Source: Thermococcus nautili
Lineage (GTDB): Archaea > Methanobacteriota_B > Thermococci > Thermococcales > Thermococcaceae
Assembly: GCF_000585495.1 (NCBI RefSeq)
Contig: NZ_CP007264.1
Coordinates: forward strand, 186,001-250,000
Direction: 5' to 3'
Length of the DNA: 64,000 nt
Shown: positions 1-64,000 of the stretch, piece after piece
Position numbering within the stretch: position 1 is the first letter of the stretch
How the letters are laid out: each line of letters starts with the position of its first letter
The notes under the pieces: generated by a model
The model's database searches: none
Told to the model about the DNA's origin: nothing
The model's input: only the letters and a program-made list of their open reading frames with translations
Program-made: the position numbers and the translations under genes

Positions 1-966
1 GGTCTGAAGAACGGGAAGGTTATAGCTGGAAAATACCTCGGAACCCGGGACGGGAAAATAGCGGTCGAGGGGGACGGCTACTACCTGATAAACCCGAACG
101 AGGTCGCCTACTTCAAAACGAAGGACCTCGGAGGGTCGAGCGTTTACGCCGTCCTCAGGTCGGAGAAGGCCGGGAAGTTCAGGGTGAGCGTCACCTACCG
201 CGTTTCCGGGATAAGCTGGGAAAGCAGGTACAGGCTCTACATCGGTGACCAGGCCGAGCTCAGGGGTTACGTTGTCATAAAGAACCCCACCGACAGGGAG
301 TTCAGCGATGCCAAAGTTCTCCTAGTCGCTGGAGACGTCAGCTTTTACTCCACATACACCCAGCCGCGGAACCTTTATGAAAAGGCGGGGGATACGAGCG
401 AGGTAACGGTTGGCTCCCCTGAGAAGGTTGAGGCCTTCTACCTCTACCGCCTCGGCGTTGCGGACATCAAAGCGGGGAGCACGATGGTCTACCCCTACGT
501 CGAGCTGAGGGCTCCTTTTGAGAGGGAGTACCTCTACGAGAGCTGGGCCTACGGCGGTGAGAGGCCCGTCTACGAGTCGATTTCCTTCAAGACGGACAAA
601 GTCCTTCCAGCTGGAACCGTGGAGATTTTCAAGGAAACTCGGGATGGGGAGCTCTTCATAGGCGAGTCGAGAATCGGGCACACGCCGAAAGGCGATACCG
701 TCAGGATAGGCATCGGCAGGGACTACGAGCTCAAAGGCACCACGACCGTCCTCGAGCGGAGCAACGATGGAAAACACTACAAAATCAGGATAACCCTCCA
801 GAACTTCGGGAACGAGACGAAAACCGTTATCGTCCGGCACCACAAGTGGGGTAAGGTGACCTACGCCAGCCTTCAGCCCCTCGACGAGACGGCCGACTAC
901 GTCGAGTTCTCGGTGACCCTGAAGCCCGGGGAAAAGAGGGAGATAACCTTTGAGTACGGGAGTTAG
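1..966 (+). CDS. DUF4139-like conserved protein, 5' end missing
   Basis: The reading frame is open from base 1, so the N-terminus lies outside the window and about 321 residues are visible. The segment VSGISWESRYRLYIGD followed by a hydrophobic strand ending LVAGDVSF resembles the core of DUF4139 proteins, which are beta-rich and of unknown function. The C-terminal part reads as further beta-sandwich strands and ends with a charged turn (KPGEKREITFEYGS). No membrane segment is visible in this part. An internal GTG at 184 would give a shorter product, but the coding signal upstream of it is just as good. It converges with the next gene, overlapping it by 4 bases. Family assignment is moderate; function is unknown. 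Confidence 0.7.
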   Translation, partial: GLKNGKVIAGKYLGTRDGKIAVEGDGYYLINPNEVAYFKTKDLGGSSVYAVLRSEKAGKFRVSVTYRVSGISWESRYRLYIGDQAELRGYVVIKNPTDREFSDAKVLLVAGDVSFYSTYTQPRNLYEKAGDTSEVTVGSPEKVEAFYLYRLGVADIKAGSTMVYPYVELRAPFEREYLYESWAYGGERPVYESISFKTDKVLPAGTVEIFKETRDGELFIGESRIGHTPKGDTVRIGIGRDYELKGTTTVLERSNDGKHYKIRITLQNFGNETKTVIVRHHKWGKVTYASLQPLDETADYVEFSVTLKPGEKREITFEYGS

Positions 967-1199
967 CTCTTCCGCAGGGTTATCTCGAAGCCCTTATCTC
1001 CTTTTGTCACGTCCATGACGAGGCTCTTGTCGTAGTCTATGAACTTCGTGCCCACGATGTTGTAGCCCTCCTTCCTGAGGAAGTCGGCCATCTTAAGCCC
1101 CAGGTCGTCGAAGAACTCGGCCGCCATCGTGGCCAGGCTCGGCTCCTTTATCCCAAGCTCGTCGTGATACCTCCTCGCCAGCTCAAAAACGTCGCTCAT
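963..1199 (-). CDS. Hypothetical small protein, 78 aa
   Basis: A small acidic/basic mixed protein beginning MSDVFELARRYHDELG. I chose the ATG at 1199 rather than the GTG at 1208 because the sequence GGTGGT sits at ribosome-binding distance before it. The C-terminal half (YNIVGTKFIDYDKSLVMDV) looks like alternating beta strands and the N-terminal half is helical. No recognised domain, cysteine motif or membrane segment. It is transcribed alone, divergently from the SWIM-domain gene, and its stop overlaps the end of the DUF4139-like gene. Function unknown. Confidence 0.7.
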   Translation of the reverse strand: MSDVFELARRYHDELGIKEPSLATMAAEFFDDLGLKMADFLRKEGYNIVGTKFIDYDKSLVMDVTKGDKGFEITLRKS

Positions 1200-1290
1200 G
1201 ATGACCACCGATGATAGTATTCCTTGGCGTTAAAAACCCTTTCGCCGAAAGGCTTAAATTCATCCGGACTAACCCCAAGGAGTGGTAAAG

Positions 1291-1791
1291 ATGGCGAGGG
1301 TTCTCTGGGTCGTCAAGGCAGGCGATAGGCTCTACTCCAAGGTCTTGGGGGAGTATCCGTACTACGTTGAGGTTGACCTTTCCACCGGCGAAAGCCTCTG
1401 CACCTGCCCGCTCGGCGGAAACTGCCCCCACGTCTCTGCGGTGGTTGAGACCTACGAGAAGGGCCTGTACTTCGACGCAGGAAGCGAGGGGCCCCTGAAT
1501 CCCGAATCGCTCGCGTGGGCCTATCTATCAGAGGTTCCCCGGCTGGCGCTTGAGGTCACCCTTGCGGAGCTCTTTAACTCCCTCAGAAGGGACGAGAGCG
1601 GGAGCGAGACGGCGATGCTCTTCCTCCGCGCGTTGAGACTCGTCCGCGAGACGAAAGCCGAGGAGTACCTCCACCCTCTCGGCGAGGCCCTCGATGAGCT
1701 GTCGGCTGTTTTCCACGATTATCCCCTCGTGAGCAGGCTGAGGGAAGCCTACGAAGGGGTCAAAAACGCCCTCCAAAAGGAACCCTTATAA
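1291..1791 (+). CDS. SWIM-type zinc finger protein
   Basis: About 166 residues. The N-terminal third carries the SWIM signature CxCx(n)CxH as CTCPLGGNCPH (around residues 38-48), preceded by a beta hairpin (YYVEVDLSTGES), which is the usual SWIM layout for binding nucleic acid or protein through one zinc ion. The C-terminal two thirds is helical and has no motif I recognise. The ATG at 1291 follows AAGGAGTGGT; a GTG nine bases earlier is less well placed. A TATA-like element (GCTTAAATTC) lies near 1252. The promoter of reverse gyrase overlaps its stop codon. Role unknown; SWIM domains occur in recombination and helicase partners, so a DNA-linked role is possible but is inference. Confidence 0.75.
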   Translation: MARVLWVVKAGDRLYSKVLGEYPYYVEVDLSTGESLCTCPLGGNCPHVSAVVETYEKGLYFDAGSEGPLNPESLAWAYLSEVPRLALEVTLAELFNSLRRDESGSETAMLFLRALRLVRETKAEEYLHPLGEALDELSAVFHDYPLVSRLREAYEGVKNALQKEPL

Positions 1792-1794
1792 GGG
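1783..1794 (+). promoter_or_regulatory. Candidate TATA box of reverse gyrase, within a 12-bp palindrome
   Basis: CCCTTATAAGGG is a perfect 12-bp palindrome whose centre is a TATA-like core. It contains the TAA stop codon of the SWIM gene and lies 37 bases before the reverse gyrase start codon, the right distance for an archaeal TATA box. Being symmetrical, it could also bind a dimeric regulator. Confidence 0.5.
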
Positions 1795-1830
1795 CTTACC
1801 AGCCGAAACACCAACTTAGAGGGTGGGAAT

Positions 1831-4800
1831 ATGAAGGCGATTTACAGGGAGGCCTGCCCAAACTGCTCGGGTAGAATCTCCGACGAAAGGCTCGTGATGA
1901 AGAACCCCTGTGATGAGTGTCTCGATAATCCCGTCACCGCTGAGGACTACTTTGAGCTCGTGAAGGCCGTGAGAGAGGCGCTCAAGGAGAGAAAGAAGCT
2001 CAAGGCCTGGGAGGAAATCTACTCCCTCGAAAAGGGGCTCAGGGACGTTGAGAAGTTCTTCGAGGAGGCCACTGGCTTTAGGTTCTGGAGCGCCCAGAGG
2101 ACGTGGGTCAAAAGGCTCCTCAAGGGAAGGAGCTTCTCAATAATCGCTCCAACCGGAATGGGCAAGAGCACCTTTGGAGCGTTCATGTCCGTCTACTACG
2201 CCACGAAGGGCAAGAAGAGCTACATAGTCGTCCCCACGACGCCCCTGGTAATCCAGACCATAAGAAAGGTTCAGGCGATAATCGAGAGGACGGGGCTCAG
2301 CGTTAACCTCGCCTACTACCACGGCAACCTCAGGAAGAAGGAAAAGGAAGAGATGCTCGTCAAAATTGAAAGCGGGGACTACGATATACTCATAACGAGC
2401 GCCCAGTGGTTAGCCAGAAACTTCGACGAGAAGCTGAAGGGCAGGCACTTCGACTTCATCTTCGTTGACGACGTTGATGCCTTCCTCAAGGCGAGCAAGA
2501 ACATAGACCGCTCTCTCCTCCTCTTAGGCTTCACCGAGGAAATCATTGGCAAGGCGTGGGAAATCATAAGGCTCAAGAAGCAGATGAGTAAATACCTGAA
2601 CGGTAGAGCCGAAGACAGGGATGAGAGGCTGAAGGAGCTCAACGAGGCCATAGAGAAGCTCCAGCGCGAGATTGAGGAGTTCAAGAGGAAGAACGACATT
2701 GGAATCATGATTATCGCCTCGGCAACCGGTTCGGCAAGGGGCGACAGGATAAAGCTCTACCGCGAACTGCTCGGCTTCGAAGTCGGTTCCGGAAGGAGCG
2801 CGCTGAGGAACGTCGTGGACAGCTACCTGAAGCCGAGCAAAGACGTTAAGGAGCACGTGGAGGAGCTCCTCAGGAAACTCGGGAAGGGCGGCCTGATATT
2901 CGTTCCCATTGACCAGGGGCTGGGTTACGCCGAGGAGCTCGTGAACTACCTCAGGGAAAGAGGTTTTGCGGTTGAGCTCGCGAGCTCGAAGAACAAGAAG
3001 GCCGTTGAGAGGTTTGAGAACGGCGAGGCCGATTATTTGGTCGGCGTCGCAACCTACTACGGCTCGATAGTCAGGGGTCTGGATTTGCCCCACCTCATCC
3101 GCTACGCGGTCTTCACGGGTGTTCCCAAGTTCCGCTTTAGCATAGACCTTGAGAGGCCCACCATATACCGCGCCCTCGGTCTGCTGGGCGAGGTCATGGA
3201 CTTCCTTGACGATGAGGACAGGAAAACTGCAGAGAAGCTCCACGCGAGGCTCAGAAGGCTGATTAGAAACATCCCGCAGTTCGAGCTCCTAAAGATTGAG
3301 GAAGCCTTGGCGGAGGGCCTTCCCATCGAGAACGACTTCCACAAGACGGTTCTCAACGTATTCCGCGAGCTGGTTGAGTTCCTGCGCGAGGTCCTGAAGA
3401 AGGAGGACGTCCTCAAGAGGCTCGCGGAAGACCCCTTCGTCAGCCTCGTGAAGGAAGAAGGCAAGTGGTTCATCGAGATTCCAGATGTTAGGACATACAT
3501 CCAGGCAACTGGGAGGACGAGCAGGCTCTTCGCGGGCGGAATAACGAAGGGACTCAGCGTCCTAATAGTGGACAACGAGAAGGTCTTCAACGGCCTTGTC
3601 AGGCAGATGCGCTGGCGCTTCACAGAGTTCAAGATGGTGCCCTTCGAGGAGCTCGACCTTGAGAAACTCCTGAAGGAGATAGACGAGGACAGGGAGAAGG
3701 TAAGGCTCGTAATGGAGGGCAAGATAAGCTCGAAGGTCAAAGACCTCGTCAAATCGGCCCTCATGATTGTGGAGAGCCCCAACAAGGCCAGGACGATAGC
3801 CAACTTCTTCGGCAGGCCGAGCAAGAGGCGCATCGGTGATTTGGTTGCCTACGAGGTGAGCATAGGCAACAGACAGCTTACGATTCTCGCGAGCGGGGGG
3901 CACATGTTCGACCTCGTCACCGACGAGGGCTACCACGGCGTCCTAATCGAGCGCGAGAAGGACATGCTCAGGTTTATTCCCGTCTACGACACCATAAAGC
4001 GGTGCCGTGACTGTGGCTACCAGTTCGTGGACTGGGAGAAGAAAGGCATCTGCCCGCGCTGTGGCTCAACGAACGTCCGCGACGCCCTTGAGAACGTCAT
4101 CGCGATGCGCGAGATTGCCCAGGAGGTCGACGAGATACTCATTGCGACCGACCCCGATACGGAGGGTGAGAAGATAGCCTGGGACATAAGGAACATTCTA
4201 AGCCCCTACACGCCGAACATCAAGAGGACGGAATTCCACGAGGTCACGAGGCCGGCCATACTGAAGGCAATAGAGGAAGCCAGGGACGTGAACGAGAACC
4301 GCGTCGAGGCCCAGATTGTCAGGCGCATAGAGGACAGGTGGATAGGCTTCGAGCTGAGCGGTGAGCTCCAGAGGGTCTTCGAGAACAGGAACCTCTCCGC
4401 TGGCAGGGTTCAGACGCCCGTTCTCGGCTGGATTATCGAGAGGTATAAGGAGTTCAGCGAGAGCGAGGTCTACTTCCTCGGCTTAACGCTTGAGAACGGC
4501 CTTCAGGTAACGGTTGAGCTTGGAAAGGACGGCAAGGACGTCGAGCCACCGGAGTACGTTACGGTGGAGGATGTCCAGCTTGAGGAGAGGGAACTCAACC
4601 CCGCCCCGCCGTACACGACCGACGCAATGCTCCGCGATGCCTCGACGTTCCTCAAGCTTTCGGCCCCGGAGACGATGCGCTTGGCCCAGGACCTCTTCGA
4701 AATGGGTCTCATCACCTACCACAGAACCGATTCAACCCACGTGAGCAACGCGGGAATAGAGGTTGCCAAAGAGTACATAACGAGCGAGCTCGGCGAGGAG

Positions 4801-5505
4801 TACTTCAAGCCGAGACCCTGGGGTGAAGAGGGCACGCACGAGGCCATAAGGCCGACGAGGCCCATCGACACGGGCAGGTTGATGCAACTCATTCGCGACG
4901 GCGTAATCCAGCTCCCGAGGAACCTCACGCGCAACCACTACAGGCTCTACGACATGATATTCAGGCGCTTCATGACGAGCCAGATGGTTCCTGCGGTCGT
5001 TCTCCACGAGAGGGCGGTGATAAACGCGGGCGTTGGAAAGGTCGAGCTCGAGGGTTACGTCGAAATCATCAAGGACGGCTGGACGAAACTCAGAAACCCG
5101 CCCATGAGGCAGTTGCCGAAGCTTGAGCAGGGCGCGAAGCTCAAAGTGGTTGAGTCCAAGAAGTGGAAGGCGCCGAAGGTTTCCCTCTACACGCAGGGCG
5201 ACATAATAGCCCTGATGAAGGAGCGCGGTATTGGAAGGCCTTCAACGTACGCGAAAATCGTTGAGACCCTCATACGACGTGGCTACGTTGTCGAGACGAG
5301 GGGCAGGAAGAAGCTCGTTCCGACGGAGAAGGGCATAAAGGTCTACCACTACCTCGTCAGCAAGTACCGTGAGCTGGTGAGCGAGGAGCGCACGAGGGAG
5401 CTTGAGAAGCTCATGGACCTAATCGAGGAAGGAAAGGCGGATTACATGAAGGTGCTGAACGACCTTTACGTCGAGATTAGGCGATACGTTTACGGGGAGG
5501 GGTAA
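1831..5505 (+). CDS. rgy: Reverse gyrase
   Basis: A 1224-residue enzyme that introduces positive supercoils into DNA with ATP; it is the hallmark protein of hyperthermophiles. Visible in order: an N-terminal zinc finger (C9, C12, C27, C30), a helicase-like module with Walker [10 protein letters not shown] near residue 110 and a DDVD box near 213, then a type IA topoisomerase module starting near residue 644 with the Toprim segment [15 protein letters not shown], a second zinc finger (CRDC...CPRC, from about 725), and the active-site tyrosine in [10 protein letters not shown] (Y963). Length matches intein-free Thermococcales enzymes; no intein is inserted. It is followed by its own 3' region and then by trmBL2. 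Identification is certain. Confidence 0.98.
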
Positions 5506-5800
5506 ACGGGGATGTTTATCCCTCCGTACTTTAGGTAACTATTTTTGGTCATCTCAGCCCCCATTTATAATCGGGTAGTGAAACTTTGGTTTACGGTTGT
5601 TGTTTTATTTGAGGGTAAAACCAAAAACCTTAAAATCCCTCTTTGAGTAATGCCTTTGCATGTCTATGCAACCCGGGTTTTATCTCGGGGAGTCACTAGT
5701 TGCAATCTGAGTGTGTTTGTATGCAACACTCCCAGTGTTTGGAAAAAGTTTATAATGGATTCCTTCGAAAATATGAATAGAAAATGTGGTGGTGGTAAAG
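5506..5800 (+). promoter_or_regulatory. Intergenic regulatory region and promoter of trmBL2
   Basis: A 295-base AT-rich gap with no gene. A TATA box (TTTATAATG, near 5749-5757) preceded by an A-rich BRE (GGAAAAAG) lies about 45 bases before the trmBL2 ATG. Upstream of it are two copies of TATGCAAC (5665-5672 and 5720-5727) and an inverted half-site GTTGCA at 5699-5704, giving GTTGCA-N17-TGCAAC. A second TATA-like stretch (ATTTATAATC) lies near 5564-5573. The repeats may bind a regulator, or reflect self-control of this very abundant protein. Confidence 0.6.
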
Positions 5801-6595
5801 ATGGTTAAGGACAGGATGGTGGAACTCCTTCAGGAGCACTTCGAGTTGAACCTCTACGAGGCTAGGGCGTACGTCGCCCTCGTCGGCTTCGGCGTTCTCA
5901 CCCCTGCCGAGCTCGCCAGCGTCTCCGAGGTTCCCGCGCCGAGGACCTACGACGTCCTCAGGAGCCTCGAGAAGAAGGGCTTTGCCATTAGCCAGCCGGG
6001 CAAGGTCAACAAGTACAGGCCCGTTCACCCGGAGAACATCCTCGAGAAGTTCATCGAGGAGTGGCAGGAGCGCGTCAAGGAGGAGCTTGAGGCCAAGAAG
6101 CAGGCGAAGGAGGAGCTCCTTCAGCTCATGAAGCCCCTCATCGAGACCGAGATTCCGAAGTACGGTGTCGAGCGCGTTTGGGTTGTCAGGGGAATCAGAA
6201 ACGCGACCCTCAAGACCAGGGAGATGTTTGAGGACGTTAAGGAGCAGATTCTCCTCGCCGACGACGGCTACATAGCCATCAACCTCGAGAGCGACCTCCT
6301 CAAGGCCATCGACAACGGCGCCAAGGCCAAGATAATCGTCACCGAGCCCGTACTCAAGAGGATTGAGGGCTCGAAGATTCTTGACTACGCCAAGAAGGGC
6401 AAGCTCGAGCTCAGGGTCCTCGACAAGTTCGACCTCCCGATGCTCATCTGCGACGACGAGGTCTTCTTCGCCCTCGAGGACATGGCCGCGCGCTACTTCA
6501 ACTACGAGACCCAGGTCTGGATTAAGGACTTCAGGATTAAGGCCCTCTTCGAGGCCAAGTTCAACGAGTACTGGGAGAAGGCCAAGAAGGTCTGA
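5801..6595 (+). CDS. trmBL2: TrmBL2, TrmB-family chromatin protein/transcription regulator
   Basis: 264 residues, the length of Thermococcus TrmBL2. The N-terminal winged HTH (about residues 1-80, with PAELASVSEVPAPRTYDVL as the recognition region) is followed by a helix rich in E and K that would act as a dimerising coiled coil (about 85-115) and a C-terminal domain lacking an obvious sugar-binding role. In T. kodakarensis TrmBL2 is known as an abundant DNA-coating protein that forms stiff filaments and silences genes, unlike the sugar-sensing TrmB and TrmBL1. I chose ATG 5801 because GGTGGTGGTAAAG precedes it. Codon use is strongly biased to GAG/AAG/CTC, fitting high expression. A T-rich stretch (CCTTTCTTTTTG) follows the stop and probably terminates transcription. 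Confidence 0.92.
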   Translation: MVKDRMVELLQEHFELNLYEARAYVALVGFGVLTPAELASVSEVPAPRTYDVLRSLEKKGFAISQPGKVNKYRPVHPENILEKFIEEWQERVKEELEAKKQAKEELLQLMKPLIETEIPKYGVERVWVVRGIRNATLKTREMFEDVKEQILLADDGYIAINLESDLLKAIDNGAKAKIIVTEPVLKRIEGSKILDYAKKGKLELRVLDKFDLPMLICDDEVFFALEDMAARYFNYETQVWIKDFRIKALFEAKFNEYWEKAKKV

Positions 6596-6666
6596 TTCCC
6601 CTTTCTTTTTGTTTCCGCTTATCGTTTTTGGATTCTGAATATGAAATCCGAATATGAAAAAAGAGG

Positions 6667-6879
6667 TTAGACGTACTTGAACTCCTCTTCGAGCTCGTCT
6701 CTCTCCTTCAGCTTCCAGTAGAGCTTGCCGTCCTTCTGGTAGCTCTCGACCTTTCCGCTCTCGGCGAAGCGGAGCAGGTAGCGCCTTACCTCCATCGGCT
6801 TGATGCCGGTCTCTTCGGCTATCTCCTCAACCGTCTTCGGGCCGTTTTCGAGGGCCTTAAGGACCTTCACGTTCTTCAT
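6667..6879 (-). CDS. Small winged-helix DNA-binding protein
   Basis: 70 residues that are essentially one winged HTH: KTVEEIAEETGIKPMEVRR is the helix-turn-helix, and the tail (KVESYQKDGKLYWKLK) is the wing. It is the last gene of a three-gene reverse operon; its ATG overlaps the stop of the SSSCA1-type gene in an ATGA arrangement, so translation is coupled. Such short archaeal wHTH proteins are usually transcription regulators, but the target cannot be read from the sequence. Confidence 0.8.
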   Translation of the reverse strand: MKNVKVLKALENGPKTVEEIAEETGIKPMEVRRYLLRFAESGKVESYQKDGKLYWKLKERDELEEEFKYV

Positions 6880-7196
6880 TCCCCTCCCTCCAGAGCCTTG
6901 TACCTTTCCAACAGGTTGATTATCAGCTCCATAACCCTTAAGTGTTTCTCAAGCTCCTCGATGTCGTCGGGCATTGAGTTCGCCAGCTCGGTGAGCTTCT
7001 CCATGAGCCTCTCCTCAACCCCTTTCATCTCGCTCGCCATCTGCTTCTTCCTGTGCTCACAGACCGGACAAAAAACTCTGCCGTCCTTCTCGAAGAGGGG
7101 GGAGCCACACTTGGGGCAGTGTCTGTCGAGCATCTTCGCGCCGGACAGCATCAGGGGCATGATTATCTTCCGTATCTCCTCGTCGCTAATCGACAT
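6876..7196 (-). CDS. SSSCA1/autoantigen p27-type zinc ribbon protein (UPF0148)
   Basis: 106 residues. A zinc ribbon, CPKCGSPLFEKDGRVFCPVC (about residues 25-44), follows a short N-terminal helix, and the rest is a long helical, probably coiled-coil segment (VEERLMEKLTELAN and onward). This is the layout of the Sjogren syndrome/scleroderma autoantigen 1 family, widespread in archaea and of unknown function. The ATG at 7196 follows GGGTGATGCC. It lies 4 bases after the arginase-fold gene and overlaps the wHTH gene, forming one operon. Confidence 0.85.
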   Translation of the reverse strand: MSISDEEIRKIIMPLMLSGAKMLDRHCPKCGSPLFEKDGRVFCPVCEHRKKQMASEMKGVEERLMEKLTELANSMPDDIEELEKHLRVMELIINLLERYKALEGGE

Positions 7197-7200
7197 GGCA

Positions 7201-7926
7201 TCACCCCATCAGGAGCTGAAAGACCTCGAAGAAGGCCTTCTTTCCGAGCCTTGAGCGTCTAAGCCTGTCGGAAATCTCAGCTATGTCGAAGGCGATTATT
7301 TTGAAGTTCTCCTTTATTGCCTCAAGGATTTCAAGGAGTTCCTCGAGCGTCAGCTCCCCGTGCTGGAAGCGGGCTATCCTGTACTCGGGCCTCAGAACGT
7401 CCATATCGACGGTCAGGTAGATTTCCTCGCCGAGGTACTTCTTCGCTTCGCCTATTATCTCCTCGACCGAGTTCGTCTGGAAGTTCTTGTAGGCCCTCCA
7501 CTTTCCGCGAACTTTCCTGCTCCTTAGCGTTGCCGGGAAGACCTTGACGCGCCTCGTCCAGAGCTGGGTTCGCTCGGTCGTTGGAATCATGAGAACCGGG
7601 GCCATCACAGCGGCCCTCTCGATTAGCCTTCGCTCGAGGGCGTAAGCCAGCCATGAGCCGTGGTCGAGGTAGTCGTGCATTAAATCGGTGTGGGCGTCAA
7701 CGCTGATTAAAGATTTGGGCTGGAGCTTCTCTATTATACCGTAGGTGGCGAGGTGCTCACCGATTATGTAAGCCCTGTCCTGGGGAACCCTGTCCGCGAG
7801 CAGTTCGACCCTGCTGGCTTCGACGATGACGTAGTCGTCAATCAGCTTGTTCCTCTTCAAAAGCTGGAGCGCGTAGAGCACGCCTTCCCTGTTGGGTCTC
7901 TCGCCGAAGGGGATGAAGGTGACCAT
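7201..7926 (-). CDS. Arginase/ureohydrolase-fold protein
   Basis: 241 residues, short for the family (agmatinases are about 290). The metal-site motifs of arginase-fold hydrolases are present in order: a GEH element (IIGEHLATYG), DAHTD in SVDAHTDL, and DxD in TVDMDVL, so all six ligands for a two-metal site appear to be kept. The segment AFDIAE occupies the place where ureohydrolases bind substrate. Substrate is unknown; the sequence is well separated from the true agmatinase at 51441. It heads a three-gene reverse operon and is divergent from the HPS-PHI gene. The ATG follows CGGTGGGTTGA. Confidence 0.75.
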   Translation of the reverse strand: MVTFIPFGERPNREGVLYALQLLKRNKLIDDYVIVEASRVELLADRVPQDRAYIIGEHLATYGIIEKLQPKSLISVDAHTDLMHDYLDHGSWLAYALERRLIERAAVMAPVLMIPTTERTQLWTRRVKVFPATLRSRKVRGKWRAYKNFQTNSVEEIIGEAKKYLGEEIYLTVDMDVLRPEYRIARFQHGELTLEELLEILEAIKENFKIIAFDIAEISDRLRRSRLGKKAFFEVFQLLMG

Positions 7927-8008
7927 TCAACCCACCGAAAAGGATTAGGGGCTTCTTTTTTAAACCTTGACGAAAATTTTCGGCATTTTTTTGTAAATTT
8001 TCAAAGCC

Positions 8009-8021
8009 AAACTTTAAAAAG
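8009..8021 (+). promoter_or_regulatory. Candidate TATA box of the HPS-PHI gene
   Basis: AAACTTTAAAAAG lies about 45-55 bases before the HPS-PHI start codon in a 138-base AT-rich gap between divergent genes. The arginase-fold operon must be driven from the other end of the same gap, where a T-rich stretch (TTCTTTTTTAAACC, about 7954-7967) reads as an A-rich TATA region on the reverse strand. Confidence 0.5.
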
Positions 8022-8064
8022 TCGCCCCGAAACCATAAATCGAAAACCTTTCGGAGGTCTCGCC

Positions 8065-9285
8065 ATGATACTCCAGGTCGCCCTTGATTTGACCGACATC
8101 GAGCAGGCCATCTCTATAGCTGAGAAGGCCGCTCGCGGTGGCGCTCACTGGCTTGAAGTCGGGACGCCACTCATCAAGAAGGAAGGCATGCGTGCCGTTG
8201 AGCTTCTCAAGAGACGCTTCCCGGACAGGAAGATTGTCGCCGACCTCAAGACGATGGACACCGGAGCTTTGGAAGTCGAGATGGCCGCGAGGCACGGAGC
8301 GGACGTCGTTTCTATTCTCGGTGTCGCGGACGACAAGACCATAAAGGACGCCGTTGACGTCGCGAGAAGGTACGGAATTAGGGTTATGGTTGACCTAATC
8401 GGCGTCAAGGATAAGGTCAAGCGCGCCAAAGAGCTCGAAAAGATGGGCGTTCACTACATACTCGTCCACACGGGTATAGACGAGCAGGCCCAGGGCAAGA
8501 GCCCCCTGCAGGACCTTGAGGAGGTCGTCAAGGCCGTTAAGGTTCCCGTCGCGGTCGCCGGCGGTCTGAACCTTGAAACGATTCCGAAGGTCATAGAGCT
8601 CGGCGCGACGATAATCATCGTCGGAAGCGCCATAACCAAGGCCAAGGACCCGGAGAAGGTCACGAGGCAGATAATCGACCTCTTCTGGGGCGAGTACATG
8701 CAGACCATCAGGAAGGCCATGAAGGACATCGTTGAGCACATAGGGAACGTTGCCGACAGCCTCAAGCTCGAGCAGGTTCGCGGCTTCGTTGATGCCATGA
8801 TTGGGGCCAACAAGATATTCATCTACGGGGCAGGAAGGAGCGGGCTCGTCGGAAAGGCCTTCGCTATGAGACTAATGCACCTCGACTTCAACGTCTACGT
8901 CGTCGGTGAAACCATAACGCCCGCCTTCGAGCAGGGCGACCTGCTCATAGCCATCAGCGGTTCCGGTGAGACTACGAGCATAGTCGATGCTGCAAAGATA
9001 GCCAAGAAGGAGGGCGGAAAGGTCGTTGCCATAACCTCCTACGCTAACTCGACCCTCGGAAAGCTGGCAGACGTCGTCGTCGAGATTCCGGGAAGGGCAA
9101 AGACAGACATCCCGACCGACTACATAGCGCGCCAGATGCTCACCAAGTACAAGTGGGTCGCCCCGATGGGAACCCTATTCGAGGACTCGACGATGGTGTT
9201 CCTTGACGGTATCATAGCCCTTCTCATGGCGACCTTCCAGAAGACCGAAAAGGATATGAAGAAGAAGCACGCGACCCTTGAGTGA
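8065..9285 (+). CDS. hps-phi: Bifunctional hexulose-6-phosphate synthase/6-phospho-3-hexuloisomerase
   Basis: 406 residues, a natural fusion. Residues 1 to about 210 are the synthase, an OMP-decarboxylase-like barrel (QVALDLTDIEQA, then DLKTMDTGALE and ILVHTGIDEQ). Residues from about 211 are the isomerase, a SIS domain with IYGAGRSGLVGKAFAMRL and ISGSGETTS. In Thermococcales, which lack a classical pentose phosphate route, this enzyme of the ribulose monophosphate pathway runs in reverse to make ribulose 5-phosphate and formaldehyde from fructose 6-phosphate. The frame extends further upstream, but ATG 8065, after TTTCGGAGGTCTCGCC, matches the known start. The next gene begins within ten bases, so they are probably co-transcribed. 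Confidence 0.97.
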   Translation: MILQVALDLTDIEQAISIAEKAARGGAHWLEVGTPLIKKEGMRAVELLKRRFPDRKIVADLKTMDTGALEVEMAARHGADVVSILGVADDKTIKDAVDVARRYGIRVMVDLIGVKDKVKRAKELEKMGVHYILVHTGIDEQAQGKSPLQDLEEVVKAVKVPVAVAGGLNLETIPKVIELGATIIIVGSAITKAKDPEKVTRQIIDLFWGEYMQTIRKAMKDIVEHIGNVADSLKLEQVRGFVDAMIGANKIFIYGAGRSGLVGKAFAMRLMHLDFNVYVVGETITPAFEQGDLLIAISGSGETTSIVDAAKIAKKEGGKVVAITSYANSTLGKLADVVVEIPGRAKTDIPTDYIARQMLTKYKWVAPMGTLFEDSTMVFLDGIIALLMATFQKTEKDMKKKHATLE

Positions 9286-9293
9286 GGGTTGCG

Positions 9294-10058
9294 ATGCGCT
9301 CTTTCACTCATCTTTTTGTTGGAATCGGCAACGCTGGAGCCAGGATAGTCGACAGGATAAGCGCCGACGGCGTGGTTAGGGTGACAATCAACCCCGGCCA
9401 CTACCTTCTGCGCCCGGGGCGCTACGCGGAGAGAATCAGGGACTTCTTCTCGCACCTGCCCGAGGACACCTTTCTGTGGCTTCTCTTCGAGGACAAGGAG
9501 ATAAACCTCGAACTGGTTGACCTTATCCTCGAACACAGCCCCTCGGACGCGATAAAGCTCGCCTACGTCCTCACGCCGAGAAGGGAACTCATCCACGAGA
9601 AGCCAGTTTGGGCTGATAACTTCGAGACCGTCTTCTACGACTCCCTCTGGGACTTCCTGAGCGAGGACGTGCCTTTGGGGGTTGCCTTCGAGCGGGCATC
9701 GGTTTCGATAGCCGAGCTCTTTTCGAGGCTCTACTACTACCTCGAAAACCAGATGCTGGTCAACATAGACTACGCCGACCTGTTCAACATGATTCGCGGG
9801 GGCAACGTCGGCATAATGCGCCTTCTCGATAGGGTTGATTTCAGCTGGCACTGGGGAATATGGGAGAGGGGTCTGATAGGAATCCTCGTCGGGAACGACT
9901 TCCCACTGAAGGGGGCCCACGAGATACTGTCGCGTTTCCAGGAAATCCTCGCCGAGAAGGATATAATATGGGGCATCGTGACCGATGAGAACGTTAAGGG
10001 TGTCGAGATACTCGCGTTGCTCGTGAAGGGGTGGGAGGATGAAGGCGGTTCTCTTTGA
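9294..10058 (+). CDS. Divergent FtsZ/tubulin-like protein lacking the GTPase signature
   Basis: 254 residues with no standard name. Three segments line up in order with FtsZ: the N-terminal Rossmann loop (LFVGIGNAGARIVDRI), the central VNIDYADLFNMIRGGNVGIM, which matches the VDFADV...G.A.MG stretch of FtsZ, and the C-terminal strand pair IIWGIVTDENVKGVEILALL, which matches the FtsZ C-domain. The tubulin signature GGGTGTG is missing: the corresponding part reads LWLLFEDKEINLE. Nucleotide binding by the usual mode is therefore doubtful. The ATG at 9294 is preferred; a GTG at 9282 overlaps the previous stop. The gene overlaps the following HAD gene by 20 bases. Family placement is my inference from motif order. 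Confidence 0.6.
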   Translation: MRSFTHLFVGIGNAGARIVDRISADGVVRVTINPGHYLLRPGRYAERIRDFFSHLPEDTFLWLLFEDKEINLELVDLILEHSPSDAIKLAYVLTPRRELIHEKPVWADNFETVFYDSLWDFLSEDVPLGVAFERASVSIAELFSRLYYYLENQMLVNIDYADLFNMIRGGNVGIMRLLDRVDFSWHWGIWERGLIGILVGNDFPLKGAHEILSRFQEILAEKDIIWGIVTDENVKGVEILALLVKGWEDEGGSL

Positions 10059-10674
10059 CGTTGATGGAACCCTGCTCACGGAAATGCCACTTATTCAGCT
10101 CTTCCTCCCCTGGGTCTACGATGAGCTCGCGAAGAGGCTCGGGGTCACCAAGGAGGAAGCGAGGGAGCGGTTCCTCAACGAGATTATGGCAAGGAGGGAC
10201 ACCTACGACTGGCACGACTGGAACTTCTTCTTCCGGCTCTTCAACGTTGACCTCAACTACGAAGAGCTCCTGAGAAGGTATCCCCACAAGCTCCACGTTT
10301 ACCCTGACGTTACACCAACGCTGGAGTGGCTGAGGGAGAGTGGATACCGCTTAGGAGTCGTCACGAGCGGGCCCGAGTACCAGAGGCTCAAGCTCGAACT
10401 TACCGGGCTCGATAAATACTTCGACGTAATCGTGACGCGGGAGGACGTGAAGGCAATAAAGCCCGAGCCGAAGATTTTTCTCCACGCCCTTGAAAGGCTC
10501 GGTGTTGAGCCCGGCGAGGCTCTCTACGTTGGCGACTCCCTCAGCCAGGACGTTTACGGGGCCAAGCACGTTGGAATGAGGGCCGTCTGGATTAACCGCG
10601 ACGGCTCGGACGGCTATCACATGGCCGATTACGAGATTAGAACCCTCCACGAGCTTAGGAAGATACTGGGGTGA
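10039..10674 (+). CDS. HAD-superfamily phosphatase
   Basis: 211 residues with the HAD motifs in order: motif I FDVDGT (nucleophile D7 in AVLFDVDGTLL), a helical cap (about 20-85), motif II VVTSG, motif III lysine in KAIKPEPKIF, and motif IV VGDSLSQD. The layout is that of small-molecule phosphatases of the phosphoglycolate/beta-phosphoglucomutase type with a C1 cap. Substrate unknown. The start lies inside the FtsZ-like gene, 20 bases before its stop, so translation is probably coupled. A 58-residue protein and a D-glutamate cyclase-like gene follow without gaps. Confidence 0.85.
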   Translation: MKAVLFDVDGTLLTEMPLIQLFLPWVYDELAKRLGVTKEEARERFLNEIMARRDTYDWHDWNFFFRLFNVDLNYEELLRRYPHKLHVYPDVTPTLEWLRESGYRLGVVTSGPEYQRLKLELTGLDKYFDVIVTREDVKAIKPEPKIFLHALERLGVEPGEALYVGDSLSQDVYGAKHVGMRAVWINRDGSDGYHMADYEIRTLHELRKILG

Positions 10675-10679
10675 TGGGT

Positions 10680-10856
10680 ATGAAGGTGTTCGAGGCGGAG
10701 GGTGTTTTCGTCCGCTACTCGGAGAAAGAGGTTGAGATAAGGCCCGGAGATAAACTCGTCCACAGGAGTGAGGAGCCAACGGAGCTCTGGTGGAAGCTTA
10801 AGGAGGCTGTCAAGGGCAGGAAGGTCAAGATAATAGTTTACGAGGTGGAAGAATGA
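10680..10856 (+). CDS. Hypothetical 58-residue protein
   Basis: A small protein (MKVFEAEGVFVRYSEKEVEI...KIIVYEVEE) predicted to be a beta hairpin, a helix (TELWWKLKEAVKG) and a final strand. ATG 10680 is preceded by GGTGATGG and starts 5 bases after the HAD stop; its own stop overlaps the next ATG (ATGA). The tight packing suggests a real gene in this operon. No family recognised. Confidence 0.65.
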   Translation: MKVFEAEGVFVRYSEKEVEIRPGDKLVHRSEEPTELWWKLKEAVKGRKVKIIVYEVEE

Positions 10857-11680
10857 TTGCCCACCTGATAAACACCGACGTCGGTGGCAGGGGCGTCGGA
10901 AGGCTCTATCTCGACTACAGGAGGAGGGACTTTAATTTTTTACATAATTCTGCAAAGCTGTTTTTAGATAATTATGGAAAAGTGCTAATCGTTACCGGCT
11001 TTCCAATTCCTCCAATGAACGTTCCGGAAACCGACGGTCCACCGGGGGCGCTGGCGCTGTACCGTGCCGTCAGGGAGCTCGGCGGGGAAGCTGAGATTCT
11101 CGCTCAGGAAGAGGTCATCAACGCGATGATTCCCTTCCAGAAGGCCCTTTCCCTGCGCTTTGCAGGGGAACCAGACGTCTCAAGCTACGACCTCGTAATC
11201 TTCGTCGAGACGCCCGGAAAGGCTCAGGACGGCAACCACTACTCCATGTCCGGCCTTCCGGTCGTTGGAGAAACCTTTGACTGGGTCGCGGAGGAGGCTA
11301 AAGAACATGGAATCCCGACGATTGGAATCGGCGACGGGGGCAACGAGATTGGTATGGGGAAGGTTCGGGATTTGGTGGTTCGCTACGTCCCGCACGGGGA
11401 GAATATAGCCTCTACAATCGAGACCGATGAGCTTATCCTCTCTGCTGTCTCTAACTGGGGGGCCTATGGTCTGATAGCCCAGGCCTCTCTGGAGCTCGGG
11501 AAGAACCTTCTCTCCGGCTGGGAGGAGGCCTTCGTCGTCAGGCTCCTCGTTGAGAGTGGCCTCATTGACGGCGTCAGCAAGAAAAGGGAAGTGAGCGTCG
11601 ACGGGATTCCAATCGAGGTTCACGTTGCTTTCGTTAAGTTTCTGAACGGGATTGTCGAGTTCAATCTCTCTAAAGTTTGA
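10853..11680 (+). CDS. D-glutamate cyclase-like protein (DUF4392)
   Basis: 275 residues. The glycine-rich GIGDGGNEIGMG (about residues 161-172) is the signature of DUF4392, the domain of mammalian D-glutamate cyclase that converts D-glutamate to 5-oxo-D-proline. LVIFVETPGKAQDGNHYSM and the N-terminal VLIVTGFPIPP also fit. The activity in archaea is not shown, so the name is by family only. Start ATG overlaps the previous stop. The stretch encoding about residues 27-43 (10931-10980) is about 80% A+T, unlike the rest of the gene, though the frame is intact. The 3' end overlaps by 11 bases the convergent Roadblock gene. Confidence 0.8.
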   Translation: MIAHLINTDVGGRGVGRLYLDYRRRDFNFLHNSAKLFLDNYGKVLIVTGFPIPPMNVPETDGPPGALALYRAVRELGGEAEILAQEEVINAMIPFQKALSLRFAGEPDVSSYDLVIFVETPGKAQDGNHYSMSGLPVVGETFDWVAEEAKEHGIPTIGIGDGGNEIGMGKVRDLVVRYVPHGENIASTIETDELILSAVSNWGAYGLIAQASLELGKNLLSGWEEAFVVRLLVESGLIDGVSKKREVSVDGIPIEVHVAFVKFLNGIVEFNLSKV

Positions 11681-12032
11681 GCTCCTCCCTTGTGGCCAGT
11701 TTCAGTTCTTCAATTTCCTCCCAGGTGAGGACTCTTGTGCCCTTTGTCAGCATCATCACGTCGCTCGTGACCTGCAGGATGCAGTAAACCGCGCTTGGGG
11801 TTATCACAAGGTAGTCGTTGGAGGGCTCTATCTCCGCCAGTCCCTTCTTGAGCTCGGGCAGCTTTGCGGAGAGCTCCTCGGGGGATTCAAGCGTCCCGCC
11901 TATGGGCAGGCCCTCGGTAGTTGCGAGAAGGAAGCCGCTTATTTCGAACTTTCTGAGGAGCATATCTTTAAAGTCCAAAAACTCTTGGCTCTCCGGTCTC
12001 AGAAGTTTCCTAAGCCTATCAAGCAGGCCCAT
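11670..12032 (-). CDS. Roadblock/LC7-like protein
   Basis: 120 residues. The segment FEISGFLLATTEGLPIGG has the Roadblock/LC7 strand-turn-strand (GxLLATxDGLPI), and the rest follows the alpha-beta pattern of that fold, ending in a longer helical tail (LTWEEIEELKLATREELKL). Roadblock proteins dimerise and in bacteria and archaea control small Ras-like GTPases (MglB type); no GTPase gene is adjacent. ATG 12032 follows GGAGGTTGGTAAAG. It begins 14 bases inside the end of the transposase-like gene and is presumably co-transcribed with it. A second Roadblock gene lies at 13442 on the other strand. Confidence 0.7.
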   Translation of the reverse strand: MGLLDRLRKLLRPESQEFLDFKDMLLRKFEISGFLLATTEGLPIGGTLESPEELSAKLPELKKGLAEIEPSNDYLVITPSAVYCILQVTSDVMMLTKGTRVLTWEEIEELKLATREELKL

Positions 12033-12822
12033 CTTTACCAACCTCCATCCCAATGCGTTTCATATATGATGAACACGAGGTCTCGACGAGTTCAACTCCC
12101 CGCGTTTTGAACCATTCATACGGATTCTCATGGGAGATTTCTTTTGAAATCCTCCTCGAAAGCCGTTTTTGAATTCGAATTAGCTCCTCTGAGGTTATCC
12201 ACTGGTATTCGACTCCAAGGTTCTTTAGGTGCCTCGTCAATTTGTTGTCTTTGCCTCTGGTTGGAACGAGCGGAGGCGTTCTTGAGAGAAGAATGAGGGT
12301 TCGCTTTCCCTTCAGGCACTCTAAAACTCCATCGATTGTGTCTATGATGGGTTTGAGCCTGAGTGACTCTGCAAGCTTCCACAGAAGTATTTTGCAGTTT
12401 TTGACATCAACCATGAGGAGGAGTCTGTTGCGCTGTTCCTTCAGCGTGATGTGGAGAACTAGAATCCCAACGACCGCGTCCCACTCAAGAAGCGTTTGAA
12501 GGATTTCTCCCGAGATTTGCTTTGTTCTGTGCTCCCTGATGACGCTCCAAACCTTGTACCGAGATATTTTAACCCCCGTCTTCAAGAGGTGGTTGTGGAT
12601 TTCCTCTATGGTATGCCCCCGCTCCTTTAAATCGACTATGAGGTTTACTATTTCTGATGGAAGTTCTTTCTTTTTCCTGCCTGGAGTTTTAATCTGTTTC
12701 GTTTTAAGAACCTGGAGTACGCGCCTTCGCGACACGCCCAGCACCGCCGCGATTTCATCGAGCTTCATTCCATCCTCTCGAAGCTTCAGTATCCTTTCAA
12801 CGTCCTCTGGTTTGAGCTTCAT
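12019..12822 (-). CDS. HTH protein resembling a domesticated DDE transposase
   Basis: 267 residues. The N-terminal part has two helix-turn-helix units: DGMKLDEIAAVLGVSRRRVL, then a second (HTIEEIHNHLLKTGVKISR), the arrangement of IS481/IS630-type transposase and integrase heads. The remainder has the strand pattern of an RNase H-like core (NRLLLMVDVKNCKILLW; GKRTLILLS), but the DDE catalytic triad is not convincingly present. I see no terminal inverted repeats or target duplication around it. It shares an operon with the Roadblock gene and has a TATA box (GTTATATAAACC on its strand, near 12849-12861). It probably acts as a DNA-binding protein; that is inference. Confidence 0.6.
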   Translation of the reverse strand: MKLKPEDVERILKLREDGMKLDEIAAVLGVSRRRVLQVLKTKQIKTPGRKKKELPSEIVNLIVDLKERGHTIEEIHNHLLKTGVKISRYKVWSVIREHRTKQISGEILQTLLEWDAVVGILVLHITLKEQRNRLLLMVDVKNCKILLWKLAESLRLKPIIDTIDGVLECLKGKRTLILLSRTPPLVPTRGKDNKLTRHLKNLGVEYQWITSEELIRIQKRLSRRISKEISHENPYEWFKTRGVELVETSCSSYMKRIGMEVGKDGPA

Positions 12823-12953
12823 AGGTCGTTGTGTGCTACTAATTTGGCAGGTTTATATAACTAATGCGAAATCTTTTCCAAATAATAGGCGGCAAATATT
12901 ATATCGCGTCGTGACATCGTGTTGCTGACCTGCCCCTTCGAGGGGTGTCACCC
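12823..12953. promoter_or_regulatory. Divergent promoter region between the two Roadblock units
   Basis: A 131-base gap. GGTTTATATAAC (about 12850-12861) is nearly symmetrical and can serve the reverse unit; AAATATTATATC (12894-12905) can serve the forward unit. Just before the forward gene, CCCCT-TCG-AGGGG (12933-12945) forms a hairpin that contains the ribosome-binding site AGGGGTG, and GTGACA (12911-12916) is the inverse of TGTCAC (12946-12951). The structure could occlude the start or act as a DNA operator. Confidence 0.5.
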
Positions 12954-13436
12954 ATGACGGAGGCGAAGGTCGTGGAGAGGGTTAATGAGAGGTCTGAGGA
13001 AATGGCGACTAAAATAAACAACCTGATTCTCTACGGAATATACAAAGTCCTCGGGGCTGGAGCCAAGGGACTTGGAAACTCTGTTGGTGAGGAGCTTTTG
13101 AATACAATGATGGAGGAGTACGGACTAAACTTTGAGGGAAGCGATGACCCCCAGGAGCTCCTCAACCGCTTCACAGAGGTTATGATAAACACCCTCGGGT
13201 TTGCCGAGAGGGGTGAAATCATCGTGAACGGAAACAACGTCACCTTGAAGCTCGACAATCCCATGGACCTGTACGCCCTTCAGCTACTCGAGAAGAAGGG
13301 CATGAAGCCCATGCTCTACCCGATGGCCAACGCCATAGCCGTCGCCATCAAGAAGTTCAGCGGAAAGAACGTCCTGATTAAGGAAATTCGCGTTTCGGAC
13401 AAGCACGTTGAAGTTGATATGCTGATTCTGGGGTGA
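12954..13436 (+). CDS. Hypothetical protein linked to Roadblock gene, possibly V4R/TRAPP-like
   Basis: 160 residues. A helical N-terminus (LILYGIYKVLGAGAKGLGNSVGEELL) leads into a mixed region ending in two strands (VLIKEIRVSDKHVEVDMLILG). The order of a long helix, GxxxGxxL and terminal strands recalls V4R/TRAPP-type ligand domains, but no cysteine-rich V4R tail is present, so this is weak. ATG 12954 follows AGGGGTG. It is the first gene of a forward unit with a Roadblock gene (gap 5 bases) and a further hypothetical gene. Function unknown. Confidence 0.6.
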   Translation: MTEAKVVERVNERSEEMATKINNLILYGIYKVLGAGAKGLGNSVGEELLNTMMEEYGLNFEGSDDPQELLNRFTEVMINTLGFAERGEIIVNGNNVTLKLDNPMDLYALQLLEKKGMKPMLYPMANAIAVAIKKFSGKNVLIKEIRVSDKHVEVDMLILG

Positions 13437-13441
13437 TGTGA

Positions 13442-13795
13442 ATGTTTGAGAACGTTATTGCAGACCTTCTCAGGGTTGATGGCGTCAAGGGAGTTGCCAT
13501 AGTGAGCAAGGACGGTCTCCTCATCGAGGGTCAGGCGAGCGACAGGACGATAGACGTTGAGAGCGTCGCCGCGATGGTCGCGACCATCTACGGTACTGCA
13601 CTCAACGTGTCCAATGAGGTCTTCCACGAGGAAGCCGTTGACATGGTCACGCTCGAATCGCCGAAGGGCAAAATCATTACCGTCGAGGCGGGTGAAAACG
13701 CGGTCCTGACGGTTCTCACAGACCCGAAGGTCAACCTCGGTCTCGTCAGGATTTACCTCAAGAGGAACGCCCAGAAGGTCGCCTCAATGCTTTAG
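13442..13795 (+). CDS. Roadblock/LC7 domain protein
   Basis: 117 residues, a single Roadblock/LC7 domain: MFENVIADLLRVDGVKGVAI, then VSKDGLLIEG, the helix ESVAAMVATIYGTAL, and the strand GKIITVEAGENAVLTVL followed by a C-terminal helix. The family forms dimers that bind Ras-like GTPases or, in MglB, act as GTPase activators. It is the second of three genes packed within 20 bases, between a possible V4R-like protein and a DUF2226/DUF4388-like protein. The pairing with the Roadblock gene at 11670 suggests a local signalling module. Confidence 0.85.
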   Translation: MFENVIADLLRVDGVKGVAIVSKDGLLIEGQASDRTIDVESVAAMVATIYGTALNVSNEVFHEEAVDMVTLESPKGKIITVEAGENAVLTVLTDPKVNLGLVRIYLKRNAQKVASML

Positions 13796-13808
13796 CCGGT
13801 GAAAGCGG

Positions 13809-14474
13809 ATGTTTGGGGGCAAACTGATACGGATAGAAACTAATGAAAGCCTTCCCGAGGTCATTAAAAGCCTCGGGGACGGCTACGTTCTCTTTTCTTG
13901 GCGCGAGGGAGGGGACCTTAGGAGGGCGTTTCTTTTCGTTAGCTCTGGGGAGGTTGTTGGAGCGTTCGTGGAGTCAGTGCTCCAGGGCTACGCCAGGGAG
14001 GGAGAGGCCGCAGTGGAAGACATAGAAAATGCGTTGGCGGGAGGGTTAGTAAGGGCCTACGAACTCTATGCGGCATCATCCAGGGAGATACTCTCCGAAA
14101 GACCGACACTCCGCGTGAGTTCGTTTCCCTTCGCGAGCATCAGCGGCGATAACGTTGAGGGCCTGCTAAAGCTTTACCGCTCCTTCAGCGGTTGGCTTCA
14201 GGTTCGCGCTGGAGACAGAGAGTGGCGCTTGGTCGTTGAAAACGGCATGACACTTAAGGCTCATTTAACTGGGGAGAACCTGCTCGGCGACGAGGCTGTT
14301 CTATCGCTCCTCAGGGAATTCGGCCACGTAATCAAAAACGGTACATACCGCTTCTTCTCGGGAACCGCTAGACTCCCCGAGGGAAGTGAAGTCGTTGAGC
14401 ACTCAACTTCCTTCCTTGACGTCGTTGAGTCTTTCCAGCTAAAGAGGGTCATTGAGTCCGGGTTATCCTTTTAA
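13809..14474 (+). CDS. Hypothetical protein, possibly DUF2226/DUF4388 (PatA-like)
   Basis: 221 residues. The N-terminal part (YVLFSWREGGDLRRAFLFVSSGEVVGAF) reads like the DUF2226/PatA-type fold in which a strand pair is followed by a note of where a ligand or partner binds; the rest is alternating helix and strand with no catalytic motif. No signal peptide or membrane segment. It starts 13 bases after the Roadblock stop and is the last gene of that unit. In bacteria DUF4388 proteins accompany Roadblock proteins and GTPases, which fits, but the assignment is tentative. Confidence 0.55.
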   Translation: MFGGKLIRIETNESLPEVIKSLGDGYVLFSWREGGDLRRAFLFVSSGEVVGAFVESVLQGYAREGEAAVEDIENALAGGLVRAYELYAASSREILSERPTLRVSSFPFASISGDNVEGLLKLYRSFSGWLQVRAGDREWRLVVENGMTLKAHLTGENLLGDEAVLSLLREFGHVIKNGTYRFFSGTARLPEGSEVVEHSTSFLDVVESFQLKRVIESGLSF

Positions 14475-14504
14475 ACCCCTTCCTTTTTCTCCAACCGATG
14501 CGCT

Positions 14505-15125
14505 ATGAAGCTTGAGGAGTTCATACCCGACGCCAGGACGCGGGCGCTCATAGAGAGGACGCGCGAGTTCGCGAGGGGTTTCTTTGAGAGGGAGGGAACG
14601 CACGGATTCAGCCACGTGGAGAGGGTCTTCAACCTCTGCATGCACATAGGCAGGGAGGAAGGGGCGGACCTCGAAGTCCTCGCCCTCGCCTCGCTCCTCC
14701 ATGACATAGCGAGGCCCCTTGAGGACGCCGGCAAAGTTGAAGACCACGCGGTAGAGGGCGCGAAAATCGCGAAGCGCTTCCTATTGAGCCTTGGTTATCC
14801 GGAGAAGAAGGCAGAGGCGGTGGCTCACGCAATAGAGGCCCACCGCTTTTCGAGGGGTCCGGAGCCGAGAACGCTCGAGGCGAAGATACTCAGCGACGCG
14901 GACAAGCTCGACGCGATAGGGGCCATAGGAATCGCGCGCGTTTTCATGTACTCTGGCGAGCACGGAAGGGACATAGAGGCCTCCCTCAGGCACTTCGAGG
15001 AGAAAATCCTCAAGCTCAAGGACTTGATGTACACCGAAACCGCGAAGCGCATCGCCGAGGACAGGCACCGCTTTACCGTTGAGTTCATCGAGAGAATTCG
15101 GCGGGAAATCGAGGGCGAGCTTTGA
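14505..15125 (+). CDS. HD-domain phosphohydrolase
   Basis: 206 residues with all HD-superfamily metal ligands: H in THGFSHVERV, the HD pair in LLHDIARP and D in SDADKLD. An additional histidine pair (HAIEAHRF) sits between. This layout is that of small archaeal HD hydrolases related to YedJ-type proteins, which act on nucleotides or similar phosphate esters; the substrate is not known. Not evidently in an operon: 30 bases separate it from the previous gene and 92 from the next. Confidence 0.87.
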   Translation: MKLEEFIPDARTRALIERTREFARGFFEREGTHGFSHVERVFNLCMHIGREEGADLEVLALASLLHDIARPLEDAGKVEDHAVEGAKIAKRFLLSLGYPEKKAEAVAHAIEAHRFSRGPEPRTLEAKILSDADKLDAIGAIGIARVFMYSGEHGRDIEASLRHFEEKILKLKDLMYTETAKRIAEDRHRFTVEFIERIRREIEGEL

Positions 15126-15217
15126 GTTCTTCCCCTTTCGGGCCACATAATAACCTTTTTAAAGGGCTTCCTGAATTAAGGGTTAGCCCATCAAGGTCAT
15201 TCTAAGGAGGTGAGAAC

Positions 15218-15730
15218 GTGAAGGCGCCAATCTGTGAGGTTTGTCTCAAGACCGACGACATTCTCTGCCCCGCTGACGAGAAAAAGCTCCAGGAGGGTAT
15301 AATTTCTGAGCTGGACGTTAAGGTTGCACGCTTACTCTACAAGCTCCTCGGCGACGTTGACATCGAGTTCAAGAAGGCCGTCGAGGCTGGAGACCTCATC
15401 GTTATCGTTGTCGGTGAGGGAGACGTCCCGATAACCATCGGCAAGGGCGGGAAGAACATAAAGACCCTCATAAGGGAGCTTGGAAAGCGCGTTAGGGTTA
15501 TCGAGGGCATGAAGGCGGAATCAACCGATGAGCTCAAGAAGCTCGCCTCCGACCTGCTCTATCCGGCCGGTGTCTTCGGCGTCAACGTCGTTTACAGGCC
15601 CGGAGGGGAGACCTACTACAAGGTTCTCGTCTTCGGTAGGGACAGGAAGAAGCTCCCGGAGAAGCCCGAGATACTCGAGAGCGTCCTGAGCCAGATAGTC
15701 GGGAAGGAGGTCAAAATTTCGTTTGTCTGA
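15218..15730 (+). CDS. NusA-like KH-domain protein with N-terminal zinc knuckle
   Basis: 170 residues. It opens with APICEVCLKTDDILCPAD, three cysteines that can form a small metal-binding knuckle, followed by a helical linker and a KH domain with the diagnostic GKGGKNIKTLIREL (about residues 73-86) and a second KH-like repeat after about residue 100. This is the form of the archaeal NusA-related protein that binds RNA during transcription. ATG 15218 follows TCTAAGGAGGTGAGAACG, a strong ribosome-binding site. Confidence 0.82.
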   Translation: MKAPICEVCLKTDDILCPADEKKLQEGIISELDVKVARLLYKLLGDVDIEFKKAVEAGDLIVIVVGEGDVPITIGKGGKNIKTLIRELGKRVRVIEGMKAESTDELKKLASDLLYPAGVFGVNVVYRPGGETYYKVLVFGRDRKKLPEKPEILESVLSQIVGKEVKISFV

Positions 15731-15809
15731 CCCCTCTTCGGTTTCTTCGTTTCTCCCCCGTGCATCGAATACCTTTAAAAGCTCGCCCCTACTCCTTCTG
15801 GGGATGGCC

Positions 15810-17126
15810 ATGTACAGGACGCACTACTCGAGCGAGATAACCGAGGAACTCAACGGCCAGCGCGTTAAAGTGGCTGGCTGGGTGTGGGAAGTCAAGGATT
15901 TGGGCGGAATCAAGTTCCTCTGGCTCAGGGACAGGGAGGGAATAGTTCAGATTACCGCCCCGAAGAAGAAGGTTGACCCCGAGATATTCAAGCTCATTCC
16001 GAAGCTCAACAGCGAAGACGTCGTCGCGGTCGAGGGAACTGTTAACTTCACGCCCAAGGCGAAGCTCGGCTTTGAGATTCTCCCGGAGAAGCTTGAGGTC
16101 CTCAGCAGGGCGGGGACACCTCTACCCCTTGACCCGACCGGGAAGGTCAAGGCCGAGCTCGACACCCGCCTGGACAACCGCTTCATGGACGTCAGAAGGC
16201 CCGAGGTAATGGCGATTTTCAAGATACGCTCGAGCGTCTTCAAGGCGGTCAGGGATTTCTTCCACGAGAACGGCTTCATCGAGATTCACACGCCCAAGAT
16301 TATTGCGACGGCGACCGAGGGCGGAACGGAACTCTTCCCAATGAAGTACTTCGAGAAGGACGCCTTTTTAGCTCAGAGCCCTCAGCTCTACAAGCAGATT
16401 ATGATGGCTTCGGGCCTTGACAGGGTTTACGAGATAGCGCCGATTTTCAGGGCGGAGGAGCACAACACAACGAGGCACCTCAACGAGGCGTGGAGCGTTG
16501 ATGCAGAGATGGCCTTCATCGAGAGCGAGGAGGAGGTAATGGAGCTCCTTGAGAGGCTCGTGGCTCATACTATCAATTACGTCCGCGAGCACAACGCGAA
16601 GGAACTCGAAACCCTCAACTTCGAGCTGGAGGAGCCGAAACTGCCCTTCCCGAGGCTGAGCTACGATAAGGCCCTTGAGATTCTCGCCGACCTTGGGAAG
16701 GAAATCCCGTGGGGCGAGGACATAGACACCGAAGGCGAGAGGCTCCTCGGGAAGTACATGATGGAGAACGAGAACGCTCCGCTCTACTTCCTCTATAAGT
16801 ATCCGAGCGAGGCCAAGCCTTTCTATATAATGAAATACGACGATAAGCCAGAAATCTGCAGGGCCTTCGATTTGGAATACCGGGGAGTTGAGATAACCTC
16901 CGGTGGCCAGAGGGAGCACCGCGTTGATGTCCTCGTCGAGCAGATTAAGGAGAAGGGGCTCAATCCAGAGAGCTTCGAGTTCTACCTCAAGGCCTTCCGC
17001 TACGGAATGCCCCCGCACGGCGGCTTCGGCCTTGGAGCTGAGAGGCTGATAAAGCAGATGCTTGACCTCCCGAACATCAGGGAGGTTATCCTGTTCCCGA
17101 GGGACAGGAAGAGGCTCACACCGTAA
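15810..17126 (+). CDS. aspS: Aspartyl-tRNA synthetase
   Basis: 438 residues, exactly the length of the T. kodakarensis enzyme. The N-terminal OB fold (about residues 1-105; VKVAGWVWEVKDLGG) binds the anticodon. Class II motifs follow: motif 2 FRAEEHNTTRHLNE and motif 3 GLGAERLIKQ, with GGTELF in the active site. The protein charges tRNA-Asp with aspartate. ATG 15810 follows GGGGATGGCC and lies about 30 bases after the TATA-like ACCTTTAAAAGC near 15771. Archaeal enzymes of this type may be discriminating or not for tRNA-Asn; that cannot be settled here. Confidence 0.97.
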   Translation: MYRTHYSSEITEELNGQRVKVAGWVWEVKDLGGIKFLWLRDREGIVQITAPKKKVDPEIFKLIPKLNSEDVVAVEGTVNFTPKAKLGFEILPEKLEVLSRAGTPLPLDPTGKVKAELDTRLDNRFMDVRRPEVMAIFKIRSSVFKAVRDFFHENGFIEIHTPKIIATATEGGTELFPMKYFEKDAFLAQSPQLYKQIMMASGLDRVYEIAPIFRAEEHNTTRHLNEAWSVDAEMAFIESEEEVMELLERLVAHTINYVREHNAKELETLNFELEEPKLPFPRLSYDKALEILADLGKEIPWGEDIDTEGERLLGKYMMENENAPLYFLYKYPSEAKPFYIMKYDDKPEICRAFDLEYRGVEITSGGQREHRVDVLVEQIKEKGLNPESFEFYLKAFRYGMPPHGGFGLGAERLIKQMLDLPNIREVILFPRDRKRLTP

Positions 17127-17130
17127 GGCC

Positions 17131-17188
17131 TTTATACCTTCCTCCCTTTCATTGTGTAGGCAATTGTGTACATATTGGTGTACGGAGG
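17131..17188 (+). promoter_or_regulatory. Promoter with three 12-bp spaced GTGTA repeats
   Basis: A TATA box (TTTATACC, 17131-17138) is followed by three units starting at 17152, 17164 and 17176 that each carry GTGTA (17154, 17166, 17178), spaced exactly 12 bases apart. The third unit runs into the ribosome-binding site GGAGG (17184-17188) of the surface-protein gene. The array covers the expected transcription start. Confidence 0.5.
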
Positions 17189-17196
17189 TATGCATA

Positions 17197-19248
17197 ATGA
17201 GAAAACTCGTGGCTTTAATCTTGGCGGTACTCGTCTCTTTATCCGCACTTCACATCGGGAGTGTCGGTGCGTCGGACATTAAGTACGCCAGTGTCACAGG
17301 TATCAGTCTGCCCCTTGGAGGCAGTGCCCAGCTGGGCCCGTACACTGTTAAGTTCACCGATGCGAGCCTTGGCTGGGACAGCGTTTATCTAACTGTTGAA
17401 GGTCCTGATGGCAGGATGAGCGCCGTTCTTAAGGTGGGCAAGTCTTTGGCGTATCCCTCCAGTGACCCCGATAAGATGCTCCTCAACGTCTCGGTGCTCT
17501 GGATTAAGAGCGACTCCAAATCCGTGCTCCTGACGATAAGCTCACCGCTCACCAAGCTCTACTCGGGCAAGGCCATACCCGTTGGTACTGAGTTCAGCCT
17601 TCCCTCCGGATTCCCCCAGATAAAAATAAAGCTCCTCTCCGTTTCCGATACCGAGGCAACTTTCACGGTTAGGATGCCCTACGGAGCCTCATACACCCTT
17701 GAAATCCCAAAGGGTCAGTCAAGGTCCGTTTCATACAAGCTGGATGACCTTCACACATACGTTAGCTACCTCTCCATTGAGGTGCTCAACACCACCAAGA
17801 ACAGCGGTGCGGTAATCAACCTCTACATCCCGAGGGTCGCGTCCACAACGCTCAAGGTGACCGTCCCTGGGGAGGAGACCCAGGAGAACCCAACGACCCC
17901 CGTTGTTGAGACAACAATCCTCTACAACGACCTCGTTTATGTGGGTGAGAGGCTTCCGGTTAAGTACAACGGCACCACCTACTACTTCAAGCTCCTCTCA
18001 GTAATCCCAGATTTGGCGAGGGTAGAAGTTTACACTGCCAATAAAACCTACGCAACCTACACCCTAGAAGCAGGTGACGTTCCCAAGGCCATACCGGGAA
18101 CTCCGTTCCTCGTGGCCATCTCCAAGACCCAGCCCGACTACAAGAGGGCCATACTCAAGGTCTACGGCCCAATTGAAGCCGAAGTTAATCCAATACTCCG
18201 CTCGGCTCAGGTCGTTGCCAACATAACCGCCGTCCCGAAGAAGGTTCTCCTCGGGCAGGACATAGTGCTCTCGATAGGCGTTGAGAACCTTGGAAGGGGC
18301 GATGCATATCAGCTCAACGTCGCGGCACCGATTCCAAACGGTTTCCAGCTCGTCAGCATGACCAAGAGCTGGCAGATAAAGAACCTCCCCGCCTTTACCA
18401 AGCTCCCAATGCTCGTCTACGTCCTCAGGCCCACGAAGGTCGGCAAGTTCGACATCGGTAAGGTTCTCGTGACTTACTACGACGACCAGAGCCTTGAGAC
18501 CGGCAAGATGAAGACCATCTACTCCGCCCCGCTCACCGACATCGAAGTCTATGCAATACCCAAGCTCTCGCTTAACGCCCTCGCCTACAACGGCACCTGG
18601 AGCAACTACGTCACCGCCAAGGTGAACAGCACGGTAACACTCGCCCTGACCGTCCAGGCCTCAAAGGGCAACCCGACCTACGAGTTCATCCAGAACGCGA
18701 CGCTGGTGCTTACCTATCCGAAGTCGCTGAAGGGCCAGACCGTGCTGAACCTCGGCACGATAAAGGCCGGCGACGTTAAGACCGTCAAGGTTCCCCTGCA
18801 GGTTCTCGGAGAGAACCTCTCCCTCGTAAAGGCAACCCTCAAGTACCTTGACCCCCTCGGAAACGCCCACGAGGTTAACTTCGGAACCGTTGCAACCGTG
18901 AACAGCATCCCACCGGAGGTCATTGTCAAGGAAGTCAAGGTCTGGCCCAAGCCCGAGGAGCTTCCAGCGTACATCAACCAGACCCTCGCGAAGATGGACA
19001 ACGCTACTCCCATAGCGGAGCAGATACTCAGCGTTGCCTCGGCCTATGTCCCACCGAAGAAGGAGAGCAACCCCTGGAAGCCCCTGGCGATAATCTTCAT
19101 CCTGACGACCCTCGTCCTCGCGGGTGTCACGTACAACTACTGGCGCGAGCTCGAGGCCCTCAAAGAGAAGGTTCTGAGGAAGAAGCAGAGGCGCCCGGGA
19201 GGACTGCCAAAGAAGGACGAGGAAGAAAACGAGATAGAGCTACTTTAG
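17197..19248 (+). CDS. Large surface-exposed protein, COG1361/CARDB-like, membrane anchored
   Basis: 683 residues. A signal peptide ([20 protein letters not shown], cleaved near GASDIKYA) is followed by a long beta-rich ectodomain with repeated modules, including a CARDB-like segment ([20 protein letters not shown]) and several NxS/T sites. A single C-terminal membrane helix ([20 protein letters not shown], about 630-650) is followed by a basic and acidic cytosolic tail. This is the form of archaeal S-layer-associated COG1361 proteins. ATG 17197 follows GGAGG with an 8-base spacer. Function in cell-surface structure or transport is inferred. Confidence 0.8.
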
Positions 19249-19283
19249 TCAATTTTTTAAATCCCTTCCATCCCTTTTCTCCC

Positions 19284-19646
19284 ATGAGCGCGTTCAGGTA
19301 CAAGCAGGTTATCGTCTCACGGAGGGACTTAAAACTCAGCAAGGGCAAATTCGCGGTTCAGGTGGCTCACGGCGCAGTAACCGCCACCCTAAAGGCCCAG
19401 AAGGAGAGGCCCGAGTGGTTCAAGGCCTGGTTCAACGAGGGGCAGAAGAAGGTCGTCGTCAAGGCCGAAAACCTTGAGGAACTGTTCCAGCTGAAAGCCC
19501 AGGCTGAGAAGCTCGGTCTCCCTACGGCACTGATAAGGGATGCTGGATTAACAGAGATTCCCCCGGGGACAATAACCGTCTTAGCCATCGGGCCTGGACC
19601 AGAGGAGCTGGTGGACAAGGTTACTGGCCATCTCAAGCTGGTGTGA
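19284..19646 (+). CDS. pth2: Peptidyl-tRNA hydrolase, archaeal/eukaryotic type
   Basis: 120 residues, the usual Pth2 length. It releases tRNA from dropped-off peptidyl-tRNA. Family motifs are visible: [20 protein letters not shown], the [11 protein letters not shown] helix with the catalytic histidine region, and [14 protein letters not shown] near the C-terminus. It starts 35 bases after the surface-protein gene and is followed 3 bases later by truD, so both RNA-related genes form an operon. Confidence 0.95.
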
Positions 19647-19649
19647 GTC

Positions 19650-20897
19650 ATGGACTATCGCGAGTTCTTCTCCAGATTCCGGCACCTGAGCGAGAAGCCC
19701 GGGATAGGGGGTAGAATCAAGGCTTTTCCCAAGGATTTCGTTGTCATTGAGGAGCCTCTCCCCCAAATCTTCGAGGGGAGGAAGCACGCGATTTTCCTCC
19801 TCAAAAAGCGAAACTGGGACACGATGGCCGTGATAAAGGAAATCGCCAAGCGCGCCGGGATAAGCCACCGCGATATAGGCTTCGCAGGGACGAAGGACAG
19901 ACACGCGGTAACCTACCAGTACATAAGCGTGCCGGCCGATGCGAGGGAGAATGTTGAGTCAGTTCAGATCCGGGACATCGAGCTGAGGTTCGTCTCCTAC
20001 GGCCGGTTCATAAAGCTCGGCCACCTGCTCGGCAACAGGTTCAGGATAATCGTCAGGGACGTCGGTGAGAACGCTTTTGAAAGGACTAAGGAAATAATCC
20101 GGGAGCTCCGTGAGAAGGGGGGCTTTCCCAACTACTTCGGCTACCAGCGCTTCGGCGAGAGAAGGGTCGTGAACCATCTGATTGGAAAGCTTCTCCTCCA
20201 GGGGGAGTTTGAGGAATCGGCGAGGCTCTTCCTCGGCTACGCCGACGGGAGCATGGAGGGTGATGAAGCCAGAAAGAACTTCTGGGAGACGGGCGACGTT
20301 GACAGGGCCCTGGGGGAGTTCCCGCGCTTCCTCCGTTACGAGAGAACTCTACTCTACACCTACAAGAAGACCGGAAGCTGGAAAAAGGCCTTCCTGTCGC
20401 TCCCGCTCCCGATAATGCGCATCTTCATTCACTCCTACCAGAGCTACCTCTTCAACCTTTACCTGTCAAGGCGCATTGAGGAGCTACCTCTCAACGAACC
20501 ACTGGTCGGCGATATCGTCGTCCAGGTGAAGGGAGGAATACCGTACCGCGACAGGACATACCGCGTCACCGAGACTAACATCAACTTCGTCCGTGAGAAG
20601 ATAAAGAGGGGCGAGGCCATGGTTTCGGGCCCGCTCTTCGGCTTCGCGATGAGGAAAGCCAAGGGACTTCCCGGCGAACTTGAGGGGGAAATTCTCGAAG
20701 AGGAGGGATTAAGCCTCGACGCCTTCAAAAGGCTCCCGAAGCCGATGGCCGAACCCGGTGGAAGGCGGGAACTCCTCATTCGCCCAATAGGCATGACTTA
20801 CGGCTACGTTCCCGGAACTGGAATGTGCTTCCGCTTCTTCCTTCCCAAAGGGGTCTACGCGACCAGCGTTTTGAGGGAAATTATGAAGGACCACTGA
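19650..20897 (+). CDS. truD: tRNA pseudouridine synthase D
   Basis: 415 residues. TruD-type synthases make pseudouridine 13 in tRNA. The catalytic aspartate lies in [14 protein letters not shown] (about residues 70-83); [14 protein letters not shown] and the insertion domain after about residue 160 also fit, as does the C-terminal [16 protein letters not shown]. Starts 3 bases after pth2, with a GGTGTGAGTC ribosome-binding site. About 48 bases separate it from the phosphoglycolate phosphatase gene. Confidence 0.95.
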
Positions 20898-20945
20898 AAG
20901 CAAAGCCTTATATTCCCGCAACCTTTCCCGTCTTCGGGTGAGAGA

Positions 20946-21686
20946 ATGAGGATTAAGGCCATATCTCTCGACATAGACGGTACGATAACCTATCGCGACA
21001 GGACGCTGAGCATCGACGCCCTGAAGGCCATAAGGCTCGCCGAGAGGCTAGGCGTTCCGGTAATGCTCGTAACGGGGAACTCCGTTCCATTTGCAGAGGC
21101 CGCGGCCGTTTTCATAGGAACGAGCGGGCCGGTCATAGCTGAAGACGGTGGAGCGCTCTCGTTGAAGGGCGAGGGAACGATGAGAAAGCGCGTTTTTCTG
21201 ACAGATATGGACGAGGAGTGGATACTCTGGAGCGAGCTGAAGAAACGCCATCCCGAGGCAGAGCTGAGCTACTCGACGATGGAGCGAAAGGCCGGTCTCG
21301 TGATAACCAGAAAAGTTCCCGTTGAGGTCGTCAGGGAAATCATAGAGGAGCTGGGGCTTAACTTGGTGGCCGTTGATTCGGGCTTTGCAATCCACGTGAA
21401 GAAGCCCTGGATTAACAAGGGGACGGGAATAGAGAAGGCCTGCGAGTTTCTCGGGATAAAGCCCGACGAAGTCGCCCACGTCGGCGACGGTGAGAACGAC
21501 CTCGATGCCTTCAGGGTCGTCGGCTACCGCGTGGCCATCGCCCAGGCCCCCGAAAGCCTCAAGCAGAAAGCGGACTACGTTACCGAGAAGCCCTACGGGG
21601 ACGGCGGGGCGGAGGCGATAATGCACATCCTCAAGAAGTTCGGTTACCTGGGTGAGGACGATGAGAATCCGCCCGGCGACACTTGA
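20946..21686 (+). CDS. Phosphoglycolate phosphatase, archaeal HAD type
   Basis: 246 residues. HAD motif I is [12 protein letters not shown], motif [10 protein letters not shown], motif III lysine in [10 protein letters not shown] and motif [14 protein letters not shown], with a C2-type cap between. This matches the archaeal phosphoglycolate phosphatase family (PH1421/TA0175). It removes phosphate from 2-phosphoglycolate, a product of DNA repair, though related enzymes have broad substrates. The following acetyltransferase-like gene begins 26 bases inside its end. Confidence 0.88.
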
Positions 21687-22495
21687 CGACGTTGGAGGAA
21701 TCGTTGAGCTCCATACCGCCGGAGAAAAGGTGAGCGGTAGCCTCTACGAGCGCTACACCCAGGGTGGCCCCTGGATGGCCGTTGAGACCTTCTCGATTCA
21801 CCTCAACAACCTCCTGCTCGATGACCAGCTTATTGCAGTGGCGGAGCTCAACGGAAAGGTTGTCGGCGAGGTTGAGGTGCTATTCTCGGAGGAGCCAATC
21901 AATGGGGAAATCAGAAGGATAGGGCACGTTGACGTCATAGAGGTTCACCCCGATTACCGGAGGAAAGGCGTAGGCAGGGCGCTGATGGAGTTCGTTGAGG
22001 ACGTTGCGAGGGAAAGGGGAGTCGAGATGCTGACTGTTCAGCCGGAAGAGGAAGCGGAGGGTTTCTACAAAAAAGCTCGGCTTCAACGTTGAGGTCTTTG
22101 AGGGGACTACCGTGTGGGTTCCATTGAAGGGTGAGGGCAAGGCAGAGCCAACCGCATTTAGCTGGGATGACGTTAAAGAGCTTGAGCTCGTCGCGGGTCG
22201 TTTTCAGAGCTCGTACAGCATGTATTTCTCGGCGTTTAAGGACAGCATTGCGGGGATACACTACACGGTCGAGTCTGGAAGGGTTGGGGAGTCCTATTAC
22301 GCGCTCAGGAACCTTCCGGGCAGGGAAGGGGTTGCGGTTCTTCTCTGGGGCAGGGTCGAGGACCTCAAGCCCCTCCTCGGGAGGGCAAGGGCTCTCGGAT
22401 TCAAACGGGCCCTGACGGTCCTTCCGGGAGAAGTTGAAAGCTTTGGTGCCGAAAAGATACGAAAAATCAAAATACTCGCGAAGGAGCTCACCTGA
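21661..22495 (+). pseudogene. GNAT acetyltransferase gene with a +1 frameshift in an A6 run
   Basis: Bases 21661-22092 encode a clear GNAT N-acetyltransferase domain: [18 protein letters not shown], then HVDVIEVHPDYRRKGVGRAL (the acetyl-CoA loop RRKGVGRAL). The frame then ends in KKARLQR. A second frame picks up the expected sequence (GFNVEVFEGTTVWVPLKG) and runs to 22495, so the protein would be about 277 residues. The break is at A22069-A22074: six A's where TTC TAC AAA AAG CTC GGC needs five. This may be a sequencing error, a true pseudogene, or a slippery site that restores the frame. The end overlaps by 8 bases the convergent amidohydrolase. Confidence 0.8.
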
Positions 22496-23633
22496 GGAAC
22501 TCCCTGGCGAGCGCCACTTCCATCGCGGTGCCGAGGTGAAGGACGTCCTCATCAACGTCGAACTTTGGATGGTGGTGCGGATAGACGATTCCCTTCTCCT
22601 CGTTCCTTATTCCGAGGGCGAGGAATGCTCCTGGAACGCGCTGGAGGTAGTAGGCGAAGTCCTCGGCGCCCATAGTGGGGGGAACTTCCCCGTGCCTGAG
22701 GCCGTATTTCTCTGCAACTTCTCTGGCAAACTGCGCCATATCGGGGTCGTTGATAGTTGGGGGTGTAAGGTCCTGCACGCTTACCTTGGCCTTTGCCCCG
22801 TGCGCTGAGGATACTCCCTCTGCAATCTCCTTTATTCGTTTCTTGAGAATGTCTCCGACCTCGTTTTTGTAGAACCTGAACGTTCCTTTGAGCGAAACTT
22901 TCTCAGGGATGACGTTGAAGGTCGTGCCACCGTTTATCGCCGTAACGCTGACAACGGCCGTTTCCTTTGGGTCAACGTTCCGGCTCACAACCGTCTGCAG
23001 TGCCAGAACTATTTCGGAAGCTATTGGTATGGGGTCAACCGTTTCGTGTGGGCTCGCTCCGTGTCCGCCCTTGCCGATTATCTTCGCCTCGAAAAATCCT
23101 GCTCCCGCCAGGAACGGCCCCTCGCGGATTCCAATGACTCCGCTCGGCAGGTCCATCCACACGTGGAAGCCAAAGATTGCGTCAACGCCTTTAAGGGCGC
23201 CCCCTTCAATCATCTTTAAAGCCCCGTTTCCACCTTCCTCCGCCGGCTGGAACACGAGCCTGACCCTGCCGTTGAACTCGTCAATGTGCTCGGCGATTAT
23301 CTTTCCCGCTCCGAGGAGCATGGCCGTGTGGGCGTCGTGACCGCAGGCGTGCATCTTCCCTGGAACGCGGGACTTGTAGGGAACATCGTTCTCCTCCTGA
23401 ACAGGCAGTGCGTCCATATCGGCGCGTAACGCTATGGTCTTCTCGCCCTCGCCGATGTCGGCTATGATTCCCGTCCCAACGCGTTTTATCCTGTATCCCC
23501 ACTCGCGAAGGTGCTCCTCAACAATCTTTGAGGTTCTCTCCTCCTCGTACTTGAGTTCCGGCCACATGTGGAAGTCTCTTCTCCACGCTATTATCTGGTC
23601 CTTAATTCTCTCGGCTTCCTTGACGGGGTCCAT
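22488..23633 (-). CDS. M20 family peptidase/N-acyl-amino acid amidohydrolase
   Basis: 381 residues. Metallohydrolase motifs are all there: MHACGHDAHTAMLLGAGK (ligands C and H), the catalytic glutamates in QPAEEGGNGA, GHGASPH in the dimerisation lid, and TMGAEDFAYYL. The product hydrolyses N-acylated amino acids or short peptides; P. horikoshii and S. solfataricus relatives were studied as carboxypeptidase CPSA. I chose ATG 23633, preceded by GGTGATTGG, over a start 54 bases upstream that would lie inside the promoter (a TATA-like TTAATATG near 23669 on this strand). Confidence 0.9.
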   Translation of the reverse strand: MDPVKEAERIKDQIIAWRRDFHMWPELKYEEERTSKIVEEHLREWGYRIKRVGTGIIADIGEGEKTIALRADMDALPVQEENDVPYKSRVPGKMHACGHDAHTAMLLGAGKIIAEHIDEFNGRVRLVFQPAEEGGNGALKMIEGGALKGVDAIFGFHVWMDLPSGVIGIREGPFLAGAGFFEAKIIGKGGHGASPHETVDPIPIASEIVLALQTVVSRNVDPKETAVVSVTAINGGTTFNVIPEKVSLKGTFRFYKNEVGDILKKRIKEIAEGVSSAHGAKAKVSVQDLTPPTINDPDMAQFAREVAEKYGLRHGEVPPTMGAEDFAYYLQRVPGAFLALGIRNEEKGIVYPHHHPKFDVDEDVLHLGTAMEVALAREFLR

Positions 23634-23707
23634 TCCAATCACCGTTTCATCGTTGGTAGAGCTACATATTAACTTTTCGATGGGCATCTAAAAGGATTCC
23701 CGACCGC

Positions 23708-23721
23708 AAAATTTATAAACC
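23708..23721 (+). promoter_or_regulatory. Box A (TATA) promoter for the tRNA pair
   Basis: AAAATTTATAAACC lies about 40 bases before the first tRNA gene, consistent with a transcription start near 23745. No separate TATA box is seen between the two tRNA genes, which are 11 bases apart, so they are most likely co-transcribed. Confidence 0.65.
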
Positions 23722-23753
23722 CACCTAGAAAGGAGATAACGGCGTCGTCAGGT

Positions 23754-23831
<78 letters not shown>

Positions 23832-23842
23832 ACATTTGGGCT

Positions 23843-23920
23843 GGGCCCGTGGTCTAGACTGGTTATGACGCCACCCTGACAAGGTGGAGGTCCGGGGTTC
23901 GAATCCCCGCGGGCCCACCA
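23843..23920 (+). tRNA. tRNA-Val(GAC)
   Basis: The acceptor GGGCCCG pairs fully with CGGGCCC, followed by A and an encoded CCA ending at 23920. The anticodon arm is CCACC-CTGACAA-GGTGG, giving anticodon GAC, which reads GTC. The T arm GGGG-TTCGAAT-CCCC fits. No intron. It lies 11 bases after tRNA-Ala. Confidence 0.95.
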
Positions 23921-24535
23921 GTTACAAACTTCGCCTGCGCGAAGTTTGACCAAGGTTCGTAGCTCCTTTTGGAAAGCGATATTCCGGATGATTTTCTCAT
24001 TGACTTGTCGTCTTGAGTGTGAGAACCTCCCAATTGCTCCTTTTGCAGAGGTTTACTTTTAGAATCGACGCCCGAAGGGCGTCAAAGGAAAATAAACCCT
24101 TTGAAAGGGTTGTTTTGGGTGATTCTCTCTTAGAAAGCTCGATTTTCCCAATAAAATCCCCCTTCCCTTGAGCCCTTGAGCGAGGAGCTACTAACTTTTG
24201 GTGAAGCTTTTCCCAAAAGCTTCAGCGCTGGCGGAAAAGTAGGTGCTTTTTTGAAATTCGGCAACTGTGAGAGAGTTTCTTTTTGACTTGCTCTTTCAAG
24301 AGTGTTTCATTTCCCAAACGGCGTCCAAAGGACGCCAAAAATAAGTTGAAACTGTTTCACTGGGCCCCTTTAATGTTAAACTTGTGTTGAAGTTCCCACT
24401 TTGAGAGTGCACGACTGACTTCTTGCTCTTTGGTAAGAATGGCGTTCTTTTCGCCAGCCTTTCTTAAAGGCTGTACAAAAGCTTTAGCGCAAGGTTTATT
24501 AAGAACGAAAAAGCTCGATGTCCGTAGTTATGCAA
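23921..24535. repeat. Hairpin-rich non-coding region downstream of the tRNAs
   Basis: About 615 bases without a credible coding region. It holds at least eight short, mostly perfect inverted repeats with tiny loops: 23925-23948 (10-bp stem CAAACTTCGC, loop CTGC), 24067-24083 (GACGCCC, loop GAA), 24095-24111 (AACCCTTT, loop G), 24203-24223 (GAAGCTTTT, loop CCC), 24291-24302 (CTCTT), 24320-24336 (GGCGTCC, loop AAA), 24347-24359 (TGAAAC) and 24455-24473 (CAGCCTTT, loop CTT). The second and sixth have related stems and are both followed by an A-rich tail ending in ATAA. There is also a tandem CCTTGAGC pair at 24166-24181. No tRNA-like, rRNA or CRISPR element is recognisable. Confidence 0.7.
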
Positions 24536-24548
24536 AGGTTTATAAAAC
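24536..24548 (+). promoter_or_regulatory. Candidate TATA box of the L37Ae operon
   Basis: AAAGGTTTATAAA lies about 60 bases before the L37Ae start codon, at the edge of the hairpin-rich region, and would drive the ten-gene informational operon. Confidence 0.55.
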
Positions 24549-24602
24549 GTCCCCGGAAACACTTTCCAGTCTTCGAGAATGCTTAACTTTGGGGTGATGC
24601 TC

Positions 24603-24863
24603 ATGGGAAGGACTGTTAAGGTCGGTTCAGCCGGAAGGTTCGGTCCAAGGTACGGTCTCAAGATTAGAAGAAGGGTCGCGGCCGTTGAGGCCAAGATGAA
24701 GCAGAAGCACGTTTGTCCCGTCTGCGGAAGGAAGGCCGTCAGGAGGATTAGCACCGGCATATGGCAGTGCCAGAAGTGCGGTGCCACCTTCGCCGGCGGT
24801 GCCTACCTGCCGACCACTCCGGCAGGAAAGGTCGCGAAGCGCGTTGTCGCTTCCAAGGCCTGA
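24603..24863 (+). CDS. rpl37ae: 50S ribosomal protein L37Ae
   Basis: 86 residues. L37Ae binds the large ribosomal subunit through a four-cysteine zinc site, visible here as CPVC...CQKC (in [13 protein letters not shown] and [13 protein letters not shown]). The N-terminus [18 protein letters not shown] is the family signature. ATG 24603 follows GGGGTGATG; an upstream ATG at 24579 would add residues unlike the family. First gene of the operon. Confidence 0.97.
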
Positions 24864-24887
24864 TTCTTTTCCTTTGAGGTGATTCCT

Positions 24888-25037
24888 ATGGTAGTTGCCA
24901 TCTACCGCTGTGCCAAGTGCGGTAAGGAGGTCGAGCTCGACCTCGCCACGACCAGAGAGGTCCGCTGTCCCTACTGCGGAAGCAAGATACTCTACAAGCC
25001 CCGCCCGAGGGTCGCGAGAAGGGTTAAGGCCATCTGA
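24888..25037 (+). CDS. rpoP: DNA-directed RNA polymerase subunit P
   Basis: Only 49 residues: MVVAIYRCAKCGKEVELD, then EVRCPYCGSKILYKPRP. The four cysteines (two CxxC pairs) form the zinc ribbon of RpoP, the archaeal counterpart of Rpb12, an essential small RNA polymerase subunit. It starts 24 bases after L37Ae with a GAGGTGATTCCT ribosome-binding site; the order L37Ae-RpoP-Brix is conserved in archaea. Confidence 0.96.
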   Translation: MVVAIYRCAKCGKEVELDLATTREVRCPYCGSKILYKPRPRVARRVKAI

Positions 25038-25088
25038 GCCTTTTCTTTCGAAAGGCTTTTATCAACCAAACCCAAACGAGTGGTTGCC

Positions 25089-25727
25089 ATGATGCTGATA
25101 ACGACTTCCCACAGACCGACGAGGAGGACGAGAAGCTTCGGCCACGACCTGGAGAAGGTCTTCCCCAACTCGCTCTACCTGACAAGGGGAAAGAAGACGA
25201 TTCAAGATTTGCTCATGGAGGCCTACGACAGGAACTACGAGAGGCTCTTGATAATCAACGTCTGGAAGGGCAACCCGCTCAAGATGACCTTCATCAAGGT
25301 TGACCCCGACGACTGGGGCTACCTTGGCTACCTCTACCTCCACGGCATCAAACTTCAGCGTGAAATCGGTTTCAGAAACCTGAGGCCAATCCGCGAGGAG
25401 ATGCCCTTCGTCGTAACCACTGCCAAGCGCGTTGGAATAGACCACACAGCCTTCGCCCAGGCCTTTGCCGAGCTCACCGGCGGAAAATTTGTGCCGAGGG
25501 GTAACAAGAGCCTCCAGACGATAGCGGACAAGAACAACACCGATGTAATCGGCGTAATCGAGAACTACCCAAGGGGAATGGCCGTCAACTTCTACCGCTT
25601 TGACGTTACAAAAGACAGGCCCGTCGGGCCGTTAATCCTCGTGAAAATCTGGATTATGGAGGACGGGCGGAGATGGGACTACAAGGAGGCGCTGGGTCTG
25701 AAGAGGTCTGGCCAATCGAGGGAGTGA
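25089..25727 (+). CDS. Brix domain ribosome biogenesis protein
   Basis: About 212 residues forming a single Brix domain (TTSHRPTRRTRSFGHDL; ERLLIINVWKGNPLKM; PFVVTTAKRV), related to Imp4/Mil proteins that help rRNA maturation by organising RNA-RNA contacts. Two adjacent ATG codons at 25089 and 25092 follow GTGGTTGCC; the first is used here. The stop overlaps the probable GTG start of pcc1. Confidence 0.93.
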   Translation: MMLITTSHRPTRRTRSFGHDLEKVFPNSLYLTRGKKTIQDLLMEAYDRNYERLLIINVWKGNPLKMTFIKVDPDDWGYLGYLYLHGIKLQREIGFRNLRPIREEMPFVVTTAKRVGIDHTAFAQAFAELTGGKFVPRGNKSLQTIADKNNTDVIGVIENYPRGMAVNFYRFDVTKDRPVGPLILVKIWIMEDGRRWDYKEALGLKRSGQSRE

Positions 25728-25948
25728 TTGAGCTTGCCTTTCCCGACGAGGAAACGGCCAGGGTTGTCTACGAGAGCGTTCTCTACGAGCACAAGACAGT
25801 CCCCTACAGGCGGAGCAGGATTGATTTCCTTCTCGACGGAAGGAAAATCGTAATCCGCTTTTTGGCCAAAGACAACTCGGCCTTACGGGGAACGCTGAAC
25901 TCCTATTTGAGATGGATTAAGGTCGCAATGGATTCTCTGGAAGTTTAG
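25724..25948 (+). CDS. pcc1: KEOPS complex subunit Pcc1
   Basis: About 74 residues. The sequence LAFPDEETARVVYESVLYEH and ALRGTLNSYLRWIKVAMDSLE is the Pcc1 fold, the dimerising subunit of KEOPS, which makes the t6A modification of tRNA. The GTG at 25724 overlaps the Brix stop (GTGA), favouring coupled translation. An ATG at 25673 would add 17 residues unlike the family, so that start is less likely. The neighbouring prefoldin, DUF3194 and ribosomal genes are typical of this operon. Confidence 0.88.
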   Translation: MIELAFPDEETARVVYESVLYEHKTVPYRRSRIDFLLDGRKIVIRFLAKDNSALRGTLNSYLRWIKVAMDSLEV

Positions 25949-26010
25949 CCTAAACTATTTAAAGCCCCGCCCTTATTCTAACCCGGCATCACGATTACGG
26001 AGGTGTTGTC

Positions 26011-26361
26011 ATGCAGGGTATTCCGCCGCAGGTTCAGTCCATGCTGGCCCAGCTTGAGAGCTACCAGCAGCAACTTCAGCTTCTCGTCCAGCAGAAGCAG
26101 AAGGTCCAGCTCGAACTCAACGAGGCCAAGAAGGCCCTTGAGGAGATTGAGAAGCTCCCCGACGACGCGGTCGTCTACAAGACCGTTGGGACGCTCATCG
26201 TCAAGACCGACAAGGCCAAGGCCGTCGAGGAGCTCAAGGAGAAGGTAGAAACTCTCGAAGTCCGCCTCAGTGCCCTTGAGAGGCAGGAGAAGAAGCTCAA
26301 TGAGAAGCTCAAAGAGCTTACAGCCAAGATACAGAGCTCGCTCCGCCCGACGGCGGGCTGA
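26011..26361 (+). CDS. pfdB: Prefoldin subunit beta
   Basis: 116 residues. The two long coiled-coil helices (LESYQQQLQLLVQQKQKVQL at the start, EVRLSALERQEKKLNEKLKE at the end) flank a hairpin (DDAVVYKTVGTLIVK), the standard layout of beta prefoldin. It acts with the alpha subunit as a hexameric chaperone that passes unfolded proteins to the thermosome. It starts about 60 bases after pcc1; ATG follows GGAGGTGTTGTC. Confidence 0.97.
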   Translation: MQGIPPQVQSMLAQLESYQQQLQLLVQQKQKVQLELNEAKKALEEIEKLPDDAVVYKTVGTLIVKTDKAKAVEELKEKVETLEVRLSALERQEKKLNEKLKELTAKIQSSLRPTAG

Positions 26362-26388
26362 TTTCCCTTTTCTCCTCCGGTGGTGGGC

Positions 26389-26709
26389 ATGGAGCAGAGG
26401 GGCGTTATTAACATCGGCCTTCCAGAGCTGAGCGAGGAGGAGATAATAGAAATAGGAGAGCTGGCGCAGAGGGTCATAATAAAGCACGTCTTCGACGCCC
26501 TCAACAGGAGCGACGTCAAGGACATCGAGGTGACCACGAGGATAAACCGGGACGAGACACTCAACCTCGAAATCGAGGTCTATATTGAAGTGCCTGTCTT
26601 CGTCAAGGTGGACGTCGAGAGGCTGATTGACGAGGCCCTTGAGAAGGCCTACGAAGCGGTTGAGAGAAAGCTGAGGGAGATTGCTAATGAAGGGAAAGCT
26701 CAAGCTTAA
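26389..26709 (+). CDS. DUF3194 family protein
   Basis: 106 residues. The helix-strand pattern LPELSEEEIIEIGELAQR, VKDIEVTTRINRDETL and LEIEVYIEVPVFVKVDVERL fits DUF3194, a small archaeal family of unknown role always found beside prefoldin beta. ATG 26389 follows GGTGGTGGGC. Its last 23 bases overlap the next gene, so translation is probably coupled. Confidence 0.85.
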   Translation: MEQRGVINIGLPELSEEEIIEIGELAQRVIIKHVFDALNRSDVKDIEVTTRINRDETLNLEIEVYIEVPVFVKVDVERLIDEALEKAYEAVERKLREIANEGKAQA

Positions 26710-27670
26710 GCGCTTCCTCCAGCGCTCGCGTGACAAATCCTATCTCCTCCTCTGCCATCACAACGCCGACCCCGATTCCCTCGGCTCGGCGATAGCCTTT
26801 GCCCGCTACCTCAGGTTTACCGGCGTTGAGAGGGTCAGGATAGGCGTTGCCCAGAGCGTTTCCTCCTACGCGAAGAGGCTTTTGACGCTCTCGCCCGTTC
26901 CAGTTGAGAAAAACCCGGCCGTTGAGGAAGACGTTGTCGTAATTTTCGACACTTCCTCCCTCGAACAGCTCGAACCGATTGAGATTCCGAAGGGGAAGAC
27001 GGTAATCCTGATTGACCATCACGTCGAGAAGGAGAGGCCGATTAAGGCAGACATAGCGGTCGTTGACTCCTCAAGGACATCAACAGCTGAAATCGTGTGG
27101 GAGCTGTTCAAGTACCTCGGCTTTGCCGACGAGGAAAGTGCGAGGGCCCTTTTGGCAGGAATCGTTACCGACACGGCCAACTTCCGCTTCGCGAACGCGA
27201 AGACCTTCAAAGCGGTGAGCGAGATTTTAGAGAGGTTTCCGCTCCAGATGGGGGAGATATTTTCCCTCGTTGCCCCTGCCAGCGACGAAAACACCGACAA
27301 CGCCCGGAGGATGGCCGTCCTCAAGGCCTGCCAGAGGCTCGAAATCAGAAAGTTTAGGAAGTACATCATCGCCGTCTCGAAGGTCTCAGCCTACGAGTCC
27401 TACGCCTGCAAGGTCTTCCTCCAGCTTGGGGCCGACATCGCGATAGTCGGGAGCGAGAAGAAGGGCGTCAGGATTTCCGCGAGGGCCAAGGAGAGTCTCG
27501 TTAAGAAGGGCCTCCACCTCGGAAAAATCATGGAGAAGGTGGGGCCCGTCATTGAAGGCTCTGGCGGTGGCCACGCCGGGGCCGCAGGAGCGAACGGAAA
27601 GGCCAACCTTGATAAAGCCATAAAGCTAATCCTCAGGGAGATTGAGAACTTCCTCAGGGAGAACGGGTGA
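26687..27670 (+). CDS. DHH/DHHA1 family phosphoesterase
   Basis: 327 residues. The catalytic DHH domain has CHHNADPDSLGSAIA, FDTSS and the DHH motif itself (LIDHHVEKERP); the C-terminal DHHA1 domain ends in GSGGGHAGAAGA, which binds the substrate phosphate. This family includes nanoRNases and 3'-5' exonucleases that need manganese; its location in the prefoldin/L37Ae operon suggests RNA turnover, which is inference. ATG 26687 lies 23 bases inside the DUF3194 gene. Confidence 0.9.
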   Translation: MKGKLKLKRFLQRSRDKSYLLLCHHNADPDSLGSAIAFARYLRFTGVERVRIGVAQSVSSYAKRLLTLSPVPVEKNPAVEEDVVVIFDTSSLEQLEPIEIPKGKTVILIDHHVEKERPIKADIAVVDSSRTSTAEIVWELFKYLGFADEESARALLAGIVTDTANFRFANAKTFKAVSEILERFPLQMGEIFSLVAPASDENTDNARRMAVLKACQRLEIRKFRKYIIAVSKVSAYESYACKVFLQLGADIAIVGSEKKGVRISARAKESLVKKGLHLGKIMEKVGPVIEGSGGGHAGAAGANGKANLDKAIKLILREIENFLRENG

Positions 27671-27675
27671 TTGAG

Positions 27676-28002
27676 ATGGCGAAGTGCCCGCTGTGCGGAA
27701 AGCCCCTCGACTGGGGGGAGCTGGTTGAGCAGATGCTGAGCATTGAGAACGCCGAGGAAACGCTGAAGGACCGCGAAAAGTTTATCGGGGCCGTCGAGGG
27801 CTTTGCCTTCAAGTGCCCCCACTGCGGTGAGGAGTTCTACGGCAAGTATTTGCCGAGGGATGAAGCGGAGAAGGTCTTTGAGCTCCTCAACGAGTTTAAG
27901 GGTTCGATAGACTGGGAGAACAAGCGCGTCCGCCTCAGGCTGAACAGCCTCTTAGCTCTGGACAAGATGCTCGAGAACTGGGACAAGAAGATGAAGGGGT
28001 AA
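27676..28002 (+). CDS. Zinc ribbon protein, conserved hypothetical
   Basis: 108 residues. Two CxxC pairs, CPLCGKPLDWG at the start and FKCPHCGEEFYG in the middle (about residues 4-7 and 51-54), can form a zinc ribbon or two knuckles; the remainder is helical, ending LLALDKMLENWDKKMKG. It starts 5 bases after the DHH gene with GGTGATTGAG. No family name recognised beyond the zinc ribbon; an RNA- or DNA-binding role in this operon is plausible only. Confidence 0.75.
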   Translation: MAKCPLCGKPLDWGELVEQMLSIENAEETLKDREKFIGAVEGFAFKCPHCGEEFYGKYLPRDEAEKVFELLNEFKGSIDWENKRVRLRLNSLLALDKMLENWDKKMKG

Positions 28003-28046
28003 CCCTTTTTAGGTTTTGGCACTATTTCAATAGTCCGGTGGTTTCT

Positions 28047-29159
28047 GTGGAATCGGTGAAGGAGAGGCTCAACGCCGGTGACTTCAAGGGCGCCCTTGAG
28101 CGGGCGAAGTCCTTAGACGACCCTCTGCAGAGGATTTTAGCGCTCAGCCTGGTCATGACAGAGTTCCCGCGCGAGGAGGTTCTCTCCGAGATGCTCGAAG
28201 CGGTTGAGAGGGTCACAGGCACCTACGAGAGGGCAATAGCGTATTCACTCGTTGGCAGAGCTTTTTACATCCTCGACCGCGAGAAAGGCGGTTCCTTCTA
28301 CTTCGAGCGGGCGGTGAGCCTTGCGAAGTCCCTCCCATCGCCGAGGCTCAGGGGGGAGGCTTTGGCGGGAATCGCGAGGAACCTCGTTTTAGCGGACCGA
28401 TACGGCGATGCCTACATCCTCTTCAGCGAGGCCGTTGATGAAATCCAGCGCGCGAGGGGGTTGAGTTCAAGGGCCCTTGAAACGCTCCGCAGGGTCGCGA
28501 GGCTCATCGAGAAGAGCGCCGACGAGATTCCCAACGAGAAGGCCTTAGCATTTTACCGGCTCGCCCGCGACATCTACGACTCCCTCTTCTTCAAGCTTCA
28601 GGCCAAGCACCTCTCAGACAAGATTGCGCTCATCGAAGACGTTCTCAAGCACGGCAGGGCCGTCGTCACCGAGCTGATAGAGAAGGGCGACGTCGAGAGG
28701 GCCATCGAGGTTATGCGCTTCCTCCCGCTTGAAGACAGGGCCGTTGAGATGCTCCACCTGAGCTACTGGCTCTTCCTCCACGAGAGGCCCTACCTTGCGA
28801 GAAAGGTCTTCAACGATGCCCTTGACCTGATTCTCGTCGGAAAGTTCCAGCCGAGGGACGGCGAGATTTTCTCGATAGCCCGGAAGATGCTCAAAATCGG
28901 CCGTCTCGAAGAACCCCTAATCCTGGCCGGCGTCATCAGGGACGTGGGGCTGTCATCGGAGCTCCTCGGCGAAGTTGCACTCGCCTACTCCCGGAAGGAC
29001 CCGGCGAGGGCGCGCTCGATAGCCGAGGGGATACGGGACGAAAGCGTTAAGAGACGGGTTTTGAATGCCCTCGAAGGTGGTGAAGATGTGGGACACAAGC
29101 AAGGACTACCGCTTACTGGTGGCGGAGAAGGCGATAGAGCTCTTCCTGAAGACGGTTGA
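28047..29159 (+). CDS. Helical-repeat (TPR-like) protein
   Basis: About 370 residues, nearly all helical. Repeated pairs such as [38 protein letters not shown] and [20 protein letters not shown] show the spacing of TPR-like helical hairpins. It has no catalytic motif, signal peptide or membrane segment. GTG 28047 follows CCGGTGG at 6 bases. The last 24 codons read out of frame through the start of the next gene and are glycine-rich, unlike the helical body. Protein-protein scaffold role is likely; partners unknown. Confidence 0.75.
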
Positions 29160-29811
29160 GGGGGCGAAGTTCAAGGGTCACTGGGACAAGAAGAAAGCGA
29201 TAAAGCTCGGCAAGGAGATGCTCCCGGAGATACAGGCGATGCGCTACAGCTACATAGAGCCGAACGAGCTAATCGAGACCCCCCAGATGAAGGCCCTGAA
29301 GGAGAAGGCCCTCGGAATAATCGAGGCCCTTGGCGGGGAGGACTGGCACCACAAGTTCATAAGCAACGCCTCAAAGGACGAGCGCGAGAAGGTTGAGGAG
29401 CAGGTTGCGAAGATTCGCTTCTTCCTGAACACGATACTCGGCCTCGACAAAAGGCTCGCCCTCGGAAAGATAAACGACCCGGTCATAGCGGTCGACATCA
29501 AGGTCGGGGAGGTTATGAGCGTCGCCAAGCACCCCAACGCCGACAGGCTTTTGGTTACGAACGTCAACATCGGTGACAGGGCGATAACTGTAGTCACCAA
29601 CGACCTCACCGTTAAGGAAGGAAACCGCGTGGCGGTCGCTTTGCTCCCGCCGGCCAACTTCAGGGGAATAGTCAGCGAGGGCATGTTCCTCGGCGCTGGA
29701 GAGGGTGTTCTCAAAGATGTCAAGGGCGAAATCGGCGGTCTGCCCAAGGGCATTCCGCTGGAGGCCTTAAACGAGACGAGGAACTTGGTCGAGGCGTTTT
29801 TGAAAGGATGA
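29086..29811 (+). CDS. tRNA-binding domain protein (EMAP/MetRS-beta-like)
   Basis: 241 residues. The C-terminal half is an OB fold of the tRNA-binding type: [40 protein letters not shown], then [20 protein letters not shown]. This module is found in MetRS-beta and EMAPII. The N-terminal half is helical and specific to archaeal proteins of this type. Whether it partners a synthetase is not visible. ATG 29086 follows GGTGGTGA, 74 bases before the preceding stop. Confidence 0.88.
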
Positions 29812-29909
29812 CCTCTTACTATACCCTTTTGTCGCTTTTCAACTCTCCTTAAGTTGCCCGAAGAAAAGTTATAAACGTTTATCCCCAAACATAATAACGG
29901 TGACTGGAC

Positions 29910-30758
29910 GTGGGGTGGAGCAGGCTCGTTCCCGTGGTTATCCTTGTCGCCCTCATAGCTGGCACGCTGGTGGCCTTGGGAGGCCTGCCGTCTGACGGGG
30001 AGGATTCTCAGGGGCTTTCCTCTTTCTGTCCATCTACGCCCACCGCGAGGGTTGCCTCCTTTGACTGGGGATTCATAGCCCTTGAAAACGCCAGCGAGGT
30101 TAGAAACGTTCCCTTCGTGAAGTTCAGCGTTGACCCGTACGGCAGAACGAACGTGAGCACAGGCAACGTGACGGCAAAAGTCCAGGTCATGGTTTTAATG
30201 GCCTGCAGTTACGATGGAAAACTCCTCTGGAACCTCACGCTTTCGGGCTACGCCTGGGCCTACGATGGTGGAAAATATGGCGTTAAAGCAAACGGAACGG
30301 CCCTTCCTGCCCTCCTTGTGGCGAATACGAGCGACTACCTCTACGTTCTCGTTTATCAAACCACGCCGAGGTCTTATTCTGAATTTAGAAACTACGTGTC
30401 AATCAACGACTACTTCTACGTTCTCGGCAGAAACGGAACTGTTAGAGAGTTCGACCTTGGGCGGGGCTTCGTTCCCATCAGGAACACGTTCCTCGTTTCC
30501 AACGGTAGCTACGTGCTGATGGGCTTTGAAAGGCCTCAGCCGGATGGTTCTCCAATGTCCGGCTACGTCATGATTCTAAACGGAACTAAGGTTGTCTGGA
30601 GCAGACTCTTCCAGATGAACGACCCGAGCTGTCTCTGCTACGTCATTCCCGGCTGGGGCAGGATTGACAGAAACGGGTGTGCAGTTTTCGGCCTCTACGA
30701 CGGCGAGGGGAGGTACTGCAACGGGGAGTTCACGTACGTAGCCAACACGACGGGGTGA
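29910..30758 (+). CDS. Secreted or membrane-anchored hypothetical protein, possibly truncated
   Basis: 282 residues. An N-terminal hydrophobic helix (LVPVVILVALIAGTLVALGG) acts as signal or anchor, and the rest is an outside beta-rich domain with several NxS/T sites, resembling a propeller or sandwich. GTG 29910 follows CGGTGAC; a TATA box (AAAAGTTATAAACG) is near 29865. The protein ends at NTTG after a G-rich run. In the next frame, directly after the stop, protein-like sequence continues (DAVLAVLWGVLFPSILPPK) before a stop, so the 3' end may be frameshifted. No family recognised. Confidence 0.65.
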   Translation: MGWSRLVPVVILVALIAGTLVALGGLPSDGEDSQGLSSFCPSTPTARVASFDWGFIALENASEVRNVPFVKFSVDPYGRTNVSTGNVTAKVQVMVLMACSYDGKLLWNLTLSGYAWAYDGGKYGVKANGTALPALLVANTSDYLYVLVYQTTPRSYSEFRNYVSINDYFYVLGRNGTVREFDLGRGFVPIRNTFLVSNGSYVLMGFERPQPDGSPMSGYVMILNGTKVVWSRLFQMNDPSCLCYVIPGWGRIDRNGCAVFGLYDGEGRYCNGEFTYVANTTG

Positions 30759-30920
30759 ATCGAGGAAAGACCGGAGATGCCGTCCTTGCGGTTCTCTGGG
30801 GTGTTCTTTTTCCGTCCATTCTCCCTCCGAAGCTTATCCGTTGTTGAGGCGCCAGCGTTGAGTGGAGCTCCCTTAGAAGTGTCATTAGGTGCGAAATAAA
30901 AATGAGACAAGAAAAGGCCT

Positions 30921-32780
30921 TCACTCTACGCCCATTCTCTTCCTCACAACTTCCAAAGCCCTCTCGGCATCGCTCTTGAACTCCGGATAGCCAAGCTCCT
31001 CCATAGTTTCCGGCAGCGGAACGCCGAGCTCCTCGTGCCAGCCCCTGAGCCTGTAGAACTCCTTACGAGCTTCAAGAAAGTCGTTGTAGTCTATGAAGGC
31101 CGCATTCCCCTTGGCCGGCCCGTCCGGCTCAGGTTCCCACCAGCGCGGTGGAATCGTGTCGTCGAGCGGAGGCGTCACCCAGTCGAGGGCGTCGTGTATG
31201 CGCGCGATGCTCTCAACAGCCTGGGCAATTTTCCTTAGCCTCTTGACCGTCCACTCCTCGCCAGTCGCGAGCGAGTAGAACCTCGCCAGGTCTTCCATCT
31301 TGTAGGACACGAACTTGCACGTTCCAAGCATGTCGGTGATGTAGCTCTCGTCCCTGCCCTCTATGAGCGAAGGCACGAGCTCTTTAGCGGGTCCCTGGTT
31401 CGGTAGCTGATGGGGTCTCGGCCAGCCCCTCAGGTGAGACGCTCCGACGTCAGCTGTGGCGTAGCTGAGGGCGTAGGTTCTCCTTCCGCGCGGGTCCCAG
31501 GCGGGGCTTTCCATGCCCTTCACGTGCACGGCGAACTCGCAACCTCTACCGAGCCTCTCGCAGGCTCTCTTTACGCCATCGGCGAGAATCGCCCCGATGC
31601 CCTTCTTCTCTGCCATCAGCTTGATGAGCTTTTCCTCGGCCTCCTCGTCGCCGAAGCCCCTGACCGGGAACCCTATCTCCTCCTCGCTTATGAGGCCCCT
31701 CTCGACCAGCTCAAAGAACCAGCCTATCGTCGCTCCCGTCGCTATGCTGTCGAGGCCGAGGTTGTTGACGAGCCAGTTGAAGTAGGCAACGGCCGGGAAG
31801 TTGAAGACGCCCGTTGCCGCTCCAAGCATCGCGATGCTCTCGTACTCGGGCTTGACGCGGATTTTCCTGCCCTTGTATTCGACCTCTACATACCTGGCGC
31901 ACTTAATCGGACAGCTCTTGCCGTGGACGAACCACTCCGGCTCTACCTCGTACTTCTTGACCTCGTCCCCGCCCAGCTTCTCCGCCAGCTCCTCCGGAAT
32001 GTAGGGCCTTGAGAAGTTGTAGGCCGGGCTCATTCCGAGGGAGGCCGAGCTTCTCAGCGCATCGCTCGTTCCGTAGTTTCTGCTGTGCTCATACTTCGGG
32101 TCGGTCGCGAAGTGGTCGTAGAACTCCTGCCAAAGCCTCTGGAACTCCTCCGGGCTGGCAACAGGTGGCTTCTCCCCCGGCTCAACCACAACGGCCTTAA
32201 CCTTCTTGCTCCCGAGGACTGCCCCGAGACCGCCCCTTCCGCTCGCGCGCTCGGTGTCGTAAATCACGTTGGCAATCCTGCTGAGCCTCTCGCCGGCCGG
32301 GCCAATTAAAGCTAGGCTCGCCTTCGGGTGCTCCTTCCAGAGTTCTTTAGCGACCTCGTAGTTGCCCCTGCCCCAGAGGTGCTTTGCATCTCTGATTTCC
32401 ACCTCCCCATCGTGGACGTAGAGGTAAACCGGCTCCTCGGCCTTCCCCTCGATGATTATCGCGTCGAAGTGCCCCTTGAGCTTGGGTCCGAAGGCGTCTC
32501 CACCGCTTGAATCGCTGATTAGCCTCGTCTCGGGGCTCTTGCTAACGGCTATGACCTTGCTCGAACCCGGAATCAGGCCGGTTAATCCACCGGTGGCGAA
32601 GACGAACTTGTTGGCCGGGCTGAGCGGGTCGGTTCCCGGCGGGACCTCCCGGTAAATCAGGTAGTAGCCGAGGCCCTTTCCGCCGACGAACTTCCTTATC
32701 ACCTCATCGGGAAGTTCCTCGTAGGTGACCTTTCCCTCAGTCAGGTTCACTCTCGCTATCCTGTTCTTGTATCCATACAT
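30921..32780 (-). CDS. Tungsten-type aldehyde ferredoxin oxidoreductase, WOR4-like
   Basis: 619 residues. AOR-family features are clear: the N-terminal VNLTEGKVTYEELPDEVIR, the RGGLGAVLGSKKVKA stretch and WDPRGR. Of the four cysteines that normally hold the [4Fe-4S] cluster (C-x2-C-x3-C and one far downstream), the first is replaced by Gly287; C290, C294 and C488 remain. As I recall, P. furiosus WOR4 likewise lacks one ligand and carries a [3Fe-4S] cluster. It sits in an operon with an aldo-keto reductase and near phosphoglycerate mutase, the order of PF1961, PF1960 and PF1959. ATG 32780 follows GGAGGTGTG and shares its A with the previous TGA. Substrate unknown. Confidence 0.85.
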   Translation of the reverse strand: MYGYKNRIARVNLTEGKVTYEELPDEVIRKFVGGKGLGYYLIYREVPPGTDPLSPANKFVFATGGLTGLIPGSSKVIAVSKSPETRLISDSSGGDAFGPKLKGHFDAIIIEGKAEEPVYLYVHDGEVEIRDAKHLWGRGNYEVAKELWKEHPKASLALIGPAGERLSRIANVIYDTERASGRGGLGAVLGSKKVKAVVVEPGEKPPVASPEEFQRLWQEFYDHFATDPKYEHSRNYGTSDALRSSASLGMSPAYNFSRPYIPEELAEKLGGDEVKKYEVEPEWFVHGKSCPIKCARYVEVEYKGRKIRVKPEYESIAMLGAATGVFNFPAVAYFNWLVNNLGLDSIATGATIGWFFELVERGLISEEEIGFPVRGFGDEEAEEKLIKLMAEKKGIGAILADGVKRACERLGRGCEFAVHVKGMESPAWDPRGRRTYALSYATADVGASHLRGWPRPHQLPNQGPAKELVPSLIEGRDESYITDMLGTCKFVSYKMEDLARFYSLATGEEWTVKRLRKIAQAVESIARIHDALDWVTPPLDDTIPPRWWEPEPDGPAKGNAAFIDYNDFLEARKEFYRLRGWHEELGVPLPETMEELGYPEFKSDAERALEVVRKRMGVE

Positions 32781-33607
32781 CAAACACACCTCCGGGCTTT
32801 CTCCCTATCTTCCCTACTCAATCTCCAGCTCATAGCGCCGGCGTTCTCTTCCACGTGCTCCTTCCTGCCGGCTTTGGGAATCGCAACAACATTCTCCTCC
32901 CATATCAGGTAGTTTAGCGCGACCTGGGCCGATGTTTTTCCGTATTTTCTCCCAATCTCGGCCAGGCATGGGTTCCTCGCGAGGGAACCCTTCTCCAGCG
33001 GGGTGTAAGCTATCAGCGCAATCTTTTCCTTCTTCATGTAGTCGAGAAGTCCACTCGTTTCGGGCCAGCGGTCGCGGAGGGAGTACTTTACCTCGTTGGC
33101 AACGATTTCGTACTTCCTCATTGCCTCCTGAGAGCGTTTCAGAAGCTCCAAGTCGAAGTTGCTGACGCCGATGTATCTTACGACCCCTTCATCAACCAGC
33201 TCCTCAAGGGCGTGGAGGGTCTCCTCTATCCTTCGCCACTCGGTTCCGGGCCAGTGGAGGAGGTGCAGGTCAATGTATGTGCCGAGCCTCTTAGCGCTCG
33301 CCCTTACCGCTTTCTTCGTCCTCTCGTAGCCGAAGTTCGTGGGCCAGACCTTGCTGATGATGAAGAGTTCATCCCTGTCAAAGCCCTCGATGGCCCGTCC
33401 AACCAGCTCTTCAGAGTGGCCGGCACCGTAGAACTCGGCGGTATCTATGAGGTTAATCCCGAGTTCGAGGCCGTAGCGGAGAACCTCAACGCTCTCCTCG
33501 TCCCGCGAGTAGTCGGGGCTCTCGTAGCCACCGATTCCCCAGGTGCCGAGGCCTATGGCGGTCACCCTATCCGAACCGATGACCTTAGGGTCTCGAAGAG
33601 CACCCAC
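32780..33607 (-). CDS. Aldo-keto reductase, AdhD-like
   Basis: 275 residues, a TIM-barrel NAD(P)H oxidoreductase. The catalytic tetrad is seen as D and Y in IDTAEFYGAGHSE, K in IISKVW and H in LLHWPG; VSNFDLELLK and IPKAGR complete the cofactor site. It probably corresponds to P. furiosus AdhD (PF1960), which reduces ketones and oxidises secondary alcohols. GTG 33607 follows AGGTGATAGC. The stop overlaps the WOR4-like start in TGATG, so both are made in a coupled way; a joint role in aldehyde/alcohol balance is inference. Confidence 0.9.
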   Translation of the reverse strand: MGALRDPKVIGSDRVTAIGLGTWGIGGYESPDYSRDEESVEVLRYGLELGINLIDTAEFYGAGHSEELVGRAIEGFDRDELFIISKVWPTNFGYERTKKAVRASAKRLGTYIDLHLLHWPGTEWRRIEETLHALEELVDEGVVRYIGVSNFDLELLKRSQEAMRKYEIVANEVKYSLRDRWPETSGLLDYMKKEKIALIAYTPLEKGSLARNPCLAEIGRKYGKTSAQVALNYLIWEENVVAIPKAGRKEHVEENAGAMSWRLSREDREKARRCV

Positions 33608-33690
33608 GCTATCACCTAATAAAATAGAAGCGTTTAACCCTTTTAAGGTTTCCGTTTGAACGCTAAAATCTATGTCACAAAGTTGTGGAA

Positions 33691-33879
33691 TCAGACCTCT
33701 TCGAGCTTCTTCCTGACTTCCTCGGTGTTCCTCCTGGTTTCCTCAAGGGCGTTCTTCAGCTTCTCCAGCTCGACCTTGAACTCGTTCAGGGTCTTGTTTA
33801 CCTGGTAGAACGCGAATATGAGCACGACGAGGATAATCAGACCGAGGATTATGCTTATCCATCCGCTTGGGGTCGACAT
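33691..33879 (-). CDS. Small membrane protein with coiled-coil tail
   Basis: 62 residues. One membrane helix (ISIILGLIILVVLIFAFYQV) is followed by a charged heptad-patterned tail (LEKLKNALEETRRNTEEVRK) that should be a cytosolic or external coiled coil. ATG 33879 follows GGGAGGTGAGC. It is the last gene of the DUF2202 cluster, 23 bases after the ArsR-type regulator. Function unknown. Confidence 0.7.
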   Translation of the reverse strand: MSTPSGWISIILGLIILVVLIFAFYQVNKTLNEFKVELEKLKNALEETRRNTEEVRKKLEEV

Positions 33880-33902
33880 ATGCTCACCTCCCCAGGGCAT
33901 TT

Positions 33903-34196
33903 TCATCCCTCCAGGTTCTTTACCACGTCGTTGTCTATGACGAGCTTGAAGGGCCTGGCCCGGTAGTACTTCTTGGCCCTCGGGTCATCTGGCTCAAGGC
34001 GGAGCTCGCTCTCGACGAGTCCTGCCTTCTCAAGCTTTTTGAGGTGGAGATACAGGAGTTGCCTCGATATTCCAAGGGTCTTGGCGAGTTCGTAAACGTA
34101 CCACTCCTTTTCACAGAGTAGCTTAAGTATCTTAACCCTGACTGGGTTGGAGAGTGCATCGCATACCTTTGCCAGCTCCTCGACGCTCTGGACCAT
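33903..34196 (-). CDS. ArsR-type winged-helix regulator
   Basis: 97 residues. The winged HTH is plain: DALSNPVRVKILKLLCEKEW, YELAKTLGISRQLLYLHLKK, then the wing to AGLVESELRL. The ArsR family usually represses metal or redox genes and releases DNA on ligand binding; a metal-binding cysteine pair is not evident, only Cys12 and Cys28. ATG 34196 follows GGTGTTGA. It lies inside the DUF2202 cluster, so it is the natural candidate to bind the palindrome upstream of that cluster. Confidence 0.82.
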   Translation of the reverse strand: MVQSVEELAKVCDALSNPVRVKILKLLCEKEWYVYELAKTLGISRQLLYLHLKKLEKAGLVESELRLEPDDPRAKKYYRARPFKLVIDNDVVKNLEG

Positions 34197-34256
34197 GGTC
34201 AACACCGCTGATTGGGCCTGGAGGGGATAGGAAAAGAAGAGATAAAAGCTTTCCGC

Positions 34257-34946
34257 TCAGCCCACTATACTTTTGTATTCCTCTTCACTCAACACCTGGG
34301 GCGTGTAGGTGACGCCATACCTGTTCTGAAGCAACCTGGTGAACGCCCTCAGGTGGTTTTCACTTCCGCTCCTCAGGCTCTCGAACACCGCTTTTATGTC
34401 CTCGTTGTCCGTCCTCTTGAGCCACTCGTCCAGGTCCTTGATGTCAATCTCCTCTATGAGCGCCCCCACTTTGAGCGCCTCAACCTCGCTTTCGCTTCCC
34501 TGGGCAACGAGCTTTTCATAGAGTTCCTGCATCTCCGTGCTGTTGAACTCGCCAACTCCCATTCCTGCAACCGGGTCGGTCAGGTTGTATTTCTTGATGA
34601 GCTCAAGCACCATGTCCATGTGGGTCTGTTCGCTTCTTGCTATGTTGTTGAATATCGGAAGGCCTGTCTCGTTGTAGAGTGTGAGATAGACGTCCCTCGC
34701 GAGCTTTTCTTCCTCCCTCATGTAGAGGATTGCCTCAATCTCGTCCTGGCTCAGGTTTTGAGCAGGATACGCGGAGACGTTTACCATCGTTCCCTCTGGA
34801 CTCGCTCCGGCACCGTAGCCTTTATCCTCCGGAGGTCCCATCGTGCCGGAACTTGTCGTTGTGCTCGTATCCGTGCTCGTTATACATCCGGCCCCAACCG
34901 TGGCCAGGAGGAGCAGGGCAACGAGCAGGAAGCTCATCTTTTTCAT
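34257..34946 (-). CDS. DUF2202 ferritin-like lipoprotein
   Basis: 229 residues. A lipoprotein signal peptide (LVALLLLATVGAGCITS, lipobox GAGC) precedes a Ser/Thr linker and the DUF2202 four-helix domain. Likely diiron or other metal ligands are in EEEKLARDVYLTLY, SEQTHMDMV, LIEEIDIKDLDEW and GSENHLRAF, the ferritin-like pattern of E and ExxH. It is anchored outside the cell. Paralogue of the gene at 35844; the two differ in the tail. Its ATG overlaps the DUF4405 gene by 4 bases (ATGA). Confidence 0.85.
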   Translation of the reverse strand: MKKMSFLLVALLLLATVGAGCITSTDTSTTTSSGTMGPPEDKGYGAGASPEGTMVNVSAYPAQNLSQDEIEAILYMREEEKLARDVYLTLYNETGLPIFNNIARSEQTHMDMVLELIKKYNLTDPVAGMGVGEFNSTEMQELYEKLVAQGSESEVEALKVGALIEEIDIKDLDEWLKRTDNEDIKAVFESLRSGSENHLRAFTRLLQNRYGVTYTPQVLSEEEYKSIVG

Positions 34947-35575
34947 CCACTCTCACCCCGGAGTTCGGTTATAATCTCCTCCAGCATGGCCTTGAACTCC
35001 TCCCTGTCCAGGTCGTACTTGTACTCAATCTCAACCAGCTTCTCGTCAGGGGTCGCCTCTATCCCCTTCTCCTTCAGCTTCTCTATCAGTGCGTCCGTCG
35101 AGACGTTGAACTCGTTGGCGAGCTCCTGGACGGTGTAGTACTTCATCATGGTTCCCGTTATGTAGACCGTTGAGTTGGTTGACTCCTCGTAGTAGGAGTC
35201 TGAGGTTGTGTCGCCCTCCTCGCTACCAACGTAGGCCGAAAAGGCCTGGTATCCTCCCGCGAGGAGCAGGAGGGGTATTATCAGTCCCGCGATGACCTTT
35301 ACCTTGGAGCTCTTGAAAGCGGACTTCAGCATGACCCACATGCTCCTGAAGCCAACGGCCAGGTGGACTGCCACGAGACCAATCATGACGAAGCCAAGGT
35401 AGGTGTGAACGTTGGTCAGCGTGTCCTTGTCCATTCCAAGGAACGTCCACCCAATGCTGTCCGCTATCCTTCCGCTGGGCGCCAGGTACAGGCCTATTCC
35501 CGTTATCGCTATCGCTACGAAGACTATCAGGAGGAGCAGGTCAACGACTCCCCTGAGGAGTGCGGAGGCCCTCAT
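34943..35575 (-). CDS. DUF4405-type membrane protein with extracellular domain
   Basis: 210 residues. Four hydrophobic helices in the first 110 residues (LLLLIVFVAIAITGIGLYL; YLGFVMIGLVAVHLAVGF; VIAGLIIPLLLLAGGYQAF) hold histidines (NVHTYLGF and AVHLAVGF) placed as in DUF4405/cytochrome b561-like heme proteins. The C-terminal 90 residues form a soluble helix-rich domain. ATG 35575 follows GGAGGTGGTCC. With the ferritin-like neighbours, a membrane electron-transfer role is plausible; that is inference. Confidence 0.7.
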   Translation of the reverse strand: MRASALLRGVVDLLLLIVFVAIAITGIGLYLAPSGRIADSIGWTFLGMDKDTLTNVHTYLGFVMIGLVAVHLAVGFRSMWVMLKSAFKSSKVKVIAGLIIPLLLLAGGYQAFSAYVGSEEGDTTSDSYYEESTNSTVYITGTMMKYYTVQELANEFNVSTDALIEKLKEKGIEATPDEKLVEIEYKYDLDREEFKAMLEEIITELRGESG

Positions 35576-35618
35576 TGGACCACCTCCGGTGGGCATTTTC
35601 CTATACAGAGCATCTTTT

Positions 35619-35786
35619 TCACCTCATCAACGCGTATATTATGAGCCCTATCACGATGAAGGGCAGGAGCAGGAAAGCCAGCTTGGCGAATATTATCAGC
35701 AGGGCAAAGGGGAGGAAGGGCCAGCCGAAGCCAAATCCCCTCCTCCCGTGCATTGGACCCATTACCGGGCCGAATCCCCTCGGCAT
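35619..35786 (-). CDS. Small hydrophobic membrane protein, 55 aa
   Basis: The sequence MPRGFGPVMGPMHGRRGFGF followed by two strongly hydrophobic stretches (PFLPFALLIIFAK; LAFLLLPFIVIGLIIYAL) fits a small membrane protein. ATG 35786 follows GGTGGTGAAA. It lies between the first DUF2202 gene and the DUF4405 gene with gaps of 57 and 43 bases, in the same direction, so it is likely part of the unit. The Met/His/Gly-rich head recalls the tail of the neighbouring DUF2202 protein. Confidence 0.65.
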   Translation of the reverse strand: MPRGFGPVMGPMHGRRGFGFGWPFLPFALLIIFAKLAFLLLPFIVIGLIIYALMR

Positions 35787-35843
35787 TTTCACCACCAAAT
35801 CACGCCGTCTGCTTTAACTCTCGACGAAAAGAAATGAAAGGCT

Positions 35844-36671
35844 TCAGATGCCGAACCTTCCAAGGAATCCCCTCATCCACTTCCAGGCGTGGGCGAAGGC
35901 GTTGGTGATGGTGTTGGTTATACCGCCGTCCTGGGCGGCCTTCATCTGACCACCCATGGCGCCGTGGCCGTGGCCCATACCGCCCATACCGCCCATTCCG
36001 TGGGCCGGTGCGGAGCTTAGTATCTCGTCAACCTGGTCCTGCGGAAGCACCTGGGCGGTGTAGTTCACGCCCATCGCCTCGAGCTGGCCGACGAAGGCCC
36101 TGAGGTGGTTCTCACTGCCGGCCATGAGGTTGCTGTAGACGGTCTTGATGTCATCGTTGTCGGTCTTGGCAATCCAGTCCTCGAGGTCCTTTATGTCGGT
36201 CTCCTCGATGAGGGCACCGACCTTAAGGGCGTCCTCGGTGCTCTGGCTTCCCATCTGGACGAGCTGGTCGTAGAGCGCCTGAAGCTCCTCGTTCTGGAAG
36301 ACTCCTACCTGGTTGAGCGTGTCCGGGGCGGTCAGGTTGTACTTCTCTATGAGGCCGAGCACCATGTCCATATGGGTCTGCTCGCTCTGGGCTATGTTGT
36401 TGAATATCGGAAGGCCGGTCTCGTTGTAGAGCGTCAGGTAAACGTCCCTGGCAAGCTTCTCCTCTTCAACCATGTAGAGCAGGCCGTTAATCTCGTCCTC
36501 GCTCAGGGGTGCGTAGTAAGTGGTTAGCGTGCCCTTGAGCATGGGTGCCGTCTGGGTGCTCTGGCTCGCGTAGGGGTTGGGTCCCGGCTGACCGCGCCAC
36601 GCCGCGACTCCTCCCAGGGTCATTCCTATTAACAGGGCAATCAGCCCCAATCCAAACCACATCTTTCTCAT
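35844..36671 (-). CDS. Secreted DUF2202 ferritin-like protein with Met/His-rich tail
   Basis: 275 residues. A signal peptide (MWFGLGLIALLIGMTLGGVA) is followed by the DUF2202 four-helix domain with the ligands in EEEKLARDVYLTLY, QSEQTHMDMV, EETDIKDL and GSENHLRAF. Near the C-terminus is a run rich in Gly, Met and His (APAHGMGGMGGMGHGHG), typical of copper(I) or other soft-metal sites, and then an amphipathic helix (AHAWKWMRGFLGRFG). ATG 36671 follows GGAGGTTGAGAAC. First gene of the six-gene reverse cluster; its promoter carries a palindrome. Metal handling is inferred from the domain and tail. Confidence 0.82.
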   Translation of the reverse strand: MRKMWFGLGLIALLIGMTLGGVAAWRGQPGPNPYASQSTQTAPMLKGTLTTYYAPLSEDEINGLLYMVEEEKLARDVYLTLYNETGLPIFNNIAQSEQTHMDMVLGLIEKYNLTAPDTLNQVGVFQNEELQALYDQLVQMGSQSTEDALKVGALIEETDIKDLEDWIAKTDNDDIKTVYSNLMAGSENHLRAFVGQLEAMGVNYTAQVLPQDQVDEILSSAPAHGMGGMGGMGHGHGAMGGQMKAAQDGGITNTITNAFAHAWKWMRGFLGRFGI

Positions 36672-36690
36672 GTTCTCAACCTCCTCCATG

Positions 36691-36732
36691 TGTAACTTCA
36701 ATGTTACATATGCACGGATGGTTTATAAAGTT
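36691..36732 (-). promoter_or_regulatory. Promoter and palindromic operator of the DUF2202 cluster
   Basis: On the reverse strand a TATA box (ACTTTATAAACC, at 36720-36731) is followed about 25 bases on by the inverted repeat TGTAAC-TTCAAT-GTTACA (36691-36708), which covers the expected transcription start, so a protein bound there would block initiation. The arms are perfect. The likely binder is the ArsR-type regulator of the same cluster. Confidence 0.6.
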
Positions 36733-36872
36733 TGCGGTTATTGAGAAAGGTAACTGGGGGACCAAAAGGGAACCACTGAAAAAGTAGGGGAGACATTCTA
36801 CTCAAGGAATCCGTCAGGAAAACCCAGTGATGGTGCAACGCAGTCTAAAAAGTTGAAATTTGGAGAAAAGGA

Positions 36873-38108
36873 TTAAGCTCCGAACTTCTCGGAGCGGTTC
36901 ATGAGGTCCATCATTATCGGCACTATGTCGTGGCCCCTTATCCTGCCGAGTCCGCCACGCATGCACTCGCGCTCGCCGAAGCTCTCGGTGTGGTCTGGCC
37001 TGACGCCACCGCCGGCTATGAGAACCGGAACGGGGTCCCCGCTGTGGTTCATGACCTCGCATGGCGTGCTGTGGTCGCCGGTTATTGCTATGACCACGTC
37101 CTCGAGGTCAACGTGCTCGATGATGTAACCTATCATCCTGTCGGCCTTCTCAATCATCTCAGCCTTGAGCTTCGGGTTGTTGTCGTGGCCGGCAGCATCG
37201 GTCGGCTTGAAGTGGAGGAACACGAAGTCGTACTCCTTGAGCAGTTCGACGGTCTTCTTTGCTTTAGCCATCTCGTCGGTGTTGTACTCACCGGTTGCAC
37301 CCTCCGGCGTGTAAACGTCGAAGCCTATCGCCCTCGCAACGCCCTTGACGAGTGAGACCGCTATGACGGCTCCTGCCCTGACCTTCCACTGCTCGGTGAA
37401 CTTCATCGGAATGTTCGGGTAGGTTCCGGCTCCCCTTATCAGGAGGTAATTGGCCGGGGGCTTGCCCTCCTTCCTGCGCCTCTCGTTGATTGGGTGCTTC
37501 TCAAGAACCTCGTGGGCCTGCCTGACGAACTCCTCAAGGATTTCCGCGACCTTCTTGCTCTCCTCGTCCTCCCAGGTGAACCTGTGGGGGGGCTTTCCAG
37601 CCTCGTGGGGGTCGTTCTCGCCGACACGGTAGCCCTTGGCCATACCCTTGAGAACCAAGACCGCCCTGTGACCGGTGGCCCCAACGAAGATGAAGTCAAC
37701 CGGGAGCTTCACCTTCTCCTGAATCGCCTTCGCGAGCTCGTGGGCTTCCTCGGTGCTTATCCTTCCCGCCCTTCTGTCAACGATTATCCCGTTCTCGATT
37801 GTTGCGAAGTTAACCCTAAACGCCAAATCGTCCTCATCCAAATCCAACCCGACGCCGAGGGCCTCAAGGAAGCCCCTTCCGCGGTAGACCTTGTAGGGGT
37901 CGTAGCCGAAGATGCTCAAATGGGCCGTGTCGCTACCAGCTGGCTGGCCGGGCTTTATCGGGTCCTGCTGGCCGAGGATTCCAAGTTTCGCAAGCTTGTC
38001 CATGTTCGGGGTTTTCGCGTACTCCAGCGGGGTCTTTCCTCCAAACTCTTTAATCGGTCTGTCGCCGAGGCCGTCGAGGATTATGAGAAGTCCCTTCCTC
38101 TTCTTCAT
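36873..38108 (-). CDS. apgM: Cofactor-independent phosphoglycerate mutase, archaeal type
   Basis: 411 residues, the P. furiosus length. It interconverts 3- and 2-phosphoglycerate in glycolysis and gluconeogenesis. The alkaline-phosphatase-type metal motifs are present: LLIILDGLGDRP (with D), PAGSDTAHLSIFGYDP (the catalytic Ser in GSDTAH), HFKPTDAAGHDNNP and ITGDHSTPCEVMNHSGDPVP. The ATG at 38108 follows GGTGATAGGT. Upstream is a TATA-like TTATTAACC (on its strand) and a Thermococcales glycolytic motif overlapping the leader. Confidence 0.96.
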   Translation of the reverse strand: MKKRKGLLIILDGLGDRPIKEFGGKTPLEYAKTPNMDKLAKLGILGQQDPIKPGQPAGSDTAHLSIFGYDPYKVYRGRGFLEALGVGLDLDEDDLAFRVNFATIENGIIVDRRAGRISTEEAHELAKAIQEKVKLPVDFIFVGATGHRAVLVLKGMAKGYRVGENDPHEAGKPPHRFTWEDEESKKVAEILEEFVRQAHEVLEKHPINERRRKEGKPPANYLLIRGAGTYPNIPMKFTEQWKVRAGAVIAVSLVKGVARAIGFDVYTPEGATGEYNTDEMAKAKKTVELLKEYDFVFLHFKPTDAAGHDNNPKLKAEMIEKADRMIGYIIEHVDLEDVVIAITGDHSTPCEVMNHSGDPVPVLIAGGGVRPDHTESFGERECMRGGLGRIRGHDIVPIMMDLMNRSEKFGA

Positions 38109-38111
38109 ACC

Positions 38112-38128
38112 TATCACCGGGGGTGATT
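38112..38128 (-). promoter_or_regulatory. Thermococcales glycolytic motif (TGM) before apgM
   Basis: TATCAC-CGGGG-GTGATT matches the consensus TATCAC-N5-GTGATA in 11 of 12 half-site bases. TGM is the known binding site of the regulator Tgr/TrmBL1 in Thermococcales. Relative to apgM it lies downstream of the TATA box (TTATTAACC, near 38138-38146), the position associated with repression in the known system, and includes the GGTGAT ribosome-binding site. Confidence 0.75.
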
Positions 38129-38200
38129 AGTCGGGCCGGTTAATAAGTTTGTTGGGCAACCTTTTAAACGGCTCCCGGGAAGGTGTTCAGGGGGAGAAGA

Positions 38201-39133
38201 ATGCTTGAGTTCGCAGTATGGACGCTCTCAATAGTCATCGGAATAGCGATTCTCGTGCTTGCAGGGGACAGGCTGTCCGATAAGATAATCGAGGTCGCGA
38301 GGAAGGCCGGAATCTCGCCCCTCGTCATAAGCATTGTCCTCGTGAGCCTTTCAACCACGTTGCCGGAGATAACGACGAGTGCCCTCGCAAGCTACCAGGG
38401 CGTCAACGGAATAGCCCTTGGAAACGCCCTCGGGAGCATATTCGCCAACATCGCCCTAATCCTAGGTCTCGCTTCGATGATTAGGCCCCTGAAAGCGGGT
38501 AAATCGGCCTACGAGAACTCCCTCGTCATGCTCGCTTCCCTCGTCTTCCTAATCCTCCTCTCCCTCGACGGCACCCTCAGCCGGCTCGACGGACTTCTAC
38601 TCCTCCTTGCCTACGCGGTTTACCTCCGCTGGCTCCTCAAGAAGCACGCGAGGAGCGAGGTCGACTGGGAGCCAAGCGGAAACGTTACGGCCCTCGACTA
38701 CGTTCTCCTAATCGTCCTCGGCCTCTTCCTCGTCGGCGGTGCCGAGGCTGTAGTCTTCGGTGGCAAGAACATCGCCCAGGCCCTTGGAATCTCGGACTTC
38801 GTGATAGGGGCGACCGTCGTCGCAATCGGAACGTCCCTCCCCGAGATGACCAACGCCCTCTACGGGGCAATAAGGGAGCGCGGGAGCATAAGCGTCGGCA
38901 ACATAATCGGCGCCAACATAATGAACGCCCTCGTCGTCCTTGGAATAGCCTCCGTAATAAGGCCCATCCAGACCGGGGCTTCCGTGCTGACAATCCTCCT
39001 CGTGCTCTTCGCCATGATTCCGATGATAGTTTCGCTGAAGAGAACCGGCGGGATAGACAGGCGCGTCGGGGCGTACTTCCTCGTCCTCTACGTCGTCTAC
39101 CTCGTCCTGATTTTCTCGGGCGTGGAACTGTAA
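38201..39133 (+). CDS. Sodium/calcium exchanger-type cation antiporter
   Basis: 310 residues with about ten membrane helices. The two inverted alpha-repeats that form the ion site are visible: SLSTTLPEITTSALAS plus GNALGSIFANIALILG, and GTSLPEMTNALYGA plus GNIIGANIMNALVVLG. This fits the YrbG/CaCA family, which exchanges Ca2+ (or other cations) for Na+ or H+. ATG 38201 follows AGGGGGAGAAG; a TATA-like ACCTTTTAAACGG is near 38160. Confidence 0.9.
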   Translation: MLEFAVWTLSIVIGIAILVLAGDRLSDKIIEVARKAGISPLVISIVLVSLSTTLPEITTSALASYQGVNGIALGNALGSIFANIALILGLASMIRPLKAGKSAYENSLVMLASLVFLILLSLDGTLSRLDGLLLLLAYAVYLRWLLKKHARSEVDWEPSGNVTALDYVLLIVLGLFLVGGAEAVVFGGKNIAQALGISDFVIGATVVAIGTSLPEMTNALYGAIRERGSISVGNIIGANIMNALVVLGIASVIRPIQTGASVLTILLVLFAMIPMIVSLKRTGGIDRRVGAYFLVLYVVYLVLIFSGVEL

Positions 39134-39173
39134 GGTTTTTAAGTCCTCTCCCTTTCTTCCTTCGGTGGTGAGA

Positions 39174-39668
39174 ATGAAGGTCCTGTGGGCACCGTGGAGA
39201 ATCGAGTACATACGCTCACCCAAGCACGATGGCTGTATCTTCTGCGACTTCCCGAAGGAGAACCGGGACAAGGAGAGGCTAATCCTCTACCGCGGAAAGC
39301 ACGCCTTCGTCATAATGAACAACTACCCATACAACCCCGGCCACGTGATGGTCGCTCCCTACCGGCACGTCGCCAACTGGGAGGAGCTGACCGATGAGGA
39401 GTTGCTCGAAATTATGAAGCTCACCCAGCTCATGATTAGGGCGATAAAGAAGGCCATGAACCCGGACGGCTTCAACCTCGGCGTGAACCTCGGCAGGGTT
39501 GCCGGTGCGGGAATAGACAGCCACGTTCACCTTCACATAGTCCCGCGCTGGAACGGCGATACGAACTTCATGCCTGTAATAGCGGACACCAAGGTCATCC
39601 CCGAATCGCTTGAGGAGGCCTACGACGAGCTCAAGAGGGCCATAGAGGAAGTCGAGAGGGAAGTTTGA
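39174..39668 (+). CDS. HIT family nucleotide hydrolase/transferase
   Basis: 164 residues. The HIT motif HVHLHIVPRW gives the catalytic histidine triad; GCIFCDFP near the N-terminus adds a cysteine pair found in Fhit/HINT-like archaeal proteins, and NNYPYNPGHVMVAPYRHV is the substrate loop. Enzymes of this form act on dinucleoside polyphosphates or AMP derivatives. ATG 39174 follows CGGTGGTGAGA. A TATA-like TTTTTAAGTCC is near 39136. Confidence 0.9.
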   Translation: MKVLWAPWRIEYIRSPKHDGCIFCDFPKENRDKERLILYRGKHAFVIMNNYPYNPGHVMVAPYRHVANWEELTDEELLEIMKLTQLMIRAIKKAMNPDGFNLGVNLGRVAGAGIDSHVHLHIVPRWNGDTNFMPVIADTKVIPESLEEAYDELKRAIEEVEREV

Positions 39669-39755
39669 GCTTCCATATGGATTCTCCTTCTTCTGGCAAG
39701 CTTTTTATAGTTCCTCGTCCCCTCGTTTCTTGAGAACCCTTTGGTGGTGTCTGAG

Positions 39756-39968
39756 TTGGAGCGGAAAAGCCTTCCCTCCAGGAAGCCCCCTGTAAAGAGG
39801 GGCGAGCGCTACAAGGTTCGGATTGAAGGCCTCGGGAAGGGCGGAGACGGCATCGCCCGGATTAAGGGCTTCGTGATTTTTGTGCCGAACACCGAGGTTG
39901 GAGAAGAGGTTCAGATTGAGATAAAAAGTGTGAAGGAACGCTTTGCCTTCGGGGAGGTCGTTGGCTGA
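39756..39968 (+). CDS. Small TRAM-domain protein
   Basis: About 70 residues: KRGERYKVRIEGLGKGGDGI, then FVIFVPNTEVGEEVQIEIKSV, a single TRAM (OB-like) domain. Free-standing TRAM proteins in archaea bind RNA and act as cold-shock-like chaperones in methanogens. The start is uncertain: TTG 39756 follows the GGTGGT ribosome-binding site at 7 bases; GTG 39747 is the alternative. Confidence 0.85.
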   Translation: MERKSLPSRKPPVKRGERYKVRIEGLGKGGDGIARIKGFVIFVPNTEVGEEVQIEIKSVKERFAFGEVVG

Positions 39969-39974
39969 CCTCCC

Positions 39975-40661
39975 TCATATCTTCCTTGCCCTAATCTTGA
40001 ACTTCTTGTCGAGGGGAAGGCCCTCGAAGGGCTCGCTCCCGAGCTCTATGACCGGTATCTCGGCCTCGATTACGGACTCCTTCATACCGTGCCTGACCCG
40101 CAGCTCCCTCAGCTTGCCGTCCTGAACCTTGACCGCGAGGTACGTTCCATCCTCCGCCTCTCCCTCTAAGAGGAAGTCCTTACCGAACTCCATCGCGATT
40201 CTCTTGACGAGGGCAGGTGCGGTCTCCGGAGTTATGTGCTCGACCTCTCCCTCACTTCCGTTGAACCTAACCACCGGGCATGCCATCGAGGAGCAGAACT
40301 CCTTTATTGCCTCCGCTATGCCCTTTGCGAAGTTTTCGAGAGGTTTCCCCATAAAAGCCTCTCCAAAACCTGCCCAGCTGGCGGTTACCTTGAGCTTTCG
40401 CCCCTCCATCTTGAACGTGACCGTCAGGATTCCCTTGTCCCCTCTGAAGGTGTAGATTGCCTCCTCCCTTCCCATGCCGACGTCGAGCTCGAACTCGTAG
40501 CCGAAGTTGAAGATAAACCGCGGGACTTTGAACCTGACCCGACCGTTCTGGAAGCTCTCGAAGTACGGGAAGAACGGCAGGGTCTTTTCGGGCTCGCTGA
40601 GTATGACCTGGAGTGTCTCCCACCCGTACGGCAGTTCAACTTCAAAGCTCTTCGACTTCAC
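39975..40661 (-). CDS. Conserved hypothetical protein, possibly START/SRPBCC-like
   Basis: 228 residues of alternating strands and helices with no signal peptide or membrane span. The strand run VRFKVPRFIFNFGYEFELDV and ILTVTFKMEGRKLKVTASW recalls helix-grip (SRPBCC) folds, then a helix (AKGIAEAIKEFCSSM). No catalytic motif is evident. GTG 40661 follows GGGGTGGACAAAC. It is convergent with the TRAM gene and 65 bases from thyX, in the same direction as thyX. Function unknown. Confidence 0.65.
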   Translation of the reverse strand: MKSKSFEVELPYGWETLQVILSEPEKTLPFFPYFESFQNGRVRFKVPRFIFNFGYEFELDVGMGREEAIYTFRGDKGILTVTFKMEGRKLKVTASWAGFGEAFMGKPLENFAKGIAEAIKEFCSSMACPVVRFNGSEGEVEHITPETAPALVKRIAMEFGKDFLLEGEAEDGTYLAVKVQDGKLRELRVRHGMKESVIEAEIPVIELGSEPFEGLPLDKKFKIRARKI

Positions 40662-40726
40662 GTTTGTCCACCCCTTTTTAAATACGAAGAAAAGACAGTT
40701 GAAGGATTTTTAAAACCTACGGAATA

Positions 40727-41464
40727 TCACTCGCCGTTTGCAACTTTTTCCCACCTTTCTTTCGTCCTCTTCCAGCAACCCGGTGGCATGAGTTCCCTCT
40801 CCGGGCAGTAGCCGAGCTGAATGCAGCGCGGCCCGAGCTTTGCCCACCTTATAATCGGTCTGAGCTCGTCGTTTCTGGCAATCTCCTCCAGCATCTTCCA
40901 GGCCACTTCGCGAATCTCCCATTGAGCCCTCTCGCAGAGCCTGAGGCCAAAGAAGTGCTTCAGCTCGCGCAGGTTCATCGTTACCACTATCTTCGTCCGC
41001 ACCGCCTGGGGGAGAATGAAGCGCGCGTCCTCCTGATGAATTCCAGCTTTGTAGCTCTCCTCGTAGAGCTCGATGGCTTCGCGCATCAGCTTTTTCCATT
41101 TTTCGTAAAGCTCCGGTTTCTCCTTGATGCTCTCGGGGATTACAAAGGTCTCTTCAACATCATTTGGGTTTAGTTTTATGTATCTTTGTGACTGTTGGGT
41201 ATAACTTGCTATTCTATGACGGACAAGTTGATGCGAACAAACACGAGAACAGCCCTCAATCGAGAACGTCAGGACCGCGTGTTCAAGTATTGACTCGTGG
41301 CCGTAGCCGAGAACCCTCGGGAGGTGCATCTCAACATCCTTCTCGGTGGTTCGCTCGAAGGCCTCGCTCTCCCATTCGTCCCAGTAGCTTATGAGGGCCG
41401 ACCATGTGACGGTTTCAAGGGGCTTTTTCGTATAATTGACGAGCCTGACCCTGATTCCACTCAT
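40727..41464 (-). CDS. thyX: Flavin-dependent thymidylate synthase
   Basis: 245 residues. The ThyX motif RHRxxSxxxxSxRY is seen as RHRIASYTQQSQRY (about residues 80-93). ThyX makes dTMP from dUMP with FAD and methylene-folate or a modified folate, the main route in Thermococcales. The flavin/substrate sites in DARFILPQAVRTKIVVTMN and LRELKHFFGLR are also present. ATG 41464 follows TTGGTGATTCTCGGC. Confidence 0.96.
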   Translation of the reverse strand: MSGIRVRLVNYTKKPLETVTWSALISYWDEWESEAFERTTEKDVEMHLPRVLGYGHESILEHAVLTFSIEGCSRVCSHQLVRHRIASYTQQSQRYIKLNPNDVEETFVIPESIKEKPELYEKWKKLMREAIELYEESYKAGIHQEDARFILPQAVRTKIVVTMNLRELKHFFGLRLCERAQWEIREVAWKMLEEIARNDELRPIIRWAKLGPRCIQLGYCPERELMPPGCWKRTKERWEKVANGE

Positions 41465-41682
41465 GCCGAGAATCACCAACGGGCAAAGGTGCTCCTCCTT
41501 ATTAGGTTTGCTTTGACGCGGGGGAGTTAAAGGAGGGGTTTATTTTGGTGCCTCTTCTCGCCAGTTTAAGTCTACGTTTAGAAAGGAAGGAACGAGATGA
41601 CTTCAAATAATTTCAGGAAAACCGATGTTTTTCCGACGAAAGGGTTATTAAATTCAGGGAACAGCCTTAAACGGTGATGCAC

Positions 41683-42630
41683 ATGGTGGTTAGCCTTGCC
41701 GGAAGGGACGTTCTCTGCCTCCAGGACTTCACGAGGGAGGAGATTGAGACTATTCTCAAGACCGCCGAGATGATGAAGATTTGGAACAAGATTGGAAAGC
41801 CCCACCGCGTTCTCGAGGGCAAAACGCTCGCCATGATTTTCCAGAAGCCCTCGACCAGGACAAGGATTTCCTTCGAGGTTGGAATCTACCAGCTCGGCGG
41901 CTACGGCCTCTACCTCAACGCCAATGACCTTCAGCTCAGGCGTGGTGAGACCATCGCCGACACCGCGCGCGTCCTCAGCAGGTACGTCGACGGAATAATG
42001 GCGAGGGTCTTTGACCACAAGGACGTTGAGGACCTCGCCAAGTACGCGAGCGTCCCTGTCATCAACGGTCTGTCCGACTTCTCCCACCCGTGCCAGGCCT
42101 TAGCTGACTACCAGACCATACTCGAGAAGAAGGGCAGGATTCAGGGCCTCAAGATAGTCTACGTCGGTGACGGAAACAACGTTGCTCACTCACTTATGAT
42201 AGCCGGAACCAAGCTTGGAGCCCACGTCGTCGTTGCAACTCCCGAAGGCTACGAGCCCGACGAGAGGGTCATCAAGTGGGCCGAGCAGAACGCATCGGAG
42301 AGCGGTGGAAGCTTCGAGCTCCTCCACGACCCAGTTCAGGCCGTCAAGGACGCGGACGTCATTTACACCGACGTCTGGGCGAGCATGGGCCAGGAAGCCG
42401 AGGCCGAGGAGAGAAGGAAGATATTCCAGCCGTTCCAGGTCAACAAGGAGCTCGTCAAGCACGCCAAGCCCGACTACATCTTCATGCACTGCCTCCCCGC
42501 CCACAGGGGAGAGGAAGTTACCGACGACGTCATAGACAGCCCGAACAGCGTCGTCTTCGACCAGGCCGAGAACAGGCTCCACGCCCAGAAGGCCGTTATG
42601 GCCCTCGTCATGGGTGGAATAAAGGTTTGA
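41683..42630 (+). CDS. argF: Ornithine carbamoyltransferase
   Basis: 315 residues, the size of the P. furiosus enzyme. Carbamoyl phosphate is bound by KPSTRTRISFE, ornithine by the DVWASMGQE and HCLPAHRGEE segments; HPCQALADYQT is the other shared signature. It makes citrulline from ornithine. ATG 41683 follows ACGGTGATGCAC; a TATA-like GTTATTAAATT is near 41648. A short T-rich hairpin (AACGG-N7-CCGTT, 42660-42676) after the stop may end the transcript. Confidence 0.97.
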   Translation: MVVSLAGRDVLCLQDFTREEIETILKTAEMMKIWNKIGKPHRVLEGKTLAMIFQKPSTRTRISFEVGIYQLGGYGLYLNANDLQLRRGETIADTARVLSRYVDGIMARVFDHKDVEDLAKYASVPVINGLSDFSHPCQALADYQTILEKKGRIQGLKIVYVGDGNNVAHSLMIAGTKLGAHVVVATPEGYEPDERVIKWAEQNASESGGSFELLHDPVQAVKDADVIYTDVWASMGQEAEAEERRKIFQPFQVNKELVKHAKPDYIFMHCLPAHRGEEVTDDVIDSPNSVVFDQAENRLHAQKAVMALVMGGIKV

Positions 42631-42675
42631 AGCCCTTTTCTCTCTTTGTCCCTCTATTGAACGGTTTTTGTCCGT

Positions 42676-42759
42676 TGTGAAAGCGGGCTTTCGTAAATGG
42701 TGCAATCTATGAAAGTGAGCTTTCATAAAATGTGCAGTCTGTGAAAGTCTTGTTTCACA
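42676..42759. repeat. Three tandem 32-bp units, each with a 20-bp palindrome
   Basis: Units begin at 42676, 42708 and 42740, exactly 32 bases apart. Each opens with an imperfect or perfect palindrome of the type TRTGAAAG-N4-CTTTCRYA; the middle copy (TATGAAAG-TGAG-CTTTCATA) is perfect in 8 of 8 pairs and the third is TGTGAAA-N6-TTTCACA. Between them are 12-base linkers that themselves share GTGCARTC. The array ends about 10 bases before the promoter of the m5C methyltransferase (CCTTTTAAACCC near 42769-42780), suggesting an operator array with all sites on one face of the helix (32 bp is about three turns). Confidence 0.7.
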
Positions 42760-42797
42760 AACGGGGAACCTTTTAAACCCTCCCCCCAACTCCCCAC

Positions 42798-43727
42798 ATG
42801 CTCGAAAAGCTCTTCAGCCTCGGTTACTCCAAAACCTTCGCGGAGCGCTATTACGAGCTCTGGGGTGAGAGGGCCTTAGCTATCGCCGAGGCCATGGAAA
42901 GGCCCCTGCCGAGGTGCTTCCGCGTAAACACCCTACGAATAGAGGTTCCTAAGCTCACCAAGCTCCTCAACAAGAAGGGCTTTCAGTTTAAGAGGGTCCC
43001 CTGGGCGAGGGAGGGCTTCTGCCTGACGAGAGAACCCTTCTCAATTACCTCCACGCCCGAGTATCTGAGCGGTCTCCTCTACATCCAGGAGGCCAGCTCG
43101 ATGTATCCGCCGGTTGCCCTCGAACCAAAGCCCGGTGAAACCGTTGCGGACATGGCCTCCGCCCCGGGCGGAAAGACGAGCTATTTGGCCCAGCTGATGG
43201 AAAACGAGGGCATTATCTACGCCTTCGACGTCGGTGAGGACAGGCTGAAGGAGACCCGCTTAAACCTCTCGCGCCTCGGCGTTACGAACACCGTTCTCTT
43301 CCACCGCTCTTCGCTCTACATAGACGAGCTCGGCGTTGAGTTTGACAAAATCCTCCTCGATGCACCGTGCACCGGCTCGGGGACGATACACAAGAACCCC
43401 GAGCGGAAAGCTAACAGGACGATGGAAGATGTTAAGTTCTGCCAGAACCTCCAGATGAAAATGCTTGAGAAGGCCTTGAGCGTCCTCAGGAAGGGCGGAA
43501 TTCTGGTCTACTCCACCTGCTCGCTCGAGCCGGAGGAGAACGAGTTCGTAATCCAGTGGGTTCTCGATAACTTTGACGTCGAGCTGCTTCCCCTCCGCTA
43601 CGGCGAACCTGCCTTAACGAAGCCCTTCGGAATCGAGCTGAGCGAGGAAATAAAGAAGGCGAGGCGCTTTTACCCCGACAGACACGGGACGAGCGGTTTC
43701 TTCGTCGCGAAGCTCAGGAAGCTTTAG
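42798..43727 (+). CDS. NOL1/NOP2/Sun-type RNA m5C methyltransferase
   Basis: 309 residues. SAM-binding motif I is VADMASAPGGKTSYLAQLM, the catalytic and helper cysteines are in LLDAPCTGSGTIHKNP and VYSTCSLEPEENE, so it makes 5-methylcytosine in tRNA or rRNA. Length and lack of an N-terminal PUA domain resemble archaeal Trm4-like proteins. Transcription starts close to the ATG (TATA box at about 42770-42779), just after the 3 x 32 bp array. Its 3' end overlaps by 14 bases the next gene on the opposite strand. Confidence 0.92.
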   Translation: MLEKLFSLGYSKTFAERYYELWGERALAIAEAMERPLPRCFRVNTLRIEVPKLTKLLNKKGFQFKRVPWAREGFCLTREPFSITSTPEYLSGLLYIQEASSMYPPVALEPKPGETVADMASAPGGKTSYLAQLMENEGIIYAFDVGEDRLKETRLNLSRLGVTNTVLFHRSSLYIDELGVEFDKILLDAPCTGSGTIHKNPERKANRTMEDVKFCQNLQMKMLEKALSVLRKGGILVYSTCSLEPEENEFVIQWVLDNFDVELLPLRYGEPALTKPFGIELSEEIKKARRFYPDRHGTSGFFVAKLRKL

Positions 43728-44712
43728 CCTTCTCCGCTTCTTCGCCCGTTTCCCCAAGGAGCCTCTCCTCTATCTCGTGGAGCTTTTCCCTGACATCGTC
43801 GCTTAGCATCTTTTCCAGTTCCTCCCGCGCCTTCTCGGCCAGCTCGAACTTTGAATTGAACTTTCCGAGCTTCACCCAGTCTATCTTTTTGCCCTCGACG
43901 AAGACGTCTATGTCGCAGAGCCTCTTGTAGCCCCTGTATTCGAGCCCCTTCAGCAGGAACTTCACGCGGAGCGGGTCTTCCCACGTCAGGAGCTTGAGCC
44001 TGTAAACTGGGACTCTCATGAAGGGCCTCGGGTAGTCCCAGTCCCAGCCCTCGCCGACGATGAAGCCGAGGTCGAGGTCCTCTATGACGAGCATGAGCCT
44101 CTCAATGTTCTCCTCGTAGCGCTTCGCCGTGTCGTAGAGCTTTATCGTTATCTCGTTCCACTCGGGCAGGAGCTTGAGGAGAAGCAGGGGAGTGTCCATG
44201 AGCAGTTCCCGATAAACGCTTAGAAAATCCTTTCTCACGAGGACTGCCCCTTCCACGTCTTCTGGCCCTATCGGTGAGCTCAGCTTTTTTCTCGTCAGGC
44301 CTATTATGGTGTCCATCGCCTCCCCCTCGTCGAGGGCGGTCCTTATGTCCATAACCTCCCCGCCGTACTTCTCGGCTATCAGCCTGAGCCCCTCCTCGAC
44401 CCTCTCCGGAACCCTGAGGAATATTATCGCGCTCTCGACGTGAACCTTCTCGACGGGCAGGTTGGCGTTTATTATTCTGCTCAGAACCGCCGGAGCGTGG
44501 CACCTTATGAGGAACGCACTCTCGGGGGGAATGGTCTCCTTCTTCCACTCGTCCGTGACGAAAAGCACGGTCTCAAATTCACTGCTCTCCTTTATCGCGA
44601 TGTCGGTTGGAATCTTTTCGACGCCAAAAAGCTCCCCGATTGCTGATTCGAGGGCTTCTCTGTGTGGAGTCCTCAGGAAGATAATTGAGGGCCCAAAGCG
44701 GAGCAATCTCAT
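43714..44712 (-). CDS. Conserved hypothetical protein, 332 aa
   Basis: A soluble protein of mixed helices and strands with no known motif: MRLLRFGPSIIFLRTPHREA at the start, a central segment with repeated RVPERVEEGLRLIAEKY, and a C-terminal region ending in a coiled, charged tail (LEKMLSDDVREKLHEIEERL). No signal peptide or cysteine motif. The start overlaps the preceding metallophosphoesterase stop (ATG at 44712 in TGATGA; GTG 44715 is also possible), so the two are coupled. Probably a Thermococcales-specific family; function unknown. Confidence 0.75.
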   Translation of the reverse strand: MRLLRFGPSIIFLRTPHREALESAIGELFGVEKIPTDIAIKESSEFETVLFVTDEWKKETIPPESAFLIRCHAPAVLSRIINANLPVEKVHVESAIIFLRVPERVEEGLRLIAEKYGGEVMDIRTALDEGEAMDTIIGLTRKKLSSPIGPEDVEGAVLVRKDFLSVYRELLMDTPLLLLKLLPEWNEITIKLYDTAKRYEENIERLMLVIEDLDLGFIVGEGWDWDYPRPFMRVPVYRLKLLTWEDPLRVKFLLKGLEYRGYKRLCDIDVFVEGKKIDWVKLGKFNSKFELAEKAREELEKMLSDDVREKLHEIEERLLGETGEEAEKAKAS

Positions 44713-45284
44713 CACAACCCCCTCCTGAGCCTGTAACCGCGAGCGGTGTCGGTTCCCACGGGGTAGTCCACCTTCACAACTCTCCCGCTCGGCAGGAAGA
44801 TGAAGTTGACGCCGAGAACAGCGTTCAACCCCTTCGAGATGACCTTGAAGTTGTGGCCGTAGAGCTTGAAGTCTGCATCTTTATCGGCAACATCCCTCCA
44901 GCAGTGGCCGAGGGCGAAGGTCCTCCCGCCAATCTCGACGACGCTTCCCGGCTCAACCAGGTTCTCCCCGAAGAACTGCCTCAAGAGTTCTGGGTCGTCT
45001 TCGTTGCCCGGGACGATGTAAAGCTTGGCACCGGAGCCCTTGAGAACCCGCGCGAGCTTTCTCAGGCCGGCCTCGTAGGCTGGCTTCAGGTCGGGCCTCC
45101 GTTCGAGCTTGACGTTGTCCACCAAGTCGCCGGTGTGGATTATCACATCCGGCTGAAACTCCTCGATGAGGCCCTCGATGAACAGGTAAACGCTCTCCGG
45201 TGTGTCCCCTATGTGCATGACGAGGGTTTCATTGACCTTCTGCCTGAGCTTTCTAAGCTTTCTCCTCCTCAGGAAGCCGAGCAT
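44712..45284 (-). CDS. Calcineurin-like metallophosphoesterase
   Basis: 190 residues. Motifs are IIHTGDLVDN (GDxxD), PGNEDDPELL (GN-D/H), and GHCW and YGHNF near the C-terminus (GH-H type, with the last histidine replaced), in the YfcE-like layout. The N-terminal DxH is replaced by HIGDTPE, so the site is partly altered. I use ATG 45284: the frame is open further upstream, but that part lies over the promoter (TATA-like GTATATACA on this strand, 45316-45325). Confidence 0.78.
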   Translation of the reverse strand: MLGFLRRRKLRKLRQKVNETLVMHIGDTPESVYLFIEGLIEEFQPDVIIHTGDLVDNVKLERRPDLKPAYEAGLRKLARVLKGSGAKLYIVPGNEDDPELLRQFFGENLVEPGSVVEIGGRTFALGHCWRDVADKDADFKLYGHNFKVISKGLNAVLGVNFIFLPSGRVVKVDYPVGTDTARGYRLRRGL

Positions 45285-45381
45285 CGGAAGCACTGTACAT
45301 TGATTGGTGCTTGGTGTATATACGGTTTCCGTCCCGCGAAGGTTATTAAAGGTTCCTGAGTAAAGCGAATCGGTGTCCAAA

Positions 45382-47095
<1,714 letters not shown>

Positions 47096-47192
47096 ACTTA
47101 TTCCCATCCTTCTCCGCGTTCCCTATGCACAATGTTTTTATACAATCTATTACATCCCGCTTTGAACGTTCTAAAATATGGGGGTGCTTGCA

Positions 47193-48572
47193 ATGAGGAA
47201 GGTAAACGTGATGATGGCCCTGCTTATTACGGGCTATATCCTCGGTGTGTGGAGCTTTCTAGTGGTTCCAAAGTACTACATGGTCTTTGGTCTCAAGGGA
47301 TTCCTGATTTCGCTGGTTCCGGCTGTCGTTGCGCTGTTCCTGGCATACAATGAGGCTCAAAGCACCAAGAAGACAAGGTACCTCATCTACGAGCTCCTCT
47401 TCAAAGTTGCGAGGGTTCCGGCTGTTATATTCACGCTACTGATGTTCCTGCTTGTAATCCTTGGTGTCACCGCTTACGCCTCGGGCTGGGGTCTTGTGTA
47501 TCTCTTTGGAGGCAACACCGAGTACACGGTTCCCCTGGCCATTCTAACAATACTCCTCGCGGCACTTCTCCTCATGCTCGCTAAGGGCAGAACCCTTGAG
47601 TTCATATCTGGAATATCAGTCCTCATGATTCTGTTCACCATTGTTTCAACACTCCTCATCAGGAGCAAGGCCATGAGCGTCGTCACATCCGAGCAGGCGA
47701 AGTATTACATGAACCAGGCTGTTTCGAGCATAACCTCCTTCAGCCAGCCACTCACCTTTGAGGGCGTCATTATGCTCCTTGCTTCGGTTATTGTAGCCTT
47801 CGGTCTTGGTGCTGGAGTCTACTACGTTCTCGGCAGTTTTGCTCCCGAAGACCTTGATTTCAGGCGCGTTCTAATAGGGGTGTTCTTCCTTCAGATAGTC
47901 CTCAGCTTCGCCGCCGCTTACACAATGGCGTACTCCCTCGGCCCCGCGTTCCAGGCCTTTGAGAAGAGTGTTCACAACCCCAACCTTAGCGTCGAAGAGA
48001 CCTACAAGATGTACTCCCAGTTCAGAGCCCTTCAGGCCTACGCCACCAACAGCACGACCCCACTTCCGCAGTCAATCAAGGTGTTCTACTTCATCCCGCA
48101 GATTATCAAGGGCAACGTTCCAGGTGCAAGCGCCATAACGCTCTTGCTCGTCCTGTCGTTCTACTTCGCGGGTCTTACCACAATAATAGTCCTCCTTGAG
48201 ATGGGAACCCAGATGATCTCTGAGGTTATGCAGCTCGGCAGAACAAAGGGACTCGCTGGCGTTTCAATAGTGGGCATATTGATTTCAATAGTTATGACAC
48301 TGGGCTCTGCCAAGACCATGTTCTTCGCAGTTCCCTTCAGCGTTGGTGCGATAATAGCGCTGATTGAAGCATATCCCGTGCTGAAGTCGGACCTGGCCTC
48401 TAAGAAGGGCATTGTTTCGATTTCAATGGCTTTCCTGGCATTTGTGGGCATCTCTACACTCTACTACGCATTCAAGAGTTCAAGCGATGCCGTTAAGCTC
48501 GGCGCGGTGCTCGGACTCGTTCTCCTGGTGCCCCTCCTGATGAACGGGGTGCTCCTGAAGAGCCGCCGCTGA
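47193..48572 (+). CDS. NSS-family-like sodium-dependent transporter
   Basis: 459 residues with about eleven to twelve membrane helices. The first helix ([23 protein letters not shown]) aligns loosely with the NSS helix 1 (GxxxGLGNxWRFP), and [19 protein letters not shown] with NSS helix 8 (AxTSxxxLLE), so a LeuT-fold amino acid transporter is likely but divergent. ATG 47193 follows GGGGGTGCTTGC. A TATA-like TTTTTATACAATC lies near 47131. The polypeptide ends with a short basic tail. Substrate unknown. Confidence 0.7.
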
Positions 48573-48639
48573 GCTTTTTCAAAAATTTTTTAAACGCCTT
48601 CCCGAACTCAAACCAGAACGCTTACGGGAGGTATGTGAG

Positions 48640-49050
48640 ATGGGAGACAAGACCAAGGTTCAGGTCAGCAAGCTCAAGCCCGGAAGGTACATAATTATCG
48701 ACGGAGAGCCCTGCAGGATTGTGAACATAACCGTTTCTTCCCCTGGAAAGCACGGTTCAGCCAAGGCCAGGATTGAGGCCGTTGGAATCTTCGACGGCAA
48801 GGTCAGGAGCATCGTCAAGCCGACCAGCGCTGAAGTTGACGTCCCTATTATCGACAAGCGCGTCGGCCAGGTTATAGCGATAACCCCCGATACTGTTCAG
48901 ATTATGGACATGGAGACCTACGAGCTCTACGACGTTCCCTTCGAGGGCGGCGTCGAGGACGAGGTCAAGGACCAGCTCAAAGAGGGCATCACCGTCGAGT
49001 ACTGGGAGACCCTCGGCAGGATTCAGATTAAGAAGGTCAGGGGCGAGTGA
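48640..49050 (+). CDS. Translation initiation factor aIF5A
   Basis: 136 residues. The hypusine (or deoxyhypusine) lysine lies in [12 protein letters not shown] (about residues 34-45), the hallmark of IF5A/EFP proteins. The KOW-like N-domain and OB-fold C-domain ([34 protein letters not shown]) follow. It helps the ribosome join stalled prolines. A TATA-like TTTTTTAAACGCC is near 48586. ATG follows GGGAGGTATGTGAG. Confidence 0.96.
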
Positions 49051-49110
49051 GCCCCTTTTCTTTGCACAACCTTTTAAAGCCCCTCTTCTCGAAAACTCTG
49101 GGGTGGGCCT

Positions 49111-49656
49111 ATGGTTAACTTCAGCGAGCTGATTCTACGCAAGTTCAGGAACATCGCCGGGTCGCGCTACGAGGAGATAATGAAGGCCTATCAGGAGTTC
49201 TTCCTGACAGAGGAGGAGCTTCAGATTCCAGTGATAACATCGATTCTCCTCGTCGTGGACCGGTTTTCCGGGAGGATTCCCAACGAGGTTTTTGACGTTC
49301 TATCTGCTTACCCGGGTGCAAGGGTCGACGTGGTCTACCTGATAGACGAGGGGCTGTTCGCGCTAATCCGCGAGACCTTAGGCGAGAGGGAGGCAAAGGC
49401 GTTCCGCGAAAAGGAAGAGGCCCTAGGGAAGGAGATAATAAAACTGGCCGAAAGGGCCCTTTCTGAACTCGGCATGGAGTACTCGGTGGGGATAACCTTC
49501 GCGGACAAGGTTGAGTTCGTTGAAAGGGAGAGTGAAGAGAGGGATTTGCTAGTCATATCGAGGCACTTTGGCTCCGAGAGCGTGAAGACCCATCGGGTCA
49601 GTCCGGTCGTTTTCAGAATCGTCCAGGGGATTAAGAAACCCGTAGTCGTTTACTGA
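49111..49656 (+). CDS. Universal stress-like protein beside permease
   Basis: 181 residues. The C-terminal part has the Usp pattern (SILLVVDRFSGRIPNEVF; RDLLVISRHFGSESVK; PVVFRIVQGIKKPVVVY). The N-terminal 40 residues are extra and helical. The ATP-binding GxxGxxxxxxxGS is altered. It starts 60 bases after aIF5A and ends 9 bases before the permease gene. A Usp protein also follows the permease, so the pair may regulate it. Confidence 0.75.
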   Translation: MVNFSELILRKFRNIAGSRYEEIMKAYQEFFLTEEELQIPVITSILLVVDRFSGRIPNEVFDVLSAYPGARVDVVYLIDEGLFALIRETLGEREAKAFREKEEALGKEIIKLAERALSELGMEYSVGITFADKVEFVERESEERDLLVISRHFGSESVKTHRVSPVVFRIVQGIKKPVVVY

Positions 49657-49665
49657 GGTGATAAC

Positions 49666-50943
49666 ATGAACGCCCAGGAGATTATAGCGCTCGCAGTGTT
49701 CCTCGGGGTTTATGCCTTCATAATAACCGAGAGGATTCACAGAACAGTTGCCGCGATGGTCGGAGCGAGCGTCATCCTGCTCGTCGGCATAGTGCCCTGG
49801 GAGAAGGTTCCCGAGTACCTTGACCTGGGGACGATTCTCCTCCTTGCCGGGATGATGGTCGTCGTGAACGTCTCCCGCGAGAGCGGGCTCTTCGAGTACA
49901 TTGCCATAAAGACGGCAAAGCTCTCAAAGGGCGACCCCATGAAGGTCCTCCTGCTGTTCTCGGTCGTCACCGCGGTTGTGAGCGCTTTCCTTGACAACGT
50001 GACGACGGTTCTCCTGCTAACCCCGATGCTCCTCTACATAACGAAGAGAATGAACGTCAACCCTGTTCCCTTCCTGCTCGCCGAGATATTCGCGTCAAAC
50101 ATAGGCGGAACCGCGACGCTAATCGGCGACCCCCCGAACATAATGATTGGCTCCGCCGCGAAGCTCAGCTTCAACGAGTTCCTCACCAACATGGGGCCGA
50201 TAGCGGTCGTTGACCTGTTCGTGACTATAGCCATCGTCTACTTCGCGTACAGGAACTCGATTAAGGTCAGTCCGTCAAAGAGGGCGGAGATTGAGAGGCT
50301 GATAATGGGGATGGACGAGCGCGATGCAATACGTGACAGGGAGCTCTTCAGGAAGTCGGTGATAATAATCCTCGCGATAGTTCTTGGCTTCTTCCTCCAC
50401 GATACAATGGGGGTTGAGCCAGCGGTCATAGCGCTCCTCGGCGCCTCAACGATGCTCCTCTGGAGCGGCTTCTCTCCCGAGGAGGCCCTAGAAAAGGTCG
50501 AATGGGCGACGCTGTTCTTCTTCGGTGGGCTATTCCTCATAGTTGGTGGCCTCGTCGAGACAGGCTTCATAGACGCGCTCGCCGAGAAGATTATAGGCAT
50601 GATACACAGCGAGGCACAGGCAATATTCGTAATCTCGTGGTTCTCGGCGATATCAAGTGCAATCGTTGACAACATCCCCCTCACTGCCACGATGATTCCG
50701 CTGATAAAGGCGATGGGTTCGAGCATGAACACCTACCCCCTCTGGTGGGCGCTCTCACTCGGCGCGTGTCTCGGTGGAAACGGAACCGCTATCGGCGCGA
50801 GCGCCAACGTCGTGGTTATCGGTATAGCTCACAGGGAAGGTGTCAGGATAACCTTCGGCGAGTTCCTGAAGGTCGGCGCGGTGATAATGTTCTCGACCGT
50901 CGCGGTCGGGAGTCTGATGCTCTGGGTTAGGTACGGACTGTGA
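49666..50943 (+). CDS. ArsB/NhaD-type anion or sodium permease
   Basis: 425 residues with about eleven to twelve membrane helices. The IT-superfamily segments are visible: SAFLDNVTTVLLLTPMLLYI, ASNIGGTATLIGDPPNIMIG (the ion-binding hairpin with the conserved GDPPN), and VDNIPLTATMIPLIKAMG plus ACLGGNGTAIGASANVVVIG. This matches the family of arsenite/sodium transporters; the ion is unknown. The gene is flanked on both sides by Usp-domain proteins with gaps of 9 bases, an operon. Confidence 0.87.
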   Translation: MNAQEIIALAVFLGVYAFIITERIHRTVAAMVGASVILLVGIVPWEKVPEYLDLGTILLLAGMMVVVNVSRESGLFEYIAIKTAKLSKGDPMKVLLLFSVVTAVVSAFLDNVTTVLLLTPMLLYITKRMNVNPVPFLLAEIFASNIGGTATLIGDPPNIMIGSAAKLSFNEFLTNMGPIAVVDLFVTIAIVYFAYRNSIKVSPSKRAEIERLIMGMDERDAIRDRELFRKSVIIILAIVLGFFLHDTMGVEPAVIALLGASTMLLWSGFSPEEALEKVEWATLFFFGGLFLIVGGLVETGFIDALAEKIIGMIHSEAQAIFVISWFSAISSAIVDNIPLTATMIPLIKAMGSSMNTYPLWWALSLGACLGGNGTAIGASANVVVIGIAHREGVRITFGEFLKVGAVIMFSTVAVGSLMLWVRYGL

Positions 50944-50952
50944 GGTGATATC

Positions 50953-51402
50953 ATGAGAATACTCGTACTCGTTGACGGCTCGAAGTGGAGCCAGAAGGCG
51001 GCGCTCCATGCCTTTGCCGTTGCGAAGAGCAAGAAGGCCAAGGTGGTTCTGTTCTCGGTTCTCGACAGGAGGGAAGCCCGGGCGATAGCGTTCCACGCCA
51101 GCGTTCGGAGCGGAAGCCTGGAGGAAATAAAGCGCTTTGAGGAGACCCTGTGGGAGGAGAACAAGAAGAGCATAAAGGACCTGCTGACGACCCTCCTTGA
51201 GCTCGGCCAGCGTGAGGGGGTCAACTGCGCCTTCAAAATCGTTGAAGGCCCCGCAAAGGACAGAATCCTTGAGGAGGCGAACTCGGGCAACTACTCCCTC
51301 GTGGTCATGGGCGCCTACGGGAAGAGCGGGAAGACGAGGATAGGCTCGCTCCTCGAAGAGGTCGTTGGCCACATCGAACCTCCAGTGATGATTGTGAGGT
51401 AG
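50953..51402 (+). CDS. Universal stress protein UspA family
   Basis: 149 residues. The Rossmann-like Usp fold starts MRILVLVDGSKWSQKAALHA and ends LVVMGAYGKSGKTRIGSLLEEVVGHI, with the glycine-rich nucleotide motif only partly kept. It follows the permease by 9 bases. Together with the preceding Usp-like protein it forms a Usp-permease-Usp operon. Confidence 0.9.
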   Translation: MRILVLVDGSKWSQKAALHAFAVAKSKKAKVVLFSVLDRREARAIAFHASVRSGSLEEIKRFEETLWEENKKSIKDLLTTLLELGQREGVNCAFKIVEGPAKDRILEEANSGNYSLVVMGAYGKSGKTRIGSLLEEVVGHIEPPVMIVR

Positions 51403-51440
51403 CTTTAAAACCCCCATTCCAATTCCGGCCGGGTGGTGGT

Positions 51441-52310
51441 ATGGAGTTCCTCTACACCTACGAGACCCTCAAGCTTGAGTTTCCACTCGCTGAGCCGGAG
51501 GAAGCGAGATACGTTATCCTCGGGGTTCCCTTTGACGGGACGACGAGCTACAAGGCTGGGGCGCGCTTCGGGCCGACGCTGATACGGCAGGCGACGCTGA
51601 ACCTTGAGAGCTACGTACTGGACTACGACCTTGACATAGCCGAACTCCCGATAGCGGACATCGGCGACATAGCGGTCGTCGCCGGCGACCCGAGGAAAAC
51701 CGCTGACAGGGTCAGGGAGACGATTGAAGAGCTCAAACGGGTGAACCCGAACGCGATACCGATACTTCTCGGCGGAGAGCACTCCCAGACGCTCGGAGCG
51801 GTTGAGGCTTTAAGACCCAAAAGCTACGTCGTCTTCGATGCCCACCTCGACCTTCGCGACTCCTACGAGGACAACCCCTACAACCACGCCTGCGTCGCCA
51901 GGAGGATAGCGGAGCTGGGCGTCAGGGAGGCAATGTTCGGAATCAGGAGCGGGACGAGGGAAGAGGTGGAATTCGCAGAGAAGGGCGGAATCCGCTGGGT
52001 TCACGCGAGGGACTACGACTTCGATTCTTTTGTCGAACTCGTTGAGCCCCTCCCGGAACCGGTTTACCTCTCTGTGGACATAGACGTCTTTGACTTGGCC
52101 ATTGTCCCGACGACGGGAACGCCCGAAGCCGGCGGTCTGGGCTTCTGGGAAGTGATAGAGGCAATAGAGTGGCTGGTGGAAAACAAGAGAATAGCGGGCT
52201 TTGACATCATGGAGGTAGCCGGAGAAACGCTGGGCAATCCAACAGCTTTGACCGCCGCAAAGCTCCTCTTCTACTTCATCGGGGCAATGGAAAAAATGGG
52301 GAAGTTATGA
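51441..52310 (+). CDS. speB: Agmatinase
   Basis: 289 residues. The two-manganese site is complete: GGEHSQTLG, FDAHLDLRDSYEDNPYNHA and SVDIDVFDLAIVPTTGTPEAGG. In T. kodakarensis the matching enzyme acts on N1-aminopropylagmatine in the polyamine pathway, giving spermidine precursors; here the exact substrate is inferred. ATG follows GGGTGGTGGT. The end overlaps by 6 bases the convergent antiporter. Confidence 0.93.
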   Translation: MEFLYTYETLKLEFPLAEPEEARYVILGVPFDGTTSYKAGARFGPTLIRQATLNLESYVLDYDLDIAELPIADIGDIAVVAGDPRKTADRVRETIEELKRVNPNAIPILLGGEHSQTLGAVEALRPKSYVVFDAHLDLRDSYEDNPYNHACVARRIAELGVREAMFGIRSGTREEVEFAEKGGIRWVHARDYDFDSFVELVEPLPEPVYLSVDIDVFDLAIVPTTGTPEAGGLGFWEVIEAIEWLVENKRIAGFDIMEVAGETLGNPTALTAAKLLFYFIGAMEKMGKL

Positions 52311-53630
52311 TGCCCTTGCCCTCTTCTTTTCCTGGTACTTTCTCATCCTGTCTTCCACAGTTTCCGGCTGGAGGAGCTTGCTCTTTAGGAAAGGCACCCA
52401 GATTGTCTCAGTTATCACCGACGCGAGAACCGTTATGACGGTCACCGCGAGAATCACTTCTCCCCAGTAAACCGTCAGTGTACTGCTTTGGTACTTCATT
52501 GCGAGGCTGAGTGGCAACGCTGCGAGCGCCGATGGAACCACACCCCTCGGACCCTCAAGGGCTATGAAGAGGTACTCCTTCGGCCCCCACCACTTGAGGA
52601 TTGGCAGTGCCGCTATTGGCCTGGCGACGAGCATTATGAAGTATGCCACAAGGATTCCTCCCCAGAGGTTCTCGGCGAGGGGCTTGAGGTCGAGGCTGGC
52701 ACCGAGGAGCACGAAGATAAAGACCGTGGCAATCGCCGCTAAACTCTCGTTGAAGTGAACTTCCTTCTCGATGGCCTTCATAACCCTGTTGAGAACCTGT
52801 GGCTTCTCCTTCTTGCTGAAGACCTTGTAGTTACCGAGGATTATTCCCGTAACTGTCGCGACGAGGTAGCCGGAAGCCTGAAGTGACTCGCCAATCATGA
52901 AGCCGCTGAAGGCTAGGAAGAGTGAGAAAATCTCAATCTCCGGGAACTCGAATATCCTGGTCTTCTTGATGAACCAGTAGCCGAAGGCGCCGACGGCGAT
53001 TCCCACCGCTATCGAAACTGCAACCTCATAGAGGAAGTACATCACGGCGGCACCGTAGACGTTTATGTGGGAGCTTAGGCTCGCGAAGAGCCCTCCGCTG
53101 GCCTGGGGAACGAGCATGGCAATCGCAACCGCTGTTAGGACTATGCCGAGCGGGTCGTTGAAGATGGACTCCGTAACTATGGTTGTTTCGATGTCCTGCT
53201 TGACCCTGTACTGCCTGAACAGAGGGATGAGCGTTGCCGGGTCGGTTGCGCTTATGATGGCACCGAAGAGGAAGCCGATGAGAAACGGCGCATGGAAGAC
53301 GAACGAGAAGAACCAGGCCGACAGAAGAGCCGTGATGAGGAGCCCAACCGTATCGAGGGTTGCTATCGTTGGCAGGTTTCTCTTCAACAGCTTCCAACTC
53401 AGGTTGTGTCCCTCCGTGAACAGAATCATGACCAGACCGAAGACACGGACGTAATCAAAAAGCTCGTGGGCAACGCTCCTCGGCATGAGAGCGGCTATCG
53501 GACCGAGTACCATACCCGCGATTATGAAGAGCGGGACGTATGAGATGTTGTAGCGCCTGCTTATCAGCATGGCGATTATTCCTGAACCCAGCACCGCGAC
53601 AAGGACCCTTGCAATGACGTCCACTGCCAT
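52305..53630 (-). CDS. CPA1-type Na+/H+ antiporter
   Basis: 441 residues with twelve to thirteen membrane helices. The ion-binding motif ISATDPATLIPLF and the FNDPLGIVLT (ND motif) are those of NhaP/CPA1 antiporters, as is the hydrophilic C-terminal EGPRGVVPSALAALP. It exchanges sodium for protons across the membrane, important for Thermococcales that use both ions. ATG 53630 follows GGAGGCGATACC. Confidence 0.92.
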   Translation of the reverse strand: MAVDVIARVLVAVLGSGIIAMLISRRYNISYVPLFIIAGMVLGPIAALMPRSVAHELFDYVRVFGLVMILFTEGHNLSWKLLKRNLPTIATLDTVGLLITALLSAWFFSFVFHAPFLIGFLFGAIISATDPATLIPLFRQYRVKQDIETTIVTESIFNDPLGIVLTAVAIAMLVPQASGGLFASLSSHINVYGAAVMYFLYEVAVSIAVGIAVGAFGYWFIKKTRIFEFPEIEIFSLFLAFSGFMIGESLQASGYLVATVTGIILGNYKVFSKKEKPQVLNRVMKAIEKEVHFNESLAAIATVFIFVLLGASLDLKPLAENLWGGILVAYFIMLVARPIAALPILKWWGPKEYLFIALEGPRGVVPSALAALPLSLAMKYQSSTLTVYWGEVILAVTVITVLASVITETIWVPFLKSKLLQPETVEDRMRKYQEKKRARAS

Positions 53631-53779
53631 GGTATCGCCTCCTTGTTTCTTCGTTCATCGTGTCGTCATCCAGATTTTAAAGCTTTCCCCGGGCATTTTT
53701 AAGAATTAGGCCGCTCTAACGATAGAGTTTCGGAAAAAGAGCCCGGAAATTGGCTTTTATGTATAGAAGGTTGAACCAC

Positions 53780-55495
53780 TCACCAGAGGTATATGCCCTC
53801 GATGGCGTGATAATACGCGCGGTAGATGTCTTTCTTCGTAACGACCCCGAGGAGCTTTCCGTTCTCATCCACCACCGGAAGAAGGTTCTGGTCGTTCATC
53901 AGAATCTTCTCCAGAGCGTCCTGCGCGGTTTCCCTCGGCGTTACAACCGCGAAGTTCCTCCTCATAAACCTCTCGACAGGAAGCTTTTTGATGGACGTTG
54001 ATTTGCCCAGTATGTCCGGGACCCCTATTATTCCTATGACCCTGCCCTCATCGTCCACAACGGGAAGGAAATCGTGGCCGGTCGATGCTATTATGCGCTC
54101 AACTTCCATGAGGGGTCTCTTCGCGTTGATTCTAACGACCCTCGTGCTCATTATCTCGTGAACCGCTATCGTTTCAAGGATTAATGGCCTTCCAGTTTTG
54201 ACTTTGATTCCCTTGCGTTCGAGTTTGATTGTGTAGATGGAGGAGCCCTTGAAGAAGGCCCTTGCCGTCAGGAACGCAACGACGGAAGTCAGGGCCACAG
54301 CCGGGGAGTAGGCGTAGGTTCCCGACATCTCGGTTATCATTATTATCTGGGTCAGAGGAGCCTGCGTGGCCGCCGCGAAGAAGCCGGCCATTCCCGCCAA
54401 GGCGTAGGCCTCGACGTTTGCCGGGACGAAGTGAGAAACTATGGTTCCGAAGGCGGAACCGAGCATCGTACCTATGAAAAGGCTCGGGGCGAAGATTCCG
54501 CCGGAAAAACCAGAGCTTATCGCCAAAAGCGTTGCTGTCATCTTCGCCAGCGCGAGAATGATTAGCGTCTCAAGGGCGAACTTTCCAAGGAGGGCGTCCT
54601 TTATGCCGCCAAATCCGATTCCAAAGATGCCATCGCGGGGCAGGAGCATTCCGATTAGGCCGATTCCCAGGGCGCCAATTAAAAGGCGAAGCTCAAAGGG
54701 ATACTTTTTGGAGAACCTGTCGAAGGCGTCGGTTGCCATGTAAAGGGCCCTCGTGTAGGCGTATCCGATGAGACCGAGAACGACGCCGAGGAGGAAGTAG
54801 AAGGGAATCCCCGCGAGGACGCTTATGTTGGGATTCAGAACCGGAAAGCGAGCCGGATTGTGGAGAACCACGAGGGTTATGGCGTTGCCGATTATAGCGG
54901 ATACGAATATCGGAACGAGGTTTATCGTTATCGCACCCATGTAGATGACCTCAAGGGCGAACATTGCACCTGCAAGGGGTGTGTTGAAAGTTCCCGCGAT
55001 TCCAGCGGCCAGGCCGCAGGTCGTTATGAGCTTCCTCGCCTGCGGTTTTGGGAGCTTCTCCGCCAAAGCTGAATCGAGCGCGGCACCTATGAACGCGGCC
55101 GGGCCTTCACGGCCGAGCGGTGCTCCAGAACCAATGGAAATCGCAGTTGCAAGGGTTTTCAGAAAAGCGAGCCTCGCGCCAATCTTACCGCTCTTGAAGA
55201 TTATGCCCTCGATGACCTCGGGGACACCGTTTCCCCGTAACTCGGGGTATTTCTTCACCATCGGCGCTATCAGGAGCGCGCCGAACACCGGGAGGAGAAT
55301 GTACCCGAGGTTGACCCCGTGGAACTCGTAGGAAATCCTTGGAAGCATGGAGGTGAAAAACAGGGAGTGGATGGCCTCGATTAGCAGGCGGAAGGCCAAA
55401 GCACCAAGCCCACCAACTAAGCCCGCTATTGCGGCTATCCCGAGGAGGATTGACCATTTTCTGACGTACTTCCCGAGGTCCCACTCCCCGTTCAT
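53780..55495 (-). CDS. CLC chloride channel/transporter with C-terminal CBS domains
   Basis: 571 residues. The membrane part has the CLC filters GSGAPLGREGPAAF, GGIFAPSLFIGTM and the N-terminal GNGVPEVIEGI. The C-terminal 130 residues form two CBS domains (EIMSTRVVRINAKRPLMEVE; RNFAVVTPRETAQDALEKIL), likely an energy or nucleotide sensor. ATG 55495 is used; the preceding gene ends 5 bases upstream at 55501, so both are in an operon. Confidence 0.93.
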   Translation of the reverse strand: MNGEWDLGKYVRKWSILLGIAAIAGLVGGLGALAFRLLIEAIHSLFFTSMLPRISYEFHGVNLGYILLPVFGALLIAPMVKKYPELRGNGVPEVIEGIIFKSGKIGARLAFLKTLATAISIGSGAPLGREGPAAFIGAALDSALAEKLPKPQARKLITTCGLAAGIAGTFNTPLAGAMFALEVIYMGAITINLVPIFVSAIIGNAITLVVLHNPARFPVLNPNISVLAGIPFYFLLGVVLGLIGYAYTRALYMATDAFDRFSKKYPFELRLLIGALGIGLIGMLLPRDGIFGIGFGGIKDALLGKFALETLIILALAKMTATLLAISSGFSGGIFAPSLFIGTMLGSAFGTIVSHFVPANVEAYALAGMAGFFAAATQAPLTQIIMITEMSGTYAYSPAVALTSVVAFLTARAFFKGSSIYTIKLERKGIKVKTGRPLILETIAVHEIMSTRVVRINAKRPLMEVERIIASTGHDFLPVVDDEGRVIGIIGVPDILGKSTSIKKLPVERFMRRNFAVVTPRETAQDALEKILMNDQNLLPVVDENGKLLGVVTKKDIYRAYYHAIEGIYLW

Positions 55496-55500
55496 AGTCC

Positions 55501-55971
55501 TCAACCGAAGAAGGCTCCCATCATGTCCATCTGCTCGTCGCTCATGGACTTCACTTTGAACTCGGGCATCTCGGCCTTGAGCTTCTCGTACTCCTCCCCG
55601 GTTATCTCCCTGGCCTCGCCGTTCTCGACGAGGTAGAATATTCCGTAGTCCGGGTCGCGGTAGGCCACGAGGAACTTCCCGACCTCAATGTCGTCGAAGT
55701 TCACGAAGATGACGTTTCCGCCGGTATAGGGCTTCCTGCACTTGAAGGGGAAGCTGGAGGAGTTGAGCATCGCATCACCCAAGGCCTGGTTGGCCCTCTC
55801 ACCGTTTATCTCGGTCCAGAAGGGCCTTCCCTCGAAGTCGCCCTCGACGACGATGAGGAACCTCTGACCGTCGAGCTCGACTATCGGGGCTCCCTTCTCC
55901 TGAAGTATCTTGAAGAGCTCACCGATTGTCTCGGCGTTTCTCAGAGAGGCAACGAATCCCTCAACCTTCAT
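55501..55971 (-). CDS. Conserved hypothetical protein before CLC channel
   Basis: 156 residues, soluble, no signal peptide. Strand-rich pattern MKVEGFVASLRNAETIGELF, FLIVVEGDFEGRPFWTEING, NVIFVNFDDIEVGKFLVAYR, then a charged tail. ATG 55971 follows GGTGAAAGAC. It is co-transcribed with the CLC gene (5 bases apart). No family or catalytic motif recognised; a role in regulating the channel is only a guess. Confidence 0.7.
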   Translation of the reverse strand: MKVEGFVASLRNAETIGELFKILQEKGAPIVELDGQRFLIVVEGDFEGRPFWTEINGERANQALGDAMLNSSSFPFKCRKPYTGGNVIFVNFDDIEVGKFLVAYRDPDYGIFYLVENGEAREITGEEYEKLKAEMPEFKVKSMSDEQMDMMGAFFG

Positions 55972-56061
55972 GTCTTTCACCGTTCCCAACTCCAAAATCC
56001 GGGTTATAAGCGTTTGGGAGAAGGTTTTTTAGAGGCCCCGAAAACTTTGGGTGGTGGTGAG

Positions 56062-57327
56062 ATGTTAGTAGATGCCGACCTTCACCTTCACTCTCGCTAC
56101 TCCAAAGCCGTCTCGAAGGCGATGACGATACCCAATCTGGCAGAAAACGCGCGCTTCAAGGGCCTCGGTCTCGTCGGAACGGGTGACATTCTCAACCCCC
56201 ACTGGGAATCAGAGCTCCTCAGATACGCCAAGAAAGTCGATGAAGGAACTTACGAGCTCAACGGGATTCGCTTCCTTCTCACGGCGGAGGTCGAGGACAA
56301 CAGGAGGGTTCACCACGTCCTGATTTTCCCGAGCATCGAGACGGTTCGCGAGATGAGGGAAATCCTTGGGAAGTACTCAAACGACATCGAGACCGAGGGT
56401 AGGCCCCACCTGAGCCTCTCCGCGGCTGAAATAGCGGATATGGCCAACGACCTCGATATTTTAATCGGCCCGGCCCACGCCTTCACCCCCTGGACGAGCC
56501 TCTACAAGGAGTATGACAGCTTGAAGGAGGCATATGGAAACGCAAGGGTTCACTTCCTCGAGCTCGGCCTCTCTGCCGACAGCGAGATGGCTGACATGAT
56601 AAAGGCCCATCACGGATTAACATACCTCAGCAACAGCGATGCCCATTCGCCCATGCCCCACCGCCTTGGGCGGGAGTTCAACCGCTTTGAGGTTGAGGAG
56701 GTTACCTTTGAGGAAGTCCGGAAGGCGATTCTAAGGCGCGGCGGAAGGAGAATCGTCCTGAACGCTGGTCTCGACCCAAGGCTTGGGAAGTACCACCTGA
56801 CGGCCTGCTCCCGCTGTTACGCCCAATACTCCCTCGGCGAGGCGAAGGCCTTCAAGTGGAAGTGCCCCAAGTGCGGTGGTCGGATAAAGAAGGGAGTTCG
56901 CGACAGAATACTCGAGCTGGCCGATACAAAGGAAAGACCGAAGGACAGACCGCCTTACCTGCGCCTCGCTCCCCTCGCCGAGATTATCTCAATGGTCATC
57001 GGCAAAGGGATTGAGACCAAGGCAGTTCGGCTGATATGGGAGCGCTTTTTGAGGGACTTCGGGAGCGAGATTCGGGTTCTCGTCGACGTTCCCGTTAAGG
57101 AACTTGCAAATGTCCACGAGGAGGTAGCTAAAGCCATATGGGCCTACCGCAACGGGAAGCTCATCGTTATCCCTGGCGGTGGCGGGAAGTACGGGGAGAT
57201 AAAGCTCCCAGAGGAGATTAGAAAGGCGAGGGTTGAAGACCTTGAGAGCGTTGAGGTAGAAATTCCCGAGGAGACCGAGAAGCCGAGGCAGAGGAGCATA
57301 ACGGACTTCCTCAAGGTTGCCCGGTGA
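56062..57327 (+). CDS. endoQ: Endonuclease Q
   Basis: 421 residues. The PHP metal-site motifs are DADLHLHSRYSK at the N-terminus and GPAHAFTPW and SDAHSPMPHR further on. A four-cysteine zinc site (CSRCYAQYS and CPKCGG) lies about residues 255-280. EndoQ cleaves 5' of deaminated bases such as uracil and hypoxanthine in archaeal DNA repair. The C-terminal QRSITDFLK is a PCNA-interacting (PIP) box. The frame opens earlier, but ATG 56062 follows GGGTGGTGGTGAG. Confidence 0.93.
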   Translation: MLVDADLHLHSRYSKAVSKAMTIPNLAENARFKGLGLVGTGDILNPHWESELLRYAKKVDEGTYELNGIRFLLTAEVEDNRRVHHVLIFPSIETVREMREILGKYSNDIETEGRPHLSLSAAEIADMANDLDILIGPAHAFTPWTSLYKEYDSLKEAYGNARVHFLELGLSADSEMADMIKAHHGLTYLSNSDAHSPMPHRLGREFNRFEVEEVTFEEVRKAILRRGGRRIVLNAGLDPRLGKYHLTACSRCYAQYSLGEAKAFKWKCPKCGGRIKKGVRDRILELADTKERPKDRPPYLRLAPLAEIISMVIGKGIETKAVRLIWERFLRDFGSEIRVLVDVPVKELANVHEEVAKAIWAYRNGKLIVIPGGGGKYGEIKLPEEIRKARVEDLESVEVEIPEETEKPRQRSITDFLKVAR

Positions 57328-57398
57328 GATTGGCAGGATTCGTGAAAAGTTGCTAAACGTGATTGGCAAGTTTGCCCGAAAGGGTAATAAGTAAGAAA

Positions 57399-57413
57399 GT
57401 AGGAAATTCCTAC
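57399..57413. promoter_or_regulatory. Palindrome abutting the AbrB-type antitoxin start
   Basis: GTAGGAA-A-TTCCTAC is a perfect 7-bp inverted repeat with one central base, 4 bases before the ATG at 57418. An AT-rich GGTAATAAGTAAG precedes it (57383-57395). Antitoxins of this type often repress their own gene from such a site. Confidence 0.6.
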
Positions 57414-57417
57414 GGTG

Positions 57418-57666
57418 ATGGGAGTGGAGGTGGTGAAGGTATCCACCAAGGGGCAGGTCGTCATACCCAAGGAAATCCGCGATGCCCTTGGGATACGGAA
57501 CGGGGATTATCTTGTCGTGATAGAGAAAAACGGCTACATCGTGATGAAGAAGCTGAGCGTTGAGGACGTTTTCAAAGAGGGTGAGGAACTCGCAAAGACC
57601 CTTGAAATCACGAGGGAAGACGTAATCAGGGCCGTGAGGGAAGTGAGGTATGAGGATTCTACTTGA
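57418..57666 (+). CDS. AbrB/VapB-type antitoxin-like DNA-binding protein
   Basis: 82 residues. The swapped-hairpin AbrB fold is clear: VVKVSTKGQVVIPKEIRDAL then IRNGDYLVVIEKNGYIVMKK, followed by a helical tail (EEGEELAKTLEITREDVIRAV) of the type that contacts a PIN-domain toxin. The start ATG 57418 lies just after a palindrome. A full toxin gene is missing; only a 13-codon stub overlaps the end. As a solitary regulator it may now bind other promoters. Confidence 0.82.
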   Translation: MGVEVVKVSTKGQVVIPKEIRDALGIRNGDYLVVIEKNGYIVMKKLSVEDVFKEGEELAKTLEITREDVIRAVREVRYEDST

Positions 57667-57691
57667 CACAACCACTGCTTCAAAATCTTAA
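57650..57691 (+). pseudogene. Remnant of a PIN-domain (VapC) toxin start
   Basis: ATG at 57650 overlaps the antitoxin end by 17 bases and encodes MRILLDTTTASKS before TAA. MRILLDT is the standard start of VapC toxins, with the first catalytic aspartate, but the rest of the PIN domain is absent and thiL begins 15 bases on. This suggests a deletion of the toxin body. The length is short, so chance resemblance cannot be excluded. Confidence 0.5.
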
Positions 57692-57706
57692 GCCGGGTGA
57701 GTTCAA

Positions 57707-58660
57707 ATGAGGGAATCCGAAATCATAGACCTCTTCCTCAGGCACCTCAACCGGCAGGGTGACCTGCCACTCGGGGACGATGCCGGTGCCTTGAAGCTCG
57801 GTGAGAAGTGGCTCGTCGCGACCAACGATATGCTCGTCAGGAAAACGGACGTGCCCGATATAATGACTCCCGAGCAGGTCGGCTTCAAGGCAGTAACGAT
57901 GAACGTGAGCGATATAGCTTCGATGGGGGCAAGGCCAATAGGTTTTCTCTTCTCGCTCGGGATTCCAGGGGATTTGGATTCGGACTACCTTGAGGGGATT
58001 GCGAGGGGAATCGGTGAGGCCCTCAACTTCTACGGCCTCCCTGTCCTGAGCGCCGACACCAACGAGGCCGACGACCTAATCATAGACGGTATAGCTCTGG
58101 GGCTTGCCGAGAGACCCCTCACGCGCTCTGGAGCGAGGCCGGGTGAATTGCTCTGCGTTACCGGCGACCTGGGGAGGGCTTTGGCCGGCTACCTCGTCTG
58201 GAAGAACGGGCTCGAGGTGAGCGACGCCGTCAGGAAGGTCCTCTATGAGAAGTTCCTTGAGCCAAGGGCGAGGGTTGAGGAAGGGATTGCGCTCTCAACA
58301 GTGGCCAGCTCGGCGATAGACATCAGCGACGGCCTCGCGAAGGAGCTTTACCTCCTCGCGGAGATGAGCGGTGTTGGACTCGAGGTTTATCCGGAGAGAC
58401 TACCCATCGGCGAGGGCGTTGAGGAGGTGGCGGGGCTTTTGGGCCTCGACCCGGTGGAGGTCGCCCTCGCGAGCGGGGAGGAGTTCGAGCTGGTCTTCAC
58501 GGTTCCACCGGACATCGTGGATAGCATTGATTTTGAGTTTTCTGTCATCGGTGTCGTCACTAATCAAAAGGGCGTTTACTCAGTGGCAAACGGGACTAAA
58601 AAATGCCTTCCTAGGCTTGGTTGGGAGCACCTGAGCCACCAGAAGGTTTATAACCGCTGA
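57707..58660 (+). CDS. thiL: Thiamine-monophosphate kinase
   Basis: 317 residues. ThiL phosphorylates thiamine monophosphate to the diphosphate cofactor. Motifs include GDLPLGDDAGALKLGEKW, VATNDMLV, MNVSDIASMGARP, TGDLGRALAGY and AIDISDGLAKELYLLAE. ATG follows CCGGGTGAGTTCAA. The 3' end contains the TATA box (GGTTTATAACC) of the following operon. Confidence 0.94.
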   Translation: MRESEIIDLFLRHLNRQGDLPLGDDAGALKLGEKWLVATNDMLVRKTDVPDIMTPEQVGFKAVTMNVSDIASMGARPIGFLFSLGIPGDLDSDYLEGIARGIGEALNFYGLPVLSADTNEADDLIIDGIALGLAERPLTRSGARPGELLCVTGDLGRALAGYLVWKNGLEVSDAVRKVLYEKFLEPRARVEEGIALSTVASSAIDISDGLAKELYLLAEMSGVGLEVYPERLPIGEGVEEVAGLLGLDPVEVALASGEEFELVFTVPPDIVDSIDFEFSVIGVVTNQKGVYSVANGTKKCLPRLGWEHLSHQKVYNR

Positions 58661-58677
58661 CATGGAAGGACTTCCGT

Positions 58678-59556
58678 ATGTTCAGTAGTATCAAAATGGA
58701 AGTGCTGACCGGCATTCAGCAGGTGAGATGCGCGAGTTGGCACTACTTCTTTCTCGCCATCGCCACGTATTATGCGAGTGTTCTCCTCTTCGCCCTTCGC
58801 TGGAAGTATGTTCTCAAGGGAACCGGCGTTGACGTCCCCCTGGGTGAGCTCTTCAAAGCAAACCTGGCGGGACTCTTCATGAACAACATAACTCCGATGA
58901 GCAGAGGTGGGGGTGAGCTTCTCAGGATGCTGTGGGTCTCCAAACTTCGGGGAGTCCCAATGGGAATCTCGGCCGTTACCATAATCTACGAGAGGATACT
59001 TGAGTCAATACCCGTCATGGCTATGGTAGCCGTTGGTTTTCTGTACTTCACGACTTCAGAAGCGCTGGTGTTAATGCCCCTCATGGTAGGGCTTGCCCTT
59101 ATATGGATGAAGTGGGAGAGGTTCATAGAGCTCACCCTTCGTGTCTTTCGGGTAGACCTCTCAAAGGAGGAACGGGAGAGAATAGTTGCCCTTAGAAAAT
59201 GCAGCAACGTCAACCTAGTTGGAATCGGGGCCAGTTCCCTCGTCTGGATTCTTGACGTTTTGAGGCTCAAACTAATCACACTGGCCTTTGGGTTGAATGT
59301 CTCCCTCCCCATCTTGGTGTTCGTGTCGGTGGTTAACCTCATACTTGGCATCGCCGCCTTCACTCCCGGCGGGATTGGAGTTGTCGAGGGTGGCTTGGTC
59401 GGAACACTCACATACTTTGGCCTTCCCCCAACACTGGCCGTTTCGGTTGTGGTACTCGAAAGGTTTATCTCCTATGTGTTGGGTAGCCTATCGGGACTGA
59501 TGGTGCTCCTCACATCCGGGGGAAGGGAAGTATGGAGAGCCTTAAAATCGCGCTAG
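58678..59556 (+). CDS. Flippase-like membrane protein (UPF0104/LPG synthase TM type)
   Basis: 292 residues with seven to eight membrane helices. The family signature of the LPG-synthase/UPF0104 membrane domain is visible: ALRWKYVLKGTG, ANLAGLFMNNITPMSRGGGE and FTPGGIGVVEGGLVGTL. Members flip or transfer lipid-linked sugars or aminoacyl-lipids. A TATA box (GGTTTATAACC, 58645-58655) lies so close that the transcript may be leaderless. It overlaps the following GT4 gene by 25 bases. Confidence 0.85.
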   Translation: MFSSIKMEVLTGIQQVRCASWHYFFLAIATYYASVLLFALRWKYVLKGTGVDVPLGELFKANLAGLFMNNITPMSRGGGELLRMLWVSKLRGVPMGISAVTIIYERILESIPVMAMVAVGFLYFTTSEALVLMPLMVGLALIWMKWERFIELTLRVFRVDLSKEERERIVALRKCSNVNLVGIGASSLVWILDVLRLKLITLAFGLNVSLPILVFVSVVNLILGIAAFTPGGIGVVEGGLVGTLTYFGLPPTLAVSVVVLERFISYVLGSLSGLMVLLTSGGREVWRALKSR

Positions 59557-60677
59557 TGAGCGACTGGTACTACCCAAAGCTCGGCGGCGTCGCGGTTCAC
59601 ATGCACGACCTCGCGCTCTACCTGCGGGGACTTGGACACGAGGTCGCTATAATCACGAACGACCGCGAGACGGGCAAGGAGGCCGAGCTGAAGAGGGAGG
59701 GGATAGATTTAATCAAGGTTCCCGGGTACACCCTCGGGAGCGTTGGCATAAACATGAGTGTATTCTCCCACAACGCGACGAGTATGATTCCTTACATAAA
59801 GGATTACGAGGTCGTTCACGGGCAACACGCCTTCACGCCTTTGGCGCTTAAAGCCGTCTCCGCAGGGAGAAAGGCGGGAAAAGCAACCCTAATCACGACG
59901 CACAGCATTAACTACGAGAATTCCTCCGCGATACGCGCCCTTGCCAGGATGACCTTTCCCTACTTCAAATATTACCTCCGCAACCCCCACAGGATAATAG
60001 CCGTCAGCAAGGCCTCGAAAGAGTTCATAAGGCGTTTTACCCGGGTTCCGGTTGAGGTAATCCAGAACGGGGTTAACGTCGGGTTCTTTGACATTCCACT
60101 CTCAAAGGAGGAAGCCAAGGAGAAGCTGGGCCTTGGGGGGAGGGTTATCCTCTACGTGGGCAGGCTGGAACCGAGGAAGGGCGTGAGCACGCTCATCAAC
60201 GCAATGAAGCACGTGAACGGAACCCTTCTGATAGCCGGCCAGGGGAGCATGCTTCCCCTCCTAAGGGAGAGGGCAAAGCTCCTCGGGGTCGCTGACAGGG
60301 TCAGGTTCCTCGGCATGGTCGAGTACTCGAAGCTCCCCGTACTGTACCGCGCGAGCGACGTCTTCGTCCTTCCGAGCCTGAGCGAGGCCTTTGGAATAGT
60401 CCTGCTCGAGGCAATGGCCAGCGGGACGCCGGTCATCGGGACGAGGGTCGGTGGAATCCCCGAGATAATAGACGGCTGCGGTCTGCTCGTCCCGCCCGGG
60501 AACGCCCGGGAGCTCGCCAACGCAATAAACCTCGTCCTCGGCAACCAGAGCGTTGAGAGACGCCTCGGCCGTCTCGGGAAGAGGAGGGTCGAGAGAGTCT
60601 ACGACTGGAACGTCGTCGTGAGAAGAATAGTGGCGCTCTACCGGGAGGTCCTCGACGAGGTGGCAGAGAATGGCTAA
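59532..60677 (+). CDS. Glycosyltransferase family 4
   Basis: 381 residues. GT-B fold: the N-domain glycine loop (YYPKLGGVAVHMHDLALYL) and the C-domain with ILYVGRLEPRKGVSTLI and the nucleotide-sugar motif SEAFGIVLLEAMASGTPVI (ExxxxxxxE). Donor and acceptor are unknown. It sits between a flippase-like protein and a polysaccharide deacetylase, overlapping both, so the operon probably builds a lipid-linked glycan. Confidence 0.92.
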   Translation: MESLKIALVSDWYYPKLGGVAVHMHDLALYLRGLGHEVAIITNDRETGKEAELKREGIDLIKVPGYTLGSVGINMSVFSHNATSMIPYIKDYEVVHGQHAFTPLALKAVSAGRKAGKATLITTHSINYENSSAIRALARMTFPYFKYYLRNPHRIIAVSKASKEFIRRFTRVPVEVIQNGVNVGFFDIPLSKEEAKEKLGLGGRVILYVGRLEPRKGVSTLINAMKHVNGTLLIAGQGSMLPLLRERAKLLGVADRVRFLGMVEYSKLPVLYRASDVFVLPSLSEAFGIVLLEAMASGTPVIGTRVGGIPEIIDGCGLLVPPGNARELANAINLVLGNQSVERRLGRLGKRRVERVYDWNVVVRRIVALYREVLDEVAENG

Positions 60678-61392
60678 GACGGTAATGCTGACCTTCGACG
60701 TTGAGCACGACTGTCCCCCCTTTGCGGAAACCAGAAGGGGCATGAAGGAAAGCCTCCCTCGCGTTATGGACCTCCTTGAGGAGTTTGGAATAAAAGGAAC
60801 TTTCCTTTTCACAGGCAGAATCGCGGAGGAATTCCCGGAGCTGGCGGAGCGCGCTGGAAAAAAGCATGAACTCGGCTGTCACGGTCTTGAGCACGAACGC
60901 TTTGACCGGCTTTCCTTTGAGGAGGCGAAGCGCAGGCTTGAAGAGGCTAAAGAGATTCTCTCCCGCTTTTCCGAGCCGGTCTCTTTCCGCGCCCCCAACT
61001 TCCAGTTTCCGGATAGCTACTATCGCATCTTGGCCGAGCTCGGCTTTAGGGTTGACTCAACCAAGGCCCGCCACAAGGGCTGGCGCAAAGGGGTTACCGA
61101 AATCAACGGCGTTCTCGAAGTTCCCGCCACGACGACCTCCATAGTTACGCGCCTCCCGTGGAGAATGCAGGAAAGGTTTCACAGAAAGTTTGAGAGCCCA
61201 ATCGTTTACATCTTCCACCCTTGGGAGTTCGTGAGGATGCCCAAGCGCTTGAGGCCAGACTGCTGGTTCGGGACCGGGGAAGGGGCGTTGGAAAAGCTCA
61301 GGAAGTTGATTGAGTTCCACCTCGATAACGGTGCGAGGTTTTTAACGCTCCGGGAGTTCTATGAGGAATACCAAAAGCTTAAACGTGGATGA
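60670..61392 (+). CDS. Polysaccharide deacetylase (NodB-like)
   Basis: 240 residues. The NodB catalytic and zinc motifs: LTFDVEHDCPP (TFDxEHD), ELGCHGLEHERF (HxxxH) and FRAPNFQFPDSYY. It removes N-acetyl groups from amino sugars. It overlaps the GT4 end by 8 bases. In this operon the natural substrate would be the glycolipid made by the preceding transferase; that is inference. Confidence 0.9.
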   Translation: MAKTVMLTFDVEHDCPPFAETRRGMKESLPRVMDLLEEFGIKGTFLFTGRIAEEFPELAERAGKKHELGCHGLEHERFDRLSFEEAKRRLEEAKEILSRFSEPVSFRAPNFQFPDSYYRILAELGFRVDSTKARHKGWRKGVTEINGVLEVPATTTSIVTRLPWRMQERFHRKFESPIVYIFHPWEFVRMPKRLRPDCWFGTGEGALEKLRKLIEFHLDNGARFLTLREFYEEYQKLKRG

Positions 61393-61416
61393 ACGGACTT
61401 CTTCTGGGTGAGAGTC

Positions 61417-62466
61417 ATGAAGGAGGCCCTTTACTGGGAGCCCTTAGAGGGGGGTAAAGTTCGCTGTAAGCTCTGTCCTCTCAACTGCATCATAAACGAG
61501 GGCAAGAGGGGTTCCTGTAAGATTAGGAAGAACATCGGAGGAAAACTTTACACGCTCAACTACGGCAAGGTTTCAGCCATCGGAGCCGACCCTGTGGAGA
61601 AGAAACCGCTCTTCCACTTCTGGCCCGGCTCGTGCGCGCTCTCGATAAGCTCTGTCGGCTGTAACATGCACTGCAAGCACTGCCAGAACTGGGAGATAAG
61701 CCAAGCGGATGAAAGCTTTCCATACCTCCACGACATGACGCCCGAGATGGTCGTTGCCATAGCGAAGCGCTACGGCTGTGAGAGCATAGCCTACACCTAC
61801 AACGAGCCCGTAATCTGGTACGAGTTCGTTCTCGACACGGCGAAGCTCGCGAAGAAGGAAGGAATCCACAACCTCCTCATCACCAACGGCTACATCAACG
61901 AGGAGCCTTTTAGAGAACTCGCGCCCTACATCGACGCGATGAACATCGACATCAAAGCCTTCAGCGACGAGTTCTACATGAAGATAGCCGGAGTTCCGAG
62001 CGGTGAGCCGAGCAGGAGGACGGCGGTAATAGCGAAGAAGGACTTTGGAATCCACGTCGAGTTAACGTATCTCATAATCCCGACGCTCAACGATAAGGAA
62101 GAGGAGATACGGGCATTCGCCAGATGGGTTGTCGATGAACTCGGCGACGACACGCCGGTGCACTTCTCCCGCTTCTTCCCGCACTACAAGCTCCTCCACC
62201 TTCCACCGACACCGCTCGAGACGATAGAGATGGCCTACCGCGTAGCTAAAGAAGAGGGTCTGAAGTTCGTCTACATCGGCAACGTGCCGGGTCATCCGGG
62301 TGAGCACACTTACTGCCCCAAGTGTGGAAAGCCTTTAATAGTCCGCTACGGCTTTGAGATTACCGAGTACAATATCACCGAGGACGGAAGGTGTAAGTAC
62401 TGCGGTGAGAGAATCCCGATAGTTGGCACCTACAAGAAAAGGCGCTATCCGGGGATGTGGTGGTGA
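61417..62466 (+). CDS. amrS: AmmeMemoRadiSam system radical SAM enzyme
   Basis: 349 residues. The radical SAM motif is CNMHCKHCQNWEISQ (CxxxCxxC, about residues 84-91). An extra N-terminal cysteine cluster (VRCKLCPLNCIINEGKRG) and a C-terminal zinc ribbon (YCPKCGKPL, CKYCGERIP) are typical of the AmrS group. The partners (AMMECR1 and Memo-type proteins) are not next to it. ATG 61417 follows GGGTGAGAGTC. It overlaps nothing but is 2 bases from the next gene. Confidence 0.9.
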   Translation: MKEALYWEPLEGGKVRCKLCPLNCIINEGKRGSCKIRKNIGGKLYTLNYGKVSAIGADPVEKKPLFHFWPGSCALSISSVGCNMHCKHCQNWEISQADESFPYLHDMTPEMVVAIAKRYGCESIAYTYNEPVIWYEFVLDTAKLAKKEGIHNLLITNGYINEEPFRELAPYIDAMNIDIKAFSDEFYMKIAGVPSGEPSRRTAVIAKKDFGIHVELTYLIIPTLNDKEEEIRAFARWVVDELGDDTPVHFSRFFPHYKLLHLPPTPLETIEMAYRVAKEEGLKFVYIGNVPGHPGEHTYCPKCGKPLIVRYGFEITEYNITEDGRCKYCGERIPIVGTYKKRRYPGMWW

Positions 62467-62468
62467 AA

Positions 62469-63263
62469 ATGGATAAGATTGAGGCGATTTTTTACATCGA
62501 AGGCCTTTCCAACGACAAGAAAGCTTTGGAAAGCGCTGTAGAAAATATCGTGAAAGAGCTAAAGGGGGAGAACCTGGTCGAAGTTCTCGAAATTAACCCC
62601 GAGGATATAATGGAGGGGGAAGGGGTACTCAAGTACTCCGCAGTAATAGAGGCGAAAGTTCGGGGAACCTTTGAGGGAGTTGTCAATGCCGTCCTAAAGT
62701 ACGGTCCTGCCATCGTTGAAGTTCTCGCTCCCGGTAAAATCGAACTGGACTCAAAGAGCCTCATGAAGATTCTCGGGGATGTATCCCTCGTAATGGGGAA
62801 GCTGATGAACAAATTTGGCAGTCTCGCGGCCTATCCGGACCTGAGCGAGGTTCCAGAACCTAGGATTGGGTATTCGAGGGAAGAAATTGAATCCCTAATT
62901 CTCGACGACAGGTACATCAGATATCGCCTTGTAATAGAGGTTTCCGGCAAAGACAGAGCTTCTGTTGAGGAAACCATGAAAAAGGCCCTGTCGCTGGAGG
63001 GGTGTTTGATAAACGTCATGGCACTTGAGGGCTCAGAGGAAGACGGAGAGTTCAAGGGACTCCTTGCGGTTGAGCTCTTGTCGAACTTTGAGACGCTGTT
63101 CCAGCTGGTTGGCAAGTACGCTCCTGTTGCCATCTCAATCCTTGAGCCAGAAATCATAGACGTTACCGCGGGAGAACTCCAGAACACTTTGACTGACCTT
63201 GGAGGCTTCGTTAACGAGCTCACGAGCAGACCAGTTAAAAAGGCCCTTATGTCGAACCAATGA
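62469..63263 (+). CDS. Conserved hypothetical protein with internal duplication
   Basis: 264 residues. Two halves share a pattern: residues about 57-115 (KYSAVIEAKVRGTFEGVVNA to VMGKLMNKFG) and about 195-255 (KGLLAVELLSNFETLFQLVG to GGFVNELTSR), each with strand, helix, then YxPxxxxxLxPxxI. ATG 62469 follows GGGATGTGGTGGTGAAA. No signal peptide or known domain. It lies just after amrS and before the S-layer gene. Function unknown. Confidence 0.72.
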   Translation: MDKIEAIFYIEGLSNDKKALESAVENIVKELKGENLVEVLEINPEDIMEGEGVLKYSAVIEAKVRGTFEGVVNAVLKYGPAIVEVLAPGKIELDSKSLMKILGDVSLVMGKLMNKFGSLAAYPDLSEVPEPRIGYSREEIESLILDDRYIRYRLVIEVSGKDRASVEETMKKALSLEGCLINVMALEGSEEDGEFKGLLAVELLSNFETLFQLVGKYAPVAISILEPEIIDVTAGELQNTLTDLGGFVNELTSRPVKKALMSNQ

Positions 63264-63371
63264 TATTATCGGCAAAAGGCGAATTTGCCATAGGCATTTA
63301 GTTAAGCTTTCTTTTATCATTTACGGCAATCGGCGAGCTTTTTTGGGCCAGTGAAAGGGTCTGAAAGCGAA
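63264..63371. terminator. Probable terminator region between hypothetical gene and S-layer gene
   Basis: GGCAAA-N7-TTTGCC (63271-63289) forms a 6-bp hairpin, followed by the T-rich AGCTTTCTTTTATC (about 63304-63317). This could end the amrS operon transcript. A further T-rich run (GAGCTTTTTTGGG) is near 63332-63345. Confidence 0.45.
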
Positions 63372-63456
63372 AAGTATATATACCCTTTGGGCGCCAAATG
63401 ACAGTGACAACACTTAGATGGGGCTTTAGCCCAACAACTTAGGGAGGTGTTGTGAA
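63372..63456 (+). promoter_or_regulatory. Strong promoter and structured leader of the S-layer gene
   Basis: The TATA box AAGTATATATACCC (about 63372-63385) is preceded by a GCGAA BRE. In the roughly 50-base leader, ACAACAC (63407-63413) pairs with GTGTTGT (63447-63453), enclosing a GGGCT-TT-AGCCC hairpin (63421-63432). The long-range pairing overlaps the end of the ribosome-binding site GGGAGGTG (63442-63449). Confidence 0.65.
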
Positions 63457-64000
63457 ATGAAGGTGAAGAAAATCGCGGCACTTGCTGTTGGTGCCGCAAT
63501 GATTGGCGCCACCATCGGCTTCGCCAGCGCCACTACCGATGTTCAGAAGATACCGAAGAGCTTCTTCGTCAAGTCTGACGGTACCCCGAACGTTAAAATC
63601 GTGGTTGGAAGCAACGCTGCTGCTATGGACGTTGCGAGCGCCGCTGACATAGCTGTCGCCCTTGGAAGCCTGCTCTACACCACCAAGCAGGTTGAGGCTC
63701 AGAACGCTTACGTTAAGGTTAAGGCTGAGTACCCGCCTGAGACCGAGGCCATGTGGACTATCTACGCTTACAACTTCACTACCATCAACGCTACCAACGA
63801 CGGTAACATAACCAGCTGGGCCACCAGCTATGACGAGCTTCCGGGCACCTACTGGTGGAACGGTGCTGACTCCCCGACCGCCTACACCTACAACTACACC
63901 GAGTTCGTTGAGAACTTCAACGTTCCGGTCACCCTCACCGGCAAGGACAAGGCTGGTGACTACAGCATTGACTGGCACGTTACCATAGCCAACCCCGAGC
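63457..64000 (+). CDS. S-layer glycoprotein, N-terminal part
   Basis: The frame stays open to the window end; 181 residues are seen. A signal peptide (VKKIAALAVGAAMIGATIGF, cleaved after FASA) is followed by the mature start TTDVQKIPKSFFVKSDG and the typical SNAAAMDVASAADIAVALGS, the conserved S-layer N-domain of Thermococcales. Several NxT glycosylation sites (NFTTIN, NATN, NITS, NYTE) are present. Codon use is very biased (GCT, GTT, ACC, AAC), unlike the neighbours, in line with one of the most abundant proteins of the cell. In T. kodakarensis the matching gene is TK0895, by recall. Confidence 0.95.
   Translation, partial: MKVKKIAALAVGAAMIGATIGFASATTDVQKIPKSFFVKSDGTPNVKIVVGSNAAAMDVASAADIAVALGSLLYTTKQVEAQNAYVKVKAEYPPETEAMWTIYAYNFTTINATNDGNITSWATSYDELPGTYWWNGADSPTAYTYNYTEFVENFNVPVTLTGKDKAGDYSIDWHVTIANPE

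Follow-up and report, generated by a model that had tools for sequence, protein, structure and literature searches.

Introduction

In FtsZ filaments, the bottom of one subunit, made up of the T7 loop, strand S9 and helices H8 and H10, meets H1/H2, T5, T3 and the H6-H7 loop of its neighbour (PMC8936486). Loops T1 to T4 bind the phosphates of the nucleotide, T5 the ribose and T6 the guanine; T7 supplies two catalytic aspartates that hydrolyse the GTP of the neighbouring subunit, and growth is proposed to take place at the bottom end (PMC8936486). MciZ caps this bottom (growing) end in B. subtilis (PMC8936486), and in chloroplasts ARC3, an FtsZ chimera, inhibits FtsZ assembly (PMC5855766). Two divergent prokaryotic families have also been described, FtsZl2, recognised through its Tubulin GTPase domain, and FtsZl1, located in vWA/GTPase operons (Makarova and Koonin 2010, PMC2875224). 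For Thermococcales, CetZ has been reported together with an additional divergent protein of the superfamily in two strains only (PMC9856176).

In this study we focus on a protein encoded in a 64,000-nucleotide stretch of Thermococcus nautili DNA, which is called the window below. It is a fourth FtsZ/CetZ paralogue, specific to Thermococcales and additional to the canonical FtsZ1, FtsZ2 and CetZ; its family stands outside canonical FtsZ, as do FtsZl1 and FtsZl2. To our knowledge, little has been established about archaeal division regulators beyond SepF and CdrS, and we know of no established modulator of FtsZ filaments in Thermococcales. Literature searches by locus tag and by concept returned no description of the family in the main texts of open papers. 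It was likewise not found in the literature on divergent FtsZ and tubulin proteins (PMC2875224, PMC9856176, PMC9871819), of which PMC9871819 does not mention Thermococcales. The one paper that the concept search retrieved appears to deal with S. aureus FtsZ rather than with this family.

Results

Descent from FtsZ

The open reading frame (Table 1) begins with ATG, the start common to the orthologs, a GTG start that would lengthen it by 12 nt being possible. The three segments in which the first-pass annotation had recognised FtsZ are all found in it, in the same order. Pfam gives no match, so that the annotation 'hypothetical' is to be expected, and the NCBIfam ftsZ model matches at E 0.0046 with 16.3 bits, below the family cut-off of 295.2 bits. 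Searched alone against the PDB, the window protein has M. jannaschii FtsZ as best match (E 0.0098); within its own genome, FtsZ2 is the only other match at E ≤ 1e-3 (9.6e-5, residues 114-241). Genuine FtsZ is also the next-best match of single-sequence searches in dozens of Thermococcales genomes independently, with E values down to 5.5e-6.

Table 1. Features of the locus, in window coordinates.
Feature	Position	Strand	Basis
hps-phi, fused 3-hexulose-6-phosphate synthase / 6-phospho-3-hexuloisomerase	8065..9285	+	NF041755, 2.3e-166, above cut-off
FtsZ-derived protein without nucleotide site, 254 aa	9294..10058	+	Open reading frame, FtsZ homology, FtsZ fold, purifying selection
Remnant of FtsZ loop T1, GIGNAG, residues 10-15	9321..9338	+	Sole glycine-rich loop left
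Position of the tubulin signature loop T4 in FtsZ, here FEDKEIN and not GGGTGTG	9486..9506	+	Alignment with own-genome FtsZ1, FtsZ2 and CetZ
T7 synergy loop, NIDYAD	9762..9779	+	N-[IV]-D-x-A-D in 68/68 distinct orthologs
Family-specific loop SWHWGIWER, where FtsZ has helix H9	9843..9869	+	Invariant W/G residues; H9 absent in models
Strand S9, KDIIWG, contact region B of the filament, common to archaeal FtsZ	9957..9974	+	Identity to FtsZ1/2
HAD-type hydrolase, its first 20 nt lying within the FtsZ-like gene	10039..10674	+	TIGR02253, 5.2e-55, above cut-off; conserved neighbour
Conserved 59-61-aa protein without family	10677..10856	+	No Pfam or NCBIfam match; conserved neighbour
D-glutamate cyclase-like protein	10853..11680	+	PF14336, 3.6e-66; neighbour in most genera

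The signal is stronger at the level of the family. NCBIfam ftsZ is matched by 39/40 orthologs (best 4.6e-8) and FtsZ_C by 24/40, while a profile made from the alignment of these 40 orthologs retrieves M. jannaschii FtsZ from the PDB at 5.6e-7, its other matches being FtsZ/tubulin-family chains and two non-significant unrelated entries. In profile-profile comparison (hhalign) the family matches FtsZ2 with 97% probability (E 1.3e-11) and FtsZ1 with E 1.2e-8, whereas CetZ gives no significant match (1.3% probability, E 0.038). Twenty residues are shared at 80% or more in both the family and FtsZ. The protein is truly homologous to FtsZ, with a similarity beyond chance, and the profiles point to Thermococcales FtsZ2, not CetZ, as its nearest relative. 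An origin from CetZ was rejected on the profile result, and membership of FtsZl1 was rejected since there is neither a match to Pfam Tubulin_2, the FtsZl1 domain, nor a vWA/GTPase operon. In the phylogenetic tree the members group together as a single clade (100/100), set apart by a stem of 5.4 substitutions per site; because this stem is long, the tree does not place the family beside FtsZ1 or FtsZ2.

Homology to FtsZ2 of the same genome (C1:1421699-1422205, L032) extends over H7, T7 and the C-terminal domain, with T7 loops (NIDFAD in FtsZ2, NIDYAD here) that are identical or nearly so. FtsZ2, however, has 411 residues with T3, GNGTGTG, the guanine Asp, H9, an N-terminal extension and a SepF-binding tail, all of which are absent from the 254-residue protein. 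The same regions are homologous in FtsZ1 (L031), whose S9 strand IIWG is closely similar, and the same features are lost relative to it. CetZ (L033) belongs to the same superfamily, but its T7 reads TLDASD.

Predicted fold

AlphaFold2 models were obtained for the window protein (pLDDT 84.3, pTM 0.84) and for a distant ortholog, 47% identical (pLDDT 81.8). In Foldseek searches, all top 50 PDB matches of each model are FtsZ (best E 3e-13 and 4e-10), with TM values normalised by the query mostly between 0.62 and 0.75. This structure check had been named beforehand, and it predicts the FtsZ fold for both models with no better match to another Rossmann family; the latter alternative was rejected on these two models and on the ortholog-profile search of the PDB. 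According to the models, the two-domain fold joined by H7 is kept. An alignment with FtsZ1, FtsZ2 and CetZ of the same genomes, combined with the modelled secondary structure, identifies S1, H1, S2, H2, H3, S4, H4, S5, S6, H7, T7, H8, S7, S8, H10, S9 and S10.

A dismantled top face and a retained bottom face

The first-pass annotation had remarked on the missing GGGTGTG, and indeed no G-x-GTG run occurs in the window protein or in any of 68 distinct orthologs. Its view that the GTP-binding signature is absent holds, although the losses are broader than it noted, as they also take in T3, the T4 loop, helix H9, the H5 region and the Asp that contacts guanine. A segment of about 25 residues (S3/T3) is deleted just upstream of the place of T4, which reads FEDKxxN in the family; the H5/T5 region is shortened, with most of T5/H5 missing or replaced. 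The H7 aspartate that is the guanine contact in FtsZ structures is replaced by S/T/A/G at residue 136. Helix H9 is missing from both models, and W185, W187, G188 and W190 of the loop in its place are invariant in the 40 orthologs. The N-terminal extension of FtsZ is also missing, as is a C-terminal tail with the SepF-binding peptide, all orthologs ending at S10 or within about 20 residues of it. T1 keeps GIGNxG, with G10 and G12 invariant and G15 at 97% (40 orthologs). On the side of the former pocket W62, N71, Y91, Y115 and D116 are invariant, and, after T7, the highest conservation of any block is that of ETVFYDS, near T6 on the nucleotide side.

All 68 distinct orthologs keep the T7 motif N-[IV]-D-x-A-D, although overall identity falls to 47% in some, and N157, D159, A161 and D162 are invariant in the 40/40 aligned. 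N157, D159 and D162 correspond to N208, D210 and D213 of S. aureus FtsZ, whose roles are described in PMC8936486. Identity to FtsZ1/2 is 0.50 for T7 and 0.42 for S9, the parts most like these proteins, against 0.25 for H8, 0.18 for H10 and 0.17 for the N-terminal domain; H10 is conserved no better than average. Pooled, the four bottom contact elements show a marginal enrichment (permutation p 0.04; 12/134 circular shifts as high). The receiving (top), nucleotide-binding face has been taken apart, and the giving (bottom) one, with T7 and S9, is kept under strong selection.

Gene neighbourhood

As the first-pass annotation stated, the gene lies between hps-phi and a HAD phosphatase. The conserved order is hps-phi, FtsZ-like gene, HAD phosphatase, 59-61-aa protein and D-glutamate-cyclase-like gene. 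It had also been asked if hps-phi is a constant neighbour of the gene; in a survey of 66 loci, two of them not assessable for hps-phi, this was so in 64/64, with a distance of 9-57 nt in 60 loci, 191 nt in one, and one inserted gene in three. The three loci with the insertion (L075, L079 and L107) belong to one Thermococcus lineage, and the inserted gene, read in L107, is phosphoglycerate-mutase-like by eye. No Thermococcales locus of sufficient length lacks the 59-61-aa protein. In these archaea HPS-PHI converts fructose-6-phosphate to ribulose-5-phosphate for nucleotide synthesis (PMC12628685).

Further along the window, a 127-aa protein without family is encoded on the opposite strand (11670-12053, -), with conserved genes on either side; where other Thermococcus loci have it, identity is mostly only 34-41%. 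A few genes downstream, at 12945-13795, a Roadblock/LC7 protein (PF03259) stands beside a 163-aa protein without Pfam family, the latter being 86-97% identical in other Thermococcus.

Distribution and selection

Orthologs were found in 89/94 Thermococcaceae genomes, covering all six genera. Assembly gaps account for the other five: the HAD gene is cut by a contig end in G088, hps-phi is cut in the same way in G016 and G033, and hps-phi itself is missing from the assemblies of G002 and G077. Real gene loss in these five is not supported, and every well-assembled Thermococcales genome carries the gene. The other 21 genomes of the class gave matches at the level of genuine FtsZ or none, a pattern-based scan of contigs from about 85,000 species found the family only in Thermococcales, and a search of viral contigs yielded no relatives. 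In the Thermococcaceae genomes checked, FtsZ1, FtsZ2 and CetZ all occur, with a fourth tubulin-domain match in one or two; one such match (G064:C1:1627565-1627783) lies inside an open frame of 1135 aa, possibly a large divergent protein of the tubulin superfamily.

Pairwise dN/dS is 0.04-0.14 over twelve pairs with finite dS, several of which exceed 1 and make those ratios rough, and about 50 residues are invariant in the 40-ortholog alignment. Among the four FtsZ/CetZ paralogues this protein evolves fastest, for example with 53% identity where FtsZ1 and FtsZ2 have 84% and 72%. The gene is under strong purifying selection and is not a pseudogene. In G095 a second, broken copy (L084, G095:C2:360944-361698), in two frames with internal stops, accompanies the intact L085, possibly through a mixed assembly.

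Discussion

We tentatively propose, with less than even confidence and from the kept T7 face, that this protein may be a 'pseudo-FtsZ' turned regulator, 'top-dead, bottom-intact', and not a builder of filaments. It would sit on the surface of FtsZ2 or FtsZ1 that carries GTP and act as an end cap, sequesterer or GTPase activator. Among the roles raised by the first-pass annotation, that of modulator of the true FtsZ is favoured because the T7 catalytic loop is kept and the nucleotide face lost. The bottom face of the protein would attach to FtsZ2 (or FtsZ1) at the exposed top face that carries GTP. Filaments are proposed to grow at the bottom, so an FtsZ with a dead top would be expected at the minus end or on free GTP-FtsZ. 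Once docked, its T7 aspartates could trigger hydrolysis of the GTP of the partner. Nothing could add beyond it because its own top face is gone, so that the minus end would be capped or GTP-FtsZ sequestered, and filaments limited or shortened. A partner would always be available, since no Thermococcaceae genome checked lacks FtsZ1 or FtsZ2. More speculatively, synthesis together with hps-phi may couple this brake on division to nucleotide supply. The complete picture, in which the universal nucleotide-free FtsZ of Thermococcales would cap FtsZ2/FtsZ1 filaments at the minus end or activate their GTPase in trans, and would tie division to nucleotide supply through co-expression with hps-phi, is unlikely to hold in all its parts.

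ARC3 provides a precedent for an FtsZ-derived inhibitor of FtsZ, although it is plant-specific and has a MORN domain, unlike the protein described here. What ARC3 has of FtsZ is the N-terminal nucleotide domain, whereas the Thermococcales protein keeps the other half. MciZ is an end-capping modulator as well, but is small and unrelated, and the predicted target here is the top (minus) end.

Several points weigh against the cap model. Folding or cation binding could be the reason why T7 is kept, the apparent enrichment of the pooled bottom contact elements is weak, and the faster evolution relative to FtsZ1 and FtsZ2 agrees only loosely with a protein tied to a conserved partner surface. Moreover, the operon is metabolic and not a division cluster, and the invariant blocks ETVFYDS and WHWGIW are not accounted for. 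The last two points bear on the main rival, a metabolic role in the hps-phi operon, in which the FtsZ fold would have been recruited for binding to HPS-PHI, the HAD phosphatase or a sugar phosphate. The protein would then serve the pentose/HAD operon outside the cytoskeleton, as subunit or regulator, contact with FtsZ being lost. The gene order from hps-phi to the small protein, kept in all genera, and the 20-nt overlap with the HAD gene speak for it, as do the two blocks, which have no counterpart in FtsZ. However, it gives the T7 catalytic motif no reason to remain invariant, hps-phi (87-99% identical) evolves very differently from its neighbour, HPS-PHI enzymes are widespread without the protein, and the pattern scan and the other genomes of the class yielded no such protein outside Thermococcales. 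We regard this reading as possible but rather improbable.

Two further alternatives each seem quite unlikely. The protein might still make filaments or heteropolymers, through a nucleotide-independent top face of its own or in alternation with FtsZ, as the models show both domains, H7 and the bottom face in full and a novel conserved surface lies near T6; but of the four top contact elements two, T3 and T5, are missing or reshaped, the phosphate loop is absent, and a copolymer would break at each copy. The invariant or nearly invariant glycines of T1 and the five invariant residues on the former pocket side would suit a metabolite sensor whose remnant pocket binds another ligand, such as a dinucleotide or a sugar phosphate, through GxGxxG. 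Against this, T1 alone remains of the pocket, GxGxxG is ancestral to FtsZ T1, and the profile and fold searches give FtsZ and not NAD-binding Rossmann proteins. A decaying relic of an FtsZ duplication, which the long stem and the fastest evolution among the paralogues might suggest, has next to no probability, being refuted by the dN/dS values, the universality of the gene and its invariant residues.

With its top dead and its bottom intact, a conserved FtsZ paralogue that lacks a nucleotide site would amount to a separation-of-function variant of FtsZ made by nature. Through it, filament polarity, GTPase activation in trans and control of the minus end can be tested directly in hyperthermophiles that are amenable to genetics.
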